Of a stretch of 64,000 nt of DNA, positions 1 through 64,000 are shown in pieces. Position numbers and translations under genes: made by a program. The stretch is from NCBI RefSeq assembly GCF_900119795.1, contig NZ_LT634361.1:3085001-3149000 (forward strand), in the 5' to 3' direction. The notes under the pieces are model-generated. The model ran no database searches and was not told the DNA's origin. It saw only the letters and a program-made list of their open reading frames with translations. Position 1 is the first letter of the stretch. Every line of letters starts with the position of its first letter. Source of the stretch: Tenacibaculum maritimum NCIMB 2154. GTDB taxonomy: Bacteria > Bacteroidota > Bacteroidia > Flavobacteriales > Flavobacteriaceae.

Positions 1-1
1 A

Positions 2-385
2 AATTTCTGCCTAGAAGCTATTTTAGGATATGTTTTTGCTCCATTGATGTGGCTAATAGGTGTCGCCCGCCAAGACATGGCTCTTATGGGACAACTTTTG
101 GGAATTAAACTAGCAGCAAGTGAATTTGTCGGGTATATCCAGTTAGCTGAATTAAAAAATATTGCAAATGCTACGCATTTAAGTTATAACAAATCTATTA
201 TCATGGCTACTTATATGCTATGCGAATTTGCTAACTTTGCCTCTATAGGTATTCAAATAGGAGGAATAGGATCATTAGCTCCTGGACAGCGAAAAACGTT
301 GTCAGAGTTCGGAATGAAAGCTCTTATAGGAGGAACTATTGCCTCTTTAATGTCAGCTACTATCGCTGGAATGATTATTGGCTAA
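2..385 (+). CDS. Concentrative nucleoside transporter (NupC/CNT family), C-terminal part
   Basis: The reading frame is open from the window edge, so the gene starts upstream and only its last ~127 residues are seen. They carry the typical CNT C-terminal pattern: a helix with GVARQDM, the segment KLAASEFVGYIQL, then ATYMLCEFANFASIGIQIGGIGSLAP and a closing hydrophobic helix. CNT proteins are inner-membrane cation-nucleoside symporters. A strong hairpin terminator follows the stop, so this gene and thyA are probably separate units, although nucleoside uptake and thymidylate synthesis are related in function. The fold family is fairly certain; substrate range cannot be told. Confidence 0.85.
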   Translation, partial: NFCLEAILGYVFAPLMWLIGVARQDMALMGQLLGIKLAASEFVGYIQLAELKNIANATHLSYNKSIIMATYMLCEFANFASIGIQIGGIGSLAPGQRKTLSEFGMKALIGGTIASLMSATIAGMIIG

Positions 386-408
386 AAAAACGGTTTTTAA
401 AAATAACA

Positions 409-447
409 AAAAGACACCCATGCATTCTTTGTATGGGTGTCTTTCTT
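409..447 (+). terminator. Intrinsic terminator after the nucleoside transporter
   Basis: AAAGACACCCA (410-420) pairs perfectly with TGGGTGTCTTT (434-444) across a 13-base loop. The T-rich end fits a factor-independent terminator for the + strand gene ending at 385. Confidence 0.85.
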
Positions 448-595
448 TACAGTACATTATTTGATACTGATTTACAAACTTTTAACTAGTTAATAACTTA
501 TGGATAGAATTACTCCATTTACAAATAAAAAATAATAGTACTTTTTTATTTTTACAAAAGTAAAACGCCTTCTCAAAGGTAAATTAGATGAACTT

Positions 596-1420
596 ATGAA
601 ACAATATTTAGATTTAGTAAAACACGTTTTAGAGAATGGAAATGAGAAAGGAGATAGAACAGGAACAGGAACAAAAAGTGTTTTTGGTTATCAGATGCGT
701 TTTGATCTAAGTGAGGGGTTTCCTATGGTAACGACTAAAAAGTTACATTTAAAGTCAATTATTTATGAGTTACTTTGGTTTATAAAAGGAGATACTAATG
801 TAAACTATTTGCAAGAAAATGGAGTGAGGATCTGGAATGAATGGGCGGATGAAAAAGGCGATTTAGGCCCTGTATATGGACATCAATGGCGTAATTGGAA
901 CAGTGATGAGATTGATCAATTAAAAGAGGTTATAACTACTTTAAAAACCAATCCTAATAGCAGAAGAATGTTGGTTTCTGCATGGAATCCTTCTGTATTA
1001 CCAGACACTTCGAAAACCTTCTCGGAAAATGTTGCTGACGGAAAAGCGGCCTTACCTCCATGCCATGCATTTTTTCAATTTTATGTAACTGAAGGAAAAC
1101 TATCTTGCCAGCTTTACCAAAGAAGTGCCGATATCTTTTTAGGGGTTCCATTTAACATTGCTAGTTATGCTCTATTTACAATGATGATAGCCCAAGTTTG
1201 CGGCTACGAACCTGGAGAGTTCATCCATACCTTTGGAGATGCTCATATTTATAATAATCATAAAGAGCAATTAAAATTACAGCTATCAAGAACACCTAAA
1301 TCACTTCCAAAAATAAAAATCAACCCAAACATAAAGGATATCGAAGCTTTTACTTTTGATGACTTTGAATTGATAAACTACAATCCTCACCCGCATATAA
1401 AAGGAGTTGTTGCAATTTAA
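596..1420 (+). CDS. thyA: Thymidylate synthase
   Basis: 274 residues, complete. It methylates dUMP to dTMP using methylene-tetrahydrofolate, giving dihydrofolate. Seen: the N-terminal [11 protein letters not shown] loop, the catalytic cysteine in [10 protein letters not shown] (Cys156), the dUMP-binding [19 protein letters not shown], and [12 protein letters not shown]. It is ~10 residues longer than the E. coli enzyme because of an insertion around residues 132-152 just before the catalytic loop. The next gene, folA, recycles the dihydrofolate made here, so the pair forms a functional thymidylate cycle, probably one transcript with the 80-bp gap between them. Confidence 0.97.
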
Positions 1421-1500
1421 TTAAGTAATGAATCTGAAAGGAGCATTTTTAGTTCTTAAATTTACTTTGTCATAATAATTATAAAAATTTAAACAGATTG

Positions 1501-2004
1501 ATGGTAACAATTATAGCAGCTATCGCAGAAAATAATGCACTAGGAAAAAACAACGACTTAATATGGCATTTGCCAGCAGATTTAAAGCGATTTAAAAAGG
1601 TTACTTCAGGGCACCATATTTTAATGGGAAGGAATACTTTTGAAAGTATAGGGAAGCCTTTGCCTAACAGAACAACAATTATCATTACTAGAAATAGTGA
1701 TTACTTTAAAGAAGGGTGCTTAATTGCCAGCTCTATTGAAGAAGCATTAGATTTTGCCAAAGCTGATTCTAATATTTTTATTATCGGAGGAGAACAAATA
1801 TACAAACAGGCATTAAAAAACGATTTGGTAGATAAATTAGACATCACTATTGTTCATCAATCTTTTGAGGCTGATGTTTTTTTCCCTAAAATAGACCTAA
1901 ATACATGGAAAGAAACAACTAGAGAGTACTTTAAGGCTGACAAAAACAATGATTATGACTACAGTTTCGTTAGTTATATACGAAAAAGAATAAAAAGATC
2001 TTAA
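1501..2004 (+). CDS. folA: Dihydrofolate reductase
   Basis: 167 residues starting at the ATG at 1501; an in-frame TTG lies directly before it but the ATG gives the usual start (VTIIAAIAENNALGKNN). Motifs of DHFR are clear: LIWHLPADLKRFK with the substrate-binding acidic/loop region, GRNTFESIGKPLPNR for NADPH binding, IIGGEQIYKQAL, and the C-terminal YSFVSYIRKR. It reduces dihydrofolate to tetrahydrofolate with NADPH. It sits between thyA and gldA on the same strand. Confidence 0.96.
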   Translation: MVTIIAAIAENNALGKNNDLIWHLPADLKRFKKVTSGHHILMGRNTFESIGKPLPNRTTIIITRNSDYFKEGCLIASSIEEALDFAKADSNIFIIGGEQIYKQALKNDLVDKLDITIVHQSFEADVFFPKIDLNTWKETTREYFKADKNNDYDYSFVSYIRKRIKRS

Positions 2005-2032
2005 AAAAAATTAAGCTTAATCAATTAGAAAT

Positions 2033-2929
2033 ATGTCTATACAATTTACAGAAGTAACCAAAGAATATAATCGTGAAACAGCAATAAAAAAACTCTCTTT
2101 TTCAGCTACAAAGGGAGAGATCGTTGGCTTTTTAGGTCCTAATGGAGCAGGTAAATCTACGACCATGAAAATATTAGCTGGTTTTATAAAACCTACGGAA
2201 GGGAGTATTTTGGTTAACGGAATAAATGTTGCTAAAACCCCTATTGAAGCTCAAAAAAACATTGGTTATCTTCCAGAACATAACCCCTTATATTTAGACT
2301 TATACGTTCGAGAGTACCTACAGTTTCAGGCTGATGTTTATAAAATTCATAAAAAAGAAATAGAAAAAGTTTTAGAAAAAGTAGGGTTAAAATCTCAAGC
2401 TCATAAAAAAATACAAGAACTTTCAAAAGGGTACCGACAAAGAGTTGGTTTGGCAGCAGCAATATTACATAATCCTGATGTATTGATATTGGATGAACCA
2501 ACGACTGGGTTAGATCCTAACCAATTAGTTGAAATAAGAGCATTAATAAAAACACTAGGAGCTGATAAAACTGTATTATTATCTACTCATATAATGCAAG
2601 AAGTAGAAGCTATTTGTAATCGTGTTATTATTATCAATAAAGGCGAAGTGGTTATTGACAAGTATTTAAATGAGTTAAAAGAGAACAACGAACAAGTAAT
2701 TAGAGTTACTTTTGATTATAAGTTAGAAGAACAATTTATAAAACGTTTACCGAACATAACCTCTTATGTAAATACCATAGAAAATAACTGGGTACTTACT
2801 TTTGAATCTACTGAAGATATGCGACCTATAATTTTTGATTTTGCGCAAGAAAATGGTTTAAAAATTCTTGGTTTAAATACTGAAAATAAAAATTTAGAAA
2901 GTTTATTTATAGCACTTACAAACCAATAG
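2033..2929 (+). CDS. gldA: ABC transporter ATP-binding protein, probably gliding motility GldA
   Basis: 298 residues. A single ABC ATPase domain with Walker A GPNGAGKST (residues 35-43), signature LSKGYRQRVGLA, Walker B VLILDEPTTGLDP and the H-loop STHIMQEVEAICNRV, followed by a ~80-residue C-terminal extension. Length, the opening MSIQ-type start and the overall pattern match GldA, the ATPase of the GldAFG transporter required for gliding in flavobacteria; the permease genes are not in the window. Other DrrA/NatA-like exporters look alike, so the specific assignment is less sure than the family. It begins 28 bp after folA. Confidence 0.75.
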   Translation: MSIQFTEVTKEYNRETAIKKLSFSATKGEIVGFLGPNGAGKSTTMKILAGFIKPTEGSILVNGINVAKTPIEAQKNIGYLPEHNPLYLDLYVREYLQFQADVYKIHKKEIEKVLEKVGLKSQAHKKIQELSKGYRQRVGLAAAILHNPDVLILDEPTTGLDPNQLVEIRALIKTLGADKTVLLSTHIMQEVEAICNRVIIINKGEVVIDKYLNELKENNEQVIRVTFDYKLEEQFIKRLPNITSYVNTIENNWVLTFESTEDMRPIIFDFAQENGLKILGLNTENKNLESLFIALTNQ

Positions 2930-3030
2930 TAAAGAATTCCAAAACTTTTAACTAAGCATACTAATCATCTCATTATCGCTACCCAAAGTTATTATGAACT
3001 GTATCAATTAAAATAGCACTCTAAAAAATT

Positions 3031-3070
3031 AGTTTATAAAAAGAAGAACTTTCTCTTCTTCTTATAAACT
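3031..3070. terminator. Long hairpin downstream of gldA
   Basis: AGTTTATAA plus AAGAAGA pairs with TCTTCTT plus TTATAAACT, a 17-bp stem with one mismatch and a 6-base loop. It lies ~100 bp after gldA and could end transcription there or in the opposite direction for the HMA-domain operon that runs in from the right. There is no strong U-tract. Confidence 0.45.
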
Positions 3071-3125
3071 GCTAACTAATAAAACTACCTCAAGCTTCTT
3101 TATTACTCTCCTATCAGCTTACTAA

Positions 3126-3392
3126 AAAAGGAGCTTTATAATCAAAATCCTAAAAGCTCGAATAGCACCTTATTTTAAAGAACTAATTACCGATTTGCTT
3201 TGGAAAAAGAACCCCTTCGATAAGTTTTTTTTAGAATCTGTAAATGATTTCCTGAAGCACCCTTGCCATATTGAACATTCTAAATACTATTCTTCTGATA
3301 AGCTCTTACGAAATGTAATTGCATGTCTATTTCTAGGCACAAAACTTAACGTTAAAGCACAAAAATTATCACCTAACACAATTGTAAACTAG
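3126..3392 (+). pseudogene. Possible gene remnant, unknown
   Basis: The frame is open from 3126 (after a TAA) to 3392, about 88 codons, with no ATG near its start; the first usual start would be a TTG at 3195. The predicted peptide (..TDLLWKKNPFDKFFLESVNDFL..) has protein-like composition but no motif I recognise. It lies in an otherwise gene-free 495-bp gap between gldA and the HMA-domain gene. Either a decayed gene or chance. Confidence 0.25.
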
Positions 3393-3424
3393 GTCAGCCT
3401 CACGGCTAAAAGAACAATAATAAA

Positions 3425-3691
3425 CTACGAATTAAGTCGCCCTGTAGCGCAACTTACAAAAGACTTTGCTTTGTGTACAATAGTGTTTTTAGCTCCTTGT
3501 TCAGGATACCCTAATTTCGCTAATTTATCTTTTACAATTCCTAAAATATCTGACTCTAAAACAACACTAACCAATGAATTTTCCACAGCTACTTCAACGT
3601 TTACTACCTCACTAAGATTCATTAATTCCTTCTTTATAGTATTGGCACAGCCTCCGCATTTTAAGTTTTCTATATATATATCCGCTTTCAT
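3425..3691 (-). CDS. Heavy-metal-associated (HMA) domain protein, copper-chaperone-like
   Basis: 88 residues. The N-terminal ~65 residues fit the ferredoxin-like HMA fold with the metal-binding loop LKCGGCANTIKK (Cys12, Cys15). The extra C-terminal tail contains one more cysteine (..SFVSCATGRLNS). HMA proteins bind Cu(I) or similar soft metals and hand them to transporters. It is the last gene of the five-gene operon, 10 bp after the rhodanese lipoprotein. Substrate metal is not evident. Confidence 0.8.
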   Translation of the reverse strand: MKADIYIENLKCGGCANTIKKELMNLSEVVNVEVAVENSLVSVVLESDILGIVKDKLAKLGYPEQGAKNTIVHKAKSFVSCATGRLNS

Positions 3692-3701
3692 CTGTTTGTT
3701 T

Positions 3702-4073
3702 TTAATGATTCGATTTCCAATTAACTATACCTCCTTCTAAACTAAATACTTTTTTAAATCCTTTCTTTTTCAATACTCTAAAAGCGCTACTACTTCTTTT
3801 TCCACTTTTACAATATAAGTAAACAGGCTCATTTTTATTTAACTCACGATCTACTAATTCCTCAAAATTTTCATTTTTTATATCTATTAAAACTGAATTT
3901 TGAATCCGTTCCTTTTGATACTCTTCTTTAGTCCTTACATCTACCAACTGAACCTTTTCATTTTTGGATGTCAGCACCTTTTTTAAATCTTTTACTGAAA
4001 TTTCTTTTATTGAATCAGTAATACAAGATAAAGTTACCAATAAAAAAGTACTTATTATAAAATATACCTTCAT
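3702..4073 (-). CDS. Rhodanese-like lipoprotein
   Basis: 123 residues. A lipoprotein signal (lipobox VTLSC, Cys17) precedes one rhodanese domain with the active-site loop YCKSGKRSSS (Cys88) and the closing GGIVNWK. Rhodaneses carry persulfide sulfur on the cysteine; the signal places this one in the periplasm, membrane-anchored. It lies between the MBL/rhodanese fusion and the HMA protein in the same operon, so a role in periplasmic sulfur handling is inferred. Confidence 0.87.
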   Translation of the reverse strand: MKVYFIISTFLLVTLSCITDSIKEISVKDLKKVLTSKNEKVQLVDVRTKEEYQKERIQNSVLIDIKNENFEELVDRELNKNEPVYLYCKSGKRSSSAFRVLKKKGFKKVFSLEGGIVNWKSNH

Positions 4074-4083
4074 TTCTAATACA

Positions 4084-5490
4084 TTATAACGTTGACGGAC
4101 AAATATATGCTGTTCTTTTAATCTCCGTTTCTTTTATCGCTTTATATCCACCAGCAACATCAATCACATTATGAATTCCACGAGATTTTAATATTGATGC
4201 TGCAATGACAGATCGATACCCTCCAGCACAATGCACATAAAAATCAACATCTTTCGGATATTCACCTAAAAAGTCATTTAAAAAATCTAGCGGAGTACTT
4301 GGAACTCCTTCTATATGCTCACTTAAATACTCTCCAGGTTTCCTTACATCAAAAACAGGAGCTCCTTTTTTAATTTCTTCTTCAAGAACCGTTGCTGAAA
4401 TAGATTGCAATCTATCTATTTCTTTACCAGCATCTTTCCAAGCGTTAAAACCTCCTTTTAAATATCCTAGTACATTATCAAAACCTACACGAGATAAACG
4501 GATAATAACTTCTTCTTCTTTTCCTTCTGGAGTAATCAGTAAAATTGGCTGTTTTATATCCTTTACCAAAGCCCCTACCCATGGTGCAAATCCTCCGTTA
4601 ATCCCTATAAATATGGAACGAGGAATAAATCCCTTAATGAAATCAAATTGATGCCTTACATCTAATATCAAAGCCTCCGTTTCGTTTGCTACCTGCTCAA
4701 AATCTTCTACAGATAATGCTTTAGCTCCTTTCTTTATAACTTCGTCAATAGGTGCATATCCTTCTTTATTCATTTGGACATTTAAAGGAAAATAAGCCGG
4801 AGGGGGTAACAAACCTTCCGTTACTTCTTCTATAAATTCTTTTTTAGTCATATCTGAACGAAGCGCATAGTTTGTTGCTTTTTGACTCCCAATAGTTCCA
4901 ATGGTTTCCTTACTTAAATTTTTACCACAAGCTGACCCCGCTCCATGAGCTGGATATACAATTACATCATCTGCCAAAGTCATAATCTTAGTCCGTAAAC
5001 TATCATATAATAGTCCTGCCAATTGTTCTTGCGTTAAATTTGTTGCCTTTTGGGCTAGATCTGGGCGACCTACATCTCCTAGAAATAAAGTATCTCCACT
5101 AAAAATAGCATGGTCTTTTCCTTTCTCATCCATTAATAAAAAAGTGGTGCTCTCCATAGTATGCCCAGGAGTATGCAAGGCCTTAATGGTAATTTTTCCT
5201 AACTGAAAACACTCTCCGTCAGCAGCTATATATGCATCAAATTTAGGATTTGCCGTTGGACCAAAAACTATTTTCGCTCCTGTTTTCTCTGAAAGAGTCA
5301 CATGGCCACTTACAAAATCAGCATGAAAATGAGTTTCAAAAATATACTTAATTTTTGCATTATCCTTTGTGGCTCTTTCTATATAAGGTTGTACCTCTCT
5401 TAACGGATCTATAATTGCTACCTCTCCATTACTTTCAATATAGTAAGCTCCTTGAGCCAAACAACCTGTGTAAATTTGCTCTATTTTCAT
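4084..5490 (-). CDS. MBL-fold hydrolase fused to two rhodanese domains (persulfide dioxygenase-like)
   Basis: 468 residues. The first ~240 are a metallo-beta-lactamase domain of the ETHE1/glyoxalase-II type with ETHFHADFVSGH (His54, His56, Asp58), LHTPGHT, SGDTLFLGDVGRPDL and YPAHGAGSACG. Two rhodanese domains follow: the first has no catalytic cysteine in its loop and is probably structural; the second has HCAGGYRS. ETHE1-type enzymes oxidise glutathione persulfide to sulfite; fusion to rhodanese couples this to thiosulfate or persulfide metabolism. The adjacent SulP transporter could move the resulting sulfur oxyanions. Product assignment is by family. Confidence 0.88.
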   Translation of the reverse strand: MKIEQIYTGCLAQGAYYIESNGEVAIIDPLREVQPYIERATKDNAKIKYIFETHFHADFVSGHVTLSEKTGAKIVFGPTANPKFDAYIAADGECFQLGKITIKALHTPGHTMESTTFLLMDEKGKDHAIFSGDTLFLGDVGRPDLAQKATNLTQEQLAGLLYDSLRTKIMTLADDVIVYPAHGAGSACGKNLSKETIGTIGSQKATNYALRSDMTKKEFIEEVTEGLLPPPAYFPLNVQMNKEGYAPIDEVIKKGAKALSVEDFEQVANETEALILDVRHQFDFIKGFIPRSIFIGINGGFAPWVGALVKDIKQPILLITPEGKEEEVIIRLSRVGFDNVLGYLKGGFNAWKDAGKEIDRLQSISATVLEEEIKKGAPVFDVRKPGEYLSEHIEGVPSTPLDFLNDFLGEYPKDVDFYVHCAGGYRSVIAASILKSRGIHNVIDVAGGYKAIKETEIKRTAYICPSTL

Positions 5491-5504
5491 TTTAAAATTA
5501 AATT

Positions 5505-7232
5505 TTAATGATATGCTTGGTGTATGTACTGAGCATATTTTATTTGATGTTCTCTATCTCCTGTTTTATAAAACTTTACGGCATCATTTGCTCTCATAAA
5601 AAAGTGATTGATATTTATAATATCTAAAACCCCTCCCCTAAAAAACTCATCTCTTACAGGACCTTTTACTCCTGCAAAATAAAACGTTATTCCCTTCTTT
5701 TTATAAAACCTTATTCTATCTTTTAGCATTTCTAAACCTGTACTATCTGTTCTATTAATACTCTCTGCATCTAGCACAATTAGTTTTAAATTGTTTCCTT
5801 TTTCCATTGCCATCTCTTCCAGCTTATCTCTAAAATAACTTGAATTAGCATAAAAAAGCTGCGCATCAAATCGAAATATTAAAATATCTTCTTCTATAAT
5901 TACTTCTTTGAACCTATTTCTATTTCTGTAAAAATCAGAGTTTGGTACCTTTCCCAATTCTGTTACATAAGGTCTTGATGTTCTATAAATCAATACAATG
6001 ATAGATAACCCCACTCCTATTAAAATTCCATACTCAATCCCTAAAAATAGAGTTGCTAAAAAAGTAGCAATCAACAGCCAAAAATCTAAATTATTCGCAC
6101 TCCATAAAAAACGGGCTTCCTTTATATTGATTAAATTAAACACAGCAACGATAATAATAGCTGCTAAAACTGCTTTTGGCAAATGATAAAATACAGGAGT
6201 CAGAAACAATAGTGTTATGACAACCATTACCACAGAAATCAAAGCTGACATTCCTGTTTTCCCTCCTGATTCTTGATTTATTGCAGATCTTGAAAAACTA
6301 GACGTTGACGGGTATGCCTTAAACAAAGATCCTATCATATTACTCAATCCCAAAGCGACTAGCTCCTGATTTGGGTGTATTCTATATTCATCTTGCTTTT
6401 GTTCTAATGACTTTCCTATAGAAATAGTTTCTAAGTACCCAACCATAACCAAAGTAAAGGCAATAGGTAATAATTCTTCAATTTGACTAATATCTAATAT
6501 AGGCATAGAAAATTCAGGCAATCCAGAAGGAATATCTTTTACGATAGATACATCATTAAAAGAAGTTCCAAAATACCGCATTACAACAATTCCCATTGTT
6601 ACTACAACTAAAGCGTTGGGTAATTTTTTATTTATTCTTCTAAAAAGGATAATAATTAATGCTGCTACTGTTCCTATGATAGTAGTATGAGTGTTAAAAC
6701 TAAAAAAACGACTTCCTATATCTTCTAAAAGGAGATGAATTTGATCGCTTTGAATAAAATCAACACCAAGCAAGTTTCTGAATTGGTTTAAACCTATAAT
6801 TAACGCAACCGCTGAGGTAAAACCGGTAATTACTGGTTTTGACAAAAAATTCACAATAAATCCCAATCTAAAAATCCCCATCAAAAACTGAATAATCCCT
6901 ACCATAAAAGCTAATAGTATTGCTATTTTTATATAGCTTTCAGAACCTGCTAACGCTAATGTAGAAACCCCTGTGGCTACAATTAAAGAATCCATTGCTA
7001 CAGGACCTATTGCTACCTGCCTAGAAGAACCAAATATTGCGTAAGTCATTTGTGGAACTAAAGCACAATAAAGCCCATAAATAGGTGGTAAACCTGCTAT
7101 TAATGCATATGCAATTCCCTGAGGTATCAGTACGATTGCAACTGTAATCCCCGCTATAAAATCTCCTTTAAAATTAGATTTTTTATAATTTGGCAGCCAA
7201 TCTAAAATTGGTATCAGCTTTTTAATATCCAT
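5505..7232 (-). CDS. SulP family anion transporter with STAS domain
   Basis: 575 residues: about 12-14 membrane segments (residues ~15-425) with the SulP signature near the start (IPQGIAYALIAGLPPIYGLY) and a C-terminal cytoplasmic STAS domain (~440-550, LIVLDAESINRTDSTGLEML). Bacterial SulP proteins transport sulfate, bicarbonate or C4-dicarboxylates. Next to a persulfide-dioxygenase-like gene, sulfate or sulfite is the favoured but unproven substrate. Starts 4 bp after ruvB, so the two are co-transcribed. Confidence 0.9.
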   Translation of the reverse strand: MDIKKLIPILDWLPNYKKSNFKGDFIAGITVAIVLIPQGIAYALIAGLPPIYGLYCALVPQMTYAIFGSSRQVAIGPVAMDSLIVATGVSTLALAGSESYIKIAILLAFMVGIIQFLMGIFRLGFIVNFLSKPVITGFTSAVALIIGLNQFRNLLGVDFIQSDQIHLLLEDIGSRFFSFNTHTTIIGTVAALIIILFRRINKKLPNALVVVTMGIVVMRYFGTSFNDVSIVKDIPSGLPEFSMPILDISQIEELLPIAFTLVMVGYLETISIGKSLEQKQDEYRIHPNQELVALGLSNMIGSLFKAYPSTSSFSRSAINQESGGKTGMSALISVVMVVITLLFLTPVFYHLPKAVLAAIIIVAVFNLINIKEARFLWSANNLDFWLLIATFLATLFLGIEYGILIGVGLSIIVLIYRTSRPYVTELGKVPNSDFYRNRNRFKEVIIEEDILIFRFDAQLFYANSSYFRDKLEEMAMEKGNNLKLIVLDAESINRTDSTGLEMLKDRIRFYKKKGITFYFAGVKGPVRDEFFRGGVLDIININHFFMRANDAVKFYKTGDREHQIKYAQYIHQAYH

Positions 7233-7236
7233 GTAT

Positions 7237-8259
7237 TTAAAACAGTTCTCCTTGAGTTGTTCCTTTAATCTTTCCTAAATGTTTATATGCTAAATCTGTT
7301 ACCTCTCTTCCTCTTGGAGTTCTCATTATAAAACCCTGCTGAATTAGAAATGGTTCATATACTTCTTCTATAGTTTCTGAATTTTCGCTAACAGCAGTTG
7401 CCAAAGTACTTATTCCTACTGGACCTCCTTTAAACTTATCAATAATGGTTTGCAATATTTTATTATCCATCTCATCTAACCCATGTGCATCAACATTTAG
7501 CGCTTTTAAAGCATATCGAGCTATTTCAATAGAAATACTACCATTTCCTTTTATTTGAGCAAAATCGCGTACTCTTCTTAATAATGCATTTGCTATTCTT
7601 GGGGTTCCTCTACTTCTTCCTGCAATTTCTATAGCAGCTTCCATTGAAATAGGGACTCCTAAAATACATGCACTACGCTGTATTATTGTTGTTAATAAAT
7701 CTGTTTTATAATAGTGCAGACGACTGCTTATTCCGAATCGTGCTCTCATAGGCGCTGTCAAAAGCCCTGAGCGAGTTGTAGCTCCTACTAGAGTAAACGG
7801 CTCTAAATTGATTTGAACAGTCCTAGCATTAGGCCCAGACTCTATCATGATATCAATCTTATAATCTTCCATTGCAGAATATAAATATTCTTCTACAATC
7901 GGGCTCAATCGATGTATTTCATCTATAAACAATACATCTCTTTCGTCTAAGTTAGTTAACAATCCAGCTAAATCACCTGGCTTATCTAAAACGGGGCCCG
8001 ATGTTACCTTTATTCCTACCCCCAATTCATTAGCCAAAATATGAGCTAAAGTGGTTTTTCCTAATCCTGGAGGGCCATGAAATAAAGCATGGTCTAGAGC
8101 TTCTCCTCTTTGGTTAGCTGCTTCAACAAATATTTTAAGATTTTCAATTGCTTGATCTTGCCCTGTAAAATCATCAAAAGACAGCGGACGTAATTTCTTT
8201 TCTACGTCTAAATCATCATTTGATAAATTGGTATTCTCAGGGTTTAAATGCTCGTTCAT
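7237..8259 (-). CDS. ruvB: Holliday junction branch migration helicase RuvB
   Basis: 340 residues. AAA+ ATPase with Walker [10 protein letters not shown] (62-70), Walker [10 protein letters not shown], sensor [18 protein letters not shown] and the C-terminal winged helix ending [15 protein letters not shown]. RuvB hexamers drive branch migration with RuvA and RuvC in recombination repair. It is the first gene of a five-gene minus-strand operon whose other members deal with sulfur and metals. Confidence 0.97.
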
Positions 8260-8264
8260 AATTG

Positions 8265-8272
8265 CAAATATA
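8265..8272 (-). promoter_or_regulatory. -7 element (TATATTTG) before ruvB
   Basis: On the minus strand TATATTTG fits the Bacteroidota TAnnTTTG core and ends 6 bp before the ruvB ATG, so the transcript would be leaderless or nearly so. No clear TTG lies 19 bp upstream. Confidence 0.5.
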
Positions 8273-8360
8273 CTCGATTTAAAGTGTCTGTTTTGTGATA
8301 AATGTTACTTTTAGTACATCTCTTATTAACGAAAATAAGGAAAGATCATTATATATACTA

Positions 8361-8403
8361 AAAGCCAAAAGCCTTCCGCAAAAAAGGAAAGGCTTTTGGC
8401 TTT
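8361..8403 (-). terminator. Terminator of the act-cox operon
   Basis: AAAGCCAAAAGCCTTCC (8361-8377) faces GGAAAGGCTTTTGGCTTT (8386-8403), a near-perfect 17-bp stem just beyond the coxA stop at 8425 on the minus strand. The region to 8424 holds nothing else. Confidence 0.8.
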
Positions 8404-8424
8404 ATTATATAAAGTAATTATATT

Positions 8425-10194
8425 TTAAGAAGGTGTTTCTCCTTCTTTTAATGGTACTGTTTGCAATACGAAATCATCGCCATGAAGATATTCGCCATTT
8501 TCATCTACCTTACTATAATCATACGCCCAACGATGTACTTCTGGAATTTTTCCTGGCCAGTTACCGTGAACATGCTCTACAGGTGTAGTCCATTCTAATG
8601 TATTTGATTTCCATGGGTTCTGTTCTGCCTCTTTACCTCTATATATTGAAATAAAGAAGTTAGCTAAGAAAATTAACTGACCTAAACCTCCTATAATAGC
8701 CATAACTGTCATGAAAACATTGATATCTGCTAAATCATCAAACATAGGGAAGTTTGTATTTGTATAATACCTACGCGGTAGTCCTGCCAAACCTATAAAG
8801 TGCATTGGGAAAAATACTCCATATGCAGAGATTATGGTAATCCAGAAATGCCAGTATCCCATTGTTTTATTCATCATTTTACCATACATCTTAGGAAACC
8901 AGTGATATACTCCTGCAAACATTCCTAAAATTGCTGATACTCCCATCACTAAATGGAAATGGGCCACTACGAAGTAGGTATCATGAACATTAATATCTAA
9001 AGCAGAGTCTCCTAAAACTAACCCTGTTAAACCTCCTGTTACGAATGTAGATACTAATCCGATAGAAAATAACATTGCCGGATTCATTTGTAGGTTTCCT
9101 TTCCATAAAGTAGTTATATAATTAAATGCCTTTACTGCTGAAGGAATTGCAATCAATAATGTTGTAAACGTAAATACAGAACCTAAAAATGGATTCATTC
9201 CTGAAATAAACATGTGGTGCCCCCATACAATTGTCGATAAAAATGCAATTGCCATTATTGATCCAATCATTGCTCTATAACCGAATATTGGTTTACGTGC
9301 GTTTGTTGAAATAATCTCAGAAGTTAGTCCTAAAGCTGGTAATAATACAATATATACCTCTGGGTGTCCTAAGAACCAAAATAAGTGCTCAAATAAAACA
9401 GGCGATCCTCCTTGGTAATGTAAAACTTCTCCTGATATAAATATATCCGATAAATAGAATGAAGTTCCAAAGCTTCTATCAAAAATTAACAATAATGCTG
9501 CCGATAATAACACCGGGAAAGAAACTACTCCTATGATTGCAGTAATAAAGAAAGCCCACATTGTTAAAGGCAATCTCGTCATTTTCATTCCTTTTGTACG
9601 TAAATTTAAAACCGTAACAATATAGTTTAATGATCCTATTAAAGAAGATGCAATAAATATAGCCATAGATACTAACCATAACGTCATTCCTGTTCCTGAA
9701 CCAGGTATTGCTTGAGGTAATGCCGATAATGGTGGATAAATAGTCCATCCTGCTGATGCTGGCCCTGCTTCTACAAATAAAGAAATAACCATAACAATAC
9801 TTGATAAGAAAAACAGCCAATATGAAACCATATTTAAGAAACCAGAAGCCATATCACGCGCTCCAATCTGTAAAGGAATCAATAAGTTAGAAAAAGTACC
9901 ACTTAATCCTGCTGTTAATACAAAAAACACCATGATTGTACCATGTATTGTTACCAATGCTAGGTACATATCCGGATTCATTACTCCGTCTGTTTGATGA
10001 GGCCCTAAAAACGCCTCTACAATTGAGAATGATTTCTCTGGCCACGCAATTTGTAAACGGAATAACATAGACATTAACACCCCTATGATTCCCATAAAAA
10101 TACCAGTTACTAAGAACTGTTTAGAAATCATTTTGTGATCTTGACTAAATATGTATTTAGTTACAAATGTTTCTTTGTGATGATGATCTGACAT
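8425..10194 (-). CDS. ctaD: Cytochrome c oxidase subunit I
   Basis: 589 residues with 12 or more membrane helices. Heme and CuB ligands are visible: TIHGTIMVFF, GHPEVYIVLLP (the cross-linked His-Tyr pair), WGHHMF, and HDTYFVVAHFHLVMG. It is the catalytic subunit reducing O2 to water and pumping protons. It is the last gene of the respiratory operon, 35 bp after subunit II. No subunit III or IV gene follows before the terminator; in flavobacteria these can be elsewhere. Confidence 0.97.
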   Translation of the reverse strand: MSDHHHKETFVTKYIFSQDHKMISKQFLVTGIFMGIIGVLMSMLFRLQIAWPEKSFSIVEAFLGPHQTDGVMNPDMYLALVTIHGTIMVFFVLTAGLSGTFSNLLIPLQIGARDMASGFLNMVSYWLFFLSSIVMVISLFVEAGPASAGWTIYPPLSALPQAIPGSGTGMTLWLVSMAIFIASSLIGSLNYIVTVLNLRTKGMKMTRLPLTMWAFFITAIIGVVSFPVLLSAALLLIFDRSFGTSFYLSDIFISGEVLHYQGGSPVLFEHLFWFLGHPEVYIVLLPALGLTSEIISTNARKPIFGYRAMIGSIMAIAFLSTIVWGHHMFISGMNPFLGSVFTFTTLLIAIPSAVKAFNYITTLWKGNLQMNPAMLFSIGLVSTFVTGGLTGLVLGDSALDINVHDTYFVVAHFHLVMGVSAILGMFAGVYHWFPKMYGKMMNKTMGYWHFWITIISAYGVFFPMHFIGLAGLPRRYYTNTNFPMFDDLADINVFMTVMAIIGGLGQLIFLANFFISIYRGKEAEQNPWKSNTLEWTTPVEHVHGNWPGKIPEVHRWAYDYSKVDENGEYLHGDDFVLQTVPLKEGETPS

Positions 10195-10229
10195 AATCTA
10201 TATCTTTATATTCTTTTTTTAAAAATATC

Positions 10230-11234
10230 TTATTTAATAACTTGAGCTAATGTTTTTTGTTCTGACAACCATTTGTTAAAATCTTCTTCAGACTCTACAA
10301 CTATTTTCATTTGCATGTTGTAGTGAGAAGCTCCACAAATTTTATTACATAGTAGTAAGTAATCAAACGTGTACATTTCTTCTTCGTTATTTGCTTTTCT
10401 AATCTTATTAATCCCTTCTGTTTTAGCTATAACTTCAGGCAAGTTTCTCATTTCTTCTGTAGTATATTTTGGTGTAAATCCAAATTGAGTAACCATACCT
10501 GGCACACAGTTCATCTGAGCTCTAAAGTGAGGCATATAAGCTGAGTGCATTACATCTTGAGAACGGAATTTAAATAAAACTTTTTTACCTTTTGGCAGGT
10601 GTATCTCTGTTACTTGTTTATCATCCTGAGCATTTTTATCAGACATATCAACCCCCATTGTGTTAGTTCCTTTTATGAAATTCACATTTCCTAAACCTAG
10701 CGTATTATCAGCTCCTGCGTAACGTGCTTCCCATTGAAATTGCTTAGAATATACTTCAATAACGATGGCTTCATCTTCAACATACATTACGTTGTTCCAT
10801 TGCCATAATCCATAACCTATCAACCCAACTAAAACAACTGCTGGAGTAACCGTCCATATAAACTCTAATTTATGACTATCTGCATAAAATAATGCTTTAT
10901 TTTCTTTTTTACCTCTATATTTATAAGAGAAAAAGAATAATAAAAACTGCATTAAAAACTGAACGATTCCTATTAAACAAAATGTAATATTGAAAAGTCT
11001 ATCATCATGCTCTCCTTCAATAGAAGCTGATTCTGGTAGTAAAACAACATTCATTGCTATCAAACAGTAAATCATCATTGCATATAAAAATGCTAAAAAA
11101 CCAAGGAATAATTTACCTTGTGTATCGTTGTCTTTGTCAGTAGCTATGACATCTCGAAAATTCATAATACGAGTAATTTGCCAAAAACTAACTCCTATCG
11201 CAACTGCTATAAAAATGTAAAATAAAGCGAGCAT
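10230..11234 (-). CDS. ctaC: Cytochrome c oxidase subunit II
   Basis: 334 residues. Several N-terminal hydrophobic helices and a periplasmic cupredoxin domain with the CuA-binding C-terminal motif CNKICGASHYNM plus the upstream His in VMHSAYMPHFRAQ. It accepts electrons from cytochrome c and passes them to subunit I. No cytochrome c domain is fused to it, so the donor is probably the monoheme ActE or the N-terminal heme domain of ActA encoded upstream. The family is certain. Confidence 0.96.
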   Translation of the reverse strand: MLALFYIFIAVAIGVSFWQITRIMNFRDVIATDKDNDTQGKLFLGFLAFLYAMMIYCLIAMNVVLLPESASIEGEHDDRLFNITFCLIGIVQFLMQFLLFFFSYKYRGKKENKALFYADSHKLEFIWTVTPAVVLVGLIGYGLWQWNNVMYVEDEAIVIEVYSKQFQWEARYAGADNTLGLGNVNFIKGTNTMGVDMSDKNAQDDKQVTEIHLPKGKKVLFKFRSQDVMHSAYMPHFRAQMNCVPGMVTQFGFTPKYTTEEMRNLPEVIAKTEGINKIRKANNEEEMYTFDYLLLCNKICGASHYNMQMKIVVESEEDFNKWLSEQKTLAQVIK

Positions 11235-11270
11235 ATTATCTAAACTATTATTGTTTATTAATTCTTTTTA

Positions 11271-12836
11271 TTAATGGTGAGAATCTTCTCCTCTGTGTTC
11301 TATATTATAATAGTGAAATTCTTCACTCTCATGCAAATATGGATTTCCTTTAGCTAAAGGACTTGCTTTTGCAAATGCGCTAAATGTAGCCCAAATAAAC
11401 AATCCTAGGAAAAACAATACTGCTCCTATTTCAGGAATACCTATAAACCATTGTCCTCCAACTGTAGCAGGCATAATCATAACAAACACATCTATATAGT
11501 GTCCTGCTAAAATTACGACACCTCCCAGTACTACAAACCAAGGAATACTTTTAAAGTCACTATTGATTAATAATAATACAGGGAATATAAAGTTCATTAC
11601 AACCATAGCTAAGAATGGTAACTTGTATTCGTTGAATCTTAATAGGTAATACGTAGTTTCTTCTGGCATATCTGCATACCAAATTAACATAAATTGAGCA
11701 AACCATAGATACGTCCAAAATACAGAGAACCCAAACATAAATTTAGCTAAATCATGAATATGGCTATCATTCACAAATGGTAAAGCTCCTTTTGAACGTA
11801 AATAAATTGTCACAAAAGCGATTGTTGTTAAGGCACTTACTAGTAAAGTAGCCAATACATACCATCCAAATAGTGTAGAGAACCAGTGTGGATCTAGCCC
11901 CATGATCCAATCCCAAGACATCATTGATTCCGTAATCATAAAAAATGCCAAAAACCCTACAGACACATTGTAGTTAAGCTTATGCAATTTTAGGTCTCCG
12001 TTATCTTGCTTGATAGAGTTCTTTCTAATAAAGAATCTGTAAAAGTTCCAACCAGCTAAATAAATAATACTTCTAATCAACCACCCTGGTGTGTTCAAAA
12101 ACCATTTTTTACCATAAACTATTGGATCAAAATTATCATGCCCTGGTGTTAAAACACCTTCTCCCATCCATGTGAATAAGTGATTCATATGCATAAAAGT
12201 AGCAATTAAGAACAATAACATAATTACACTTACATAGTGTAAGTTTGCTGTAATAGCTTCCATTACTCTAAATAACACTACTGACCAACCTGATTGTGCT
12301 ACTCTCTGAGATGCATAAAAAGCTAGTACTAATAATGTTACTCCTAAGAAGAAAAATAGGGCTACATAAACTGCTGACCATGGTCTGTTTTGCATTTGAT
12401 GAAAAACATGTTCTGCATGAGCGTCATCATGATGTTCTTCTCCATGAGCTTCTTCTACTTTCTTATGAGTATCAGCTACAACAGCTTCTTTGTGTTCCAC
12501 TTCATTAGCATGAGTAGAGTCCGTTTTAACTTCCTCTTTATGTGTTGCCTCATCAGCATGTGCTTCAGCTTTTACTGCTTCAGTATGAGCTTTAGTTTCA
12601 CCATGTGTTTCTTCAGATTTTGTTTCCTCTTTGTGAACAGCTGGTGTTTCAACATGAGCATCATGTGCAGGAGCAGTGTGTGCTTCTCCATGACCTCCAT
12701 GGTGTTGACTTGCTATAATTTCTTTAGCTTCTTCTACGGTTTTTGGTGCCGTTAAAAAACCATATCCAATACCCAAAACTCCTAAAATCATTAAGGCTAT
12801 TGAAAGTGTTTTTAATTTTCCTGAAAATTGATACAT
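11271..12836 (-). CDS. actF: Alternative complex III subunit ActF (quinol:cytochrome c oxidoreductase membrane subunit)
   Basis: 521 residues. Hydrophobic N-terminal helix, then a long hydrophilic stretch (~45-145) very rich in His, Ala, Glu, Lys and Thr, followed by ~10 membrane helices of the NrfD-related ActF type (for example WFLNTPGWLIRSIIYLAGWNFYRF has the loop-helix pattern). ActF is one of two large integral subunits of ACIII. The low-complexity His/Glu segment on one side of the membrane is unusual in length and could bind metal; that is inference. Gene order between actE and coxB is typical. Confidence 0.92.
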   Translation of the reverse strand: MYQFSGKLKTLSIALMILGVLGIGYGFLTAPKTVEEAKEIIASQHHGGHGEAHTAPAHDAHVETPAVHKEETKSEETHGETKAHTEAVKAEAHADEATHKEEVKTDSTHANEVEHKEAVVADTHKKVEEAHGEEHHDDAHAEHVFHQMQNRPWSAVYVALFFFLGVTLLVLAFYASQRVAQSGWSVVLFRVMEAITANLHYVSVIMLLFLIATFMHMNHLFTWMGEGVLTPGHDNFDPIVYGKKWFLNTPGWLIRSIIYLAGWNFYRFFIRKNSIKQDNGDLKLHKLNYNVSVGFLAFFMITESMMSWDWIMGLDPHWFSTLFGWYVLATLLVSALTTIAFVTIYLRSKGALPFVNDSHIHDLAKFMFGFSVFWTYLWFAQFMLIWYADMPEETTYYLLRFNEYKLPFLAMVVMNFIFPVLLLINSDFKSIPWFVVLGGVVILAGHYIDVFVMIMPATVGGQWFIGIPEIGAVLFFLGLFIWATFSAFAKASPLAKGNPYLHESEEFHYYNIEHRGEDSHH

Positions 12837-12858
12837 ATCTTAAATATCTATTATAGAC

Positions 12859-13407
12859 TTATTTTAAATCGTTTCTTAATTTTTCAACATACTGTGTTAC
12901 TTGCCAACGTTCTTTTGTTGTCAATTGTGATGCATGAGATCCCATTAGGTTTCTTCCATGCATAATAACATAGTATATACTCCCTTCTGTAATTTCTCTA
13001 TCTTTATAATTAGGAATACCGTTGAATTTATCTCTTTGAGATAAAATACCGTTACCATCTCCTTTCTTACCATGACAAACTGCGCAATAGATATCATACA
13101 TCTTCTTACCGTTTGCTAAGTTTTCTTCAGTAACCTTTAAAGGGCTTTTCAATTCAGTTTTAGCTAACTCATATCCTTCATTTGTATCAGGATATTCAAA
13201 TGCTACATAACCTCCTCTTTTAATAGTTCCTGCTACAGGATCTCTATCAACCATTTTACCATTTAAACCATCTGCACCATTCGCTTCATAAGGAACAGCT
13301 ACATACATATCTGGCATATATTGTACTTGTGGTTTACGTTTGTCTCCACAAGAAATCACACTTGTTATTACAACTAAAGCGACGATTATTTTTACAAAAC
13401 TCTTCAT
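12859..13407 (-). CDS. actE: Alternative complex III monoheme cytochrome c lipoprotein ActE
   Basis: 182 residues. Lipobox VISC (Cys20) and a class I cytochrome c domain with CAVCHG (Cys108, Cys111, His112) and a methionine-containing segment (HGRNLMGSHASQL) for the axial ligand. ActE is the membrane-anchored periplasmic heme subunit that hands electrons towards the oxidase. 9 bp after actD. Confidence 0.94.
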   Translation of the reverse strand: MKSFVKIIVALVVITSVISCGDKRKPQVQYMPDMYVAVPYEANGADGLNGKMVDRDPVAGTIKRGGYVAFEYPDTNEGYELAKTELKSPLKVTEENLANGKKMYDIYCAVCHGKKGDGNGILSQRDKFNGIPNYKDREITEGSIYYVIMHGRNLMGSHASQLTTKERWQVTQYVEKLRNDLK

Positions 13408-13416
13408 ATCTCTTTA

Positions 13417-13944
13417 TTAGTGCTTATCTACTATGTTAATTTCTACAGCTCCTGTTTCTGCTAACAAGGCTTTTAATTCTTCTTCATTTCCATCAACTGG
13501 AATTTCCATTAAGAAATGATCATCAGTAGTTCTTGGATCAGGGTTTTCAGCTTTTTTAAATGGCCAAATTTTACTTCTCATATAAAATGTAATAACCATT
13601 AAGTGCGCTGCAAAAAACACGGTCATCTCAAACATAATAGGTACAAATGCTGGCATATTTGTCCACCAAGAAAAATTAGGCTTACCACCAATGTCTTGAG
13701 GCCAATCAGCAATCATTGTGTACCAAGTTAACCATATAGCAACTGATAAACCAGTAATACCATAAAAGAAAGCGGTAATTGCTAAACGCGTTGGCGCTAA
13801 TCCCATTGCTTTGTCTAATCCGTGTACTGGAAATGGACAAAATATTTCTTCAATATGATGATGCTCTGCTTTTACCTTCTTAACGGCATCCATTAAGATA
13901 TCATCATCATTATATAATGCGTGAATTACTTTATTAGTGCTCAT
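13417..13944 (-). CDS. actD: Alternative complex III subunit ActD (DUF3341)
   Basis: 175 residues: a cytoplasmic N-terminal ferredoxin-like domain (IHALYNDDDILMDAVKKV) then two membrane helices. This is the pattern of ActD, a structural subunit of ACIII. Its start overlaps the end of actC by 11 bp, so the two are translationally coupled. Confidence 0.94.
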   Translation of the reverse strand: MSTNKVIHALYNDDDILMDAVKKVKAEHHHIEEIFCPFPVHGLDKAMGLAPTRLAITAFFYGITGLSVAIWLTWYTMIADWPQDIGGKPNFSWWTNMPAFVPIMFEMTVFFAAHLMVITFYMRSKIWPFKKAENPDPRTTDDHFLMEIPVDGNEEELKALLAETGAVEINIVDKH

Positions 13945-15334
13945 TGTTCTCGTCTCTTAATTTTTTAAAATTCTCTCCTGATGACTTTAAAATGGTCTTA
14001 ATCTCTGCTGTAGGAATTACAGGGAATGTTCTTGCATATAATAAGAATAATACAAAGAAGAATCCTATAGTTCCAATGAAGATACCAACATCTACAAACG
14101 TAGGTTCAAAACGCCACCAAGTAGATGGTAAATGTCCTTTACTTAATACAATTGCAATAATATCGAAACGCTCAAACCACATACCAATATTAATAACGAT
14201 AGATATAATGAAAGACCAGATAAAACTTCTTCTAATCTTTTTAAACCATAATAATTGTGGTGTAAAAATATTACATATTAATAAAGACCAGAATGCCCAT
14301 CCATAAGCTCCTGCTTCTGCTCCAAAAGATAAATATGTATAATTTTCATAAGGAGACCCCGTGTACCATGCAATAAAGAATTCAGTTGCATAAGCTACGG
14401 CTACAATACCACCTGTTAAAATAATTACAATGTTCATATACTCTACGTGTAAACGTGTAATATATGCTTCCATATTTGTTACCTTACGCATAATACCTAA
14501 TAAGGTTTGTACCATGGCAAATCCTGAGAAAATTGCTCCTGCTACGAAGTAAGGTGGAAATATTGTTGAGTGCCATCCTGGATTAATAGATGTAGCAAAG
14601 TCCATCGATACAATTGTATGTACAGAAAGTACTAATGGTGTTGCTAAACCGGCTAATACTAAAGATACTTCTTCAAAACGTTGCCAATCTTTAGCTCTAC
14701 CAGACCATCCGAAAGATAACAATGAATATATTTTCTTTTGGAAAGGCTTTACTGCTCTATCACGAATTGTTGCAAAATCAGGTAATAAACCAGTCCACCA
14801 GAATACTAATGATACCGATAAATACGTAGAAATTGCGAATACATCCCATAATAAAGGCGAGTTAAAGTTTACCCATAATGATCCGAATTGATTAGGAATT
14901 GGTAATACCCAGTATCCATTCCATGGACGTCCCATGTGAATGATTGGGAATAAACCTGCTTGGAATACCGCAAAAATTGTCATTGCTTCAGCAGAACGGT
15001 TAATTGCCATTCTCCATTTTTGACGGAATAATAACAGTACAGCAGAAATCAATGTACCAGCATGACCAATACCTACCCACCATACAAAGTTGGTAATATC
15101 CCATGCCCAACCAATATTTTTACTTAATCCCCAAACTCCAATACCTGTTCCTACGGTATAAAAAATACATCCAAACCCCCATAGCATTGCTGCTAAGGAG
15201 ATATAAAATGCGATATACCAATTTTTGTTTGCTTTGCCTTCTATAGGCCTTGCGATGTCTTCAGTGATGTCATGGTAACTTTTATTACCTAACACTAAAG
15301 GTTCTCTATAAGATGATTCGTAATGAGACGACAT
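13934..15334 (-). CDS. actC: Alternative complex III subunit ActC (NrfD/PsrC-like quinol-binding membrane subunit)
   Basis: 466 residues with ten membrane helices, including VGIGHAGTLISAVLLLFRQKWR and an ENYTYLSFGAEAGAYG-type loop. ActC belongs to the NrfD/PsrC family and is thought to hold the quinol site next to the Fe-S subunit ActB. Follows actB by 26 bp. Confidence 0.95.
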   Translation of the reverse strand: MSSHYESSYREPLVLGNKSYHDITEDIARPIEGKANKNWYIAFYISLAAMLWGFGCIFYTVGTGIGVWGLSKNIGWAWDITNFVWWVGIGHAGTLISAVLLLFRQKWRMAINRSAEAMTIFAVFQAGLFPIIHMGRPWNGYWVLPIPNQFGSLWVNFNSPLLWDVFAISTYLSVSLVFWWTGLLPDFATIRDRAVKPFQKKIYSLLSFGWSGRAKDWQRFEEVSLVLAGLATPLVLSVHTIVSMDFATSINPGWHSTIFPPYFVAGAIFSGFAMVQTLLGIMRKVTNMEAYITRLHVEYMNIVIILTGGIVAVAYATEFFIAWYTGSPYENYTYLSFGAEAGAYGWAFWSLLICNIFTPQLLWFKKIRRSFIWSFIISIVINIGMWFERFDIIAIVLSKGHLPSTWWRFEPTFVDVGIFIGTIGFFFVLFLLYARTFPVIPTAEIKTILKSSGENFKKLRDENNEH

Positions 15335-15360
15335 AAATTATATTCTTATTAATTTTATAA

Positions 15361-18300
15361 TTAAGCTTCGTTTGTATTTCTAACTTTTACTTGATATACA
15401 ACATTTGGTTTTGTTCCGATGTAATCTAGCACATGGAATGCTCTTCTATCTTCTACTAAAGGAGTTACTGGATCTTCTGGATTGTTAATATCTCCAAAGA
15501 CCATAGAACCTGATGAACAAGCTGCTGAACAAGCACAAGCATCGTTAAACTCATCCTTTCTAACAGGTCGTTTCTCTCTTTTTGCCCTCAAAATAACCTC
15601 TTGAGTTGATTGAATACAGAATGAACATTTTTCCATTACTCCACGCGAACGAACAACTACATCTGGATTCAACACCATTTTTCCGTACTCATTATTCATA
15701 TTAAAGTCAAACTCATCATTTTCAGCGTAGTTAAACCAGTTGAAACGACGAACTCTATACGGACAGTTATTTGCACAATATCTTGTTCCAACACATCTGT
15801 TATAGGCCATTTGATTTTGACCTTGGCGTCCATGTGATGTTGCCGCTACTGGACATACTGTTTCACATGGCGCATGATTACAGTGCTGGCACATCATTGG
15901 TTGGAAAGCTACCTGTGGGTTCTCAGCAGGATTCTCCAAAGCATCAAACAAGTCACCTTTACTCAACTCTAATACGCGTTCTGTATATTTTCTTTCAATA
16001 TCTTGATTAGCTATATTTGGATTTTCAGCTTTAAACTGCTCCATAGTCATGGAAGCTTGTTCTTTATCATGCTGTCTATCTTCTACCGTAGAAGAATAAT
16101 AACGATCAATACGCAGCCAGTGCATATCTCTACCTACACGCACTTCATTTTTACCTACTACGGGCACATTATTATCAGCATGACAAGCAATTACACATGC
16201 TCCACATCCTGTACACGAAGTTAAATCAATTGATAAATTAAAATGGTGCCCTATCTCACGATTGTGCTCTTCCCATAAATCTATTTTTTTAGCTTCAACC
16301 TCTTGGTGGTCATAAGAAACCATGAATGGCTTATTCCACGTATGTTTAGGATCTAAGTTTTTATTAGTAACTTCTTTTAAAGTAGCTTCCTTTAAAATAT
16401 CATGACGTCCAGCAATTGTTTTTTGTACTTGAGTACACGCAAACTCATGCCATCCCGAAGTTTTTTCTATAGCTACATTATACTGTATATGATTTCCATT
16501 TACATATAGAGGGTAAGCATTTACCCCTACTTGCATTTCCTTTTTTAAGCCTTGCGTTCTACCATATCCTAATGCCAAACCAACAGATCCTTTTGCCTGT
16601 CCTGGTTGTATCATTACAGGAACATTTTTAAGAGTAACTCCATTAACTGTTACATTTGCATAGTTACCGTCAATTGCTCCATTATCTCTAACTGGATTTT
16701 CAAAACCTAACTCACGAGCATCTGACAATGACATTGTCAAATAATTATCCCAAGTAGCACGTGTTAATGGATCTGGCAACTCCTGTAACCAAGGATTATT
16801 TGCTTGTTTCCCATCTCCTAATGCTGTTGTAGTGTATAAATTTAACTCAAATCCTGATGCTATTTTTGCAGAAGCTGCTAATTGAGCTCCTACAGGTGCT
16901 AAATCAATTGCACTCTCTATTACATCTTCTAAAACATCATTTTCTACCGTAAAGAAACCATCATGCAATGCTTGATTCCAAGATTTACCTCCTAGAACAT
17001 TTGTTTTCCAATATTCTTTTAAAGCATCATAATAGTTTACAGAACTTCCTGACCATTTTAACAAAACGTCCTGCAATTGACGCGTATTAAACAATGGCTT
17101 TATTGTTGGCTGCATTAAACCATAAGTTCCTTCGGTTTTCATTACATCTCCCCAAGACTCCAAATAATGTGGCGTTGGTAATGCATATTGTGTAGCATTT
17201 GCCATATCATCATTTTGCAATGATAAAGCAACTGACAACTTCGTTTTCTTTAATCCTTCAGAGAAACCAGCAGCATCTGCCAAAGTATAAATTGGGTTTA
17301 CGTTGTATGTAATTACCCCGCTCACTTTTCCTGATTTCATATCTGCAATCAACCTTGCTACTTCTGTATCATTACCTTTTCTCGTGTAATTTACATTTAC
17401 AGTATCAATTATCTCGCTATCCAATGCCTTATTAATAGCCAGAGCTACTAATTGTGCATTCTTATCATTCAACCCTGTCATTACAACAGCTTTAGAACCT
17501 GCTTTTTTCAAAGCAGTTGCTAATTTTTTAATATCAGCATCTATTGGTGTTGCTTTAGAAGGTAAGACACCTCCAGTTATTGCATTATACAAGTTAATCA
17601 AAGCAAACACTTGGTCAGAAGGTTTTACAACAATTCTTTTATCAGCATTTGCTCCTGTTAAAGACATATTACTTTCTACCTGAACATGGTAAGACATCTT
17701 ACCTAATTCTGGCTTCCTACCAGCAACATATGACTTTTCAAAACCTCCATGCCAATCTCCTAAGAAATCAGCCCCGATAGAAGCTATTACTTCTGCTTTA
17801 CTTAAATCATAGTTAGGCAAAGCTCTCTTACCATGCATTTCCTCAAATGCATCTAAAGCTCCGCTTTCTGAAACAGCATCATAAGACACATGTTTCACAT
17901 TTGGATATACTTCTATAAAATCAGCTATTATCTTCTCCGTTGAAGGACTGGCTAATGTTCCAGTTAGTAAAACAACTTCTTCATTTGCTTCCTTTAACTG
18001 ATTTAATTTACCTATAATTTCTTTATCTGCATCAGCCCAAGAAATCGTAGCCTTTCCTTTTTTAGGTTCTTTTAAACGAAGTGCATCATCATACAAAGAT
18101 AACACAGATGCTTGCGTACGAGCATTGGTTTCTCCATTTGCTTCTTTATTAGGCATAACTAAGATAGGACGCCCTTCTCTTGTTTTCACTAATATATTTG
18201 CAAAATCATACCCATCTGCCATCGTTGTAGCATACCAATCTGCTACTCCTACTGTAATATCATCTGGTTTTACAACATAAGGAATAGATTTTCTAACAGG

Positions 18301-18516
18301 ACCTTCACATGCAGCCAATGAAGCCGCAGCAGTTGTAAATCCTACATATTTTAAGAAATCTCTACGAGAGGTAGATGATGATTCCAATGTTTGTTTATCT
18401 CCTAAAAATTCATCTGTTGGAATTTCTTCTACAAATTCATTTTTACTTAGCGTTTCAACAATAGAACTATCTTTTAGTTCCTCAACACTTTGCCAGTATT
18501 TTTTGTTTGAAGCCAT
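15361..18516 (-). CDS. actB: Alternative complex III iron-sulfur/molybdopterin-like subunit ActB
   Basis: 1051 residues. A twin-arginine-type signal (SRRDFLKYVGFTTAAASLAAC) near residue 50, a long domain related to molybdopterin oxidoreductases (about 70-720, which in known ACIII binds no cofactor), and a ferredoxin-like C-terminal domain with four cysteine groups: CTGCGACVIACH, CQHCNHAPCETVCP, CVGTRYCANNCP and CSFC...CACSAAC. It passes electrons from the quinol site to the heme subunit. 29 bp after actA. Confidence 0.95.
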   Translation of the reverse strand: MASNKKYWQSVEELKDSSIVETLSKNEFVEEIPTDEFLGDKQTLESSSTSRRDFLKYVGFTTAAASLAACEGPVRKSIPYVVKPDDITVGVADWYATTMADGYDFANILVKTREGRPILVMPNKEANGETNARTQASVLSLYDDALRLKEPKKGKATISWADADKEIIGKLNQLKEANEEVVLLTGTLASPSTEKIIADFIEVYPNVKHVSYDAVSESGALDAFEEMHGKRALPNYDLSKAEVIASIGADFLGDWHGGFEKSYVAGRKPELGKMSYHVQVESNMSLTGANADKRIVVKPSDQVFALINLYNAITGGVLPSKATPIDADIKKLATALKKAGSKAVVMTGLNDKNAQLVALAINKALDSEIIDTVNVNYTRKGNDTEVARLIADMKSGKVSGVITYNVNPIYTLADAAGFSEGLKKTKLSVALSLQNDDMANATQYALPTPHYLESWGDVMKTEGTYGLMQPTIKPLFNTRQLQDVLLKWSGSSVNYYDALKEYWKTNVLGGKSWNQALHDGFFTVENDVLEDVIESAIDLAPVGAQLAASAKIASGFELNLYTTTALGDGKQANNPWLQELPDPLTRATWDNYLTMSLSDARELGFENPVRDNGAIDGNYANVTVNGVTLKNVPVMIQPGQAKGSVGLALGYGRTQGLKKEMQVGVNAYPLYVNGNHIQYNVAIEKTSGWHEFACTQVQKTIAGRHDILKEATLKEVTNKNLDPKHTWNKPFMVSYDHQEVEAKKIDLWEEHNREIGHHFNLSIDLTSCTGCGACVIACHADNNVPVVGKNEVRVGRDMHWLRIDRYYSSTVEDRQHDKEQASMTMEQFKAENPNIANQDIERKYTERVLELSKGDLFDALENPAENPQVAFQPMMCQHCNHAPCETVCPVAATSHGRQGQNQMAYNRCVGTRYCANNCPYRVRRFNWFNYAENDEFDFNMNNEYGKMVLNPDVVVRSRGVMEKCSFCIQSTQEVILRAKREKRPVRKDEFNDACACSAACSSGSMVFGDINNPEDPVTPLVEDRRAFHVLDYIGTKPNVVYQVKVRNTNEA

Positions 18517-18545
18517 TTATATAAGTTATTTTACTTTCTAATTGA

Positions 18546-19832
18546 TTAATAATGACACTTACCACATTCCTTACCACCTAACTGAGCTACAGTTACTTGG
18601 TCTACTCCATATTTCTTAGACAACTCTTCGTGGATTTTCTTGTAATAATCATTACCCTTTAAATCTACTTTAGTCTCCTTGTGACAGTCTATACACCATC
18701 CCATAGTTAATGGTGAGTATTGATATACTTCATCCATTTCTTCAACTGGCCCATGACATTTCTGACACTTAACACCTCCAACAGTTACGTGTTGCGAGTG
18801 GTTAAAATACGCAAAATCTGGCAAATTATGAACTCTTACCCATTTAACAGGCTTTGTTTTTCCAGTATATTCTAATGTATTAGTATCCCACCCTACAGCA
18901 GCATAAATCTTTTGAATCTCTTTATCCAGTTGAGCCTTACCCATACCTTCTATCTTTGTATCTTCTGCTACCTCAGAAATATTTTTATGACAATTCATAC
19001 AAACGTTTACAGATGGTATCCCAGATGTCTTACTGTGTTTAGCAGAAGAGTGACAATATTGACAATCTATCTTATTATCTCCAGCGTGTATTTTATGAGA
19101 AAAAGCAATCGGTTGAATTGGCTGATATCCTTGATCTACTCCTACTTTAAACAAAGTACCAAACAAGAAGTAAGCAGTTATCAACGCTCCAAAGATTACG
19201 ATTAAAACATGTAAGAATGTATTTTTCTTAATACCTTCCCACAGCTCTCCTAAATTACCGGTAATCCCAGGTGTTTTTGGAGCTCCTTTTAACTCACTTA
19301 TTGTTTTCAACAAGCTAGCGATTATCAAGAAACCTACAACAACTGCTGCCGCTAATATATTAATCAACCATTTAGGACCACCCCCTTCAGAACCTCCCTC
19401 TGTACCAGAAACCACAACCTCTGTTGGCTTCTTAATATCTCCAACGGTAGTATAATACAGAATATCATCAATATTCTTATCTGTTAACTGAGGAAAGGCC
19501 GTCATATTAGACCCCTTATACTCATCAAAAACTGCGATTGCATCTGCATCACCCGTCGCTCTTAAAGCCGCATTGTCTTTAATCCAAGCTTTTAGCCATG
19601 CATTTTCTCTACGCTCTTCTACGCCTCCAAGTTTAGGCCCTACCAACCTCTTGTTTAACTTATGACAAGATGCACATAAAGATTTAAATAATTTCTTCCC
19701 TTCTTTTTGACGAGCTTTATCTATTGAACCTTCTTGCGCTTGCAAAGAAAGACTCAAAGAAAAAACTAATAGGAACGTAAAACTCTTTACGAGTATCTGA
19801 CTTAGTCTATTGTGTTTATTCACACTTTTCAT
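18546..19832 (-). CDS. actA: Alternative complex III multiheme cytochrome c subunit ActA
   Basis: 428 residues. Signal peptide ending near LQAQ, an N-terminal cytochrome c-like domain with CASCH (Cys53), two hydrophobic helices around 155-235, then a multiheme domain with CQYCH, CMNCH, CQKCH, CIDCH and CGKCH. That makes six CxxCH sites in all: one in the N-terminal domain plus five in the C-terminal part. It is the first gene of the operon and carries electrons across the periplasmic face of ACIII. Confidence 0.94.
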   Translation of the reverse strand: MKSVNKHNRLSQILVKSFTFLLVFSLSLSLQAQEGSIDKARQKEGKKLFKSLCASCHKLNKRLVGPKLGGVEERRENAWLKAWIKDNAALRATGDADAIAVFDEYKGSNMTAFPQLTDKNIDDILYYTTVGDIKKPTEVVVSGTEGGSEGGGPKWLINILAAAVVVGFLIIASLLKTISELKGAPKTPGITGNLGELWEGIKKNTFLHVLIVIFGALITAYFLFGTLFKVGVDQGYQPIQPIAFSHKIHAGDNKIDCQYCHSSAKHSKTSGIPSVNVCMNCHKNISEVAEDTKIEGMGKAQLDKEIQKIYAAVGWDTNTLEYTGKTKPVKWVRVHNLPDFAYFNHSQHVTVGGVKCQKCHGPVEEMDEVYQYSPLTMGWCIDCHKETKVDLKGNDYYKKIHEELSKKYGVDQVTVAQLGGKECGKCHY

Positions 19833-19878
19833 ACTATAAAATATAAATTTTGTATCTATTTTGGTACGATTTTTTCAT

Positions 19879-19900
19879 GAACACAAAAACAAATGTGTTC
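19879..19900. promoter_or_regulatory. Palindrome in the actA leader
   Basis: GAACACA (19879-19885) and TGTGTTC (19894-19900) form a perfect 7-bp inverted repeat with an 8-bp spacer, and a further TGAACA half-site follows at 19902-19907. It lies between the predicted promoter and actA, so it could be an operator or an RNA hairpin. Confidence 0.4.
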
Positions 19901-19914
19901 TATGAACAGTTGCA

Positions 19915-19922
19915 CAAAAGTA
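19915..19922 (-). promoter_or_regulatory. -7 element (TACTTTTG) of the act-cox operon
   Basis: TACTTTTG on the minus strand matches TAnnTTTG. A TTC, one base off the TTG consensus, lies 19 bp upstream. It would give a leader of ~75 nt to the actA start at 19832. Confidence 0.5.
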
Positions 19923-20022
19923 CTATTTCTGTTCAAATTGTGAAATGTTAAGAGAATCCTAATTTGTAATTTATATCAATTCTAAATAAATAAACTCTAC
20001 AATCTATTCGATTACAACTCAT

Positions 20023-20030
20023 TACTTTTG
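20023..20030 (+). promoter_or_regulatory. -7 element (TACTTTTG) before the SPOR gene
   Basis: TACTTTTG on the + strand fits TAnnTTTG and lies 17 bp before the ATG at 20048, giving a short leader. No good -33 TTG is seen. Confidence 0.45.
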
Positions 20031-20047
20031 TAAAAACATTTTAAACA

Positions 20048-20410
20048 ATGAAAATCAAAGAACTATTTCTAGCTTTATTCATCATTTCATTTGCCAATAT
20101 AACCAATGCAAATGCACAATCTAACCTCACTGAAAACAAAGACATTAACTCTCTAATTGCAAAAAAAAGAGAATACAATAAAAGTGTTGGTTATGGTTAC
20201 AGAATACAACTTTATAACGGTACTGAAAAAAGAGCCAAAAGCCTCCGCAATCGCTTTCAATTAACTTTTCCTGATACCTATACAAAATTAAAATACGATG
20301 CTCCTGAATGGAAGATCCACGTAGGAAATTACAAAACTCGTTTAGAAGCAGATAAAGCACTTCACAAAATCCAAGAATCTTTTTCTGGAGCAATAGTTAT
20401 CAACTTATAA
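20048..20410 (+). CDS. Secreted SPOR-domain protein
   Basis: 120 residues: signal peptide (MKIKELFLALFIISFANITNANA region) and a SPOR domain from about residue 48 (GYRIQLYNGTEKRAKSLRNRF ... WKIHVGNYKTRLEADKALHKI). SPOR domains bind glycan strands lacking stem peptides, as found at division septa. It stands alone between two divergent/convergent minus-strand operons. A role in envelope or division is inferred from the domain. Confidence 0.85.
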   Translation: MKIKELFLALFIISFANITNANAQSNLTENKDINSLIAKKREYNKSVGYGYRIQLYNGTEKRAKSLRNRFQLTFPDTYTKLKYDAPEWKIHVGNYKTRLEADKALHKIQESFSGAIVINL

Positions 20411-20439
20411 ATACTGCTAATTTAGAATTAGCAACTAAC

Positions 20440-20474
20440 AAAAAAGACTGAGCTTAATTGCTCAGTCTTTTTTT
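20440..20474. terminator. Bidirectional terminator between the SPOR gene and infB
   Basis: AAAAAGACTGAGC and GCTCAGTCTTTTT form a 13-bp stem with a 6-base loop and T/A tracts on both sides, so it can serve the SPOR gene (+) and infB (-), which converge here. Confidence 0.88.
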
Positions 20475-20494
20475 ATTAAGATCTTAATAGATTT

Positions 20495-23338
20495 TTATTT
20501 CAATTTTTTCTTAACAGCAACTTCTTCATAAGCCTCTATAATATCTCCTTGTTTAATATCGTTAAATCCTTTGATTTGAATCCCACAATCATATCCTTTT
20601 GCAACCTCTTTTACATCATCTTTAAACCTCTTTAAGGCAGCTAGTACTCCTGTGTGAACTACAATACCATCTCTAATAATTCTTATCAATGAGTTTCTAA
20701 AGATTTTACCAGACATTACCATACACCCTGCAATATTTCCTACTTTAGATATTTTATAGATTTCTCTAATTTCAACATTACCTCTCACTTCCTCTTTCAT
20801 ATCTGGAGATAACATTCCTTCCATTGCATCTTTTAATTCATTGATGGCATCATAAATAATAGAGTATGTTCTAATATCTACTTCTTCTCTGTCAGCAATT
20901 GCTCTTGCATTACCTTGTGGACGCACATTAAATCCAATAATGATTGCATCTGAAGCAGACGCTAGTAACACATCTGACTCTGTAATAGCTCCAACTCCTT
21001 TGTGTAATATATTAACTTGGATTTCTTCTGTTGATAATTTCTGGAACGAATCTGTTAAGGCTTCTACCGATCCATCAACATCTCCTTTCAAGATAATATT
21101 TAATTCTTTAAAGTCTCCTAATGCTATACGACGACCAATTTCATCTAGTGTTAAGGTTTTTTGAGTTCTTACAGACTGCTCACGTTGCAATTGAGAACGT
21201 TTAGATGCTATTTGCTTCGCCTCTCTTTCATCATCAAATACATTGAACTTATCTCCTGCCTGAGGCGCCCCATCCAATCCTAATATTGATACTGGAGTTG
21301 ATGGCCCCGCTTCTTTTAAATTCTTCCCTTTATCATCAAACATTGCTCTTACTTTTCCGCTGTGTTTTCCAGCCAATAAGTAATCTCCAATTTTCAATGT
21401 TCCTGCCTGTACCAAAATTGTAGATACATACCCTCTACCTTTATCTAACAAAGCTTCTACAACTGCTCCTGTTGCATTTTTATTTGGGTTTGCCTTTAAT
21501 TCTAATACTTCTGCTTCCAATAATACTTTTTCTAGTAACTCATCAATTCCTTGCCCTGTTTTTGCAGAAATTTCTTGCGACTGAATATTACCTCCCCAAT
21601 CTTCTACTAATAAATTCATAGCAGATAATTGCGTTTTAATATTATCGGGATTTGCATTTGGCTTATCAATCTTATTTATTGCAAATATAATAGGGACTCC
21701 TGCTGCTTGTGCATGAGAAATAGCCTCTTTTGTTTGCGGCATCACATCATCATCAGCTGCCACTACAATAATTACCAAATCTGTTACCTGAGCTCCACGA
21801 GCACGCATTGCCGTAAAGGCCTCGTGACCTGGAGTATCTAGAAATGCTATTTTTTGCTCTCCTACATTTACTTCATAAGCACCAATATGCTGTGTAATTC
21901 CACCTGATTCACCTTCAATTACATTTGCTTTACGAATATAATCTAACAGAGACGTTTTACCATGATCAACATGCCCCATTACTGTAATGATTGGTGCTCG
22001 ATGTATTAAATCTTCCGGTCTATCTTCTACTTCTTCTATTGCTTCTTCTACCTCTGCTCCTACAAACTCTACTGTATAGTTAAATTCTTCAGCTACAATT
22101 GATAATGTTTCAGCATCTAGACGTTGGTTCATTGTCACCATCATTCCTAACATCATACAAGAAGATATAATATTTGTTACAGGAACATCCATCATAGTAG
22201 CTACCTCACTTACGGTAACGAACTCTGTAACCTTTAAAATCTTACTTTCTGCCTGCGCCGCTTGTAACTCTGCTTCATTCTGCTGACGATGCGCATCTCT
22301 TTTATCTCTACGATATTTTGCTCCCTTTCCTTTTTTAGATTTACCTTGAAGTTTTTCTAAAGTTTCTCTTACCTGCTTTTGTACTTGTGCTTCTGTTAAT
22401 TCTTCTTTCTTAACAACAGGACCTCTTCCTCTTTGTCCGCCACGATTTCCGCCACGATTTCCACCACGGTTTTGAAGCGGTCTTCCGACGCCTCCTGATC
22501 TTGATCCTCCTGTAGAAGGCTTACTTATCCTCTTACGTTTCTTCTTTGCATCATCATTGCTCTTTGCCTCTGGCTTTTTCTTCTTAGGTCTTTCAAATTG
22601 TTTTAAATCAATTTTTTGACCTGTTATCTTAGGTCCATCTAACTTCTTATACTGAGTTTTAATTTTCTCAGCATTTTCAGGAGTGATCTCCACCTTCGGC
22701 TTCTTCTTTTCCACCTTAACTTCTTTCTTTACCTCTGGTTTTGTTACTGCTACCTTTTTGGGTTGTTCTTTCACAGGGTTCTTTATTTCAACCTCTTTAG
22801 AGACTTCTTTAATAGGCTCTTTTTTAGGTTCTTCTTTCTTTACTGGAGTTCGAACCACCTCTGGCTTTGGTGCCGGTTTTGGTGCTTCTTCTTTAGGCTT
22901 TTCAATAACTTTATCTATTATTGGCTTTTCCTCTACTTTAGGTATCTCTTTCACCTCTGGTTTCTCTTCTTTTTTAGAAGTTCCATCGATATCAATCTTA
23001 CCTACAGTTTTTATTTCTAGCTTTTCTACTTTCGTTCGAAAAACTTCTTTTTTAGCTTCTTCTTCTAAACGTTTCTTTTCTTGCTTGGCCTCTAATTCTA
23101 AACGAATTGCTTCCTTTTCTTTTCTTTTTTCTTCCCCAACTTCTTTAGAAGCTACTTTTTTCGATTTATCTGTTTGGAAACCATCAAGCAACACTTGATA
23201 CTCTGCATCTGAGATTTTTGTAGTAGGACGAGCCTCCACTTCATAACCCTTTTTAGCCAAGTGTTCAATTGCTCTATCTAAAGAAATATTTAATTCTCTT
23301 AAAACCTTATTTAGTCTTAATTTTCTAGCTTCAGCCAT
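20495..23338 (-). CDS. infB: Translation initiation factor IF-2
   Basis: 947 residues. IF2_N domain at the start ([21 protein letters not shown]), a long Lys/Glu/Pro-rich linker (~60-300), then a G domain with [11 protein letters not shown] (~454-464), DTPGHEAF and [10 protein letters not shown], followed by the EF-Tu-like and C-terminal fMet-tRNA-binding domains. IF-2 brings initiator tRNA to the ribosome. It is the last gene of rimP-nusA-infB. The linker is typical of the phylum. Confidence 0.97.
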
Positions 23339-23464
23339 ATATTATTTTTATGCCTTATTACAAAAAACACACTTTATACATTGTATAGTTATGTTCTTCA
23401 GTTTGTTGTCAGTATTAAAAATTATCTTGAATGTGCTTGAACTGACATTCCAAACACTATTTCA

Positions 23465-24721
23465 TTATTCTTCAAATTCGTCTTTTAAAATTTGCTGAAC
23501 ATCTATAATCGTTTCCTCTTCTAAATCAGTTCTTTTTACCAATTCAGCTACATTCTGTTCAAGCACACTTTTGGCCGTATCTAAACCAATTTTCTTAAGC
23601 TCTTGGATTACCCATGCTTCAATTTCATCAGAGAACTCTGTTAACTCTACATCTTCTTCTTCAATTCCTTCTCTTTGCACATCTATTTCATACCCTGTCA
23701 ATTGACTAGCTAAACGAATATTAACTCCTCCTCTACCAATTGCTTTAGATACTTCTTCTGGCTTCAAGAAAACATTTACACGTCCTTTTCTTCCGTCTTT
23801 CTCTTCTTCATAAGGTTTTATTTCCATTGAGCTTACTTTTGCTGGACTTAAAGCTCTTGCTATAAATAGCTGCTCATTTTTGGTATAATTGATAACATCT
23901 ATGTTTTCATTTCCTAATTCACGAACAATACCATGGATACGAGACCCTTTTACCCCAACACATGCTCCTACAGGATCAATTCTATCATCATAGGAATCAA
24001 CAGCTACCTTTGCCTTTTCTCCTGGAATTCTTGCGACCCCTTCAATGGTTATTAACCCATCAAAAACCTCAGGAATTTCTTGTTCAAACAATTTAACTAA
24101 AAAGTTTGGTGAGGTTCTTGACAAAATAATAGCAGGTTTATTTCCTCTTAATTCTACTGATTTTATCACCCCTCTCACAGCATCTCCTTTTCTAAAGAAA
24201 TCAGAACGAATTTGCTCACTTTTTGGCAATACAATTTCATTTCCTTCATCATCTAACAAAATTACTGCATTATGACGAATATGATGTACCTCTGCACTAT
24301 ACAGATCTCCTTCTAACTGCTTAAACTGCTTAAATATATTAGTGCTATCATGCTCATGTATCTTAGATATTAGATTCTGACGCAATGCTAAGATAGCTCT
24401 TCTTCCTAAATCTATCAACTTAACTTCTTCAGAAACATCTTCACCTATTTCAAAATCAGGTTCTATCTTTCTTGCTTCTGCTAACTCTATCTCTTCATTA
24501 TCATCTTCTGAAAAACCATCAGCAACAACCACACGATTTCTCCAAATTTCTAAATCTCCTTTATCTGGATTAATAATAATATCAAAGTTATCATCAGACC
24601 CAAACTTACGTTTTAAGGCAGCTCTGAAAACCTCTTCTAAAATAGACATTAACGTAACCCTATCTATACTCTTATTGTCTTTAAAATCTGAAAATGATTC
24701 TATTAACTCAATATTTTCCAT
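23465..24721 (-). CDS. nusA: Transcription termination/antitermination factor NusA
   Basis: 418 residues: N-terminal RNA-polymerase-binding domain, S1 domain (~130-200), two KH domains (GVKGSRIHGIVRELGNENIDVI and AIGRGGVNIRLASQLTGYEID) and a short acidic tail without the repeats of the E. coli protein. It acts on pausing and termination. Starts 8 bp after rimP. Confidence 0.97.
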   Translation of the reverse strand: MENIELIESFSDFKDNKSIDRVTLMSILEEVFRAALKRKFGSDDNFDIIINPDKGDLEIWRNRVVVADGFSEDDNEEIELAEARKIEPDFEIGEDVSEEVKLIDLGRRAILALRQNLISKIHEHDSTNIFKQFKQLEGDLYSAEVHHIRHNAVILLDDEGNEIVLPKSEQIRSDFFRKGDAVRGVIKSVELRGNKPAIILSRTSPNFLVKLFEQEIPEVFDGLITIEGVARIPGEKAKVAVDSYDDRIDPVGACVGVKGSRIHGIVRELGNENIDVINYTKNEQLFIARALSPAKVSSMEIKPYEEEKDGRKGRVNVFLKPEEVSKAIGRGGVNIRLASQLTGYEIDVQREGIEEEDVELTEFSDEIEAWVIQELKKIGLDTAKSVLEQNVAELVKRTDLEEETIIDVQQILKDEFEE

Positions 24722-24729
24722 TTCACTCT

Positions 24730-25194
24730 CTAGTTAAATATGATTTTCACTTTTGCTTCTTTAATTTCTGTGTACGATAACAATTGTTCTTTTTCTACTG
24801 TTACCTTACCTTTCCCTATTGGTTTTGGCTCTCTAGCCTTCCATTTCAACACAATCTCATTTTCATTCACTTCTGCGAGCACCCCTTCAAAAGAGTCGTT
24901 CTCTGTTTTAACCTTTAATATCCTTCCCAAATTCTTTTTATATTGTCTTTTCATTACCAAAGAATGAGAGATGTCTGGCGAAGTAACTTCTAAAGAAAAA
25001 TCTTCCTCTTCTCTATCTAGATTATGCTCTATATTTCTACTAATTCTAATACATTCTTTCAAAGAAACTCCTTCATCTCCATCAACAATAACTTTTATTT
25101 TATTATCTGATAAAAAAGACAAATCAATTAAAAATAATGATTCGTTTTCACTCAAGGCTTCTTCTAGTAATTCTTTTACTTTGGACTGGTTCAT
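24730..25194 (-). CDS. rimP: Ribosome maturation factor RimP
   Basis: 154 residues with the RimP pattern: VIVDGDEGVSLKECIRISRNIEHNLD in the N-terminal half and the SH3-like C-terminal half (ILKVKTENDSFEGVLAEV). It assists 30S subunit maturation. First gene of the conserved rimP-nusA-infB operon. Confidence 0.95.
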   Translation of the reverse strand: MNQSKVKELLEEALSENESLFLIDLSFLSDNKIKVIVDGDEGVSLKECIRISRNIEHNLDREEEDFSLEVTSPDISHSLVMKRQYKKNLGRILKVKTENDSFEGVLAEVNENEIVLKWKAREPKPIGKGKVTVEKEQLLSYTEIKEAKVKIIFN

Positions 25195-25228
25195 TGTAGG
25201 TATAAAAAGAGGGGACTTTCCGTCCCCT
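25195..25228 (-). terminator. Hairpin plus U-tract in the rimP leader, possible attenuator
   Basis: On the minus strand AGGGGAC (25228-25222) pairs with GTCCCCT (25216-25210) across a 5-base loop, followed by CTTTTTATA and then the rimP ATG at 25194. This looks like an intrinsic terminator inside the leader of the operon that encodes NusA. Confidence 0.6.
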
Positions 25229-25255
25229 TCATTTTCTTTTACTTTATTTTCAGTG

Positions 25256-25287
25256 CAAATATAGCAACTTATTCATTAATATACAAA
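25256..25287 (-). promoter_or_regulatory. Promoter of rimP-nusA-infB
   Basis: Minus strand TATATTTG (25263-25256) is a perfect TAnnTTTG core with a TTG 20 bp upstream (25286-25284). Transcription would begin near 25250, giving a ~55-nt leader that contains the hairpin at 25210-25228. Confidence 0.65.
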
Positions 25288-25358
25288 TAGGTTATTATTA
25301 GTTTTTTCACTATCTTTCAAGAGTTGTATCATATTTTTTAATTTAACCCCTTATAATT

Positions 25359-26189
25359 ATGGAAAAAATACTAGTCCCTGTAGATTTCTCGAAACCATCT
25401 GAGTATGCTTCAAAAATCGCTTCAAAGATTGCTAAGAAAGCAAATAGTGAAATTCACTTACTCCACATGATAGAACTCCCTAGTGGAATCATAGACATGG
25501 GATCTGGAGCCAACTTCAGTATTCCTCAAAGTATGCTATACATTAGAAAAGTACGTGACCGACTGATCCATTACAAAAGCTTATTTTTTTCAAAAAATAA
25601 TGATGTAAAACACGCTATACGTTTTCAAAATCCTTATGAAGGAATTCGCGATTACGGCAACAAGATAAATGCCGATTTAATTATCATGGGCTCTAAGGGT
25701 CATACAGCCATAGAAGAGATTTTAATTGGTTCTAATACCGAGAAAGTAGTACGAAATTCAGAAAAACCCGTTCTGGTCGCAAAAAGAGATGAAAAGAATT
25801 TTAATCCTAAAGATTTAATTTTCGCTTCAAGTTTTGAAGAGGATCAAAAACGAGCTTTTGAAAACTTTTTGGCATTCTCTAGCAAATTTAAAAAGAGTAA
25901 AATACACCTATTAAAAATAAACACTCCTCATAAATTTGAAAGTTCTCAATTTTCTAGAAAACGTATAGAGAGTTTTATCAAAGAATATGAGCTCCCTAAA
26001 TATTCTATAAATGTGTATAATGACGCTTCTGTTGAAGAGGGAATTTTGAATTTTTCTGATGAAATTGATGCGGATATCATTTCTTTAAGCACCCATCAAA
26101 GAAGTGGTATATCTCATATTTTTAATGGTAGCGTTAGCAAAAACCTCTCTAAAAAAGCGATTAGACCAATGCTTACTTTTAAAGCTTAG
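25359..26189 (+). CDS. Universal stress protein with two Usp domains
   Basis: 276 residues. First Usp domain 1-~143 with ILVPVDFSKPSEYA at the start and the nucleotide-binding type loop MGSKGHTAIEEILIGSNTEKVV; a second, more diverged domain ~150-276 ending STHQRSGISHIFNGSVSKNL. Two-domain Usp proteins are common in Bacteroidota. It stands alone and divergent from rimP. Its stress cue is unknown. Confidence 0.9.
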   Translation: MEKILVPVDFSKPSEYASKIASKIAKKANSEIHLLHMIELPSGIIDMGSGANFSIPQSMLYIRKVRDRLIHYKSLFFSKNNDVKHAIRFQNPYEGIRDYGNKINADLIIMGSKGHTAIEEILIGSNTEKVVRNSEKPVLVAKRDEKNFNPKDLIFASSFEEDQKRAFENFLAFSSKFKKSKIHLLKINTPHKFESSQFSRKRIESFIKEYELPKYSINVYNDASVEEGILNFSDEIDADIISLSTHQRSGISHIFNGSVSKNLSKKAIRPMLTFKA

Positions 26190-26673
26190 ATAAACATACG
26201 CTCATAAAACCAACAAATACTTAGGTAGCAGTTTTAAATTGCTACCTTTTATAACTAACATTCTCTCAAAAAATATCAAACCACACTATTAATTTGGACT
26301 TTTACAACTGTATATTCATGCATGAATTTTCTAGTATCAACACAAGAGCAATACCTTTTGATTGAAATTCAGTGTTTATTTTATATAAATGCTACTCCAT
26401 AAAATTAGCACTTTTATGATTCTATTTAATTTTGCATTGAGTAACTTCCCTAAGTAAATCATTATTTTCAGCTTCTTTAAGAATTTACAAAAGCACCTCT
26501 TCTTCTTTCTCCTTTTCTACAAGCCTCCTTCTCACTAAAACAATGTATAAATTAACTCTTCAAATCCTTATTATTATTTATAATCCCTTCATCCACCACC
26601 AAATTATTTTTTATATCATTTGTAAAGAGTTTAATATAACATCGTCTAAGAACACATATAAAACGAAATACTA
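26190..26673. other. Gene-free stretch with one terminator
   Basis: 484 bp without a credible gene. It begins with a clear + strand terminator for the stress protein: AGGTAGCA (26223-26230) pairs with TGCTACCT (26240-26247), followed by TTT. The rest is AT-rich with no promoter that I trust. Confidence 0.6.
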
Positions 26674-27384
26674 ATGAAAAATTTATTAACATTTACCTTT
26701 GCTTTATTTTTTTTAGCAGCTATACAAGCGCAAACGGAAACATTTGACACTTTATTAAAAACAAATGTTACCAATAGTGGAAATGTAAACTACAAAGGAA
26801 TAAAAAAAGAGGAAGCTAAATTAGACAACTATCTAGCTTATCTAGCAAAAACAACTCCTGATAAAAGCTGGTCAAAAAACAAAACAAAAGCTTTTTGGAT
26901 AAACGCTTATAATGCATATACTATTAAATTAATTATAGATAACTACCCTATTAAAAGCATTCTAAAAATAAAAAAGAAAGGAAAAGACGCTTGGAATATT
27001 CCTTTTGCTAAAGTGGGTGGTAAAAACTATACATTAAACCATATTGAACACGAAATTCTTCGTAAAGAGTTCAGTGACCCTAGAATTCATGTAGGAGTAA
27101 ATTGCGCCTCTATTTCTTGTCCAAAATTAGGAAACTTTGCTTATACTGAAAGTAATATCAATACGAAATTAGAAGCATTGATGAAAACATTTATCAACGA
27201 CACCAGTAGAAATAAAATTTCAGAAAACAAATTACAACTTTCTAAAATCTTTGAATGGTTTAAAGGTGATTTTACAAAAACAGGTTCTTTAGTTGCCTAT
27301 TTAAACAAATATGCTAATACTAAAATAGCCTCTAAACCTAAAATCAGGTTTTTAGAATACAATTGGAATTTAAACGGAAAATAG
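26674..27384 (+). CDS. Secreted DUF547 protein
   Basis: 236 residues: signal peptide (FALFFLAAIQAQ) and a DUF547 domain with the hallmark AFWINAYNAYTIKLI, the LNHIEHEILR segment, and HVGVNCASISCPKLG. The family's reaction is unknown; the conserved Cys/His suggest a papain-like or metal site. It opens the arsenosugar region, 33 bp before the CMD-family gene. Confidence 0.85.
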   Translation: MKNLLTFTFALFFLAAIQAQTETFDTLLKTNVTNSGNVNYKGIKKEEAKLDNYLAYLAKTTPDKSWSKNKTKAFWINAYNAYTIKLIIDNYPIKSILKIKKKGKDAWNIPFAKVGGKNYTLNHIEHEILRKEFSDPRIHVGVNCASISCPKLGNFAYTESNINTKLEALMKTFINDTSRNKISENKLQLSKIFEWFKGDFTKTGSLVAYLNKYANTKIASKPKIRFLEYNWNLNGK

Positions 27385-27417
27385 TACCTTTATTTTTTAT
27401 TTGAAACAAAAAATAAC

Positions 27418-27753
27418 ATGTCAAAAACGTATTATGATCCTGCCGATTTACGCAAATTCGGAAAAATAACAACATGGAATGAAGAACTTGGAAACAAGTT
27501 CTTTGATTATTATGGAAAAGTTTTCGAAGAAGGCGCTTTAACAGCAAGAGAAAAATCTCTAATTGCATTAGCTGTTGCACATACTGAACAATGCCCTTAT
27601 TGTATAGATGCTTATACAAAAGATGGGTTACAACGCGGAATCACTAAAGAAGAAATGATGGAAGCCATTCATGTTGGCGCTGCTATTAAAAGCGGTGCTA
27701 CTTTAGTTCACGGAGTCCAAATGATGAACAAAGTGAACAAACTAGAAATGTAA
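27418..27753 (+). CDS. Arsenosugar-associated carboxymuconolactone decarboxylase/AhpD-like protein
   Basis: 111 residues of the CMD fold with the redox CxxC motif HTEQCPYCIDAYTKDGL (Cys59, Cys62), as in AhpD-type peroxidase helpers. Small proteins of this type are found beside ArsS in arsenosugar loci. It may handle thiol-bound arsenic or peroxide; that is inference. Followed after 81 bp by arsS. Confidence 0.85.
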   Translation: MSKTYYDPADLRKFGKITTWNEELGNKFFDYYGKVFEEGALTAREKSLIALAVAHTEQCPYCIDAYTKDGLQRGITKEEMMEAIHVGAAIKSGATLVHGVQMMNKVNKLEM

Positions 27754-27765
27754 AAAACTAATATT

Positions 27766-27822
27766 AAACTTATAGTAAGCAGCAAATAAGTTAGATGTCA
27801 TAATGCTATTTACTATAAGTTT
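27766..27822 (+). repeat. Inverted repeat between the CMD gene and arsS
   Basis: AAACTTATAGTAA (27766-27778) and TTACTATAAGTTT (27810-27822) are perfect 13-bp complements with a 31-base loop. It fills most of the gap before arsS. There is no U-tract, so it may be an operator, a processing site or a leader hairpin. Confidence 0.6.
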
Positions 27823-27834
27823 TACACGTACTAA

Positions 27835-28887
27835 ATGAAAAAATCACTTTTAGCAAGGAATAACGATTTAGCAAATACACAACGTCAGCTAGAAATTTTA
27901 TCGAGTGGAATTTTTGCCAACGGTGAACTACCTACATTCGCTGATAAAATAAAAGAAACAAATCAATTTCCTCTTCGTCCTAAAAAATTAGAAATTTTAC
28001 AAATTAACCTAGGTTATATGTGCAATCAAGTTTGCGCACACTGCCATGTTGATGCTGGACCCGATCGAAAAGAAATCATGACCACTGAAACCATGCAACA
28101 ATGCTTGGAGGTTATTAAAAATACAGGAGCTCATACTTTAGATCTAACAGGAGGAGCCCCTGAAATGAATCCTAATTTTCGTTGGTTTGTTGAAGAAGCT
28201 TCCAAAGCTGGTATAAAAGATTTTATTGTACGCTCTAACTTAACCATTATTAGAGCAAACAAGAAATATTATGATTTACCTGACTTTTTTAAAAAACATA
28301 ATGTACACGTAATTTCTTCTATGCCACATTGGACTCGTGGAAAAACAGATAAACAACGTGGAAATGGCGTTTTTGATAAATCTATTAAAGCCTTACAAGA
28401 GTTAAATTCCGTGGGATATGGAATGCCTGATAGTAATTTAAAGCTCGATTTAGTGTATAATCCTTCAGGCGCTTTTTTACCTGGAGACCAAATGGCTTTG
28501 CAAAATGATTTTAAAAAAGCTTTAAAAGAAGATTTCAACATTGATTTCCACAACTTATTTGCCATTACTAATTTACCTATTAGTCGCTTTTTAGATTACC
28601 TAATTGCGTCAGAAAATTATGAAGATTATATGCATGCCTTAATAGAGGTATATAATCCTTTGGCTGTTGAAAATGTAATGTGCACCAATACCATTTCTGT
28701 AAGCTGGGACGGATGGCTTTACGACTGTGATTTTAACCAAATGTTAAATCTGAAAGTAGCTAGCAAAATAAAGCACATTTCTAAGTACAACGAAGAAATT
28801 TTGCAACATAGAAATATCATCATCAATCAGCACTGCTATGGCTGTACAGCTGGCGCAGGAAGCAGCTGCCAAGGAGTTGTAGCTTAA
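27835..28887 (+). CDS. arsS: Arsenosugar biosynthesis radical SAM protein ArsS
   Basis: 350 residues. Radical SAM cluster motif MCNQVCAHCHVD (Cys63, Cys67, Cys70), the LDLTGGAPEMNPNF glycine-rich region, and a C-terminal cysteine-rich domain ending CYGCTAGAGSSCQG. ArsS is known to move the 5'-deoxyadenosyl group of SAM to dimethylarsinite, giving a dimethylarsinoyl nucleoside, the precursor of arsenosugars. The methylated arsenic would come from ArsM, encoded at 40946. Family match is strong. Confidence 0.92.
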   Translation: MKKSLLARNNDLANTQRQLEILSSGIFANGELPTFADKIKETNQFPLRPKKLEILQINLGYMCNQVCAHCHVDAGPDRKEIMTTETMQQCLEVIKNTGAHTLDLTGGAPEMNPNFRWFVEEASKAGIKDFIVRSNLTIIRANKKYYDLPDFFKKHNVHVISSMPHWTRGKTDKQRGNGVFDKSIKALQELNSVGYGMPDSNLKLDLVYNPSGAFLPGDQMALQNDFKKALKEDFNIDFHNLFAITNLPISRFLDYLIASENYEDYMHALIEVYNPLAVENVMCTNTISVSWDGWLYDCDFNQMLNLKVASKIKHISKYNEEILQHRNIIINQHCYGCTAGAGSSCQGVVA

Positions 28888-28893
28888 ACCATC

Positions 28894-29580
28894 ATGACAA
28901 ATTCAAAAACAGCAATCTTAATTTTTGCAAATTCTGCTACTTATGAAGCCATATCAAAACCATTTCATAAGTCGGCTGCTGTATTTGACATACTCAATAA
29001 ACAAACATTACAAACCGTTCAAAAAACAGGCATTCCTTATTTTTTATTTACTGAAAAAAATCAAAAGGGAATTTCTTTTGGAGAGCGTTATGTGAATGCT
29101 ATAAAAACCGTTTTTAAATTAGGGTACAACGCTGTAATAACCATAGGAAATGACACTCCTCAATTAAAAACCAGTGATTTACTACACACAATTTGTCAAA
29201 TAAATACCCCTAAAAACAATACAATTATAGGTCCTTCAACAGATGGCGGTTTCTATTTAATAGGAATTCAAAAAGAGCACTTTGATGAAGCTCGCTTTTT
29301 AGCACTTCCTTGGCAAACCAATCAATTGCTAAGCTCCTTAACGCTTTTATTAAAAAACACTACCACAAAAATTTCTTATTTAAAAGCATTAGCAGATATT
29401 GATCATATTAAAGATGCTAAACTATTTCTGAATAAATATGCTTTTATTTCCAATTATTTAAGATCTATACTTAGATCAATCTTTCTTTTTGAAAAGAAAA
29501 TAACTCCCCTCATTACAGAATCAAAAACAACTTGCTTCTCTACCTTTTTTTATAATAAAGGGTCTCCTTTATTCGCCTAA
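28894..29580 (+). CDS. DUF2064 glycosyltransferase-like protein, arsenosugar locus (copy 1)
   Basis: 228 residues, 6 bp after arsS. GT-A fold signals of the DUF2064 family: ITIGNDTPQL (metal-binding acidic motif, here N-D-T) and GPSTDGGFYLIG. It is distantly similar to the second copy at 39041, which has IGSDLYDL and GPAKDGGYYLLG. Proteins of this family are linked to arsenosugar assembly, perhaps adding the aglycone sugar phosphate. The C-terminal ~45 residues have no counterpart in copy 2. Confidence 0.82.
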   Translation: MTNSKTAILIFANSATYEAISKPFHKSAAVFDILNKQTLQTVQKTGIPYFLFTEKNQKGISFGERYVNAIKTVFKLGYNAVITIGNDTPQLKTSDLLHTICQINTPKNNTIIGPSTDGGFYLIGIQKEHFDEARFLALPWQTNQLLSSLTLLLKNTTTKISYLKALADIDHIKDAKLFLNKYAFISNYLRSILRSIFLFEKKITPLITESKTTCFSTFFYNKGSPLFA

Positions 29581-29739
29581 CAGCATTTACGAATTAAAAT
29601 TACTGTACTAAAAATACATTTTTCCTTTCTTTTCACTAACAAAAGAAAATAAACAGGTATTTTTTATTGTACACTAATTCCAAACGTAACTCATTTAAAA
29701 TTCACCTTATCATTTAATTAATTCATACAATAACAATAT

Positions 29740-32700
29740 ATGAAGCCACTGCATGCTTTTATATTATTATTACTTGCTAATAATATATACTCTCAAACTA
29801 CCATAACAGGTAAAATAACCAGTAACACTGATGGAGCACCCCTCCCTTTTGTTACCATAACTAGCTCCAAAACAAACGGGACTGTCTCTGATGAAAATGG
29901 AACCTATCGCATTACTGTTCCTCCAAAAACAAAAGAATTAATTTTTTCTTTTATTGGATATGCTACTCAAAAAATAGCACTTAATAATAGTACTGTCATG
30001 AATGTTACTCTTATTGAAGACACTGAAAACTTAGAAGAAGTGGTAATCACGGCATTGGGAGTTCAAAGAGCTGCTAAAAAATTAGGATACGCTATTCAAT
30101 CTTTAAAATCTGAAGACGTAAACAGCGTTAAATCTGTCAATTTCCTAGATAATTTATCAGGAAAAATAGCTGGAGTTTCCATCACCCAAGGAGCTACTGG
30201 AGTAGGCTCTTCTTCTAAAATAACAATTCGAGGTGAATCTTCTTTCTCAAATAATAATCCTCTTTTTGTGGTTGATGGAACTCCTATCAATAACGAAACT
30301 GTTTTTAACTTTACCAACGAAGCCGCTGCGGGATTTCAAGAAATTGATTTTGGTAATGGCGCCATGGAAGTAAATCCTGATGATATTGCATCTGTAAGCA
30401 TATTAAAAGGCCCTAGTGCCGCAGCTTTATACGGTACAAGAGCTTCCAACGGTGTAATTGTTATTAAAACCAAAGGAGGTAAAACCTCCAAAGAACCTCA
30501 AGTAAGTATCAACTCCTCATTGTTTATTGATACTGCTTTTAAACTTCCTAAATTTCAAAATGAATACGGACAAGGTAATTCTGGTCAATTCACCTATACA
30601 GATGGACTCGGAGGAGGAATCAATGACAACATCACTTATTCATGGGGTCCAAAATTGGATGCTGGAATTTTAATTCCTCAGTTTGACAGCCCTGTTTTAC
30701 TACCTGACGGAACAATCGTAAGAGGCGGAGATACTTCACTATATAGCGGAGCTAATATTACCCCTACGGAATTCAAGTCTAACCCAAACAATTTAAAAGA
30801 CTTTTATAAAACAGGAATTACCTCTATTAATAATATTGCTATTGCTAATGGATTTGAAACAGGAAATTACAGATTGTCTTTTACAGACTTAAGAAGTGAA
30901 TCAATCATTCCTGGAGTAAACTTAAACAGACAAACTGTTGCTACTAAACTAAACTTTAACCTTCATAACAAAACAACTGTTTCGAGTTTTATTAGTTATG
31001 CAAATTCTAATAGTGATAACAGACCTGCTAATGGATACGGTAGTGAAAATGTAAATTATTCATTAGTTGCCTGGGGTCCTCGTTCTCTTAACATTAATAA
31101 CTTGAAAAACTATTGGCAACCTGGTTTAGAAAATATTCAACAGTACTCTTTTAATTATACTTTTTTTGATAATCCTTATTTTATCTTACATGAAAATCGA
31201 AATTCTTTTGAACGCGATCGAATTTTCGGAAATATTCAAGTCAAGCATCAATTATCTGATCAATTAAGTATTTCTTTCAGATCTGGAATGGATTATAGTA
31301 GTGAAATAAGACAATTGCGCCGTTCTTTCAGTAGCAATCGTTTTAAAAATGGCGGATATGCAGAGCATACTGTTTCTTATAGAGAAGTTAATACTGATTT
31401 CTTGATTAATTACCAAAATACATTTGCTAATTTTTCTTTAGATATTTCTTTTGGTGGAAATCGCCTAAATCAAACAGCCTCAACAAAACAATCGCAAACT
31501 GTCAATTTAGCACAACCTGGCATTTTTAATCTAAACAATGCTGCTTCTCCTATTGATATTTTTCAATTTAGTAGCAAAAAAAGAATCAATTCTCTATATG
31601 GAATCGCTAAACTAGGATATAAAGACGTTTTATTTTTAGACATCACAGGAAGAAATGATTGGTCGAGTGCACTGGCTACTCCTTTTTCTGTAGATGGCAC
31701 CTCTTTCTTTTACCCTTCCATCTCTTCTAGTTTTATTTTATCGAACACCCTTCAACTTCCTAAAGCTATTTCTTTTGCTAAAATAAGAGCTAGTATTGCC
31801 CAAGTAGGTAATGATACTAGCCCCTACCAAACATCAGGTGCTTTTATTTCTCAAACCCCTGTCAATGGCCAACCAACGTTTAGCAATCAAAATTTTATTC
31901 CAAATCCTAATTTAAAACCAGAAAGTACAACATCTTATGAATTTGGAGCGGATATCCGTTTTTTTAATGACAGGTTAGGAGTTGATTTCACGTACTACAA
32001 TTCGAATACAACAGATCAGATCATCTCACTACCTATTGCGGTTTCTTCTGGATACAATCATCAAGTTGTAAATGGCGGAGAAATAAATACGAGCGGATTG
32101 GAAATTATAATCAATAGTACACCAATTAAAAACAAAAACTTTAAATGGAATACTTCTTTTAACTTCGCTACAAATCGCGCTATTATTCAAAACCTACCTC
32201 AGGCTAATGGCCGTATTACATTGGCATATAGTAGAATTTACGATAGCGCTAATCAAACTGTTTGGTTTCAAGTAGAAGAAGGAGGACGAATTGGTGATTT
32301 TTATGGTACAGGTTATTTAAAAAATGAAAATGGCGACTTTATCATTGACTCCAATGGAAGATATATTGCTGACAATACCTTAAAAAAATTAGGAAATTAC
32401 AATCCAGATTTCACCTTAGGATGGAATACCGATCTTACTTATAAAAACTGGAATTTAAATTTCCTTTTTGACTGGAAACAAGGAGGTAAATTAGTTTCAA
32501 GAACGAGTGCCTTAGGAAATGTAGGTGGTCAATTAGCCGAAACTTCGTACCGACCAGACGCTGGTATTATTGCGCAAGGAGTTGTAAATACAGGAACAGC
32601 AAACAACCCTATATACAAACCCAATACAAAAGCCATTTCAGCAGAAAGTTATTACCGTCAGTTTTACGATAGAAATCACGAAGAAAATAATACTTATGAC

Positions 32701-32952
32701 GCTTCTTTCTTAAAACTAAGACAATTCGCTCTAAGTCACAGCTTCAATTTAAAAAACGATCGTTTTGGTCTTAAAAACGGAGGTGATTTAACCCTCTCTC
32801 TTATCGGAAGAAACCTTTTTTCTATTGCTGAAATACCTCACTTAGATCCAGAGCAATTAGCGGTTCAAGGAAATAGCTTCATCAATGGAGTGGAAGATAT
32901 GAGCTATGCTACTACAAGAAGTATCGGGTTTAAAATAGGTTTAAATTTTTAA
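29740..32952 (+). CDS. SusC/RagA-type TonB-dependent outer-membrane transporter
   Basis: 1070 residues. Signal peptide, a carboxypeptidase-regulatory-like domain (~20-100, ITGKITSNTDGAPLPFVTI), plug domain (NFLDNLSGKIAGVSITQGA ... PLFVVDGTPINN ... SILKGPSAAALYGTRASNGV) and a long beta-barrel ending ..RSIGFKIGLNF. SusC proteins pull large substrates across the outer membrane with a SusD lid. Lying inside the arsenosugar cluster, its cargo could be an organoarsenical or a phosphorylated sugar; that is inference. Confidence 0.93.
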   Translation: MKPLHAFILLLLANNIYSQTTITGKITSNTDGAPLPFVTITSSKTNGTVSDENGTYRITVPPKTKELIFSFIGYATQKIALNNSTVMNVTLIEDTENLEEVVITALGVQRAAKKLGYAIQSLKSEDVNSVKSVNFLDNLSGKIAGVSITQGATGVGSSSKITIRGESSFSNNNPLFVVDGTPINNETVFNFTNEAAAGFQEIDFGNGAMEVNPDDIASVSILKGPSAAALYGTRASNGVIVIKTKGGKTSKEPQVSINSSLFIDTAFKLPKFQNEYGQGNSGQFTYTDGLGGGINDNITYSWGPKLDAGILIPQFDSPVLLPDGTIVRGGDTSLYSGANITPTEFKSNPNNLKDFYKTGITSINNIAIANGFETGNYRLSFTDLRSESIIPGVNLNRQTVATKLNFNLHNKTTVSSFISYANSNSDNRPANGYGSENVNYSLVAWGPRSLNINNLKNYWQPGLENIQQYSFNYTFFDNPYFILHENRNSFERDRIFGNIQVKHQLSDQLSISFRSGMDYSSEIRQLRRSFSSNRFKNGGYAEHTVSYREVNTDFLINYQNTFANFSLDISFGGNRLNQTASTKQSQTVNLAQPGIFNLNNAASPIDIFQFSSKKRINSLYGIAKLGYKDVLFLDITGRNDWSSALATPFSVDGTSFFYPSISSSFILSNTLQLPKAISFAKIRASIAQVGNDTSPYQTSGAFISQTPVNGQPTFSNQNFIPNPNLKPESTTSYEFGADIRFFNDRLGVDFTYYNSNTTDQIISLPIAVSSGYNHQVVNGGEINTSGLEIIINSTPIKNKNFKWNTSFNFATNRAIIQNLPQANGRITLAYSRIYDSANQTVWFQVEEGGRIGDFYGTGYLKNENGDFIIDSNGRYIADNTLKKLGNYNPDFTLGWNTDLTYKNWNLNFLFDWKQGGKLVSRTSALGNVGGQLAETSYRPDAGIIAQGVVNTGTANNPIYKPNTKAISAESYYRQFYDRNHEENNTYDASFLKLRQFALSHSFNLKNDRFGLKNGGDLTLSLIGRNLFSIAEIPHLDPEQLAVQGNSFINGVEDMSYATTRSIGFKIGLNF

Positions 32953-32961
32953 AAAGAAATC

Positions 32962-34404
32962 ATGAAAAACAACAATAATTACATACTCTTTTTAGTACTT
33001 ATTTTACTATCAAGCTGCACTAAAGATTTTCAAGAAATAAACACCAATACCAACAATCCTGTAAATGTGCAACCTAGCTTTTTATTACGGCAAGTCATTT
33101 ACAATTTTGGAGAAAACATGAGTTATGAAGGATTTGTTGCTGGCGATTTATTAGCGCAACACAGAACTGCATTAGATTTTAATCTTTTTGACAGGCACGC
33201 TTTAAAATCGCCACAATTAGGCGGCAATCCTTGGGCTATCTTCTATAAAAATTTAAGAGATAACGAAATCATTCTAAAACAAGCCAATACCTCTACAGCA
33301 AATCTTGTTTATAAAGGACCTGCTTTAATTTTAAAAGCATATATGGCAATGGGGCTTACTGATTTATTTGGAGATGTTCCTTATTTTGACGCCTTTAAAG
33401 GTACAGAAGGAGTGGTAACCCCTACTTATGACCAACAGCAACGTATTTACTTAGATCCGAATGGTATTCTTGACAATCTTGACAATGCTATTACTGCATT
33501 AAAAAACTACAAGGGCATCACTCCTTTAGAAGGCGATATTTTATATCGTGGAAACCTGCAATCATGGATACAATTTGCAAACTCATTAAAAATCAAAGCG
33601 CTCATTCGTATTTCTAGTAAAGTAAATGTCAAAAACGACTTACAAAAGCTATACAATGAAGGCAATTACATAAAAGTCAATACCCAAAATGCAGTATTCG
33701 ACTTTACCAATAGCGCTCCAAACAGTTTTAGACTCGCTCAATTAAGGGTAGGCGATTTTAACAATTTCGTACTGTCTGAAACAATGGAAGAAATCATGAA
33801 TCGTTTAAATGATACTAGGCTTGCTACTTTATTCAGACCATATGCCAATGCTACTTCAAATGAATTTAATGGACTTATTAATGGGATTGATGCTTCAAAT
33901 ACTTCTATTGCCCTAGCTGATTACTCCTTAGCAGGCACTATTTTTAGAGAAGATACCGCTACTTTAGACGCTAACTTTTTAACTGCTTGGGAAACTTCTT
34001 TATTGCTAGCAGAAGCCGCTGAAAAAGGATTGATCATAGCAGATGCTAAAAAACTATATGAAACAGGAGTTACTTTAGCTTTTGAATATTGGAACACTGA
34101 ATTACCTGCTAATTACTTAAATGAAAACGCTTCTTATAACGCTATTGGAACAACTCCTTTAGAACAAATTGCTACTCAAAAATGGATTTCAAGTGTTATT
34201 AATGGCTATGAAAGCTGGATTGAATATAGACGTACTGGATTTCCTAACTTAAAACCTATTGCTGCAAGTTTAAACAATAACTTAATTCCTATTAGAATGC
34301 CATACCCTCCTGAAGAAGAAGCATTGAATAAAAAAAATTACACTATTGCTGCACAAGCAACCAATAACAACAGTATAAACGTACCCGTTTGGTGGGATAA
34401 TTAA
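32962..34404 (+). CDS. SusD/RagB-type substrate-binding lipoprotein
   Basis: 480 residues. Lipobox ILLSSC (Cys19) and the SusD-like_2 style helical architecture (FQEINTNTNNPVNVQPSFLLRQ near the start, WEIYRRTGFPNL-type segment ESWIEYRRTGFPNL near the end). It caps the SusC barrel encoded 9 bp upstream. No enzymes for polysaccharide breakdown flank the pair, so it is not a classical glycan locus. Confidence 0.92.
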   Translation: MKNNNNYILFLVLILLSSCTKDFQEINTNTNNPVNVQPSFLLRQVIYNFGENMSYEGFVAGDLLAQHRTALDFNLFDRHALKSPQLGGNPWAIFYKNLRDNEIILKQANTSTANLVYKGPALILKAYMAMGLTDLFGDVPYFDAFKGTEGVVTPTYDQQQRIYLDPNGILDNLDNAITALKNYKGITPLEGDILYRGNLQSWIQFANSLKIKALIRISSKVNVKNDLQKLYNEGNYIKVNTQNAVFDFTNSAPNSFRLAQLRVGDFNNFVLSETMEEIMNRLNDTRLATLFRPYANATSNEFNGLINGIDASNTSIALADYSLAGTIFREDTATLDANFLTAWETSLLLAEAAEKGLIIADAKKLYETGVTLAFEYWNTELPANYLNENASYNAIGTTPLEQIATQKWISSVINGYESWIEYRRTGFPNLKPIAASLNNNLIPIRMPYPPEEEALNKKNYTIAAQATNNNSINVPVWWDN

Positions 34405-34407
34405 AAT

Positions 34408-35742
34408 ATGGAAACAATTTATTGGCAATGGTTGCTAGTTATTATAACGAGCTTGGTATTCTTCTTTTTATCGCCATTAGCAACCTCAACAAAGCAGTTT
34501 TACAATGCCATTACTAAAAATAAAGCACCTAGTACCATAGTACTTACAGGAAGCTTAATTATCTCATGGATTTTTGCTAAAAGCATTACTAATGCTGCTA
34601 ATCTCGGGGCAAAATTTGGCATTTTAGGAGGCATTGCTTATGCAGGATACTATCTTTCTTTTGCAATAGCTGGTATTTTAATTTACCAATTAAGAACTAA
34701 AGGCGGTTATCAAAGCATTCACCAATTTTTAACTTCAAAATTTGGAACATATGCAATGGTTCTTTTTTCTGTATTAATTGCTATTCGACTATTCAATGAA
34801 GTTTGGAGTAATACCATGGTTATTGGCACCTATTTTGGCCCCTCTAATTCCACCCCCTACTTCACTGCAATCGTAGTATTTACGATACTCACCCTAGCCT
34901 ATGCTATAAAAGGAGGGCTAAGCAGCTCTATATTTACAGACACCATACAAATGATTTTATTTGCCATTTTGTTAATGGTTATTCTTTGGAATATTTTTTC
35001 ATCCGAAAACCTCACGATGCAAGAGGTGAACACCTCAAGTGTATGGAGTTTTGAATTCGGACTTAATTTGTTGTTTGCAGCTATTATTCAATCTTTTAGC
35101 TACCCCTTTCATGATCCTGTATTAACTGATAGGGCTTTTATAAGCTCTCCAAAAGTTACTTTGAAAAGCTTTCTTTTAGCCAGCTTACTAGGAGGTCTTT
35201 GCATTATTCTTTTTAGTATTATTGGAGTATATGCAAAAGTAAATAACCTACAGGGTGATGCCGCTTTTGAAGTTGGCAAAGCATTTGGTATTATAGTACT
35301 GCTTATTATCAACTTTATCATGATAACTTCTGCCGCATCAACATTAGATTCTACTTTTTCTTCTTTCTCTAAATTAACCGCTATCGATTTAAGATTGGGA
35401 AAAACCATTTCTTTTGGAAGGGCTTCCATGCTCTTTATTGCCATTTTAGGCACTATTCCTGTTTTCTTGAATGCTGAAATTTTATCTGCAACTACTATTT
35501 CAGGTACTATGGTTATTGGATTGACCCCCGTTTTTGTATTCTGGAAATCAAAAGCTCCTAAAGAAAGTTTTTACCTAAGTGTTTTATGCGGACTCCTATT
35601 TGGTATTTTACTTGTTTTTGGGGCATTTCCTAACGAACTTATTTTTACCAAAGGAAAATATGCCGATTTACTTTGGGTAAATATCTGGGGCGTTTTAAGT
35701 TGTTTAATTATTTATATGATTCCAACATGGATAAAAAAATAG
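34408..35742 (+). CDS. Sodium:solute symporter family protein
   Basis: 444 residues with about 12-13 membrane helices in an SSS/LeuT-like arrangement (SITNAANLGAKFGILGG, YAIKGGLSSSIFTDTIQM, SAASTLDSTFSSFSKLTAIDL). It starts 3 bp after the SusD gene, so it would carry the SusCD substrate from the periplasm into the cytoplasm. Shorter than many SSS members. Substrate unknown. Confidence 0.82.
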   Translation: METIYWQWLLVIITSLVFFFLSPLATSTKQFYNAITKNKAPSTIVLTGSLIISWIFAKSITNAANLGAKFGILGGIAYAGYYLSFAIAGILIYQLRTKGGYQSIHQFLTSKFGTYAMVLFSVLIAIRLFNEVWSNTMVIGTYFGPSNSTPYFTAIVVFTILTLAYAIKGGLSSSIFTDTIQMILFAILLMVILWNIFSSENLTMQEVNTSSVWSFEFGLNLLFAAIIQSFSYPFHDPVLTDRAFISSPKVTLKSFLLASLLGGLCIILFSIIGVYAKVNNLQGDAAFEVGKAFGIIVLLIINFIMITSAASTLDSTFSSFSKLTAIDLRLGKTISFGRASMLFIAILGTIPVFLNAEILSATTISGTMVIGLTPVFVFWKSKAPKESFYLSVLCGLLFGILLVFGAFPNELIFTKGKYADLLWVNIWGVLSCLIIYMIPTWIKK

Positions 35743-36560
35743 AAAATTTAGGAAAATTACATGGAAAAATACTCCTCTTTGGTGGGGCTTATAGCAATTT
35801 CCAAGCACTAACCGCATTAAAAGCGATAGCAGAACAATTGCAGATACCTCCTACAAATTGTATTGCTACAGGAGACATTGTGGGCTACTGCGCACAACCC
35901 GAAGAAACTATCCAACTTTTAAAAAAATGGAATGCAAAAAGTATTCTAGGAAATGTAGAAATACAACTAATTGATGATGCCGAAGATTGTGGTTGCGATT
36001 TTACAGAAGGATCTCGTTGCGATGGTTTTTCTAAACTATGGTATCCATTTGCAAAAACCAAACTCACCAATAACTCGTTGCACTATTTAAAAACACTTCC
36101 ACACCATATTACTTTCCAAATAGGAACTAGAAAAGCTACCGTAGTACATGGATCTTTTTTCAATACTTCTGAATTCATTTTTAAATCTACTGATTGGTCT
36201 AAAAAATCACTTAATTTCTCAGAAACAAACGCTGATATCATTATTGCAGGGCACTGCGGGCTCCCTTTCTATGAGCAACAAAAAGAACGGCATTGGATCA
36301 ACCCTGGAGTAATTGGTATGCCTGCCAATGATGGAAGCCCTGATGTTTGGTATGCCATCATAGAAGATACAGAAAATGCCTTAAAAGTTAGCTACAAAAA
36401 ATTGGAATACGATTTTAATCTTGCTAGCAAATTAATGCAAACGCATGGACTTCCTAAAGAATACGCTCAAACATTAGTTACAGGAATTTGGGATAATACA
36501 GAAATTCTTCCCCCTAAGGAATCAGCATTACAAGGAAAAAGAATACCATTAATAGATTAA
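35727..36560 (+). CDS. Metallophosphoesterase-fold protein with altered active-site motifs
   Basis: 277 residues from the ATG at 35727, overlapping the symporter end by 16 bp; a start further upstream (35673) would run through the symporter gene. The order of calcineurin-like motifs is kept, but several are changed: LLFGGAYSN replaces the usual D-x-H motif, GDIVGYCAQP is intact, LGNVE replaces GNHE, VVHGS is intact and GHCGLPF replaces GHTH. A cysteine pair (DCGCDF) is inserted. Loss of the first Asp/His suggests changed metal binding or a non-hydrolytic role. Confidence 0.78.
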   Translation: MDKKIENLGKLHGKILLFGGAYSNFQALTALKAIAEQLQIPPTNCIATGDIVGYCAQPEETIQLLKKWNAKSILGNVEIQLIDDAEDCGCDFTEGSRCDGFSKLWYPFAKTKLTNNSLHYLKTLPHHITFQIGTRKATVVHGSFFNTSEFIFKSTDWSKKSLNFSETNADIIIAGHCGLPFYEQQKERHWINPGVIGMPANDGSPDVWYAIIEDTENALKVSYKKLEYDFNLASKLMQTHGLPKEYAQTLVTGIWDNTEILPPKESALQGKRIPLID

Positions 36561-36775
36561 AAATCTACCAATTCTTTTAAAGAAACCTCTAAAGCCTTTG
36601 CGATTTCCAAAAGCGAATAAATAGTAGGGTTGACCCTTCCATTCTCTAACTTTTCGAGTGCTTGCCTATCTTTATTACAGGCTCTAGCCAAATCAGATTG
36701 ACTCCACCCTTTTCGACTTCTTAACGCAATAACACGTTGGCCTACTTTCTTTTTAAGCTGTTCTTTATTCACCAA
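36557..36775 (-). CDS. XRE-family helix-turn-helix regulator
   Basis: 72 residues, one Cro/CI-type HTH (QRVIALRSRKGWSQSDLARA ... ALEKLENGRVNPTIYSLLEIAKAL). The start is a TTG (36775) or the GTG next to it (36772); no ATG fits. Its stop overlaps the end of the phosphoesterase gene tail-to-tail by 4 bp. It is divergent from a SymE-like gene with palindromic sites between them, so it probably represses that gene and itself. Confidence 0.85.
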   Translation of the reverse strand: MVNKEQLKKKVGQRVIALRSRKGWSQSDLARACNKDRQALEKLENGRVNPTIYSLLEIAKALEVSLKELVDF

Positions 36776-36818
36776 ACAAATGTCAATGAATTATATTATA
36801 AATCCGTCATATAATAAT

Positions 36819-36868
36819 TTGACAAGCGATATAAAAATATTATATTTGTCATATAAATAAATGACAAA
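36819..36868 (+). promoter_or_regulatory. Promoter and operator of the SymE-like gene
   Basis: TTG (36819-36821), 19 bp, TATATTTG (36841-36848): an exact Bacteroidota promoter. TTTGTCAT (36845-36852) and ATGACAAA (36861-36868) form a perfect inverted repeat that overlaps the -7 element and the start codon. This is the likely XRE operator. Confidence 0.75.
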
Positions 36869-37071
36869 TGAAAAAGTGTAGGTTTTTAAAGATATACAGC
36901 AAGTTCCGATATCGTAAATGGGGAAATGATTATTTTGTACCAGAAATTAGACTTGAAGGTCTATGGCTTAAACAACTCGGATTTAAAGAAGGAGATCTTA
37001 TAAAAATAGATCAAAAAAAGAGAAAACTAATAATAACGGTTAATAAGAAAAAAAACACTTTTCAAAAATAA
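36868..37071 (+). CDS. SymE-like small protein (type I toxin family)
   Basis: 67 residues, basic. The segment VPEIRLEGLWLKQLGFKEGD followed by LIKIDQKKRKLIIT matches the SymE/AbrB-like swapped-hairpin family. In E. coli SymE is an SOS-induced RNA-associated toxin controlled by an antisense RNA; here control appears to be by the divergent XRE repressor. Toxicity in this family outside E. coli is not established. Confidence 0.75.
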   Translation: MKKCRFLKIYSKFRYRKWGNDYFVPEIRLEGLWLKQLGFKEGDLIKIDQKKRKLIITVNKKKNTFQK

Positions 37072-37397
37072 CCTCCCTTTTATTATTAGTAAAAATTAGT
37101 AATTTCAATTTGATACCTATTTTTAACAATTCTTATGCAATAAATATCATCATTTGATATCACTAACCCGTTGTGCATTTTAAACAATACTGATTTTAAT
37201 ATTATTGATATTTCTATCAAAAATAAATTTGTTTATATATTGTGTAGTTGTTAAAGCTGTTATTTTTGATAGTATTCGAGTTTTAAACCCTTCAAAAGAT
37301 TTTGCATAGTTTTGTAAGTTGCCAAATTTCTAAGAAGAGCTCGGAACAAACAAAATCAAAAAACGTTATCTTTGTATTAATAACAAAGAGTTTATAT
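37072..37397. other. Gap before the ParE-type module, with inverted repeats
   Basis: No gene. A perfect 13-bp inverted repeat CTATCAAAAATAA (37214-37226) / TTATTTTTGATAG (37260-37272) is present, plus two TAnnTTTG cores, TAGTTTTG (37307-37314) and TATCTTTG (37367-37374), either of which could drive the toxin-antitoxin pair. Neither has a good -33 TTG. Confidence 0.45.
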
Positions 37398-37634
37398 ATG
37401 GATATTCAATCCGAAAAATACAAATTAATAGAATGGTTGATTCATTTAAAAGATGCGTCAATAATATCCAAACTGAAGAACATCAAAAATGAAGCTTCAA
37501 TTTCTGATTGGGCTGATGATATTTCAGAAACAGAAAAGTTATTGATTGAAGCTGGACTTAAAGATATTGAGAAAGAAAACACCTATACTCATGAACAAGT
37601 AATGAAAGAGATCCACCAAGCTTACGATATTTAA
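37398..37634 (+). CDS. Antitoxin of a ParE-type module
   Basis: 78 residues from the ATG at 37398; an upstream in-frame start would cross the predicted promoter. Acidic, helical (EKYKLIEWLIHLKDASII ... WADDISETEKLLIEAGLKDIE), with the shape of the small Bacteroidota antitoxins that precede ParE genes. Its stop is 3 bp before the toxin start. It shows no clear DNA-binding motif. Confidence 0.75.
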   Translation: MDIQSEKYKLIEWLIHLKDASIISKLKNIKNEASISDWADDISETEKLLIEAGLKDIEKENTYTHEQVMKEIHQAYDI

Positions 37635-37637
37635 TAA

Positions 37638-37943
37638 ATGGAAATCATTTGGACCAGATCGGCTAGACTTACCTATATAGAGGTTCTTGAAAATCTTAAA
37701 AAAAGATGGACAAAGAAGGAGATGAAAAACTTTAATAATTTGACCAATCAATTATTAGAAAAAATCAAAAACAAACAAGTTACTCATCCATTTGCAAATG
37801 ATAAAATAGGAATTCGAAAAGGAATAGTTCATAAAAATGTTTCTCTTTTTTATCAAGAAGATAGAGTAAATAATAAAATATATCTAGTTACCTTTTTTAA
37901 TAATAGAATGAATCCTAAGTCCTTAAAAAAGCTACTAAAATAA
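37638..37943 (+). CDS. RelE/ParE-family toxin
   Basis: 101 residues with the ParE pattern: MEIIWTRSARLTYIEVLENL, a central lysine-rich helix pair, FANDKIGIRKGIVHKNVSLFYQ and a C-terminal VTFFNNRMNPKSLKKLL. ParE toxins poison gyrase, RelE toxins cut mRNA; sequence favours the ParE side. Paired with the antitoxin upstream. Confidence 0.85.
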   Translation: MEIIWTRSARLTYIEVLENLKKRWTKKEMKNFNNLTNQLLEKIKNKQVTHPFANDKIGIRKGIVHKNVSLFYQEDRVNNKIYLVTFFNNRMNPKSLKKLLK

Positions 37944-37956
37944 GTACAGAGAATAT

Positions 37957-37992
37957 TAAAAATCAATGGTTAAGAAATCATTGATTTTTTAT
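37957..37992 (+). terminator. Terminator of the toxin-antitoxin pair
   Basis: AAAATCAATG (37959-37968) pairs with CATTGATTTT (37979-37988), followed by a T-tract. Confidence 0.75.
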
Positions 37993-38550
37993 TTATTAGT
38001 GTGAGGTCTGAAAACACACCTAAAAGAGAGGCATTAAAACACTTCAAAAATCACTAACAACAATCATAATACCTAACATACCCACAATTTAAAAAACCCC
38101 ATACTCACACCAATATCGTGCATATAATTGATTATATCAAAAAGCTATTTTTATTTTTCATACTCACAATAAACTTAATCAAGTTCATATTCCAAAACAC
38201 CAATCCATAAAATCACCTACCCAATTAAATATCAAAGCATTCCAATTTATAAAACCGATAATTCAACCCTATACCATACCCCCTATAATTTAAAACCACA
38301 GTAAAAAAGATTTATTTTCACAAAAAACAAAGCATCATGTTGTTATCATTTCACTTTTCAACGACAAACAAACCAATACCCTTTGTCAAACCAAACAAAA
38401 TTTTAAATTCCTTAAAAGAAAAAGATTATTCGTAAATTTATATCAATAAAGTGATTGCAACTTTTTGTTTTGATTTGTAGGCATCAGAAAAAGTTGCAAC
38501 CACTTCAATAAACACATTTTAATTTTTTGAATGATACATAACATCAAATC
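37993..38550. other. Gene-free stretch before the rhodanese gene
   Basis: About 560 bp, very AT-rich, no credible gene. Its only clear structure is the inverted repeat at 38449-38505, listed separately. Confidence 0.6.
38449..38505 (+). promoter_or_regulatory. 18-bp inverted repeat upstream of the rhodanese-PNP-ArsM operon
   Basis: AAGTGATTGCAACTTTTT (38449-38466) and AAAAAGTTGCAACCACTT (38488-38505) are complementary with one mismatch and a 21-base loop, ending 45 bp before the ATG at 38551. Could be an operator, a leader structure or a small-RNA hairpin. Confidence 0.5.
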
Positions 38551-39048
38551 ATGAAAAAACTAATTACGCTCTTATGCCTTGCAACAAGCTTCTCTATATG
38601 CGGACAAAAAGACTTATCGAAATTATTAAAGAAGCTAAATAATGAAAGCATTCCTTATATTTCTGTAGATAGCTTACACACAATTTCTAACAACGTCATA
38701 CTCCTAGACGCAAGAGAACCAAAAGAATTCGACACCAGTCATTTACCCAATGCAATTCCCGTAGGATACAATTTATTTAACATACAACAAACAATACAGC
38801 AGCTTCCCGCAGATAAAAACGCTAAAATTGTTGTTTATTGCTCCTTAGGAATCCGATCGGAAGATATTGCCGAACAACTAAAAGCAAAAGGATATACAAA
38901 CATCTTCAATTTATACGGAGGAATTTTCGAATGGAAAAACAAAGGAAAAACCATAGTCAACTCTAAAAACAACCCTACAAACAACGTCCACACCTTCAAT
39001 AAAAAATGGAGCAAATGGCTTTTAAAAGGAAACAAAATATATGAATAA
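38551..39048 (+). CDS. Secreted rhodanese-like protein
   Basis: 165 residues: signal peptide (LLCLATSFSICGQ) and one rhodanese domain with DAREPKEFDTSHLPNA, active-site loop YCSLGIRSEDIA and the closing LYGGIFEWKNKG. Periplasmic by its signal. Starts the second half of the arsenosugar region; its end overlaps the next gene by 8 bp. Rhodaneses are frequent partners of arsenic genes, where sulfur transfer or arsenate reduction chemistry is suspected. Confidence 0.87.
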   Translation: MKKLITLLCLATSFSICGQKDLSKLLKKLNNESIPYISVDSLHTISNNVILLDAREPKEFDTSHLPNAIPVGYNLFNIQQTIQQLPADKNAKIVVYCSLGIRSEDIAEQLKAKGYTNIFNLYGGIFEWKNKGKTIVNSKNNPTNNVHTFNKKWSKWLLKGNKIYE

Positions 39049-39643
39049 AAACCTATTATTAATTTTTACACGAAATCCTGAACTAGGAAAAGTAAAAACA
39101 CGCTTAGCAAAAGCCGTTGGAAATGAAACCGCTTTAACAATTTACAAGTTTTTGCTCGATAAAACCAAAAAAGTTACACAAAACCTCAATTGCGACAAAG
39201 CCGTATATTATTCCGTACAAGTAAGAAACCATGATATTTGGGAGGAAAAAAACTATCAAAAAAAACTTCAAAAAGGAGAAGATTTAGGCATTAGAATGCA
39301 CAACGCCTTTCAAGAAGCCTTTGAAAACAACTATGAAAAAGTCCTTATCATTGGTAGCGACTTATACGATTTAACCCCTAATCATATCCATGAAGCCTTT
39401 GATAAATTAAATTCGAATGAGGTGGTCATAGGCCCTGCAAAAGACGGAGGCTATTACCTTCTTGGTATGAAAAAACTAATACCTTCTATTTTTAAAAATA
39501 AAAACTGGGGTACCTCATCTGTAAGAAAAGATACTTTAAAAGATCTAGAAAAAGTAAACGTACATTTGCTAGAACCATTAAATGATGTAGATCTTATTGA
39601 AGATATTGAAGACCACCCTGCATTTTATCAATTTTTGAAATAA
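39041..39643 (+). CDS. DUF2064 glycosyltransferase, arsenosugar type (copy 2)
   Basis: 200 residues. MNKNLLLIFTRNPELGKVKTRLAKAVG start typical of the TIGR04282-like group, acidic motif IIGSDLYDL and GPAKDGGYYLLGMK. This is the canonical member; copy 1 at 28894 is more diverged. Predicted to act on a sugar-phosphate or the dimethylarsinoyl-ribose made after ArsS and the phosphorylase. Exact reaction unknown. Confidence 0.86.
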   Translation: MNKNLLLIFTRNPELGKVKTRLAKAVGNETALTIYKFLLDKTKKVTQNLNCDKAVYYSVQVRNHDIWEEKNYQKKLQKGEDLGIRMHNAFQEAFENNYEKVLIIGSDLYDLTPNHIHEAFDKLNSNEVVIGPAKDGGYYLLGMKKLIPSIFKNKNWGTSSVRKDTLKDLEKVNVHLLEPLNDVDLIEDIEDHPAFYQFLK

Positions 39644-39705
39644 CAACAATTACAATCAACAAATAATAGCAAATACCTTACATAAAACAAAAGGTAAACA
39701 ATATA

Positions 39706-40521
39706 ATGAAACAACAACAATTACAAGAAACCAAAAACTACTTAGTAGCCAAAGGAATAACCAAACCGAGTATCGGAATTATTCTAGGAACAGGTCTTGG
39801 ACAACTCGTTCAAGAAATTGAAATAGAGCAAGAAATCCCTTATTCTGAAATTCCTCACTTCCCACAAGCAACTGTAGAATTCCATTCAGGTAAATTAATT
39901 TATGGTACCCTATCAGGCAAAAAAGTACTCGTTATGTCTGGAAGATTCCATTTATACGAGGGCTATAACTTATGGGAAGTAACCTATGGAGTACGTACCA
40001 TGCACCAACTAGGCATTACAACATTACTAGTATCCAATGCTGCTGGAGCCGTTAATCTACAGTATAAAAAAGGCACCTTAATGCTCATAGAAGACCACAT
40101 AAACCTGCAAGGAGGATCTCCCTTAGCTTTTAAAGGTGCTGGAAACTTTGGAGAGCTATTTGCCGATATGCTAGCTCCTTACTCTAAAAAAATAAACGCA
40201 CAATTGAAAGGCATTGCTGCTGATCACGACATAGATTTGAAAGAGGGAGTTTACGCCAGTGTTGTAGGACCTCAATTAGAAACAAGAGCAGAATATAGAA
40301 TGTTGCAAATTTTAGAAGTAGATGCCGTTGGAATGAGTACCGTACCTGAAGTAATTGTAGCCAAACATTTAAACTTACCTTGCGCAGCAATATCAGTACT
40401 AACAGACGAATGCGATCCTAAAAATTTGCAACCAGTAAATATCCAAGAAATCATAGAAATTGCTGGAAAAGCAGAACCTAAAATGATTACCTTATTTAAA
40501 GAATTGATAAAAATTATTTAA
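39706..40521 (+). CDS. Purine nucleoside phosphorylase (trimeric type)
   Basis: 271 residues. GTGLGQLV phosphate loop, EFHSGKLIYGTLSGKKVLVM, GRFHLYEGY, SNAAGAVN, the substrate-site glutamate in VVGPQLETRAEYRML and the base-binding region (ISVLTDECDPKNL). It splits purine nucleosides to base and ribose-1-phosphate. In this operon it could remove adenine from the ArsS product to leave dimethylarsinoyl-ribose phosphate; this is inference from context. Its stop overlaps the next start (TAATG). Confidence 0.92.
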   Translation: MKQQQLQETKNYLVAKGITKPSIGIILGTGLGQLVQEIEIEQEIPYSEIPHFPQATVEFHSGKLIYGTLSGKKVLVMSGRFHLYEGYNLWEVTYGVRTMHQLGITTLLVSNAAGAVNLQYKKGTLMLIEDHINLQGGSPLAFKGAGNFGELFADMLAPYSKKINAQLKGIAADHDIDLKEGVYASVVGPQLETRAEYRMLQILEVDAVGMSTVPEVIVAKHLNLPCAAISVLTDECDPKNLQPVNIQEIIEIAGKAEPKMITLFKELIKII

Positions 40522-40949
40522 TGCAAAAAAACAAACAAATAGCAGTAACTATCATTCGATTAATTCTTGGATTCATCTTCTTTTTTCAAGGCTTTGGAAA
40601 AGTTTTTAAATTTGGACTATACAATGTTTATACAAATTTTTTCTTAGCAAGCTACAGAGAAATACTCCCTGATTTTTTATTGCTATTTACCGCCTACTAT
40701 ACTTCAATCATAGAGTTAGTAGCGGGCTTTTTACTAATTATAGGCTTTAAAAGAGATATGGCTCTATACGCACTAGCAAGTGTTTTAGTGATTGTAACTA
40801 TTGGTCATGGATTAAAAGAACCCGTATGGGATTTATCACACGTAATGTATAGAACCATTTTATTAGTAAGTTTGTTATTATTACCTACAGAATTAGACTT
40901 TTTTTCTATAGACAACCGCCTTTATACTAAATCAAAAAAACAAATATGA
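40521..40949 (+). CDS. DoxX-family membrane protein
   Basis: 142 residues, four membrane helices, with the DoxX/MauE-like opening TIIRLILGFIFFFQGFGKVFKFG. Coupled to PNP by a one-base overlap and to arsM by a 4-bp overlap. DoxX-type proteins are small redox- or thiol-related membrane proteins; the role here is unknown. Confidence 0.8.
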   Translation: MQKNKQIAVTIIRLILGFIFFFQGFGKVFKFGLYNVYTNFFLASYREILPDFLLLFTAYYTSIIELVAGFLLIIGFKRDMALYALASVLVIVTIGHGLKEPVWDLSHVMYRTILLVSLLLLPTELDFFSIDNRLYTKSKKQI

Positions 40950-41914
40950 GTTACTTAGAAACCACACATAATGTATATAAAGAAGCTGCACTAACACCTG
41001 ATGTTGGCTTATGCTGTACTACAAATCCTATTTGGGAACTACCTGGATTAAAAATTCCACGAATTATGCAAGAAATGAACTACGGATGTGGTTCTACAGT
41101 TCATGCACGCGATTTAACCAATAATCCTAAAATGCTATATGTTGGTGTTGGAGGGGGAATGGAATTATTACAATTTTCATATTTTAATAGAACTAAAGGA
41201 GGTGTCATTGGCTTAGATGTTGTTGACGAAATGCTAGAGGCTTCCCGTAAAAACTTTATTGCTGCCGAAGCACAAAACGACTGGTTTAAAAGTGAGTTTG
41301 TAGATTTACGCAAAGGAGATGCAATGAACCTACCAGTAGCAGACAATTCTATTGATGTAGCTGCTCAAAACTGTTTGTTCAATATTTTTAAATCTGACGA
41401 TTTAAAAAAAGCAATTGCTGAAATGTACCGCGTACTAAAGCCACACGGCCGCTTAGTAATGAGTGACCCTACCTGCGAGCAAGAAATGAATGAGGAGCTT
41501 AGAAATGATGAACGTTTGCGAGCTTTATGTTTGAGTGGTAGCTTACCTATTGCTGAATATGTAAAAGCATTGACGGATGCTGGTTTTGGAACTATTGAAA
41601 TTAGAGCTAGAAAGCCATATCGAATATTAGACCCTAAAAATTATCCTACTGATGAGTTAATTTATATAGAATCTATTGAAGTAGCTGCTATTAAAGATCC
41701 TATGCCTAAAGATGGCCCTTGTATTTTTACTGGAAAAGCTGCTATTTATTATGGAGACGAAGACTTTTTTGATGATGGAAAAGGCCATACTTTATTAAAA
41801 AATCAACCATTAGCTATCTGCGATAAAACTGCGGATGCATTAAAAGATTTAGGTAGAGATGACATCTTCATTTCACCAGCTACTTTTCATTATGATGGTG
41901 GCGGATGCTGCTAA
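40946..41914 (+). CDS. arsM: Arsenite methyltransferase ArsM, arsenosugar type
   Basis: 322 residues. SAM-binding motif YVGVGGGMELLQFS, GLDVVDEMLEASRKNF and a VYRVLKPHGRLVMSDP-type post-motif. Cysteines at the positions expected for As(III) binding are seen (GLCCTTNP, MNYGCGS, DPTCEQ, LRALCLSG). The C-terminus ends in a GGGCC motif. ArsM methylates arsenite; ArsS then uses dimethylated arsenic. A rho-independent terminator follows. Confidence 0.9.
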   Translation: MSYLETTHNVYKEAALTPDVGLCCTTNPIWELPGLKIPRIMQEMNYGCGSTVHARDLTNNPKMLYVGVGGGMELLQFSYFNRTKGGVIGLDVVDEMLEASRKNFIAAEAQNDWFKSEFVDLRKGDAMNLPVADNSIDVAAQNCLFNIFKSDDLKKAIAEMYRVLKPHGRLVMSDPTCEQEMNEELRNDERLRALCLSGSLPIAEYVKALTDAGFGTIEIRARKPYRILDPKNYPTDELIYIESIEVAAIKDPMPKDGPCIFTGKAAIYYGDEDFFDDGKGHTLLKNQPLAICDKTADALKDLGRDDIFISPATFHYDGGGCC

Positions 41915-41930
41915 TAATAAACAAGCATAC

Positions 41931-41967
41931 TAAAACCTTTCTAAGTTAACTTGGAAAGGTTTTTTTG
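41931..41967 (+). terminator. Terminator after arsM
   Basis: AAACCTTTC (41933-41941) and GAAAGGTTT (41954-41962) with inner AAGTT/AACTT pairing, then TTTTT. Confidence 0.85.
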
Positions 41968-42048
41968 TTAAAACTCATTTTTTCCCTATTCATGAAGTAA
42001 GCTCTAACAACTTACTGCGTCAAAACCGAAATACAAAAATCTTATTTA

Positions 42049-43044
42049 ATGATCTTATTACTTCTTTTCATTGCTGCTTGCTTTTTAGCTTACAGTAATG
42101 GTGCAAATGACAATTTTAAAGGTGTAGCTACCTTATTTGGTGCTGGTATCACCAACTATAAAAAAGCTATAAATTGGGCTACTATTACCACTTTTTCTGG
42201 TTCTGTAGCCGCCATTTTTTTAGCCAAAGAACTCGTTAAAAACTTTTCAGGAAAAGGACTGGTTCCTAATGAACTTATACAAACACCCAACTTTGCTATT
42301 GCTATTGCCTTAGGAGCTGCACTTACTGTTTTTGCTGCCACTAAAATAGGCATGCCAATTTCTACTACTCATGGTTTAGTAGGAGGGTTATTCGGTGCTG
42401 GTGTTATGGCTGTTGGATCTGATTTTAATTTCGGAAAGTTAGGAAATACATTTTTAATGCCGTTGGTTGTTAGTCCGTTAATGGCTGCTATTTTAAGTTT
42501 ATTGGCCTATCTATTATTTAAGTTTATAAAAAAACAAATTCCCAGCTTACATACAAAAAACCCTACTTTATTTGGTATTAGTGCTCCTAAAATACTTGAT
42601 CGCTTGCATTACCTTAGTGCTGGTATTGTAAGTTTTGCTAGAGGCTTAAACGATACGCCCAAAATTGTAGGTTTACTAATTATTATCAATACCATTGACA
42701 TCAAATGGAGTATGATTTCCGTAGCCGTTATCATGTCACTTGGTGGACTTTTAAACGCTAAAAAGGTAGGAGAAACAATGAGTAAAAAAATTACCAAAAT
42801 GAATTCCGGACAAGGCTTTACTGCCAACATAGTTACTGGTTTATTGGTAACTACCGCTAGTGTTCATGGATTGCCTGTTTCTACAACACACGTTTCTGTT
42901 GGCTCTTTGTTTGGAATTGGAACTGCTACAAAAAAAGCAGATTATAAAGTAATTGGAAAAATTATTTTATCTTGGGTACTCACACTACCTATTGCTGCAA
43001 TTATGAGCGCTGTTATTTTTAAAGTATTACAAGTAGTTGCTTAA
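42049..43044 (+). CDS. Inorganic phosphate transporter, PiT family
   Basis: 331 residues, ~10 helices, with both duplicated PiT signatures: YSNGANDNFKGVATLFGAG and ARGLNDTPKIVGLLI, and the paired PISTTHGLVGGLFG / PVSTTHVSVGSLFG motifs. PiT carriers bring in phosphate and also arsenate, so it may be the entry route for the arsenic handled here, or a phosphate source for phosphorolysis. Confidence 0.93.
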   Translation: MILLLLFIAACFLAYSNGANDNFKGVATLFGAGITNYKKAINWATITTFSGSVAAIFLAKELVKNFSGKGLVPNELIQTPNFAIAIALGAALTVFAATKIGMPISTTHGLVGGLFGAGVMAVGSDFNFGKLGNTFLMPLVVSPLMAAILSLLAYLLFKFIKKQIPSLHTKNPTLFGISAPKILDRLHYLSAGIVSFARGLNDTPKIVGLLIIINTIDIKWSMISVAVIMSLGGLLNAKKVGETMSKKITKMNSGQGFTANIVTGLLVTTASVHGLPVSTTHVSVGSLFGIGTATKKADYKVIGKIILSWVLTLPIAAIMSAVIFKVLQVVA

Positions 43045-43066
43045 TTTTATAAAATATCTTTTTACT

Positions 43067-43102
43067 GTATTTATTTCCTTATTTTTATAAGGAAATAAAT
43101 AC
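43067..43102 (+). terminator. Perfect 16-bp hairpin after the PiT gene
   Basis: GTATTTATTTCCTTAT (43067-43082) and ATAAGGAAATAAATAC (43087-43102) with a 4-base loop. It lies 11 bp before the next ATG and lacks a U-tract, so it could instead control the next gene. Confidence 0.55.
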
Positions 43103-43113
43103 CTCCAATACTT

Positions 43114-44004
43114 ATGGAAAAGTATCTTAATATCATACGTAATTCCTATGCTAACTATTGGAATTACCTCAAACAGTCTGTTTTATTTGAATTGAATTGG
43201 GAAAACTATTTTTATGGACTCATACTAATATCACTCGTTGTTTGGTGCTTAGAAATACTATTCCCTTGGCGTAAAAACCAAGCCTTATTTAGAAAAGATT
43301 TTTGGTTGGATACCTTTTATATGTTCTTTAATTTCTTTTTACTAAACCTTATTGTTCTAATTGCCTTATCCAATACAGCAGCGGAACTTTTTAATGACCT
43401 ACTCCATACCATAGGACTTTCTATAAGCCACTTTCAATTATTTGAATTGAATTCCCTTCCTTACCTGATAAAAATTTTAATCTTTTTTATCCTCATAGAT
43501 TTTGTACAATGGTACACTCATACCCTACTACATAAGTATGATTTTTTATGGAACTTTCATAAAGTACATCACTCTGTAAAAGAAATGGGCTTTGCTGCTC
43601 ACTTACGGTATCATTGGATGGAACCCGTCATTTATAATTCGATGAAGTACATTCCTTTAGCAATTATAGGCGGATTTAATGCAGAAGATGTTGCTATTGT
43701 TCATTTCTTTAACATCTTTATAGGACACTTAAATCATGCCAATGTTGGATGGGATTATGGGGTTTTAAAATACCTACTAAATAACCCTAAAATGCACATT
43801 TGGCATCATGCAAAAGAGCTACCTAAAGATAGAGAAAAAGGAGTTAATTTTGGAATCACATTAAGCATCTGGGATTACCTATTTAAAACAAATTACATTC
43901 CTTATAATGGAAAAGACATAGCACTAGGTTTTGAAAACGATGCTAGCTTTCCTAAAGATTTTATACATCAAGAAATATATCCACTAGGTAAAAAGGACTT
44001 TTAG
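43114..44004 (+). CDS. Sterol desaturase / fatty acid hydroxylase superfamily protein
   Basis: 296 residues, ~5 membrane segments and the histidine-box pattern of the di-iron family: HTLLH, FHKVHHS, and HIWHHAK plus LNHANVGWD. Members hydroxylate or desaturate lipids and sterols. Last gene of the arsenic region; a link to arsenolipid formation is possible but only suggested by position. Confidence 0.9.
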   Translation: MEKYLNIIRNSYANYWNYLKQSVLFELNWENYFYGLILISLVVWCLEILFPWRKNQALFRKDFWLDTFYMFFNFFLLNLIVLIALSNTAAELFNDLLHTIGLSISHFQLFELNSLPYLIKILIFFILIDFVQWYTHTLLHKYDFLWNFHKVHHSVKEMGFAAHLRYHWMEPVIYNSMKYIPLAIIGGFNAEDVAIVHFFNIFIGHLNHANVGWDYGVLKYLLNNPKMHIWHHAKELPKDREKGVNFGITLSIWDYLFKTNYIPYNGKDIALGFENDASFPKDFIHQEIYPLGKKDF

Positions 44005-44036
44005 ATACTTTTCAATGTTACCCCACCCTAACAAAC

Positions 44037-44500
44037 TTGTACAACTTTTTACCTCAATTTCTTGTACAAGATTCTTATACCTCTTCCAATAGTTTGTACA
44101 ACTTTTTAACTCTATTTCTTGTACAAACTTTTTATACCCCTTCCAATAGTTTGTACAACTTTTTAACTCTATTTCTTGTACAAACTTTTTATACCTCTTC
44201 CAATAGTTTGTACAACTTTTTAACTCTATTTCTTGTACAAACTTTTTATACCCCTTCCAATAGTTTGTACAACTTTTTAACTCTATTTCTTGTACAAACT
44301 TTTTATACCTCCTCCAATAGTTTGTACAACTTTTTAACTCTATTTCTTGTACAAACTTTTTATACCTCCTCCAATAGTTTGTACAACTTTTTAACTCAAT
44401 TTCTTGTACAAACTTTTTATACCTCCTCCAATAGTTTGTACAACTTTTTAACTCAATTTCTTGTACAAGATTTTTATACCCCTTCCAATAGTTTGTACAA
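44037..44500. repeat. Tandem array: eight 57-bp units, 17 TTGTACAA palindromes
   Basis: From the first TTGTACAA (44037) to the last (44493-44500) the array covers exactly 8 x 57 bp plus 8. Each unit holds TTGTACAA twice, 25 and 32 bp apart, joined by CTTTTTAACTC- and CTTTTTATACC-type spacers. Variation between units is limited to a few positions (for example CCCTTCC, CTCTTCC, CTCCTCC). Because 57 is a multiple of three, reading frames stay open on both strands, but there is no sign of selection for a protein. It marks the border between the arsenic region and the effector array. Confidence 0.93.
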
Positions 44501-44743
44501 CTAAAAGAGGTGTGTTTAATCTTTTTCAAAAAAAACAAAAAACAAATAAAATAAAGAACATTGTTACTTTGTTTTTGGTGCTACGTAATTGTACTTGTAT
44601 AAGAATACGTAGTTATACGCTATGAATCAAAAGCCGCTCATTTAAAACATACTAGCCTTTGTATTTTTATTTTTAGATTTTTGTTTTTTATTGTTTTTTT
44701 AAATACATTTGAAGAAGAAAAACTGTTATTAAAAAGTAAAAGA

Positions 44744-45496
44744 ATGCCTATTGTTGCTAAATTATATATTGGAAATGTAGAAAGAATACTACAACATGTA
44801 TTGGTAGAATACGAGCGCTATACTCGAAAAACAGGAAGACCAGCTACTGAAACTCTTGGCGGGTATGTTACTGTTTTTTTTACACCCAAAGGAGAGGAAG
44901 ATCATATTTTAAAATGGATGTTTACACATAGAATGGAGGATAAAACGATTGCGTATCCTTATAATCTATATACTTTAAAAAATGCCGAAGTGGTATTTTA
45001 TCAAGACGATTTTGATGGGCAAATCCTTTTTAAATATAAGTTAGTTGATTGCTTGCCTATTTATTATAAGGAGTACTTTGATGTACAAAGGGGAATGATT
45101 ACTGAGCTAACCCTTTCTGCTGCTATACAATATTTTAAAAACCTACCTCCATTAATTAAATCTTGGAATGAGTCTTGGACTCCTAGGCACGAATACAAAC
45201 CTCAAAGCATGGAGGATACGAGGCCTCGAATGAAGTGTTTTTATACGGACTTAGAAGGTAATACACAAGCCAACCCCACTACAGGAGAGGAAATATATGC
45301 AGTAGTAAGCACTCAAAATTTAATAGGACAAATCATAACTATTGACCTTAGCAATCATACCAAAGATTTTATATATAATGGTGAACGAATTGAAGATGAT
45401 TGTATTAAAAACTTTCATATTACCGCCAATACACATAAAATAAAGCTAAAAGTAGTCGCACAGCAAGAAGAAGATAGAGAAATTTTAACAAATTAA
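44744..45496 (+). CDS. tssD: T6SS tube protein TssD (Hcp) with C-terminal extension domain
   Basis: 250 residues from the ATG at 44744 (MPIVAKLYIGNV); earlier in-frame starts give an unlikely leader. The first ~150 residues fit Bacteroidota TssD: short N-terminal strand, RKTGRPATETLGGYVTVFF, a W-M-F-T-H-type loop (ILKWMFTHRM), AEVVFYQDD and the tube-forming end (MITELTLSAAIQYFKN). Residues ~170-250 are an added beta-rich domain (GEEIYAVVSTQNLIGQIITIDL) that resembles a segment of the next protein (GEEVYIVIQTQYMPDREITL). An extended Hcp followed by an effector suggests the extension loads the effector. Confidence 0.82.
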   Translation: MPIVAKLYIGNVERILQHVLVEYERYTRKTGRPATETLGGYVTVFFTPKGEEDHILKWMFTHRMEDKTIAYPYNLYTLKNAEVVFYQDDFDGQILFKYKLVDCLPIYYKEYFDVQRGMITELTLSAAIQYFKNLPPLIKSWNESWTPRHEYKPQSMEDTRPRMKCFYTDLEGNTQANPTTGEEIYAVVSTQNLIGQIITIDLSNHTKDFIYNGERIEDDCIKNFHITANTHKIKLKVVAQQEEDREILTN

Positions 45497-45501
45497 ACAC
45501 T

Positions 45502-47058
45502 ATGAAAAATTTAATAGTACGCCCTAGCAACTCCCTCGATATAAAAGTACAAACGGTAAAAACGGCTTATTTTGCTAAAAAAGAAATTGTAAGTACCGAA
45601 AAAACAACAGAGGCTATTTCTTATACTTTTAAGGGAAATAATAACACGGGAACTAAAAAAAGAAAACGTAAAATAGCCAAAATAATTTATAAAAACCTAC
45701 AAGGAAAACTCATTAATAAACAACAAACAAGCTTAGAACAGGTTGTAGCAGCATTAAGTAAAAGCAATTATACTAAAGGCGACTGTATAGACATTGCTTT
45801 GGTAAAGGAAAGTATTAAATTTACCAAACGAACCAGTGCGCAATTAGGAGAGGAGGTATATATTGTTATACAAACACAATATATGCCAGATAGAGAAATA
45901 ACTTTAAACCTAAAACAAGGAGGAGATACCGATGCACTAACAACAACGAAAGAACCGATATATGTAACTCAAAATAATAAAAAAGTGTTTGCTTTTAAGG
46001 CGGTTGTTGGTGAGTTTTCCCAAAAAAGTAATGCGCTCAATGCAGCTGATTTTAAAGATCATGCCATTGCTAAAATCACCTTACAATCTACAGACCAACA
46101 AGAAAACAAACAATACAAAGACGCCTTAAACAAAGCCGAAGGAAAAACCAGTCCTTTTTATATAGCTATGGATGCCGAGCCCGCTAATCAAAATTGGTTT
46201 GAGGTAAAATATGAAGAGGTTTTTGATAATCGCCCTAACCTTTGGTATTATGGTGAAGGGAATTGGTTTGAGTTGGTAAGAACTAAAATATATCAAAAAG
46301 GAGACGAGGGAGATGAAGTTCAAGAAATAAACATTAGATTGGCTGGTTTTGGAGGTAATGTTCCAGATAAAAAGTTTACTAAAAGAACTGAAAAAACTGT
46401 AAAGCAGTTTCAAAAAGATTACATGGATATAGATCCTACGGGAGTTGTAGATAGCAAAACGATCAAATCAATAAAAGAATTTGGGAATAAATATAGCATA
46501 TCTTTTGATAAAACAAAATGCCCTTGTGGAACTTGTGAAGGTTACGGAAAAGGATTGTACCCAGAGCAAAAACAGTCTTCAAGTATTTTAGAAAAAAGAA
46601 GAAAGTATGAGTACCCAGGTATTCATAGAACTTTGCTTTGGACATTAAAAGCAGTTAAATTTTATCTTGAATACGATGATTATTCTAGTTATAATTTAAA
46701 ATTTGGAAAAATATCGTCAGGTTATAGATGTCATAAGGATAATAAGAATCACAAAAGAAAATCGACAAATCACATGGGAAAGGCATTGGATTTACATTTC
46801 TACAAAACAAACGATAGTAAATCTTCTGAAAGTAATTGTGACAAAGTAAGAAAAATTTTAAAAGAAAAGTCAGGTGCTAAATTACGTTGGAATAAAAGTA
46901 ATATCTTTTCTTTAGAACCCAGTAGTAAAGATAGAATAGGGAAAGAATTTATAGCCACTACATGGGTTCATATTGATGTTCGTACTTTCGATCTAAAATA
47001 TCTCAAGGATAAATTTTTTATAAAAACAAAAAAAAACATTACAAATGAAATCATTTAA
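45502..47058 (+). CDS. Full-length T6SS effector 1: delivery region, joint, peptidoglycan-binding and M15-like peptidase domains
   Basis: 518 residues, 5 bp after tssD. Residues 1-222 form the presumed delivery region, including the GEEVYIVIQTQYMPDREITL segment shared with the TssD extension. Residues 223-258 are the 'joint' repeated through the array (starts AMDAEP, ends GEGNWFEL). Then a peptidoglycan-binding type domain (~262-330: QKGDEGDEVQEINIRL, KTVKQFQKDY, GVVDSKTIKSI) and a LAS/M15-type metallopeptidase (~370-500: SGYRC, STNHMGKALDLHF with His424 and Asp430, WVHIDV with His490). It should cut peptide stems in the cell wall of target cells. It is the only toxin here with the complete N-terminus, so the one likely to be secreted. 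Confidence 0.8.
   Translation: MKNLIVRPSNSLDIKVQTVKTAYFAKKEIVSTEKTTEAISYTFKGNNNTGTKKRKRKIAKIIYKNLQGKLINKQQTSLEQVVAALSKSNYTKGDCIDIALVKESIKFTKRTSAQLGEEVYIVIQTQYMPDREITLNLKQGGDTDALTTTKEPIYVTQNNKKVFAFKAVVGEFSQKSNALNAADFKDHAIAKITLQSTDQQENKQYKDALNKAEGKTSPFYIAMDAEPANQNWFEVKYEEVFDNRPNLWYYGEGNWFELVRTKIYQKGDEGDEVQEINIRLAGFGGNVPDKKFTKRTEKTVKQFQKDYMDIDPTGVVDSKTIKSIKEFGNKYSISFDKTKCPCGTCEGYGKGLYPEQKQSSSILEKRRKYEYPGIHRTLLWTLKAVKFYLEYDDYSSYNLKFGKISSGYRCHKDNKNHKRKSTNHMGKALDLHFYKTNDSKSSESNCDKVRKILKEKSGAKLRWNKSNIFSLEPSSKDRIGKEFIATTWVHIDVRTFDLKYLKDKFFIKTKKNITNEII
45903..46274 (+). repeat. 372-bp direct repeat, copy A
   Basis: Same bases as 58179-58550 at a constant offset of 12,276, with three differences noticed. 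It spans the second half of the delivery region and the joint of effector 1. Confidence 0.9.
46168..46275 (+). repeat. Joint repeat, copy 1 of 7
   Basis: A 108-bp, 36-codon segment (starts ATGGATGCCGAGCCC, ends TTTGAGTTG) found nearly unchanged at 46168, 47971, 50498 (split by an IS, resumed at 51853), 54617, 56033, 58444 and 60072. Downstream of every copy the sequence diverges at once into a different toxin end. It acts as the homology border of exchangeable modules. Confidence 0.93.
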
Positions 47059-47596
47059 TCATTTTACTTTTAGCATACTATTAACTCTTTTAATAAGCTG
47101 TAAAGGAGTAGAGGAAAAAAAAATCAAAGAGTCTATTGAGGACAATACAATAAAAAAAGAACAACTTTTACAAGACAAACTCTCTTATTATGATATTAAT
47201 AATGATGATGCGAATCCTATAAATATTAAAAAAATAAAAATTAAATTAGAAAATCACTATTCAGAGAATGAATACAAAACAATTTTTAAAAATGACGTTT
47301 TTACCGTAATCGTCCTATTTTCATATTACGAATTAGGCAATTATGATGAATATATAATAACATTGAATAATAAAAATGAAGAGCTTTCTAAACTATTAGT
47401 TTATTATAACACGGCACCTGACGGTAATATGGAAAAATATGAGTATTCTAATTATCATCTTTATAAAAAAACTTTAGACTTAAATGTCTTTAAAGTCTCA
47501 GTTGTCGAAAATCTAGAAACAAACAAAATTATTAAACAAGATACTCTAAAAACAATGTATAAAATTAACGATCTTGGAAAAATAATAGTTAAATAA
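47045..47596 (+). CDS. Probable immunity lipoprotein for effector 1
   Basis: 183 residues, overlapping effector 1 by 14 bp. Lipoprotein signal (LLTLLISC, lipobox cysteine ~19). The mature part is charged and has no family I recognise. Position directly behind a peptidoglycan peptidase and export to the periplasmic side make it the expected immunity protein. Confidence 0.72.
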   Translation: MKSFNHFTFSILLTLLISCKGVEEKKIKESIEDNTIKKEQLLQDKLSYYDINNDDANPINIKKIKIKLENHYSENEYKTIFKNDVFTVIVLFSYYELGNYDEYIITLNNKNEELSKLLVYYNTAPDGNMEKYEYSNYHLYKKTLDLNVFKVSVVENLETNKIIKQDTLKTMYKINDLGKIIVK

Positions 47597-47665
47597 ATAT
47601 AACTGATAAATTATTATTATATGTTTTCTTTATTGCTTCCGAAATAAAAGCAAACTTTAGGAAGT

Positions 47666-47823
47666 AATTGCAAAAAGTATATTTTAAACCATATCATTTT
47701 TTTTCAGATACCTATCTAGAAAGCTTTTTTTGGAAAGATCAAAATATTTTGTATCTAAAATTTATTAGCGAAAAAGACAGAAAAAAAGCGAAGTATATAT
47801 CATTAACCATTTTATCTCAATAA
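47666..47823 (+). pseudogene. 3' fragment of an immunity gene
   Basis: Encodes the same last 52 residues (KVYFKPYHFFSDTYLESF start) as the immunity gene at 59271-59924, but lacks its first three quarters. It is debris carried with the joint of cassette 2. Confidence 0.88.
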
Positions 47824-48086
47824 GGTAAAAGTAATGCGCTCAATGCAGTTGATTTTAAAGATCATGCCATTGCTAAAATCACCTTACAATCTACAAACAA
47901 ACAAGAAAACAAACAATACAAAGACGCCTTAAACAAAGCCGAAGAAAATAACATTCAATTATACTTAGCTATGGATACCGAGCCCGCTAATCAAAATTGG
48001 TTTGAGGTAAAATATGAAGAGGTTTTTGATAATCGCCCTAACCTTTGGTATTATGGTGAAGGGAATTGGTTTGAGTTGAAGGTAGA
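47666..48086 (+). repeat. 421-bp exact direct repeat, copy A
   Basis: Identical as read to 59767-60187 at a constant offset of 12,101. It holds the last 52 codons of an immunity gene, its stop, and a delivery-region end plus joint. Only the copy at 59767 belongs to an intact immunity gene. Confidence 0.92.
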
Positions 48087-48837
48087 TAATATTCTGAATA
48101 TTTACCATACAGGAGAAATAAGTAAATTGGATTTTAAAGGTTTAAAAGAAGTTAGCTATGTATATCATGATAAAAATGGTGGTAAACATAATTTAGGAAC
48201 ATTTGATATTATTGAGGTTCAAAAATGGTCTTACGGGACAAAGCATAAATGGAAAACAAAGGAAGGTGGGGAATGGAAAACTATAACTATTGGAAGTAAA
48301 ACTCGTTATTATAAAAAGGATGGTAATAAAAAGAATATTTTGATAACCCCTTTTAGCGGCTCTCCTAAAGTATTCAGATATTCAGACTCTAAAAATATAG
48401 ATTTCGAATTATATGAAAACACTTCTAGAGAATATTTTAATCCAGAAGCATTCGCAACCGTTATTGGTGCACTAGTAGAAGTTAATTACAAAGATATTGT
48501 TTGTAATGGTTCTGTTGGTACAGGGGCTTATAGTGTTTCGCATTTTAATGGGTTTAATATGGATTTTAAATACTTGAGAAAAGATAAGAAAAAAGCGAAA
48601 ATAGATAAGGATTCCAAAGGAAATAAAATTCCAGTTATTTACGTTGATAGTGAAAAATTAGATATTGTAAGGCAAAATAAATTTTTAGATGCATTAAATA
48701 AGTTTGGATGGGGAGTCAATTCTAAAAATCTATCTAATAAAACAAGTGAAAGCAAAGATTTAAATCATTGTAAAACAGATAAACATCATAAAGACCATCT
48801 TCATATTCAAGGTTTAAAAATAAAATATAAAGTATAA
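47971..48837 (+). CDS. Orphan effector module 2: joint plus LAS-type peptidase end
   Basis: 288 residues from the ATG inside the joint; the frame is open further upstream (from ~47824, ..SNALNAVDFKDHAIAKI) but without the full delivery region. After the joint a ~250-residue toxin end carries SVSHFNGFNMDFKYL (His191, Asp198) and HKDHLHIQ, the H..D..HxH set of LAS peptidoglycan peptidases. It is akin to modules 4 and 7 (shared ..GALVEVNYKDIVCNG.. / ..GAMLSCGYKDFVFNG..). Alone it should not be delivered; it is a store for recombination into effector 1. Confidence 0.75.
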   Translation: MDTEPANQNWFEVKYEEVFDNRPNLWYYGEGNWFELKVDNILNIYHTGEISKLDFKGLKEVSYVYHDKNGGKHNLGTFDIIEVQKWSYGTKHKWKTKEGGEWKTITIGSKTRYYKKDGNKKNILITPFSGSPKVFRYSDSKNIDFELYENTSREYFNPEAFATVIGALVEVNYKDIVCNGSVGTGAYSVSHFNGFNMDFKYLRKDKKKAKIDKDSKGNKIPVIYVDSEKLDIVRQNKFLDALNKFGWGVNSKNLSNKTSESKDLNHCKTDKHHKDHLHIQGLKIKYKV

Positions 48838-49577
48838 TGAAACATATTTTTTTATTCATATCTATTCTTTTTATAGTTGCTTGTAAAACAAATAAAGAGA
48901 ATAAATTAAATAGCCCGAGTACTGCAATTAAACAAAAAACAAATAAATTTAAGGGCTTGATAAAGAGCGTCAAAAGAAAAAAACTAACAGAATTCTGTAG
49001 TGAAGATCTTGTGTTAAATCAAAAAACAATAAATCGAATTAACAACTACATTAATTTTAGTCTTGATTCACTAAAAGTATTAGATTTCAAAGAGGAAAAG
49101 TTATTATATACAACTTCAATTAATATTGTTAATGCAGATACTAAAAACTATCAACCTTCATATTATTATTTTCTATTAGAGAATAAAGATGACGATGTAA
49201 ATGAAATTTATTTTTCAGAGAATTACTTGTACAAAAAGGTACAATCGAGTTTTTATAATATTGACTTATTAATTTTATTTAATAAAATCATTCAAAAAAG
49301 TAATACGGATGAATTAAATACTATAGGGTATAATATGGATATTTTAACGTATGATAATGTTAAAGAAAAATTGATTGATAGAAAGAGGTTAATTACATCA
49401 GGCATAGGGTTAGAAGATGTTTCATATCATGAATGTTTTGTTTTAAGCTCAGAGAAGATTACGAGTTACAGTTATAATTCTTTGGAAGACGAAAGTACTT
49501 TTGTAAAAAGAGAAATGATGATTCGTAAAGATGGAATTATTATTATCAGAAAACCAACGATTAAGGTCTTCGATTAA
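48837..49577 (+). CDS. Probable immunity lipoprotein for module 2
   Basis: 246 residues. Its ATG overlaps the module 2 stop by one base (TAATG). Lipobox FIVAC (cysteine ~16). Mature part lysine-rich then beta-rich, unrecognised. Kept intact behind an orphan toxin, as expected if it must guard against that toxin when carried by kin or after recombination. Confidence 0.7.
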   Translation: MKHIFLFISILFIVACKTNKENKLNSPSTAIKQKTNKFKGLIKSVKRKKLTEFCSEDLVLNQKTINRINNYINFSLDSLKVLDFKEEKLLYTTSINIVNADTKNYQPSYYYFLLENKDDDVNEIYFSENYLYKKVQSSFYNIDLLILFNKIIQKSNTDELNTIGYNMDILTYDNVKEKLIDRKRLITSGIGLEDVSYHECFVLSSEKITSYSYNSLEDESTFVKREMMIRKDGIIIIRKPTIKVFD

Positions 49578-49732
49578 ATTTAGAAGAACAAGCTTTTATA
49601 AACGCTTTGTGGGACTTTGGTTTTAAAACTCATTATGTAGGGGGTAATATGAATTACACTCATGGTACAAAGGATAAATATCATAACGATCATTTACATT
49701 CAGGTAATTTTAAACCCAATTATAAACAATGA
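49578..49732 (+). pseudogene. 3' remnant of a LAS-type effector (module 3)
   Basis: Frame open from 49580 to the TGA at 49730-49732, encoding ..FINALWDFGFKTHY.. and HNDHLHSGNFKPNYKQ, the end of a toxin like modules 2 and 7. The first part, including the joint, is missing. Its stop overlaps the next start (ATGA), so the immunity gene remains in its original place. Confidence 0.82.
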
Positions 49733-50376
49733 AAAAATTAATCTTTTTAACTTTAATTATTCTTATTGTTTCATGTAAAAAACACAAAAGAAAAGAACCT
49801 TTAAAAGAGGGTATTCATTTAAAAGAATTTCATCAAGAAGATGTTAATAATTTACCTTTTGGAAATAAATTAATAACCCAGCACGACTATTCTAAGGTTG
49901 ATTGGTTTGAAGAAGATTATTTTAAAGGCTTTGGATATTTTGAGTTAAAAAAACTAAGCTCGAAATCAGATAAAATAAATTTTAACTCTTTTGAAGAAAA
50001 AAAAACATTTTATTTACCTAATAATGTTTTAATAAACTATATAGAAAAAAACAAAGTAAATTCTTCTTATGGTTTGTTGTTTTCTAATGAAGTTTATCAA
50101 CTTTATTTTGTCAAAACAAAAGCAAGAGATTTGTCAGGGAAAGTTTATAAAGAAGATAGCGATGAAACTGAAAGAGGATATTTGGTAACTGTAAAAACTA
50201 AAGATAAAAAAGTATTATCACATTTAGAAATTTTAAATATAACGGAGTATTTTACTCAAAATTATAAGGGTACATATTTAGGAGCTATGTTTCTTCGAAA
50301 TGAAAAAATGTTTTATATAGATGAAAAAATGAACATATATATATATATACATATATGGCTAAGGCTCACGACCTAA
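49729..50376 (+). CDS. Probable immunity lipoprotein 3, reading frame broken at an AT-repeat
   Basis: 215 residues as read, lipobox LIVSC (cysteine ~16). Near the end a run (AT)7A at 50335-50349 and a second ATATAT at 50351 shift the frame: the present end is a low-complexity IYIYIHIW tail, while the other frame continues for 34 codons as protein-like sequence (MAKAHDLISQYKLLSFDKF..) to a stop at 50457-50459. Loss of one AT unit would rejoin the two. It is the partner of the lost module 3 toxin. Confidence 0.7.
   Translation: MKKLIFLTLIILIVSCKKHKRKEPLKEGIHLKEFHQEDVNNLPFGNKLITQHDYSKVDWFEEDYFKGFGYFELKKLSSKSDKINFNSFEEKKTFYLPNNVLINYIEKNKVNSSYGLLFSNEVYQLYFVKTKARDLSGKVYKEDSDETERGYLVTVKTKDKKVLSHLEILNITEYFTQNYKGTYLGAMFLRNEKMFYIDEKMNIYIYIHIWLRLTT
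50335..50349 (+). repeat. AT dinucleotide tract inside immunity gene 3
   Basis: (AT)7A, a simple-sequence tract suited to slippage. A change of -2 or +4 bases restores the longer frame up to 50459. Confidence 0.85.
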
Positions 50377-50464
50377 TTTCACAATATAAACTTTTATCTT
50401 TTGATAAATTTAAGATAAATGATAAAGGTTTTTTTCAAAAAAACGCAAAGAATTTTTAAAGCAA

Positions 50465-50595
50465 CCCGAAGAAAATAACATTCAATTATACTTAGCTATG
50501 GATGCCGAGCCCGCTAATCAAAATTGGTTTGAGGTAAAATATGAAGAGGTTTTTGATAATCGCCCCAACCTTTGGTATTATGGTGAAGGGAATTG
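50465..50595 (+). pseudogene. 5' part of orphan effector module 4, cut by an insertion sequence
   Basis: Holds ..EENNIQLYLAMDAEP.. and the joint up to GEGNW, then the IS3-type element begins at 50596. The rest of the module resumes at 51850. Without the IS the frame would run into the toxin end 51860-52621. Confidence 0.88.
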
Positions 50596-50627
50596 TGGAC
50601 TACCTAATAAATTTGGGACTAATTTGA

Positions 50628-51512
50628 TCAAGCCGCTTTGTTAAAATTCATTCTTATTTTGACTTCCATTTCTAAAGGGGAAATATACCCTAGGCTAGAG
50701 TGAAGTCTTTCGTTATTATACCAATTTATGTAATCTTCAATACTGCTGAATAATTGTTTATAAGAACTATATTTAAAACGGTATAACCATTCGTGTTTAA
50801 TTGTCTTAAAAAAGGATTCAGCTACTGCATTATCCCAACAGTTTCCCTTTCTACTCATACTCTGTGTTATTTTTCTATTAAAAGAAAATAAGTTAGTTAT
50901 TTTATTAGAAGCATACTGCACTCCTCTGTCTGAATGAAAGATAAACTTATTTGTAATAGCTCTATTATTACTTGCTAAATTCCACGCCTTCATTATTGTA
51001 TTTTCAGTGGTCATATCTTTACTTAAAGACCATCCAACTACCCTTTTATCTGCTAAATCTATTATTGTTGTCAAATAATTCCAATGATCATTTACACGTA
51101 TATAAGTAATATCAGAAACCCATTTTTCTCCTAATTTTAAACTTGTAAAATTTCTATCTAATTCGTTTTTAGCAATCGATAAATTATGATTGGAATTAGT
51201 AGTTGCTACATATTTCCTTTTTAGAATACTTTTTAGTCCTAGTTCTTTCATTAGTAGCCCAATGTAAGAACGTGCATAAACTAAACCTTCTCTTTCCAAC
51301 ATTTTTTGAATACGATAGCTTCCGTAAATTTCTCTACTTTGTTCGAAATGAAATTTAATTCTCTTTTTGAGTAAAACCTTAGAGGGTAGTATTTTTATTA
51401 CATCCTTGTGTTTTAACCAATAGTAATAAGCATTTTTGCTAACTTTCATACATTTACACATCTTCTCAACAGGATATACACTTACATTTTTTAAAATGAA
51501 TTTATATCTCAT
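50628..51512 (-). CDS. IS3-family transposase OrfB (DDE integrase)
   Basis: 294 residues. HTH_21-type N-terminus and rve core with the D, D, E triad in WVSDITYIRV, FHSDRGVQYAS and NAVAESFFKTIKHE. It overlaps orfA by 4 bp (ATGA) and is normally made as an OrfAB fusion by -1 frameshifting. Appears intact. Confidence 0.93.
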   Translation of the reverse strand: MRYKFILKNVSVYPVEKMCKCMKVSKNAYYYWLKHKDVIKILPSKVLLKKRIKFHFEQSREIYGSYRIQKMLEREGLVYARSYIGLLMKELGLKSILKRKYVATTNSNHNLSIAKNELDRNFTSLKLGEKWVSDITYIRVNDHWNYLTTIIDLADKRVVGWSLSKDMTTENTIMKAWNLASNNRAITNKFIFHSDRGVQYASNKITNLFSFNRKITQSMSRKGNCWDNAVAESFFKTIKHEWLYRFKYSSYKQLFSSIEDYINWYNNERLHSSLGYISPLEMEVKIRMNFNKAA

Positions 51513-51790
51513 TTGTCGCTCTTGGAGAAGATGCTCACTGCCTTTTTTAATATATCGCGTTCTAACTTAACCTCTCTAAGTTCTTTCTTTAGTGCTTTTA
51601 ATTCTTGCGCTTCTACCGATAACTCACGTTTCTTAGAGAAATCTCCAGATTTAGCTTCATACTCACGTTTCCAACGTCTTATGACTCCGTCATTAACACC
51701 GTATTCTTCACTAAGAGATTTTGCTTTTCTTCCTGATTTTAAAAGCTCTACTAGCATTACTTTAAAATCATTATCATACTTTTTTGCCAT
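51509..51790 (-). CDS. IS3-family transposase OrfA
   Basis: 93 residues with an HTH (SGRKAKSLSEEYGVNDGVIRRWKREYE region) and a C-terminal leucine-zipper-like coil (ELKALKKELREVKLERDILK). It binds the IS ends and regulates transposition. Confidence 0.92.
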   Translation of the reverse strand: MAKKYDNDFKVMLVELLKSGRKAKSLSEEYGVNDGVIRRWKREYEAKSGDFSKKRELSVEAQELKALKKELREVKLERDILKKAVSIFSKSDK

Positions 51791-51859
51791 AATTCAAATA
51801 TACTATTTATGGACTCAATTAATTCGTCTCAACAAATGTAGACACTCCATTGGTTTGAG

Positions 51860-52621
51860 TTGGTAAATAACACTGTACTTGAATATACTATTTACCACAA
51901 TGGTACTATAGAAAAAAATAATATAAAAGAGCCCAAAGAGGTTATTTACAACTATTTTGATTCGAAAGGAGGTAAACATATTTTAGGAGAATCTGAACTA
52001 ATTGAAGTTGATAAATGGAAGAAAAAAGGAAGGAAAACAAGTCCAGTAACAAAAATTCTTTTGGTTGATGCTAGAAATATTGATAAGTATGCATCAGAAA
52101 ACATCAAGTTTAAAATCTTAGTTTGGAATACTAAAAAAAGATTTTATATAAGCCCTGATTGCTTTGCGAGCTTACTGGGAGCTATGATTGAGGAAAGTAT
52201 TGAAGATTTAAGTTTTAATGGGTTTAGTGAAAAAGATGGTAGCCCTGGAGTAAGCTCTACGCACTTAAATGGAGTAGCAGGAGATTTACGATATTTAAGT
52301 ACTAATAAAAATGGAGAGCTAATTCTTTTAGAACAAAATAATTTTGATTACGATAGACAAGTAAAATTTAATAAAGCTCTGTATAAATTTGGTTGGGGAA
52401 GAAGTAAAAAAATGCTATCTGAAAACTTTAATAGGGTAACTGGAACAAAAGAGGTAGTAAACCCAAAAACAAAGAAAAAAGAAATTATAAAAGTTATAAC
52501 TAAGACATTGTTACCACATACACAACATTATAAGAAAAAGAAGAAAAACGGGAAATGGGTTAGGCATAATAATCATTTACATATTTATGGCTTTAATTTT
52601 TCAATAATTAAAAAGAAATAA
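51860..52621 (+). CDS. Orphan effector module 4, toxin end (LAS-type peptidase)
   Basis: About 253 residues, in frame with the joint before the IS; the only start on this side is a TTG, the last joint codon, so translation is doubtful. Motifs: SSTHLNGVAGDLRYL and NNHLHIYGF, plus LGAMIEESIEDLSFNGFS shared with modules 2 and 7. A lysine-rich insertion (~200-245) separates the two metal motifs. Silenced by the IS but otherwise intact. Confidence 0.72.
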   Translation: MVNNTVLEYTIYHNGTIEKNNIKEPKEVIYNYFDSKGGKHILGESELIEVDKWKKKGRKTSPVTKILLVDARNIDKYASENIKFKILVWNTKKRFYISPDCFASLLGAMIEESIEDLSFNGFSEKDGSPGVSSTHLNGVAGDLRYLSTNKNGELILLEQNNFDYDRQVKFNKALYKFGWGRSKKMLSENFNRVTGTKEVVNPKTKKKEIIKVITKTLLPHTQHYKKKKKNGKWVRHNNHLHIYGFNFSIIKKK

Positions 52622-52626
52622 CAAGT

Positions 52627-53142
52627 ATGAAGAGTTTTATTTATTTATTTATTTACTTATTTATTTGTTCTTGTCAATTAAAAGTTCAAAAAGATAAGAA
52701 AGAGAATATTAATCATAAAAAATCTATTCAATCACCAATAGACTCTATAAGTATTCGTTTATTAACAAATATACCTTTAAAAACGCTTCCTCTAACATCT
52801 AAAAAACTAGATACATTATATTTTTATGATGATAATTTAGGATACGTCGTAAAAAAAAATATTAAGAAAAAAAAAATAGATTCAATATTTTTTAAATTAA
52901 CAAAAAAGAGAGATAATCTAAATGATAATAAAGGAGACTATTTTTACCATTTTTTTTATGACGATAATAGGCAGTTTTTCCCTGTTTATAGAATAAATAA
53001 GGAAGATTATATTATCGTAGGGGTTTTGACATTTTTTTATGGTGAAAATGATATACCGGGCATACAATTTGAATTGCATAGCTTTAATAAAAAAGGAGAA
53101 CAGTTAGACTGTAGGCTTCCCCTTTTTCGAACTGATTATTAA
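52627..53142 (+). CDS. Probable immunity lipoprotein 4, with TTTA repeats in the signal peptide
   Basis: 171 residues, 5 bp after module 4. The signal peptide is coded by repeated TTTA units (52635-52661 region, giving YLFIYLFIYLFI) before the lipobox FICSC. Slippage by one 4-base unit would put the gene out of frame. The mature part is Lys/Asp-rich and unrecognised. Confidence 0.7.
   Translation: MKSFIYLFIYLFICSCQLKVQKDKKENINHKKSIQSPIDSISIRLLTNIPLKTLPLTSKKLDTLYFYDDNLGYVVKKNIKKKKIDSIFFKLTKKRDNLNDNKGDYFYHFFYDDNRQFFPVYRINKEDYIIVGVLTFFYGENDIPGIQFELHSFNKKGEQLDCRLPLFRTDY
52635..52662 (+). repeat. TTTA tetranucleotide tract in immunity gene 4
   Basis: Runs of TTTA (TTTATTTATTTATTTA then CTTATTTATTTG) at the very start of the coding region, a usual site for phase-variable tracts. 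Confidence 0.75.
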
Positions 53143-53163
53143 TCCAAATATATGAATTTTACG

Positions 53164-53221
53164 TTTTAAAACAGGATTGACATTTTTCATTATATTTTTT
53201 TATGTCAATCCTGTTTTAAAA
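53164..53221. repeat. 20-bp perfect inverted repeat at the end of the IS407-like orfB
   Basis: The last 4 codons and stop of orfB plus flanking bases (53202-53221) are repeated in inverse orientation at 53164-53183 with an 18-base AT-rich loop. It may act as a terminator or mark a rearranged IS end. Confidence 0.8.
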
Positions 53222-53969
53222 TGCGCCCAGCGGCAGCGACACAATGTTGTTTCGCATACGGGATTGGAGCCATATCGTCCAAAGCATCATGCGGTCTAAA
53301 ATTATTGTAATCGTGCATCCATATCTGGGTTTGCTCTCTGACTTGATGAATGTTTTCAAAAATATATTTATTTAAAACCCCTCGTCTATATGAACCGTTA
53401 AAACGTTCTATAAAAGCATTTTGTGTGGGTTTTCCTGGTTCTATATATTTAAAATCAATTTCATGCATAGCACTCCAAGTAGCGGTTAAATTAGCTATAA
53501 ATTCCGGACCATTATCCATACGTATCTTTTGTGGTTTACCTTTACGTTTTAACAGATGATTTAAAACGTAAACTATTCTATTACTAGGTAACGAAAAATC
53601 TACTTCTATATGTAAAGCCTCTCTATTAAAATCATCTATGATAGTAAAGCCTCTAAATCTTTTTTTATTCTCTAATACATCTGTTACAAAATCCATACTC
53701 CAAGTTTGGTTGAGTTCTGTAGGAACTATTAAAGGTTCTTTTATTCTTGCTGGCAAACGTTTCTTCACCTTCCTTCTCAGTGGTAAACCTAGTGCTACAT
53801 AAACTCGATGAACTCGCTTGTGATTCCATGGATTCCCTTCATTGCGTAGTCGTTTATAAGCTTTCCAAAATCCTTCCTCACAATGGTCAATAGCCTTTTG
53901 TTTTAAGGCTAATTCAATTGGTGTATCGTCTTGTAATTTTGGCTTATAATAATATACGCTTTTACTCAT
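53205..53969 (-). CDS. IS407-like transposase OrfB (DDE integrase)
   Basis: 254 residues: rve core with D, D, E in WSMDFVTDVL, IRMDNGPEFIA and NAFIERFNGSYRRG, and the usual MHDYNNFRPHDALDDMAPIPY end. The start seems late: the fusion with OrfA by frameshift would add the usual N-terminal HTH segment from the ~75-bp region between 53970 and 54043. Confidence 0.9.
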   Translation of the reverse strand: MSKSVYYYKPKLQDDTPIELALKQKAIDHCEEGFWKAYKRLRNEGNPWNHKRVHRVYVALGLPLRRKVKKRLPARIKEPLIVPTELNQTWSMDFVTDVLENKKRFRGFTIIDDFNREALHIEVDFSLPSNRIVYVLNHLLKRKGKPQKIRMDNGPEFIANLTATWSAMHEIDFKYIEPGKPTQNAFIERFNGSYRRGVLNKYIFENIHQVREQTQIWMHDYNNFRPHDALDDMAPIPYAKQHCVAAAGRILKQD

Positions 53970-54043
53970 TTTTAAAACCCGACATGCCCTGCTTATGCCG
54001 TAATGAGAAAGGTCAATACTTAAGGAGCGCTTAACGCAAGGCT

Positions 54044-54310
54044 TTAAAGCTTTTTTTCGATAATCTCCTTTGCCATTTGGTGATCTAATGCAAGAGTAGC
54101 ATACATTTGCTTTAATTTTCGATTTTCTTCCTCTAATTCCTTTAGACGTTTGAGCTCTTTAACATTCATACCTGCGTATTTACTACGCCATTTATAAAAT
54201 GTTGCCGAACTAACTCCATGTTCTCTGGAAATTGCTTCTACGGTTCTACCGTTTTCGTATTCCTTTAAAATCTTTGCGATTTGCTGGGGGCTAAATTTAC
54301 TTTTCCTCAT
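54044..54310 (-). CDS. IS407-like transposase OrfA
   Basis: 88 residues: HTH (FSPQQIAKILKEYENGRTVE ... HGVSSATFYKWRSKYAGM) and a coiled region (ELKRLKELEEENRKLKQMY). Typical IS3/IS407 OrfA. Confidence 0.92.
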   Translation of the reverse strand: MRKSKFSPQQIAKILKEYENGRTVEAISREHGVSSATFYKWRSKYAGMNVKELKRLKELEEENRKLKQMYATLALDHQMAKEIIEKKL

Positions 54311-54366
54311 AATTACTGTTTAAATTTAATACTTTTTTTTATACTTTTAAACAGTTCGGTTTGTAG

Positions 54367-54588
54367 GGAAGCTTACAAGACTATCTACTGGTTTATTGCC
54401 GGTTTACTTTTGAAATTTCTTATAAAAATAATTTTACAATAGATAAAGATTTTAACATTAGAATAAATAAAGAGATGATTGATTATTTTGATGGAGATCT
54501 TGATAATGAAAGAAAAACTCCATTAATAACTAAAAGAGTAGAAAATTACATTTTAAATGATAGAGGTCTATTTGAAGAAGTAAAATAA
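54367..54588 (+). pseudogene. 3' remnant of an immunity gene, truncated by the IS
   Basis: 74 codons open up to a TAA at 54586-54588 (..LLVYCRFTFEISYKNNF.. and ..DYFDGDLDNERKTPLI..). It has no start and directly abuts the IS. It precedes a joint copy, the position in which an immunity gene ends in every other cassette. Confidence 0.72.
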
Positions 54589-54616
54589 ATTACAGAAAAC
54601 GCCTTTTTATATTGCT

Positions 54617-55336
54617 ATGGATGCTGAGCCCGTTCATCAAAATTGGTTTGAGGTAAAATATGAAGAGGTTTTTGATAATCGCCCTAACCTTTGGTATTAT
54701 GGTGAAGGGAATTGGTTTGAGTTGAAAACTTTAGAAAATGCCAATATTTATGAAGTGCATTTGGATAGAAGTAGTTATAAAAAAATAAAAACTGTATCCA
54801 ATAATAAAGATTTTATCTATAAAATATATGATTCGCAAAAATTAGTTAAAACTTATCAGTTAACAGCAAATTCATATAAGTTATTAGATTTCCCCAAAAA
54901 AGGAGATAATTGGGATAGGTATGGGAGTAGAGATAAAGGGGGAGATAATTGGATTGATGAAGCAGCAGCAGCTGGTTTTTTCGGTTTTTTACATACACTC
55001 AAAAAAAATGGGATTAACGAAAAAGTATATTACAATGACATATCAGCCAATGATAAAAGGAATATTGGGCATAAAACTCATAAAACAGGACATGATATAG
55101 ACATAAGGTATCCAGGGGCTGATAATTCAGTGGGGCAAAAATTATGGTCTATTTCTAAAGATTATTATAAAACAGAAGAAAAGTTTGTCAAAGTTTTGGA
55201 AGATATATTATCTATCTCTATAGATTGGGGATTTATGAAAAAATATAATTATGCTTATAAAAAAGATATAAAGCACACTAGCGGAAAAGCAATCTCGGTA
55301 CATCAAGACCATTACCATATAGGATTTAAAAGATAA
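54617..55336 (+). CDS. Orphan effector module 5: joint plus MepA-like peptidase end
   Basis: 239 residues from the joint ATG; the frame opens only ~6 codons earlier (KTPFYIAMDAEP). The toxin end carries GHKTHKTGHDIDIRYPG and HQDHYHIGF, close to the zinc ligands of the murein endopeptidase MepA and other LAS enzymes, and DEAAAAGFFGFLHTL. It is only distantly like modules 2, 4 and 7. It would cleave peptidoglycan cross-links. Confidence 0.78.
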   Translation: MDAEPVHQNWFEVKYEEVFDNRPNLWYYGEGNWFELKTLENANIYEVHLDRSSYKKIKTVSNNKDFIYKIYDSQKLVKTYQLTANSYKLLDFPKKGDNWDRYGSRDKGGDNWIDEAAAAGFFGFLHTLKKNGINEKVYYNDISANDKRNIGHKTHKTGHDIDIRYPGADNSVGQKLWSISKDYYKTEEKFVKVLEDILSISIDWGFMKKYNYAYKKDIKHTSGKAISVHQDHYHIGFKR

Positions 55337-55339
55337 ATT

Positions 55340-55990
55340 ATGACTTATACAAAATTTATATTAGTATTAGTTTTTGCAATCTTTTCTTGCAGAAATAGTA
55401 ATACAGATAAAAAACGTTCTAATAGAATAGTGGAGCAAAAAAAGGAAGAAGAAAAGAATATACAGACAGGCAATAAATTTTATCAACCGCCAGCATACTT
55501 TAATCCTACAACTAAACTTGGTTTAGGGTTATTAAAGCCTAAAAAAGATACAATACTCTTTAAACAGCAAGTAAATCATCCTTCTTTAAAAGAAACTATA
55601 TATACACCAAAAAAAGTTATACCAATATTTTTTAAACCTGATTACGATATTTTCTATATTGTATGTATTAAAAATACGGATTTAGATTATAAAATTTTAT
55701 CTGCGAATGGAAAAGAGTTTTTAGCTAATAAGGCAAATTTTGATTTTATACCTTGGGAGAATTTTTTGCTCAAAACTACTGGAATTGAAAATATTAATTG
55801 GAAAGAAAACCCTTTAAGAAAAGAGTCTAAAGTTACTTCATTAGAGGTTTTTCCAAAACACAAGGAAAACTTTATTATAAAGCAAGTAAAAAATAATTGG
55901 ATAAAAGTGAAAAATGAGGAAGATGAAGAGGGCTGGATAAAATGGAAAGAGAAAGAAAAATTTTTAATAGAAATTTATTTGCTGATGTAA
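55340..55990 (+). CDS. Probable immunity lipoprotein 5 with SH3-like end
   Basis: 216 residues, 3 bp after module 5. Lipobox AIFSC (cysteine ~17). The C-terminal ~45 residues (IIKQVKNNWIKVKNEEDEEGWIKWKE) look like a bacterial SH3 domain, which often binds peptidoglycan or peptidases. A 66-bp piece of this gene (55445-55510) recurs at 60186-60251. Confidence 0.72.
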   Translation: MTYTKFILVLVFAIFSCRNSNTDKKRSNRIVEQKKEEEKNIQTGNKFYQPPAYFNPTTKLGLGLLKPKKDTILFKQQVNHPSLKETIYTPKKVIPIFFKPDYDIFYIVCIKNTDLDYKILSANGKEFLANKANFDFIPWENFLLKTTGIENINWKENPLRKESKVTSLEVFPKHKENFIIKQVKNNWIKVKNEEDEEGWIKWKEKEKFLIEIYLLM

Positions 55991-56032
55991 CGTTTTGTAG
56001 TAATAGTATCAAAAACGCCTTTTTATATAGCT

Positions 56033-57064
56033 ATGGATGCCGAGCCCGCTAATCAAAACTGGTTTGAGGTAAAATATGAAGAGGTTTTTGATAATCGCCC
56101 TAACCTTTGGTATTATGGTGAAGGAAATTGGTTTGAGTTGAAGAAAGGCTGCGATTGTGGAGAAAGTTTAAACCTGAAATTTGAATGTATTAGATACGGT
56201 ACAGTATATGGTCCTGTTTACTGGGGAAGTGAAAAATTAGCCGATTACAAATATTGGGGTAATCTAATAAAGGAAAAGAAAGTTACTAAAGAAGAAAAGG
56301 ACATTTTAATTGGAATGTCTGAAAATGAAGGGAAATTGGATTCCATTCAATCCTATGATAGTGAAATATTAACTATTGGAGCTATGCAAAAAACAATAAA
56401 TTCCGAAGAAAAAGGAGAGTTTCCTATTCAAGTTCAAGAGTTTAAAGAAAGTAACCTATCTAAATATAAAGAATTATTTGAGGATTGTGGTTGGACAGTT
56501 GAAGGAGATACTATGTATTATAAAGATCCTTCGAAATCCGATTCCAGCAAAATAACGGGTAAACAACTTAAGGAAAAAATTAGAGAAGGGTTTAAAAGTA
56601 CTGAGCTTAAAAAGAAACATAAATGCAAGCTTCTAGAACCTATCGCAAGAGCTTCAAAAGATAAAGATTTTCAAGCGAAACAAGTTGAAGATTTTATCAG
56701 TCGCTTAAAAAATAAAGTCCTACCTATAAAACCTCAAAAATATAATTATAAGTTAGAAGATTATTTAAAATCTAAATTAGGTAAAGCAACTGTTCTGGAT
56801 CATCATATAAATAGACCTGCATATGTAAAGCCTGATTTTGGTAAGGCTTTGGATAATTTCTTTATAAAAAAGGATAAAGAAGTAGAAGAGTTTAATAAAA
56901 AAGAAAAAGATAAAACAAAACATAAAAATAAGATGTCTCGAAACCCTAATGATTGGGAAAATAACCATTCGACTTATGAAAAGAGTATATTAGATGATTA
57001 CGGTGTTAATAGGAGAGGAACTGATATGAAAGGAAGGTACCATAAAATGAAAAATAAATTTTAA
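56033..57064 (+). CDS. Orphan effector module 6: joint plus lysozyme-like toxin end
   Basis: 343 residues from the joint ATG. After the joint comes KKGCDCGESLNL and then a segment MSENEGKLDSIQSYDSEILT followed by IGAMQKTINSEEKGEFP, reminiscent of lysozyme/transglycosylase folds with a Glu in the E-G-x-x-D context. The last ~100 residues are very rich in lysine and end with NRRGTDMKGRYHKMKNKF. No LAS motif. A muramidase role is a guess from this pattern; it differs from all other modules. Confidence 0.62.
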   Translation: MDAEPANQNWFEVKYEEVFDNRPNLWYYGEGNWFELKKGCDCGESLNLKFECIRYGTVYGPVYWGSEKLADYKYWGNLIKEKKVTKEEKDILIGMSENEGKLDSIQSYDSEILTIGAMQKTINSEEKGEFPIQVQEFKESNLSKYKELFEDCGWTVEGDTMYYKDPSKSDSSKITGKQLKEKIREGFKSTELKKKHKCKLLEPIARASKDKDFQAKQVEDFISRLKNKVLPIKPQKYNYKLEDYLKSKLGKATVLDHHINRPAYVKPDFGKALDNFFIKKDKEVEEFNKKEKDKTKHKNKMSRNPNDWENNHSTYEKSILDDYGVNRRGTDMKGRYHKMKNKF

Positions 57065-58009
57065 ATGAAAATTATATACAATGTAAAACTCGTTTTAGCT
57101 TTAATAATGTTTGCATCTACTTTTTTATCTTGTAAAAAAAGTAGTAGTGAGATGAGGAATAAAGTTTCTGTTTTAGAGAAAAAAAATAAAAATGATGAGA
57201 AGACAATACTACAAACATGTAGTCTTAAGAAGTTAGATACTAAAATATCTTTACTGGAAGATAGTGATAAAGGGCTGTACCTTTTTATTAAGGAAAAAGA
57301 AAGAAGCTTAGAAAAAACATTAAACTTAGAAAACTTTAATGAAGTTTCTTCAGTTAAGCTTCAATGTAATAGTGATGAAACTTTCCAAGTAATTTTCTCT
57401 GAAAAATTAGGAAACAGTTATCAAAATACAATTCATCATTTTAGAAAAAGTGCGCATTCTATATTTAATTTAAATACGATTTATATTCAAATATCTAATA
57501 GAGATAAAGTTACTCTACTTTACACTGAAATAAAACCTGTGAAAATATCCAATTATAATGCATCAATACCAATGGAATCAGAATACAAGAAGATATATAC
57601 TTTTTCAGGTTTTCAAGAAAATAAAACACCTAGTATTGATGATTTCTTTCAAAAAATAGAGGTGCACAAAGGAGAAAAAAACACTCTAAAAAATATATCA
57701 AATGAATTTGTTTTAGACTTTCTTCTTGAAAATATAGCCATAGACAAAAATAATTTATCAAAATATAATAATATAGCCTATTACTTAGAGCAATCAGGGT
57801 TATATACAGAAGCCATTTACTTATTAGAAAGAATAATCAAACAATATCCAAACAGAACAGTTGCCTATATCAATTTAGGAGATTCATATTGGGGGGTAGG
57901 AAGTTTTGAAAAAGCAAAAAAAACGTATCAGACATATGTAAAACAAATGCAAAAAAAAGGTAAGGAAGTTATAATTCCAAAGCGAGTTTTAGAAAGAATT
58001 GTTAAGTAA
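57065..58009 (+). CDS. Probable immunity lipoprotein 6 with C-terminal TPR
   Basis: 314 residues, starting right after the module 6 stop. Lipobox TFLSC (cysteine ~23). The last ~90 residues contain two TPR-like helix pairs (IAYYLEQSGLYTEAIYLLER and VAYINLGDSYWGVGSFEKAK). TPRs mediate protein binding, fitting a role in blocking its cognate toxin. The largest immunity gene of the array. Confidence 0.7.
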   Translation: MKIIYNVKLVLALIMFASTFLSCKKSSSEMRNKVSVLEKKNKNDEKTILQTCSLKKLDTKISLLEDSDKGLYLFIKEKERSLEKTLNLENFNEVSSVKLQCNSDETFQVIFSEKLGNSYQNTIHHFRKSAHSIFNLNTIYIQISNRDKVTLLYTEIKPVKISNYNASIPMESEYKKIYTFSGFQENKTPSIDDFFQKIEVHKGEKNTLKNISNEFVLDFLLENIAIDKNNLSKYNNIAYYLEQSGLYTEAIYLLERIIKQYPNRTVAYINLGDSYWGVGSFEKAKKTYQTYVKQMQKKGKEVIIPKRVLERIVK

Positions 58010-58023
58010 AAAGTTTTTTATAG

Positions 58024-59274
58024 GTAGATGCCCATAGCCCAAATAACATAAAAGTAGCTTATAATGGTACGAATCCAGATAAAAATGGTGAATTAGACCA
58101 GCGGAGTACTCCAAACTATTGGTTAGATATGGATGGAAATTGGTTTGAGTTGAAGAAAGGCTGCGATTGTAGAGATATTTTAAACCTAAAACAAGGAGGA
58201 GATACCGATGCACTAACAACAACGAAAGAACCGATATATGTAACTCAAAATAATAAAAAAGTATTTGCTTTTAAGGCGGTTGTTGGTGAGTTTTCCCAAA
58301 AAAGTAATGCGCTCAATGCAGCTGATTTTAAAGATCATGCCATTGCTAAAATCACCTTACAATCTACAGACCAACAAGAAAACAAACAATACAAAGACGC
58401 CTTAAACAAAGCCGAAGGAAAAACCAGTCCTTTTTATATAGCTATGGATGCCGAGCCCGTTCATCAAAATTGGTTTGAGGTAAAATATGAAGAGGTTTTT
58501 GATAATCGCCCTAACCTTTGGTATTATGGTGAAGGGAATTGGTTTGAGTTAAGAGCTACTCAAAAATTAAATTTACCTACTTTATATATATATGATAATG
58601 GAAAAATAGAAAAACGAATTCCTAAAACCATAGAAGAAAAATACAAAAAGAAATATCAGTATTTATTTATTGACAAGAAAAAAAATGAACATGACTTAGG
58701 TATTTTTAAATATAAAACCATAAAAAATAAATATGGAGTACTATACGGAGGTAAAACAGTAGATTTAATAAATATTGATCAATTAGAAAATTATAAAAGC
58801 GATGATGGTAAAACTAAATTCGAAATAAAAATAAATTCATCTAGAAAATATCTAAATAGTAAAACTCTGGCTAGTTTACTTGGAGCAATGTTATCTTGTG
58901 GCTATAAAGACTTTGTTTTTAATGGGTTTAGTCATTCTAATGGAGGCTCTAAACCTAGTGTAAGTCATAAAAATGGATATAATGGAGATTTTAGATATTT
59001 AAGGGATAATAAAAAAGGAGGAAAAACAGACCTTTCTGTTGACAATAAATCGATAGGATGGAAAGGGTTAGACGAAATAAGGCAAAACAAGTTTCATGAT
59101 GAATTATTTAAATTTGGATGGAAAAGCATGATTTCTCAATATTATGGAGAGAGAAATGAAAAAGGGGAATCTACCAAGCTGTTAAATCACTGTAAAAACG
59201 ATAAGAAAAACAATCACAATGACCATCTACATATTCAATCTTATAAACCCGATTATACAGAAGTAAAAGAATGA
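58024..59274 (+). CDS. Chimeric orphan effector module 7: second joint type, delivery-region piece, joint, LAS-type peptidase end
   Basis: The frame is open from 58024 after a TAG; the first ATG is at 58129 (381 residues). Order: a different joint-like piece (..TPNYWLDMDGNWFELKKGCDC..), then a 372-bp copy of the effector 1 delivery region and joint, then a toxin end with SVSHKNGYNGDFRYL and HNDHLHIQS. Two GNWFEL borders in one gene show that at least two module exchanges are layered here. The KKGCDC piece matches the start of module 6's toxin end. Confidence 0.75.
   Translation, partial: VDAHSPNNIKVAYNGTNPDKNGELDQRSTPNYWLDMDGNWFELKKGCDCRDILNLKQGGDTDALTTTKEPIYVTQNNKKVFAFKAVVGEFSQKSNALNAADFKDHAIAKITLQSTDQQENKQYKDALNKAEGKTSPFYIAMDAEPVHQNWFEVKYEEVFDNRPNLWYYGEGNWFELRATQKLNLPTLYIYDNGKIEKRIPKTIEEKYKKKYQYLFIDKKKNEHDLGIFKYKTIKNKYGVLYGGKTVDLINIDQLENYKSDDGKTKFEIKINSSRKYLNSKTLASLLGAMLSCGYKDFVFNGFSHSNGGSKPSVSHKNGYNGDFRYLRDNKKGGKTDLSVDNKSIGWKGLDEIRQNKFHDELFKFGWKSMISQYYGERNEKGESTKLLNHCKNDKKNNHNDHLHIQSYKPDYTEVKE
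58179..58550 (+). repeat. 372-bp direct repeat, copy B
   Basis: Counterpart of 45903-46274 with three base differences noticed. Confidence 0.9.
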
Positions 59275-59924
59275 AATACTTATTATCAATAATTTCATTG
59301 ACCGTAATGTTCCTTTCAGCGTGTAAATCGCAAAACTCTGAAAAGAAAATTAGCGTTTATGAATCTATAATTAGCAAAAACGAATTTGATAACAACAATG
59401 CATTATCACGATTTCAATTAGAGAAAAAAAATAAAAATGATACGATTACCAATTTATTTTTAAATAATGGAGAAACTATTTTTTTCAAAGATAATTTAGG
59501 AACCCCCTATGACGAAAACAGCATCCAATACCGCAAAGTCCAAAGTAAAAAAGCTACTAAGTTTATAATAAGCGTTCAAGAATATGAAAGGGATTATTTT
59601 CTTCTACTAGATAAAGACGATAAAAGTATTGATACAATACCAAGCTATCCTTACTTTTCTAAAGACAAAAACATCATATTTGTAGTTGATTATAATCCTT
59701 ATGAAACATATAATGATATTTTCCCTCCATCGGAAGATGTGTACATATATAAGTATGTAAAAAAACAATTGCAAAAAGTATATTTTAAACCATATCATTT
59801 TTTTTCAGATACCTATCTAGAAAGCTTTTTTTGGAAAGATCAAAATATTTTGTATCTAAAATTTATTAGCGAAAAAGACAGAAAAAAAGCGAAGTATATA
59901 TCATTAACCATTTTATCTCAATAA
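59271..59924 (+). CDS. Probable immunity lipoprotein 7
   Basis: 217 residues, overlapping module 7 by 4 bp (ATGA). Lipobox FLSAC (cysteine ~18). Beta-rich mature part, unrecognised. Its last 52 codons are duplicated exactly at 47666-47823. Confidence 0.72.
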   Translation: MKYLLSIISLTVMFLSACKSQNSEKKISVYESIISKNEFDNNNALSRFQLEKKNKNDTITNLFLNNGETIFFKDNLGTPYDENSIQYRKVQSKKATKFIISVQEYERDYFLLLDKDDKSIDTIPSYPYFSKDKNIIFVVDYNPYETYNDIFPPSEDVYIYKYVKKQLQKVYFKPYHFFSDTYLESFFWKDQNILYLKFISEKDRKKAKYISLTILSQ

Positions 59925-60187
59925 GGTAAAAGTAATGCGCTCAATGCAGTTGATTTTAAAGATCATGCCATTGCTAAAATCACCTTACAATCTACAAACA
60001 AACAAGAAAACAAACAATACAAAGACGCCTTAAACAAAGCCGAAGAAAATAACATTCAATTATACTTAGCTATGGATACCGAGCCCGCTAATCAAAATTG
60101 GTTTGAGGTAAAATATGAAGAGGTTTTTGATAATCGCCCTAACCTTTGGTATTATGGTGAAGGGAATTGGTTTGAGTTGAAGGTAGA
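59767..60187 (+). repeat. 421-bp exact direct repeat, copy B
   Basis: Counterpart of 47666-48086. Here it begins inside the intact immunity gene 7, so this is the likely parental junction. Confidence 0.9.
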
Positions 60188-60284
60188 AGAAGAAAAGAAT
60201 ATACAGACAGGCAATAAATTTTATCAACCGCCAGCATACTTTAATCCTACACCAGTACAGCTGCTCTTGAAAATTCGGACATAG
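60072..60284 (+). pseudogene. Joint fused to a piece of immunity gene 5 (array debris)
   Basis: After the seventh joint the frame runs into bases 60186-60251, which equal 55445-55510 of immunity gene 5 (in the same frame, ..EEEKNIQTGNKFYQPP..), then a short unrelated tail and stop. It has no toxin domain, so it is a recombination scar and not a working gene. Confidence 0.88.
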
Positions 60285-60624
60285 AAAGTCCGGTATTAGC
60301 AACTTTCTTTTTTATCAGGGATTTCTCAAGGGAAGTACCTCTAAATTTTAAAAACTTCTTTTTTATGCATCGTGATTTGAAATTTGCGACCATCGAGAGA
60401 AAATCAAGATTGTTTTTTTGCTAAGATACAATAAAAGCATATATTTACTACCAGTAAGCAAGCTGAGGGGTAGTTTTAATGCATGCCTCTTCCTTGTTTT
60501 CTAAATTGCTGATTTATTTCTAGAATACACAAACAAAGAGAAACTAAAAAAAAGATAAAAGCTATATACCTTTTTTTAGGAGAAAAAAGACTTTTATCTA
60601 AAAAAAACTAAATTTTTAATTGCC
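60285..60624. other. Gap between the array and the last effector gene
   Basis: 340 bp without a gene. A small hairpin CGGAC (60276-60280) / GTCCG (60288-60292) sits at its left edge and an inverted repeat AGATAAAAG (60554-60562) / CTTTTATCT (60592-60600) just before the next gene. The left part may be the scar of another element; I recognise no transposase. Confidence 0.5.
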
Positions 60625-62142
60625 TTGGGAAATATTACACAAAAAGCTAAAAACATGTATAAAATTGTAGAAGAAAACTACATAACCAAAGTTGGTGGTA
60701 CATTAACAAAAAGAGCGGAAGAAATAAATATTCACACTACTGAAGAAGATATAAGTCTTTATTCTAACACCTCTATTGATATGAAGGGGGAAGAGGGAAT
60801 AACATTAGGAGAATATATAGCGCCAATAGACAAAAATTCTAAAATATTAGATGGTTGGTGGACAAAAGAAAGAGAGGGTGTACAAAATCTAAAAAAAGCA
60901 AAACTTGGAGATACCGTATTCTTTCATATAGAAACAAAGAATATTAAAGATGGAGAAGAAATTGATTGTAAATTATATGATTTAGATAAATTTATTTGGG
61001 ACTATTTAAACCCTGATGATGATAAATTTAATAAAGAAGAAGTACATAAAAAAGCAACTGTAAAGAACAATAAAGCTACTATTAAACTTCTTTTAGACCT
61101 AGGTTGGGAAAAGAATTTAAAAGATGATACAGCCTACGATATAGAACTCTATTGGAAAGTAAAATATAAGGACATTTCTAAAAACCTACCTAAAAGACAA
61201 AATTTATACCTAGAAGTAGAATTTTCAGACCAAACGTTATTTTTTAATTTCCCCCACCCTAGCTATAATTTCCCTGAAATGTTTGCGAATGATGGTAGCC
61301 CATTAGTGATTGTTGATTTTGCTAAAGATAAAATTACAGGTGAAATTAAAGGAAAACTAGAAGGGAAGGTAAAAAATGGAGCTATAAAAAGCGTAGATAA
61401 ATTAAATACATTTATTGCTACAAAAACGGAAAACATTGCGATTGCCAAGTTAGAAAAAGGTTTTTTAGTAGATAGCAAAGGTAAAATACATACTAAAAAA
61501 ACAAAATTATACGACAAAAATCTTTTTCTAGATGGAAAGATGAAAAGCGTTAAAATCAGAAAGAATTTTGGAAATAAACACATCACTACTAAAAATATAA
61601 ATCAACTTCAATACTTTGCCAAAAATGGTAAAAAAGTAGAGTTCTTAAATACCTTAAAAATCTCTAAGAGCATGGCAGGTCTTGTTTTTGAAAATTATCA
61701 AAACGTATTAGACTTAAATAGTTTAATGAGTAATGGATTAGACCATTCCAAACCATTGTCAATACCAATACTAAAAACAAATATTGCCATTCCTTTTGAA
61801 CTTTTAAGTCAAATATCTTTTCAAATACATAAAGAAGGAGAAGCATTTATTAAAGAAGTTATAAAACAAGAGCTCGAAGAAGCAAAATTAAAAGGCATTG
61901 AAGCCGTTGAAGATTTTGTTGCGATACATGGAGATATCGAAGACATTTCTTTAATAGATATAGCTCCAGGAACGCTTAATAAATTAATAAATGGAGAGTT
62001 TAAAACCATTAAAGAGTTAGGCGATTTTAATGAGACTACTCTCTTTAAAGAAAGAACAATAAAATTACTCTTTAAAGAAGTTTTAAACCCTAATCGTGAT
62101 GAATATATATGCTTTATAGAAACTATCTTTTTAAATTATTAG
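60625..62142 (+). CDS. Putative T6SS effector of a different type (no joint)
   Basis: 505 residues if the TTG at 60625 is used (GNITQKAKNMYKIVEENY); the first ATG is at 60655. The N-terminal ~70 residues (VGGTLTKRAEEINIHTTEED, ISLYSNTSIDMKGEEGITLG) have the repetitive beta pattern of spike- or tube-associated effector N-termini in Bacteroidota T6SS. A beta-domain follows (~85-205, ..DTVFFHIETKNIKDGEEIDC..), and then a Lys-rich helical C-terminal half of unknown function. Effector status rests on this N-terminus, the neighbouring array and the lipoproteins behind it. Confidence 0.58.
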   Translation: MGNITQKAKNMYKIVEENYITKVGGTLTKRAEEINIHTTEEDISLYSNTSIDMKGEEGITLGEYIAPIDKNSKILDGWWTKEREGVQNLKKAKLGDTVFFHIETKNIKDGEEIDCKLYDLDKFIWDYLNPDDDKFNKEEVHKKATVKNNKATIKLLLDLGWEKNLKDDTAYDIELYWKVKYKDISKNLPKRQNLYLEVEFSDQTLFFNFPHPSYNFPEMFANDGSPLVIVDFAKDKITGEIKGKLEGKVKNGAIKSVDKLNTFIATKTENIAIAKLEKGFLVDSKGKIHTKKTKLYDKNLFLDGKMKSVKIRKNFGNKHITTKNINQLQYFAKNGKKVEFLNTLKISKSMAGLVFENYQNVLDLNSLMSNGLDHSKPLSIPILKTNIAIPFELLSQISFQIHKEGEAFIKEVIKQELEEAKLKGIEAVEDFVAIHGDIEDISLIDIAPGTLNKLINGEFKTIKELGDFNETTLFKERTIKLLFKEVLNPNRDEYICFIETIFLNY

Positions 62143-62146
62143 AAAA

Positions 62147-62737
62147 ATGAAAAAATATATAATTTTAGCTACTTTAATTTTACTTATCAGCTGTAAAGTT
62201 AAAACACCTATTGTAAAACTAACTACTTCAGACAAATATGAGATTGTTTTATTGAATGACGGTGAGAAAGATTTTTGGATTATATCAATTCCTTTTGAAA
62301 TAACTATTACTAATCCTTCATATAAAAAAAGAAGATTATCTTATTATAAATATTATTGTAATAAATCTTCTATAAAGAAAAAAAAATGTTATTCAGCAAT
62401 AATGTACGGAGAAACTCAAGGAATATTAAATAAAAAATATGTTTGGAACGACAATTTAAAGCCTAAACAAACTAAAAAATACATTATTTATTCTAGACAC
62501 ATTATAGACACTTTAAAATACCCACGTTCTTTTTTTAAAGAATATTACCAAAAATTAAAAGAAAGTAGTTTAAAAGATTCTTTACCAGTCGGTACCTTAG
62601 CTGAATTTAAAAAGAAGCACCCTAAAATGATAGCTCATCTATTAAAAAAGGATTCTATTCATTTTAGGTTCCCATTTCCAAAAAGAGATAAAATAAGAGG
62701 ATTGTCAGAAGGTGTTAGGGTTCCTGTTGTTTATTAG
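62147..62737 (+). CDS. Lipoprotein, immunity-like paralogue A
   Basis: 196 residues, 4 bp after the effector. Lipobox LLISC (cysteine 16). It shares with the next two genes the start (ILLISCK.KTPIVKLTTSDKY) and a C-terminal block (DTLKYPRSFFKEYYQKLKES, then DSLPVGTLAEFKKKHPK), while the middle varies. Probable immunity protein of the effector before it. Confidence 0.72.
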   Translation: MKKYIILATLILLISCKVKTPIVKLTTSDKYEIVLLNDGEKDFWIISIPFEITITNPSYKKRRLSYYKYYCNKSSIKKKKCYSAIMYGETQGILNKKYVWNDNLKPKQTKKYIIYSRHIIDTLKYPRSFFKEYYQKLKESSLKDSLPVGTLAEFKKKHPKMIAHLLKKDSIHFRFPFPKRDKIRGLSEGVRVPVVY

Positions 62738-62776
62738 CATTTTTAGTAGAAACCATCTTTTTAAGCTATTAGAAAA

Positions 62777-63379
62777 ATGAAAAAATATATAATTTTAGCT
62801 TCTTTAATTTTACTTATCAGTTGTAAAGCTAAAACACCTATTGTAAAATTAACTACTTCAGATAAGTATCCTGTTATTTTATTACCTAGCAAAAAAAACA
62901 AAGGAGTTTGGGATATTAGTTTTCCTTTTAATATAGCCATCACTAATCCTTCATATAAAAAAAGAAGATTATCTTATTATAAATATTATTGTAATTATTA
63001 TTATTTAAAAAAAGAAAAAAAAATATGCGGTAAAGGACTAATGTATAAATTAGATAAAGGAAATTTACTAAAAAAAAGTATATGGGAGGATAAAGACATA
63101 CCATGGAAAACAACTAAAAAATATATTTTTTATTCAAGACATTATTTAGATACCTTAAAATACCCGCGTTCTTTTTTTAAAGAATATTACCAAAAATTAA
63201 AAGAAAGTGGTTTAAAAGATTCTTTACCAGTTGGTACTTTAGCTGAATTTAAAAAGAAACACCCTAAAATACTCGAGGATTTATTAAAAAATGATTCTAT
63301 TCATTTTAGGTTTCCATTTCCAAAAAGAGATAAAATAAGAGGGTTATCAGAAGGTGTTAGGGTTCCTGTTGTTTATTAG
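62777..63379 (+). CDS. Lipoprotein, immunity-like paralogue B
   Basis: 200 residues, second copy of a ~640-bp tandem unit. The 39 bp before it repeat the 3' tail of the effector gene (GAAACCATCTTTTTAA), so the duplicated unit was effector tail plus immunity gene. The variable middle differs from copy A (YYLKKEKKICGKGLMYKL). Confidence 0.72.
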   Translation: MKKYIILASLILLISCKAKTPIVKLTTSDKYPVILLPSKKNKGVWDISFPFNIAITNPSYKKRRLSYYKYYCNYYYLKKEKKICGKGLMYKLDKGNLLKKSIWEDKDIPWKTTKKYIFYSRHYLDTLKYPRSFFKEYYQKLKESGLKDSLPVGTLAEFKKKHPKILEDLLKNDSIHFRFPFPKRDKIRGLSEGVRVPVVY

Positions 63380-63418
63380 CATTTTTAGTAGAAACCATCT
63401 TTTTAAATTATTAGAAAA

Positions 63419-63994
63419 ATGAAAAAATATATAATTTTAACTACTTTAACTTTACTTATCAGTTGTAAAGCTAAAACACCTATTGTAAAACTAACTACTT
63501 CAGATAAATATGAGATTGTTTTAAGAAATAGCGAAAAATTAAAAGGCTTTTGGGCTATATGGTTTCCTTTCGAAATAGAAATTACAAACGATTCTTATAA
63601 AGATAAAGGGTTTACACATTACAAACATTATTGTAGTCCTTCTTCTAAATGTAGTAATGCTAGATTATACTTAATAGATAAAAATAAATTAATTAAACAA
63701 AGTATTGGTCAGATTAAAAAGATAGGAGTCTATAGTAAAAAAAAATATGTTATATATTCAGAATATTATATAGACACTTTAAAATACCCACGTTCTTTTT
63801 TTAAAGAATATTACCAAAAATTAAAAGAAAGTGGTTTAAAAGATTCTTTACCAGTCGGTACCTTAGCTGAATTTAAAAAGAAACACCCAAAAATGGTAGC
63901 ACATTTATTAAAAAAGGATTCTATTTATTTTAGTTTTCCAAGACTAGATAACGGAAATAAGTTTGAAGGACCTACTGTTCCTGTTGTTTATTAG
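63419..63994 (+). CDS. Lipoprotein, immunity-like paralogue C
   Basis: 191 residues, third copy, more diverged in the middle (SYKDKGFTHYKHYCSPSSKC) and at the end (SFPRLDNGNKFEGPTVPVVY). It is complete. The last bases of the window (GCATTTT) match the spacer after copies A and B, so further copies may follow beyond the window. Confidence 0.72.
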   Translation: MKKYIILTTLTLLISCKAKTPIVKLTTSDKYEIVLRNSEKLKGFWAIWFPFEIEITNDSYKDKGFTHYKHYCSPSSKCSNARLYLIDKNKLIKQSIGQIKKIGVYSKKKYVIYSEYYIDTLKYPRSFFKEYYQKLKESGLKDSLPVGTLAEFKKKHPKMVAHLLKKDSIYFSFPRLDNGNKFEGPTVPVVY

Positions 63995-64000
63995 CATTTT

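Follow-up and report, generated by a model that had tools for sequence, protein, structure and literature searches.

The window analysed here, a 64,000-nt stretch of the Tenacibaculum maritimum NCIMB 2154 genome, carries rimP, nusA and infB as an operon on the minus strand behind a short leader (Table 1). Read along that strand, the leader region consists of a TTTG element, a 20-nt spacer, the -7 box TATATTTG, 27 nt, a hairpin, a U-run and rimP. Promoters of Bacteroidota carry an upstream element of the TTTG sort, and transcription would start about 5–7 nt past the -7 box. With transcription beginning at that distance, the leader length of ~55 nt given in the original prediction is right to a few nucleotides. 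The prediction also described a promoter and a promoter-proximal, terminator-like hairpin with a U-run in the rimP-nusA-infB leader, and these are what we read from the sequence; its placement of the end of the U-tract 15 nt before rimP applies instead to the end of the stem, as the U-run ends 9 nt before the rimP ATG. The form TAnnTTTG follows the name given to the flavobacterial -7 box in PMC9723704.

Table 1. Features of the rimP-nusA-infB locus, in positions of the window.
Feature	Position	Strand	Description
TTTG upstream promoter element	25284..25287	-	Read from sequence, 20 nt upstream of the -7 box
-7 box TATATTTG (TAnnTTTG)	25256..25263	-	Read from sequence
Terminator-like hairpin AGGGGAC-GGAAA-GTCCCCT	25210..25228	-	7 pairs, loop GGAAA
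C-UUUUU directly 3' of the stem, then AUA	25204..25209	-	C25209, five U 25208-25204
Leader, -7 box to rimP, hairpin within	25195..25255	-	Exact transcription start inferred
rimP, operon gene 1	24730..25194	-	Pfam RimP_N 2.5e-8; ATG 25194-25192
nusA, operon gene 2, candidate feedback regulator	23465..24721	-	Pfam NusA_N and KH domains
infB, operon gene 3	20495..23338	-	Pfam IF-2 and related domains
Universal-stress-protein gene	25359-26189		Divergent, upstream of rimP

The operon's NusA has the polymerase- and RNA-binding domains. It aligned to solved NusA over residues 3–349 and to 2asb, which we take to be the RNA-binding NusA of M. tuberculosis, over residues 157–350. About 70 further residues lie past the part that aligns to solved structures (3–349 of 418), and these presumably resemble one helix-hairpin-helix repeat. 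The closest RimP proteins among the named genomes, a list from which the genome's own record may be absent, were those of Tenacibaculum at 72–78% identity. A 97-codon ORF on the plus strand (24971–25264) runs antisense over the leader and the start of rimP and is probably there by chance.

Within the window by itself, the hairpin is no more than chance would produce. A terminator scan of 15 kb of the window returned 8 sites, the leader hairpin among them, compared with a shuffle mean of 7.8, and the leader fold was only moderately stable, at z = -2.2, a value equalled or exceeded in stability by 9 of 200 shuffles. As the hairpin does not stand above chance within the window, the case for it rests on comparison. 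Across the 3.44-Mb genome, the pattern AGGGGACN{3,8}GTCCCCT occurs at a single place (reversed control, 0). Among 173 gene 5' regions from 464 kb of the genome, with genes taken from a crude frame caller, 26 contained a terminator-like hairpin, and two contained one with TAnnTTTG 5–45 nt upstream, rimP being one of the two. The only other promoter-proximal hairpin in these 464 kb (L281, near 3418) lies 6 nt past a TAnnTTTG box.

We compared leaders from the genus and order, the family, a set of named genomes, the class, and other classes of the phylum. Family loci came from 30 of 186 matching genomes, and the named set was the best 80 of 562 confirmed matches, taken as family and near relatives, one of which is labelled Cloacimonadota. 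The class leaders were those of all 105 matches that fell outside both the family and the order, plus four further class genomes. The leaders from other classes were the 26 best-scoring of 88 matches, with one dropped as too short, and are not an even sample.

A hairpin followed directly by a U-run, no more than 220 nt ahead of the RimP match, was found in 261 of 268 distinct leaders, compared with 53 of 536 dinucleotide shuffles and with 82 of 268 leaders on the opposite strand. All leaders of the genus (23/23), the family (28/28), the named set (75/75), other families of the order (8/8) and other classes (25/25) had this combination, as did 102 of 109 from other orders of the class. In seven leaders (L012, L033, L159, L182, L243, L253 and L258), the best hairpin of the scan was a neighbouring one, and the rimP-type hairpin was seen by eye. 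The exact GGGGAC/GTCCCC stem was present in 20 of 23 genus, 22 of 28 family and 66 of 75 named leaders, in four of eight from other families of the order, in 50 of 109 from other orders of the class, and in none of the 25 from other classes. As a string, GGGGACN{3,8}GTCCCC occurred in 157 of 199 family genomes, at one place only in 142 of the 157, while its reversed control occurred in 55 of 199, at most six times per genome. Among 75 string sites listed, 59 lay ~17–86 nt upstream of rimP and four elsewhere, the remaining 12 being in genomes without a listed rimP place. A nusA match was found in 205 of 206 loci tested. On these comparisons, the leader hairpin is real and widespread in our sample of the phylum. 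The original prediction had proposed conservation of the hairpin as a check and a lack of it as a counterargument, and the latter outcome is excluded.

The stem is nearly invariant in the family and the named relatives and, judging by the pairs in our folds, changes compensatorily further from the family, with the G-rich 5' arm kept within the class. Among genus, family and named hairpins with paired GGG, 105 of 123 had GGGGAC/GTCCCC and 13 more had G-U variants of it. Positions +4 to +7 past the stem core were T in all 123 motif-bearing leaders (of 126 genus, family and named leaders). The 24 nt on the 5' side of the stem were A-rich and variable except for the base adjoining the stem. In class members from other families, stem pairs 4–6 were drawn from G-C, A-U, C-G, U-A and G-U. 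Of the 23 distinct combinations of inner triplets in Bacteroidia, 14 were fully complementary, a number reached by none of 2000 shuffles (mean 2.6). We note that the GGG/CCC anchors and the pairs in this analysis were taken from folds, which favour pairing, and that hairpins were selected for paired GGG, the shuffles serving as the control; the pair counts drew nothing from a MAFFT alignment of 46 hairpins, in which the G-rich arm was ragged. The loop varied in length from 3 to 8 nt, which argues against a dyad for a DNA-binding dimer, a candidate we rejected.

The polarity of the stem was also strongly skewed. Paired GGG on the 5' arm was found in 224 of 236 Bacteroidia hairpins (123/126 family and named, 101/110 other class), and part of those without it are other hairpins chosen by the scan; outside the class, it was found in eight of 25. 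In 232 of 236 Bacteroidia leaders, G outnumbered C on the 5' arm. By comparison, among the 63 gene-end terminators of this genome, 32 had a G-rich 5' arm, 22 a C-rich one and nine were ties, and the 25 hairpins outside the class divided into 14 G-rich, nine C-rich and two ties. The seven leaders read from family f28, which lies outside the class, showed the mirror polarity, with a C-rich 5' arm (CGCCC...GGGCG; L151, L155, L156, L158, L165, L166 and L168). Measured against the same 63 gene-end terminators, neither the U-run nor the hairpin energy was weaker than is ordinary in this genome, and NusA dependence is therefore not readable from them. The idea that a weak U-run marks NusA dependence, taken from PMC8060035, was unsupported by this comparison.

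The position of the hairpin relative to the promoter varied little. Of 236 Bacteroidia leaders with a hairpin, 229 had a TAnnTTTG box upstream of it at a distance of no more than 90 nt, compared with five of 25 outside the class and 116 of 1305 shuffles. Among 112 family and named leaders (the 126 less 14 without the strict motif), the distance from the -7 box to GGGG was 28–30 nt in 80 and 26–33 nt in 110, the other two having 22 and 1 nt. The distance from stem to start codon spanned 14–120 nt, counted from GTCCC, which is two bases short of the stem end in the window; it was 14–22 nt in 93 leaders and 27–120 nt in 19. The promoter distance is kept even in those leaders where the start codon lies farther off, which points to a transcriptional element. 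This argument rests on the 19 leaders, because in the other 93 the distance from stem to start codon is similar as well.

We looked for other elements in the leader that could sense a signal. The stretch 5' of the stem was mostly unstructured, folding below -3 kcal/mol in only three of 214 leaders. Before the hairpin, CCC was found in none of 124 family and named leaders and GGG in three, so that on the upstream side there is little able to compete with the stem. No upstream antiterminator, aptamer or conserved leader peptide was seen in the leaders examined. There was no Rfam match at the gathering score at the locus, and the rimP family RF01770 was absent from the locus matches even at E up to 10. 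Genome-wide, with 150 of 626 candidates scored, RF01770 gave 38 weak matches, all of which stayed below the cut-off and lay away from the locus. Weak Rfam matches obtained at relaxed thresholds in the window and 10 class loci did not reach their cut-offs and had no evident relevance.

Attenuation upstream of rimP has been described in other bacteria. The original prediction held that control of nusA is not well described in this phylum, a statement that needs the context of three earlier reports: the rimP-leader, B. subtilis nusA and an element at F. psychrophilum rimP. The rimP-leader attenuator was published in 2010 by Naville and Gautheret, with NusA proposed as effector (PMC2965389). As described there, it precedes the same operon and consists of a terminator hairpin with a G-rich 5' arm, a C-rich 3' arm and a U-stretch, 4–130 nt from the gene, a range that includes the 15 nt of the window. 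The description gives no larger conserved element or visible antiterminator, and none was seen upstream of the stem here. Its stem is given as GGGc/gCCC, with c/g directly past GGG; GGGGAC/GUCCCC is the stem in the window and in half of the class, so that in the window GGG is followed by G-C, A-U and then C-G, and other class members have GGGGGC, GGGCC and further forms. The GGG 5' arm, the CCC 3' arm and the G-rich polarity of the Bacteroidia hairpins match the signature in PMC2965389. To judge from its agreement with the description, the Bacteroidota hairpin belongs to the already published rimP-leader kind. Unlike the published rimP-leader, the leader here is short and has near-fixed promoter spacing. 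The main text of PMC2965389 does not mention Bacteroidetes by name, but its species are listed in supplements, so the phylum may be included there.

In B. subtilis, nusA is reported to be controlled by NusA-stimulated termination in its own leader (PMC12288461). A nusA-operon leader with intrinsic termination is predicted likewise here, and it has ~55 nt compared with 180 nt for B. subtilis rimP (ylxS; PMC2965389). Terminators t1 and t2 lie upstream of rimP in E. coli (PMC6511841); together with RF01770, which had no match at our locus, they concern the same gene group. Within the family of the window and at the same gene, F. psychrophilum has a structured 5' element upstream of rimP that is also found in other Flavobacteriaceae genera and has no Rfam hits (PMC9723704). 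The account of this element in PMC9723704 gives no mechanism, and the element is probably the hairpin described here. We found no termination or NusA data for the phylum in the literature searched.

These results suggest that the hairpin is probably a promoter-proximal intrinsic terminator that attenuates rimP-nusA-infB under NusA feedback, as the Bacteroidota form of the rimP-leader. Polymerase would start at the TAnnTTTG promoter and make ~20–25 nt of unstructured RNA, after which the GGGGAC/GUCCCC hairpin and the U-run would be transcribed. Part of the polymerases would then release an RNA of ~45–50 nt at the U-run, and the rest would read through into the operon. NusA, bound both to the polymerase and to the G-rich arm of the hairpin, would most likely raise the released fraction, and with plentiful NusA the operon would throttle itself. 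Both termination itself and its stimulation by NusA are extrapolated from other bacteria. In the leaders we observed a common anatomy, its conservation, compensatory changes in the stem, near-fixed promoter spacing and no alternative sensor. With this anatomy, a signal would most likely act at the terminator itself and at the polymerase along with the factors bound to it, and since NusA is encoded in the operon, is reported to control its own gene in B. subtilis and has been proposed for the rimP-leader, we take NusA feedback as the likeliest signal. The sequence comparisons support the view that a promoter-proximal hairpin, conserved with its promoter and U-run and with no other sensor seen, has the look to be expected of a factor-sensed attenuator.

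The main rival is a promoter-proximal terminator of fixed rate, which would cut output by a set factor without sensing NusA, the ratio of promoter strength to read-through being what is conserved. Such a terminator would account for the conserved U-run and GC-rich stem, for the lack of a sensor seen outside the hairpin and for a stability like that of gene-end terminators. Its stem could, however, change freely, yet the 5' arm is G-rich in 232 of 236 leaders versus 32 of 63 gene-end terminators, and a NusA response is reported for the leader of B. subtilis (PMC12288461); we regard a fixed rate as unlikely. Distinctly less likely, in our assessment, is attenuation by some other factor, such as RimP, IF2, a ribosomal protein, NusG or an early state of the polymerase (sigma retention, NTP or (p)ppGpp) acting at a near-fixed distance from the promoter. 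The promoter-to-stem spacing (26–33 nt in 110/112) is consistent with this explanation and RimP feedback is also raised in PMC2965389, but we found no positive evidence for any of the factors named. We note that rimP and nusA occur side by side in almost every locus tested, and linkage therefore cannot separate RimP from NusA.

As a further alternative, the stem could shield the 5' end of the mRNA or mask the ribosome site without termination, as might be expected from a stem that ends 15 nt from the start codon in the window, with the start at 22 nt or less in 93 of 112 leaders. We consider this improbable given that the U-run is present in 123 of 123 leaders and that 19 of 112 starts lie 27–120 nt off while the promoter distance holds. 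It is highly improbable that the hairpin terminates a divergent neighbour or an upstream transcript and is irrelevant to rimP. The inverted repeat is also terminator-like on the plus strand, but the form on the other strand was found in 82 of 268 leaders versus 261 of 268, and 229 of 236 Bacteroidia hairpin leaders have the TAnnTTTG box upstream of the hairpin and no more than 90 nt from it. We give almost no credence to leader-peptide attenuation, a riboswitch or a T-box. In the window, ATG AAG GGG begins a 13-codon frame through the stem. Counting ATG starts only, such a frame crosses the stem in 44 of 124 family and named leaders and is missing from the other 80, which refutes a leader peptide as the general mechanism. 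A riboswitch or T-box aptamer before the terminator was rejected on the lack of an Rfam match at the gathering score and on a pre-stem stretch that hardly folds (3/214).

A small number of class leaders lack the hairpin. The scan missed seven of 109, and by eye two of these have a stem with a poor U-run and five have no stem. The scan match in a further leader, L256, was spurious and involved a different hairpin, making it the sixth leader without a rimP hairpin. These six (L205, L219, L224, L233, L254 and L256) come from f80 (3/3 genomes, including L256), f87 (2/2) and G368, and rimP and nusA are still adjacent in all six genomes. The f80 and f87 genomes have the five lowest NusA identities (42%–43%) among 118 genomes. 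Hairpin loss along with NusA divergence would fit the loss of a partner site, but this co-divergence is only suggestive, because InfB scores are also among the lowest in f80 and f87 and G368 has no hairpin yet an ordinary NusA (58%). In f80, the -7 box is only ~6 nt ahead of the likely start codon. As a tentative and rather doubtful proposal, the Bacteroidia leader could be a minimal attenuator in which the hairpin itself is the sensor, with NusA reading the GGG/CCC stem on polymerases at a near-fixed distance of ~29 nt from the -7 box in early elongation and no aptamer, antiterminator or leader peptide involved. On this view the NusA rheostat would be ancient and common to the phylum, and it would have been lost in the families whose NusA diverged (f80 and f87).

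In both E. coli and B. subtilis, NusA is an essential protein whose feedback control has been studied. What our comparison adds to the known rimP-leader is how far it extends in the phylum, that its spacing from the promoter is near-fixed and that it has no antiterminator upstream of the stem. The comparison also probably ties the unexplained F. psychrophilum 5' element to a named attenuator class. A leader made of a promoter, ~22 nt, a hairpin and a U-run, retained in most of the phylum sample, offers a simple test bed for how NusA chooses terminators, and in Bacteroidota it may also serve to read out NusA activity.

Elsewhere in the genome, we observed thirteen near-identical palindromic intergenic repeats of ~80 nt, spaced 1–8 kb apart (G000 contig 1, 2930982–2965254; L316 and L317). 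In L316, the frames between the repeats are short pieces of RHS core whose tails vary, with small frames downstream. This arrangement resembles an array of orphan Rhs-type polymorphic toxin tips and immunity genes.
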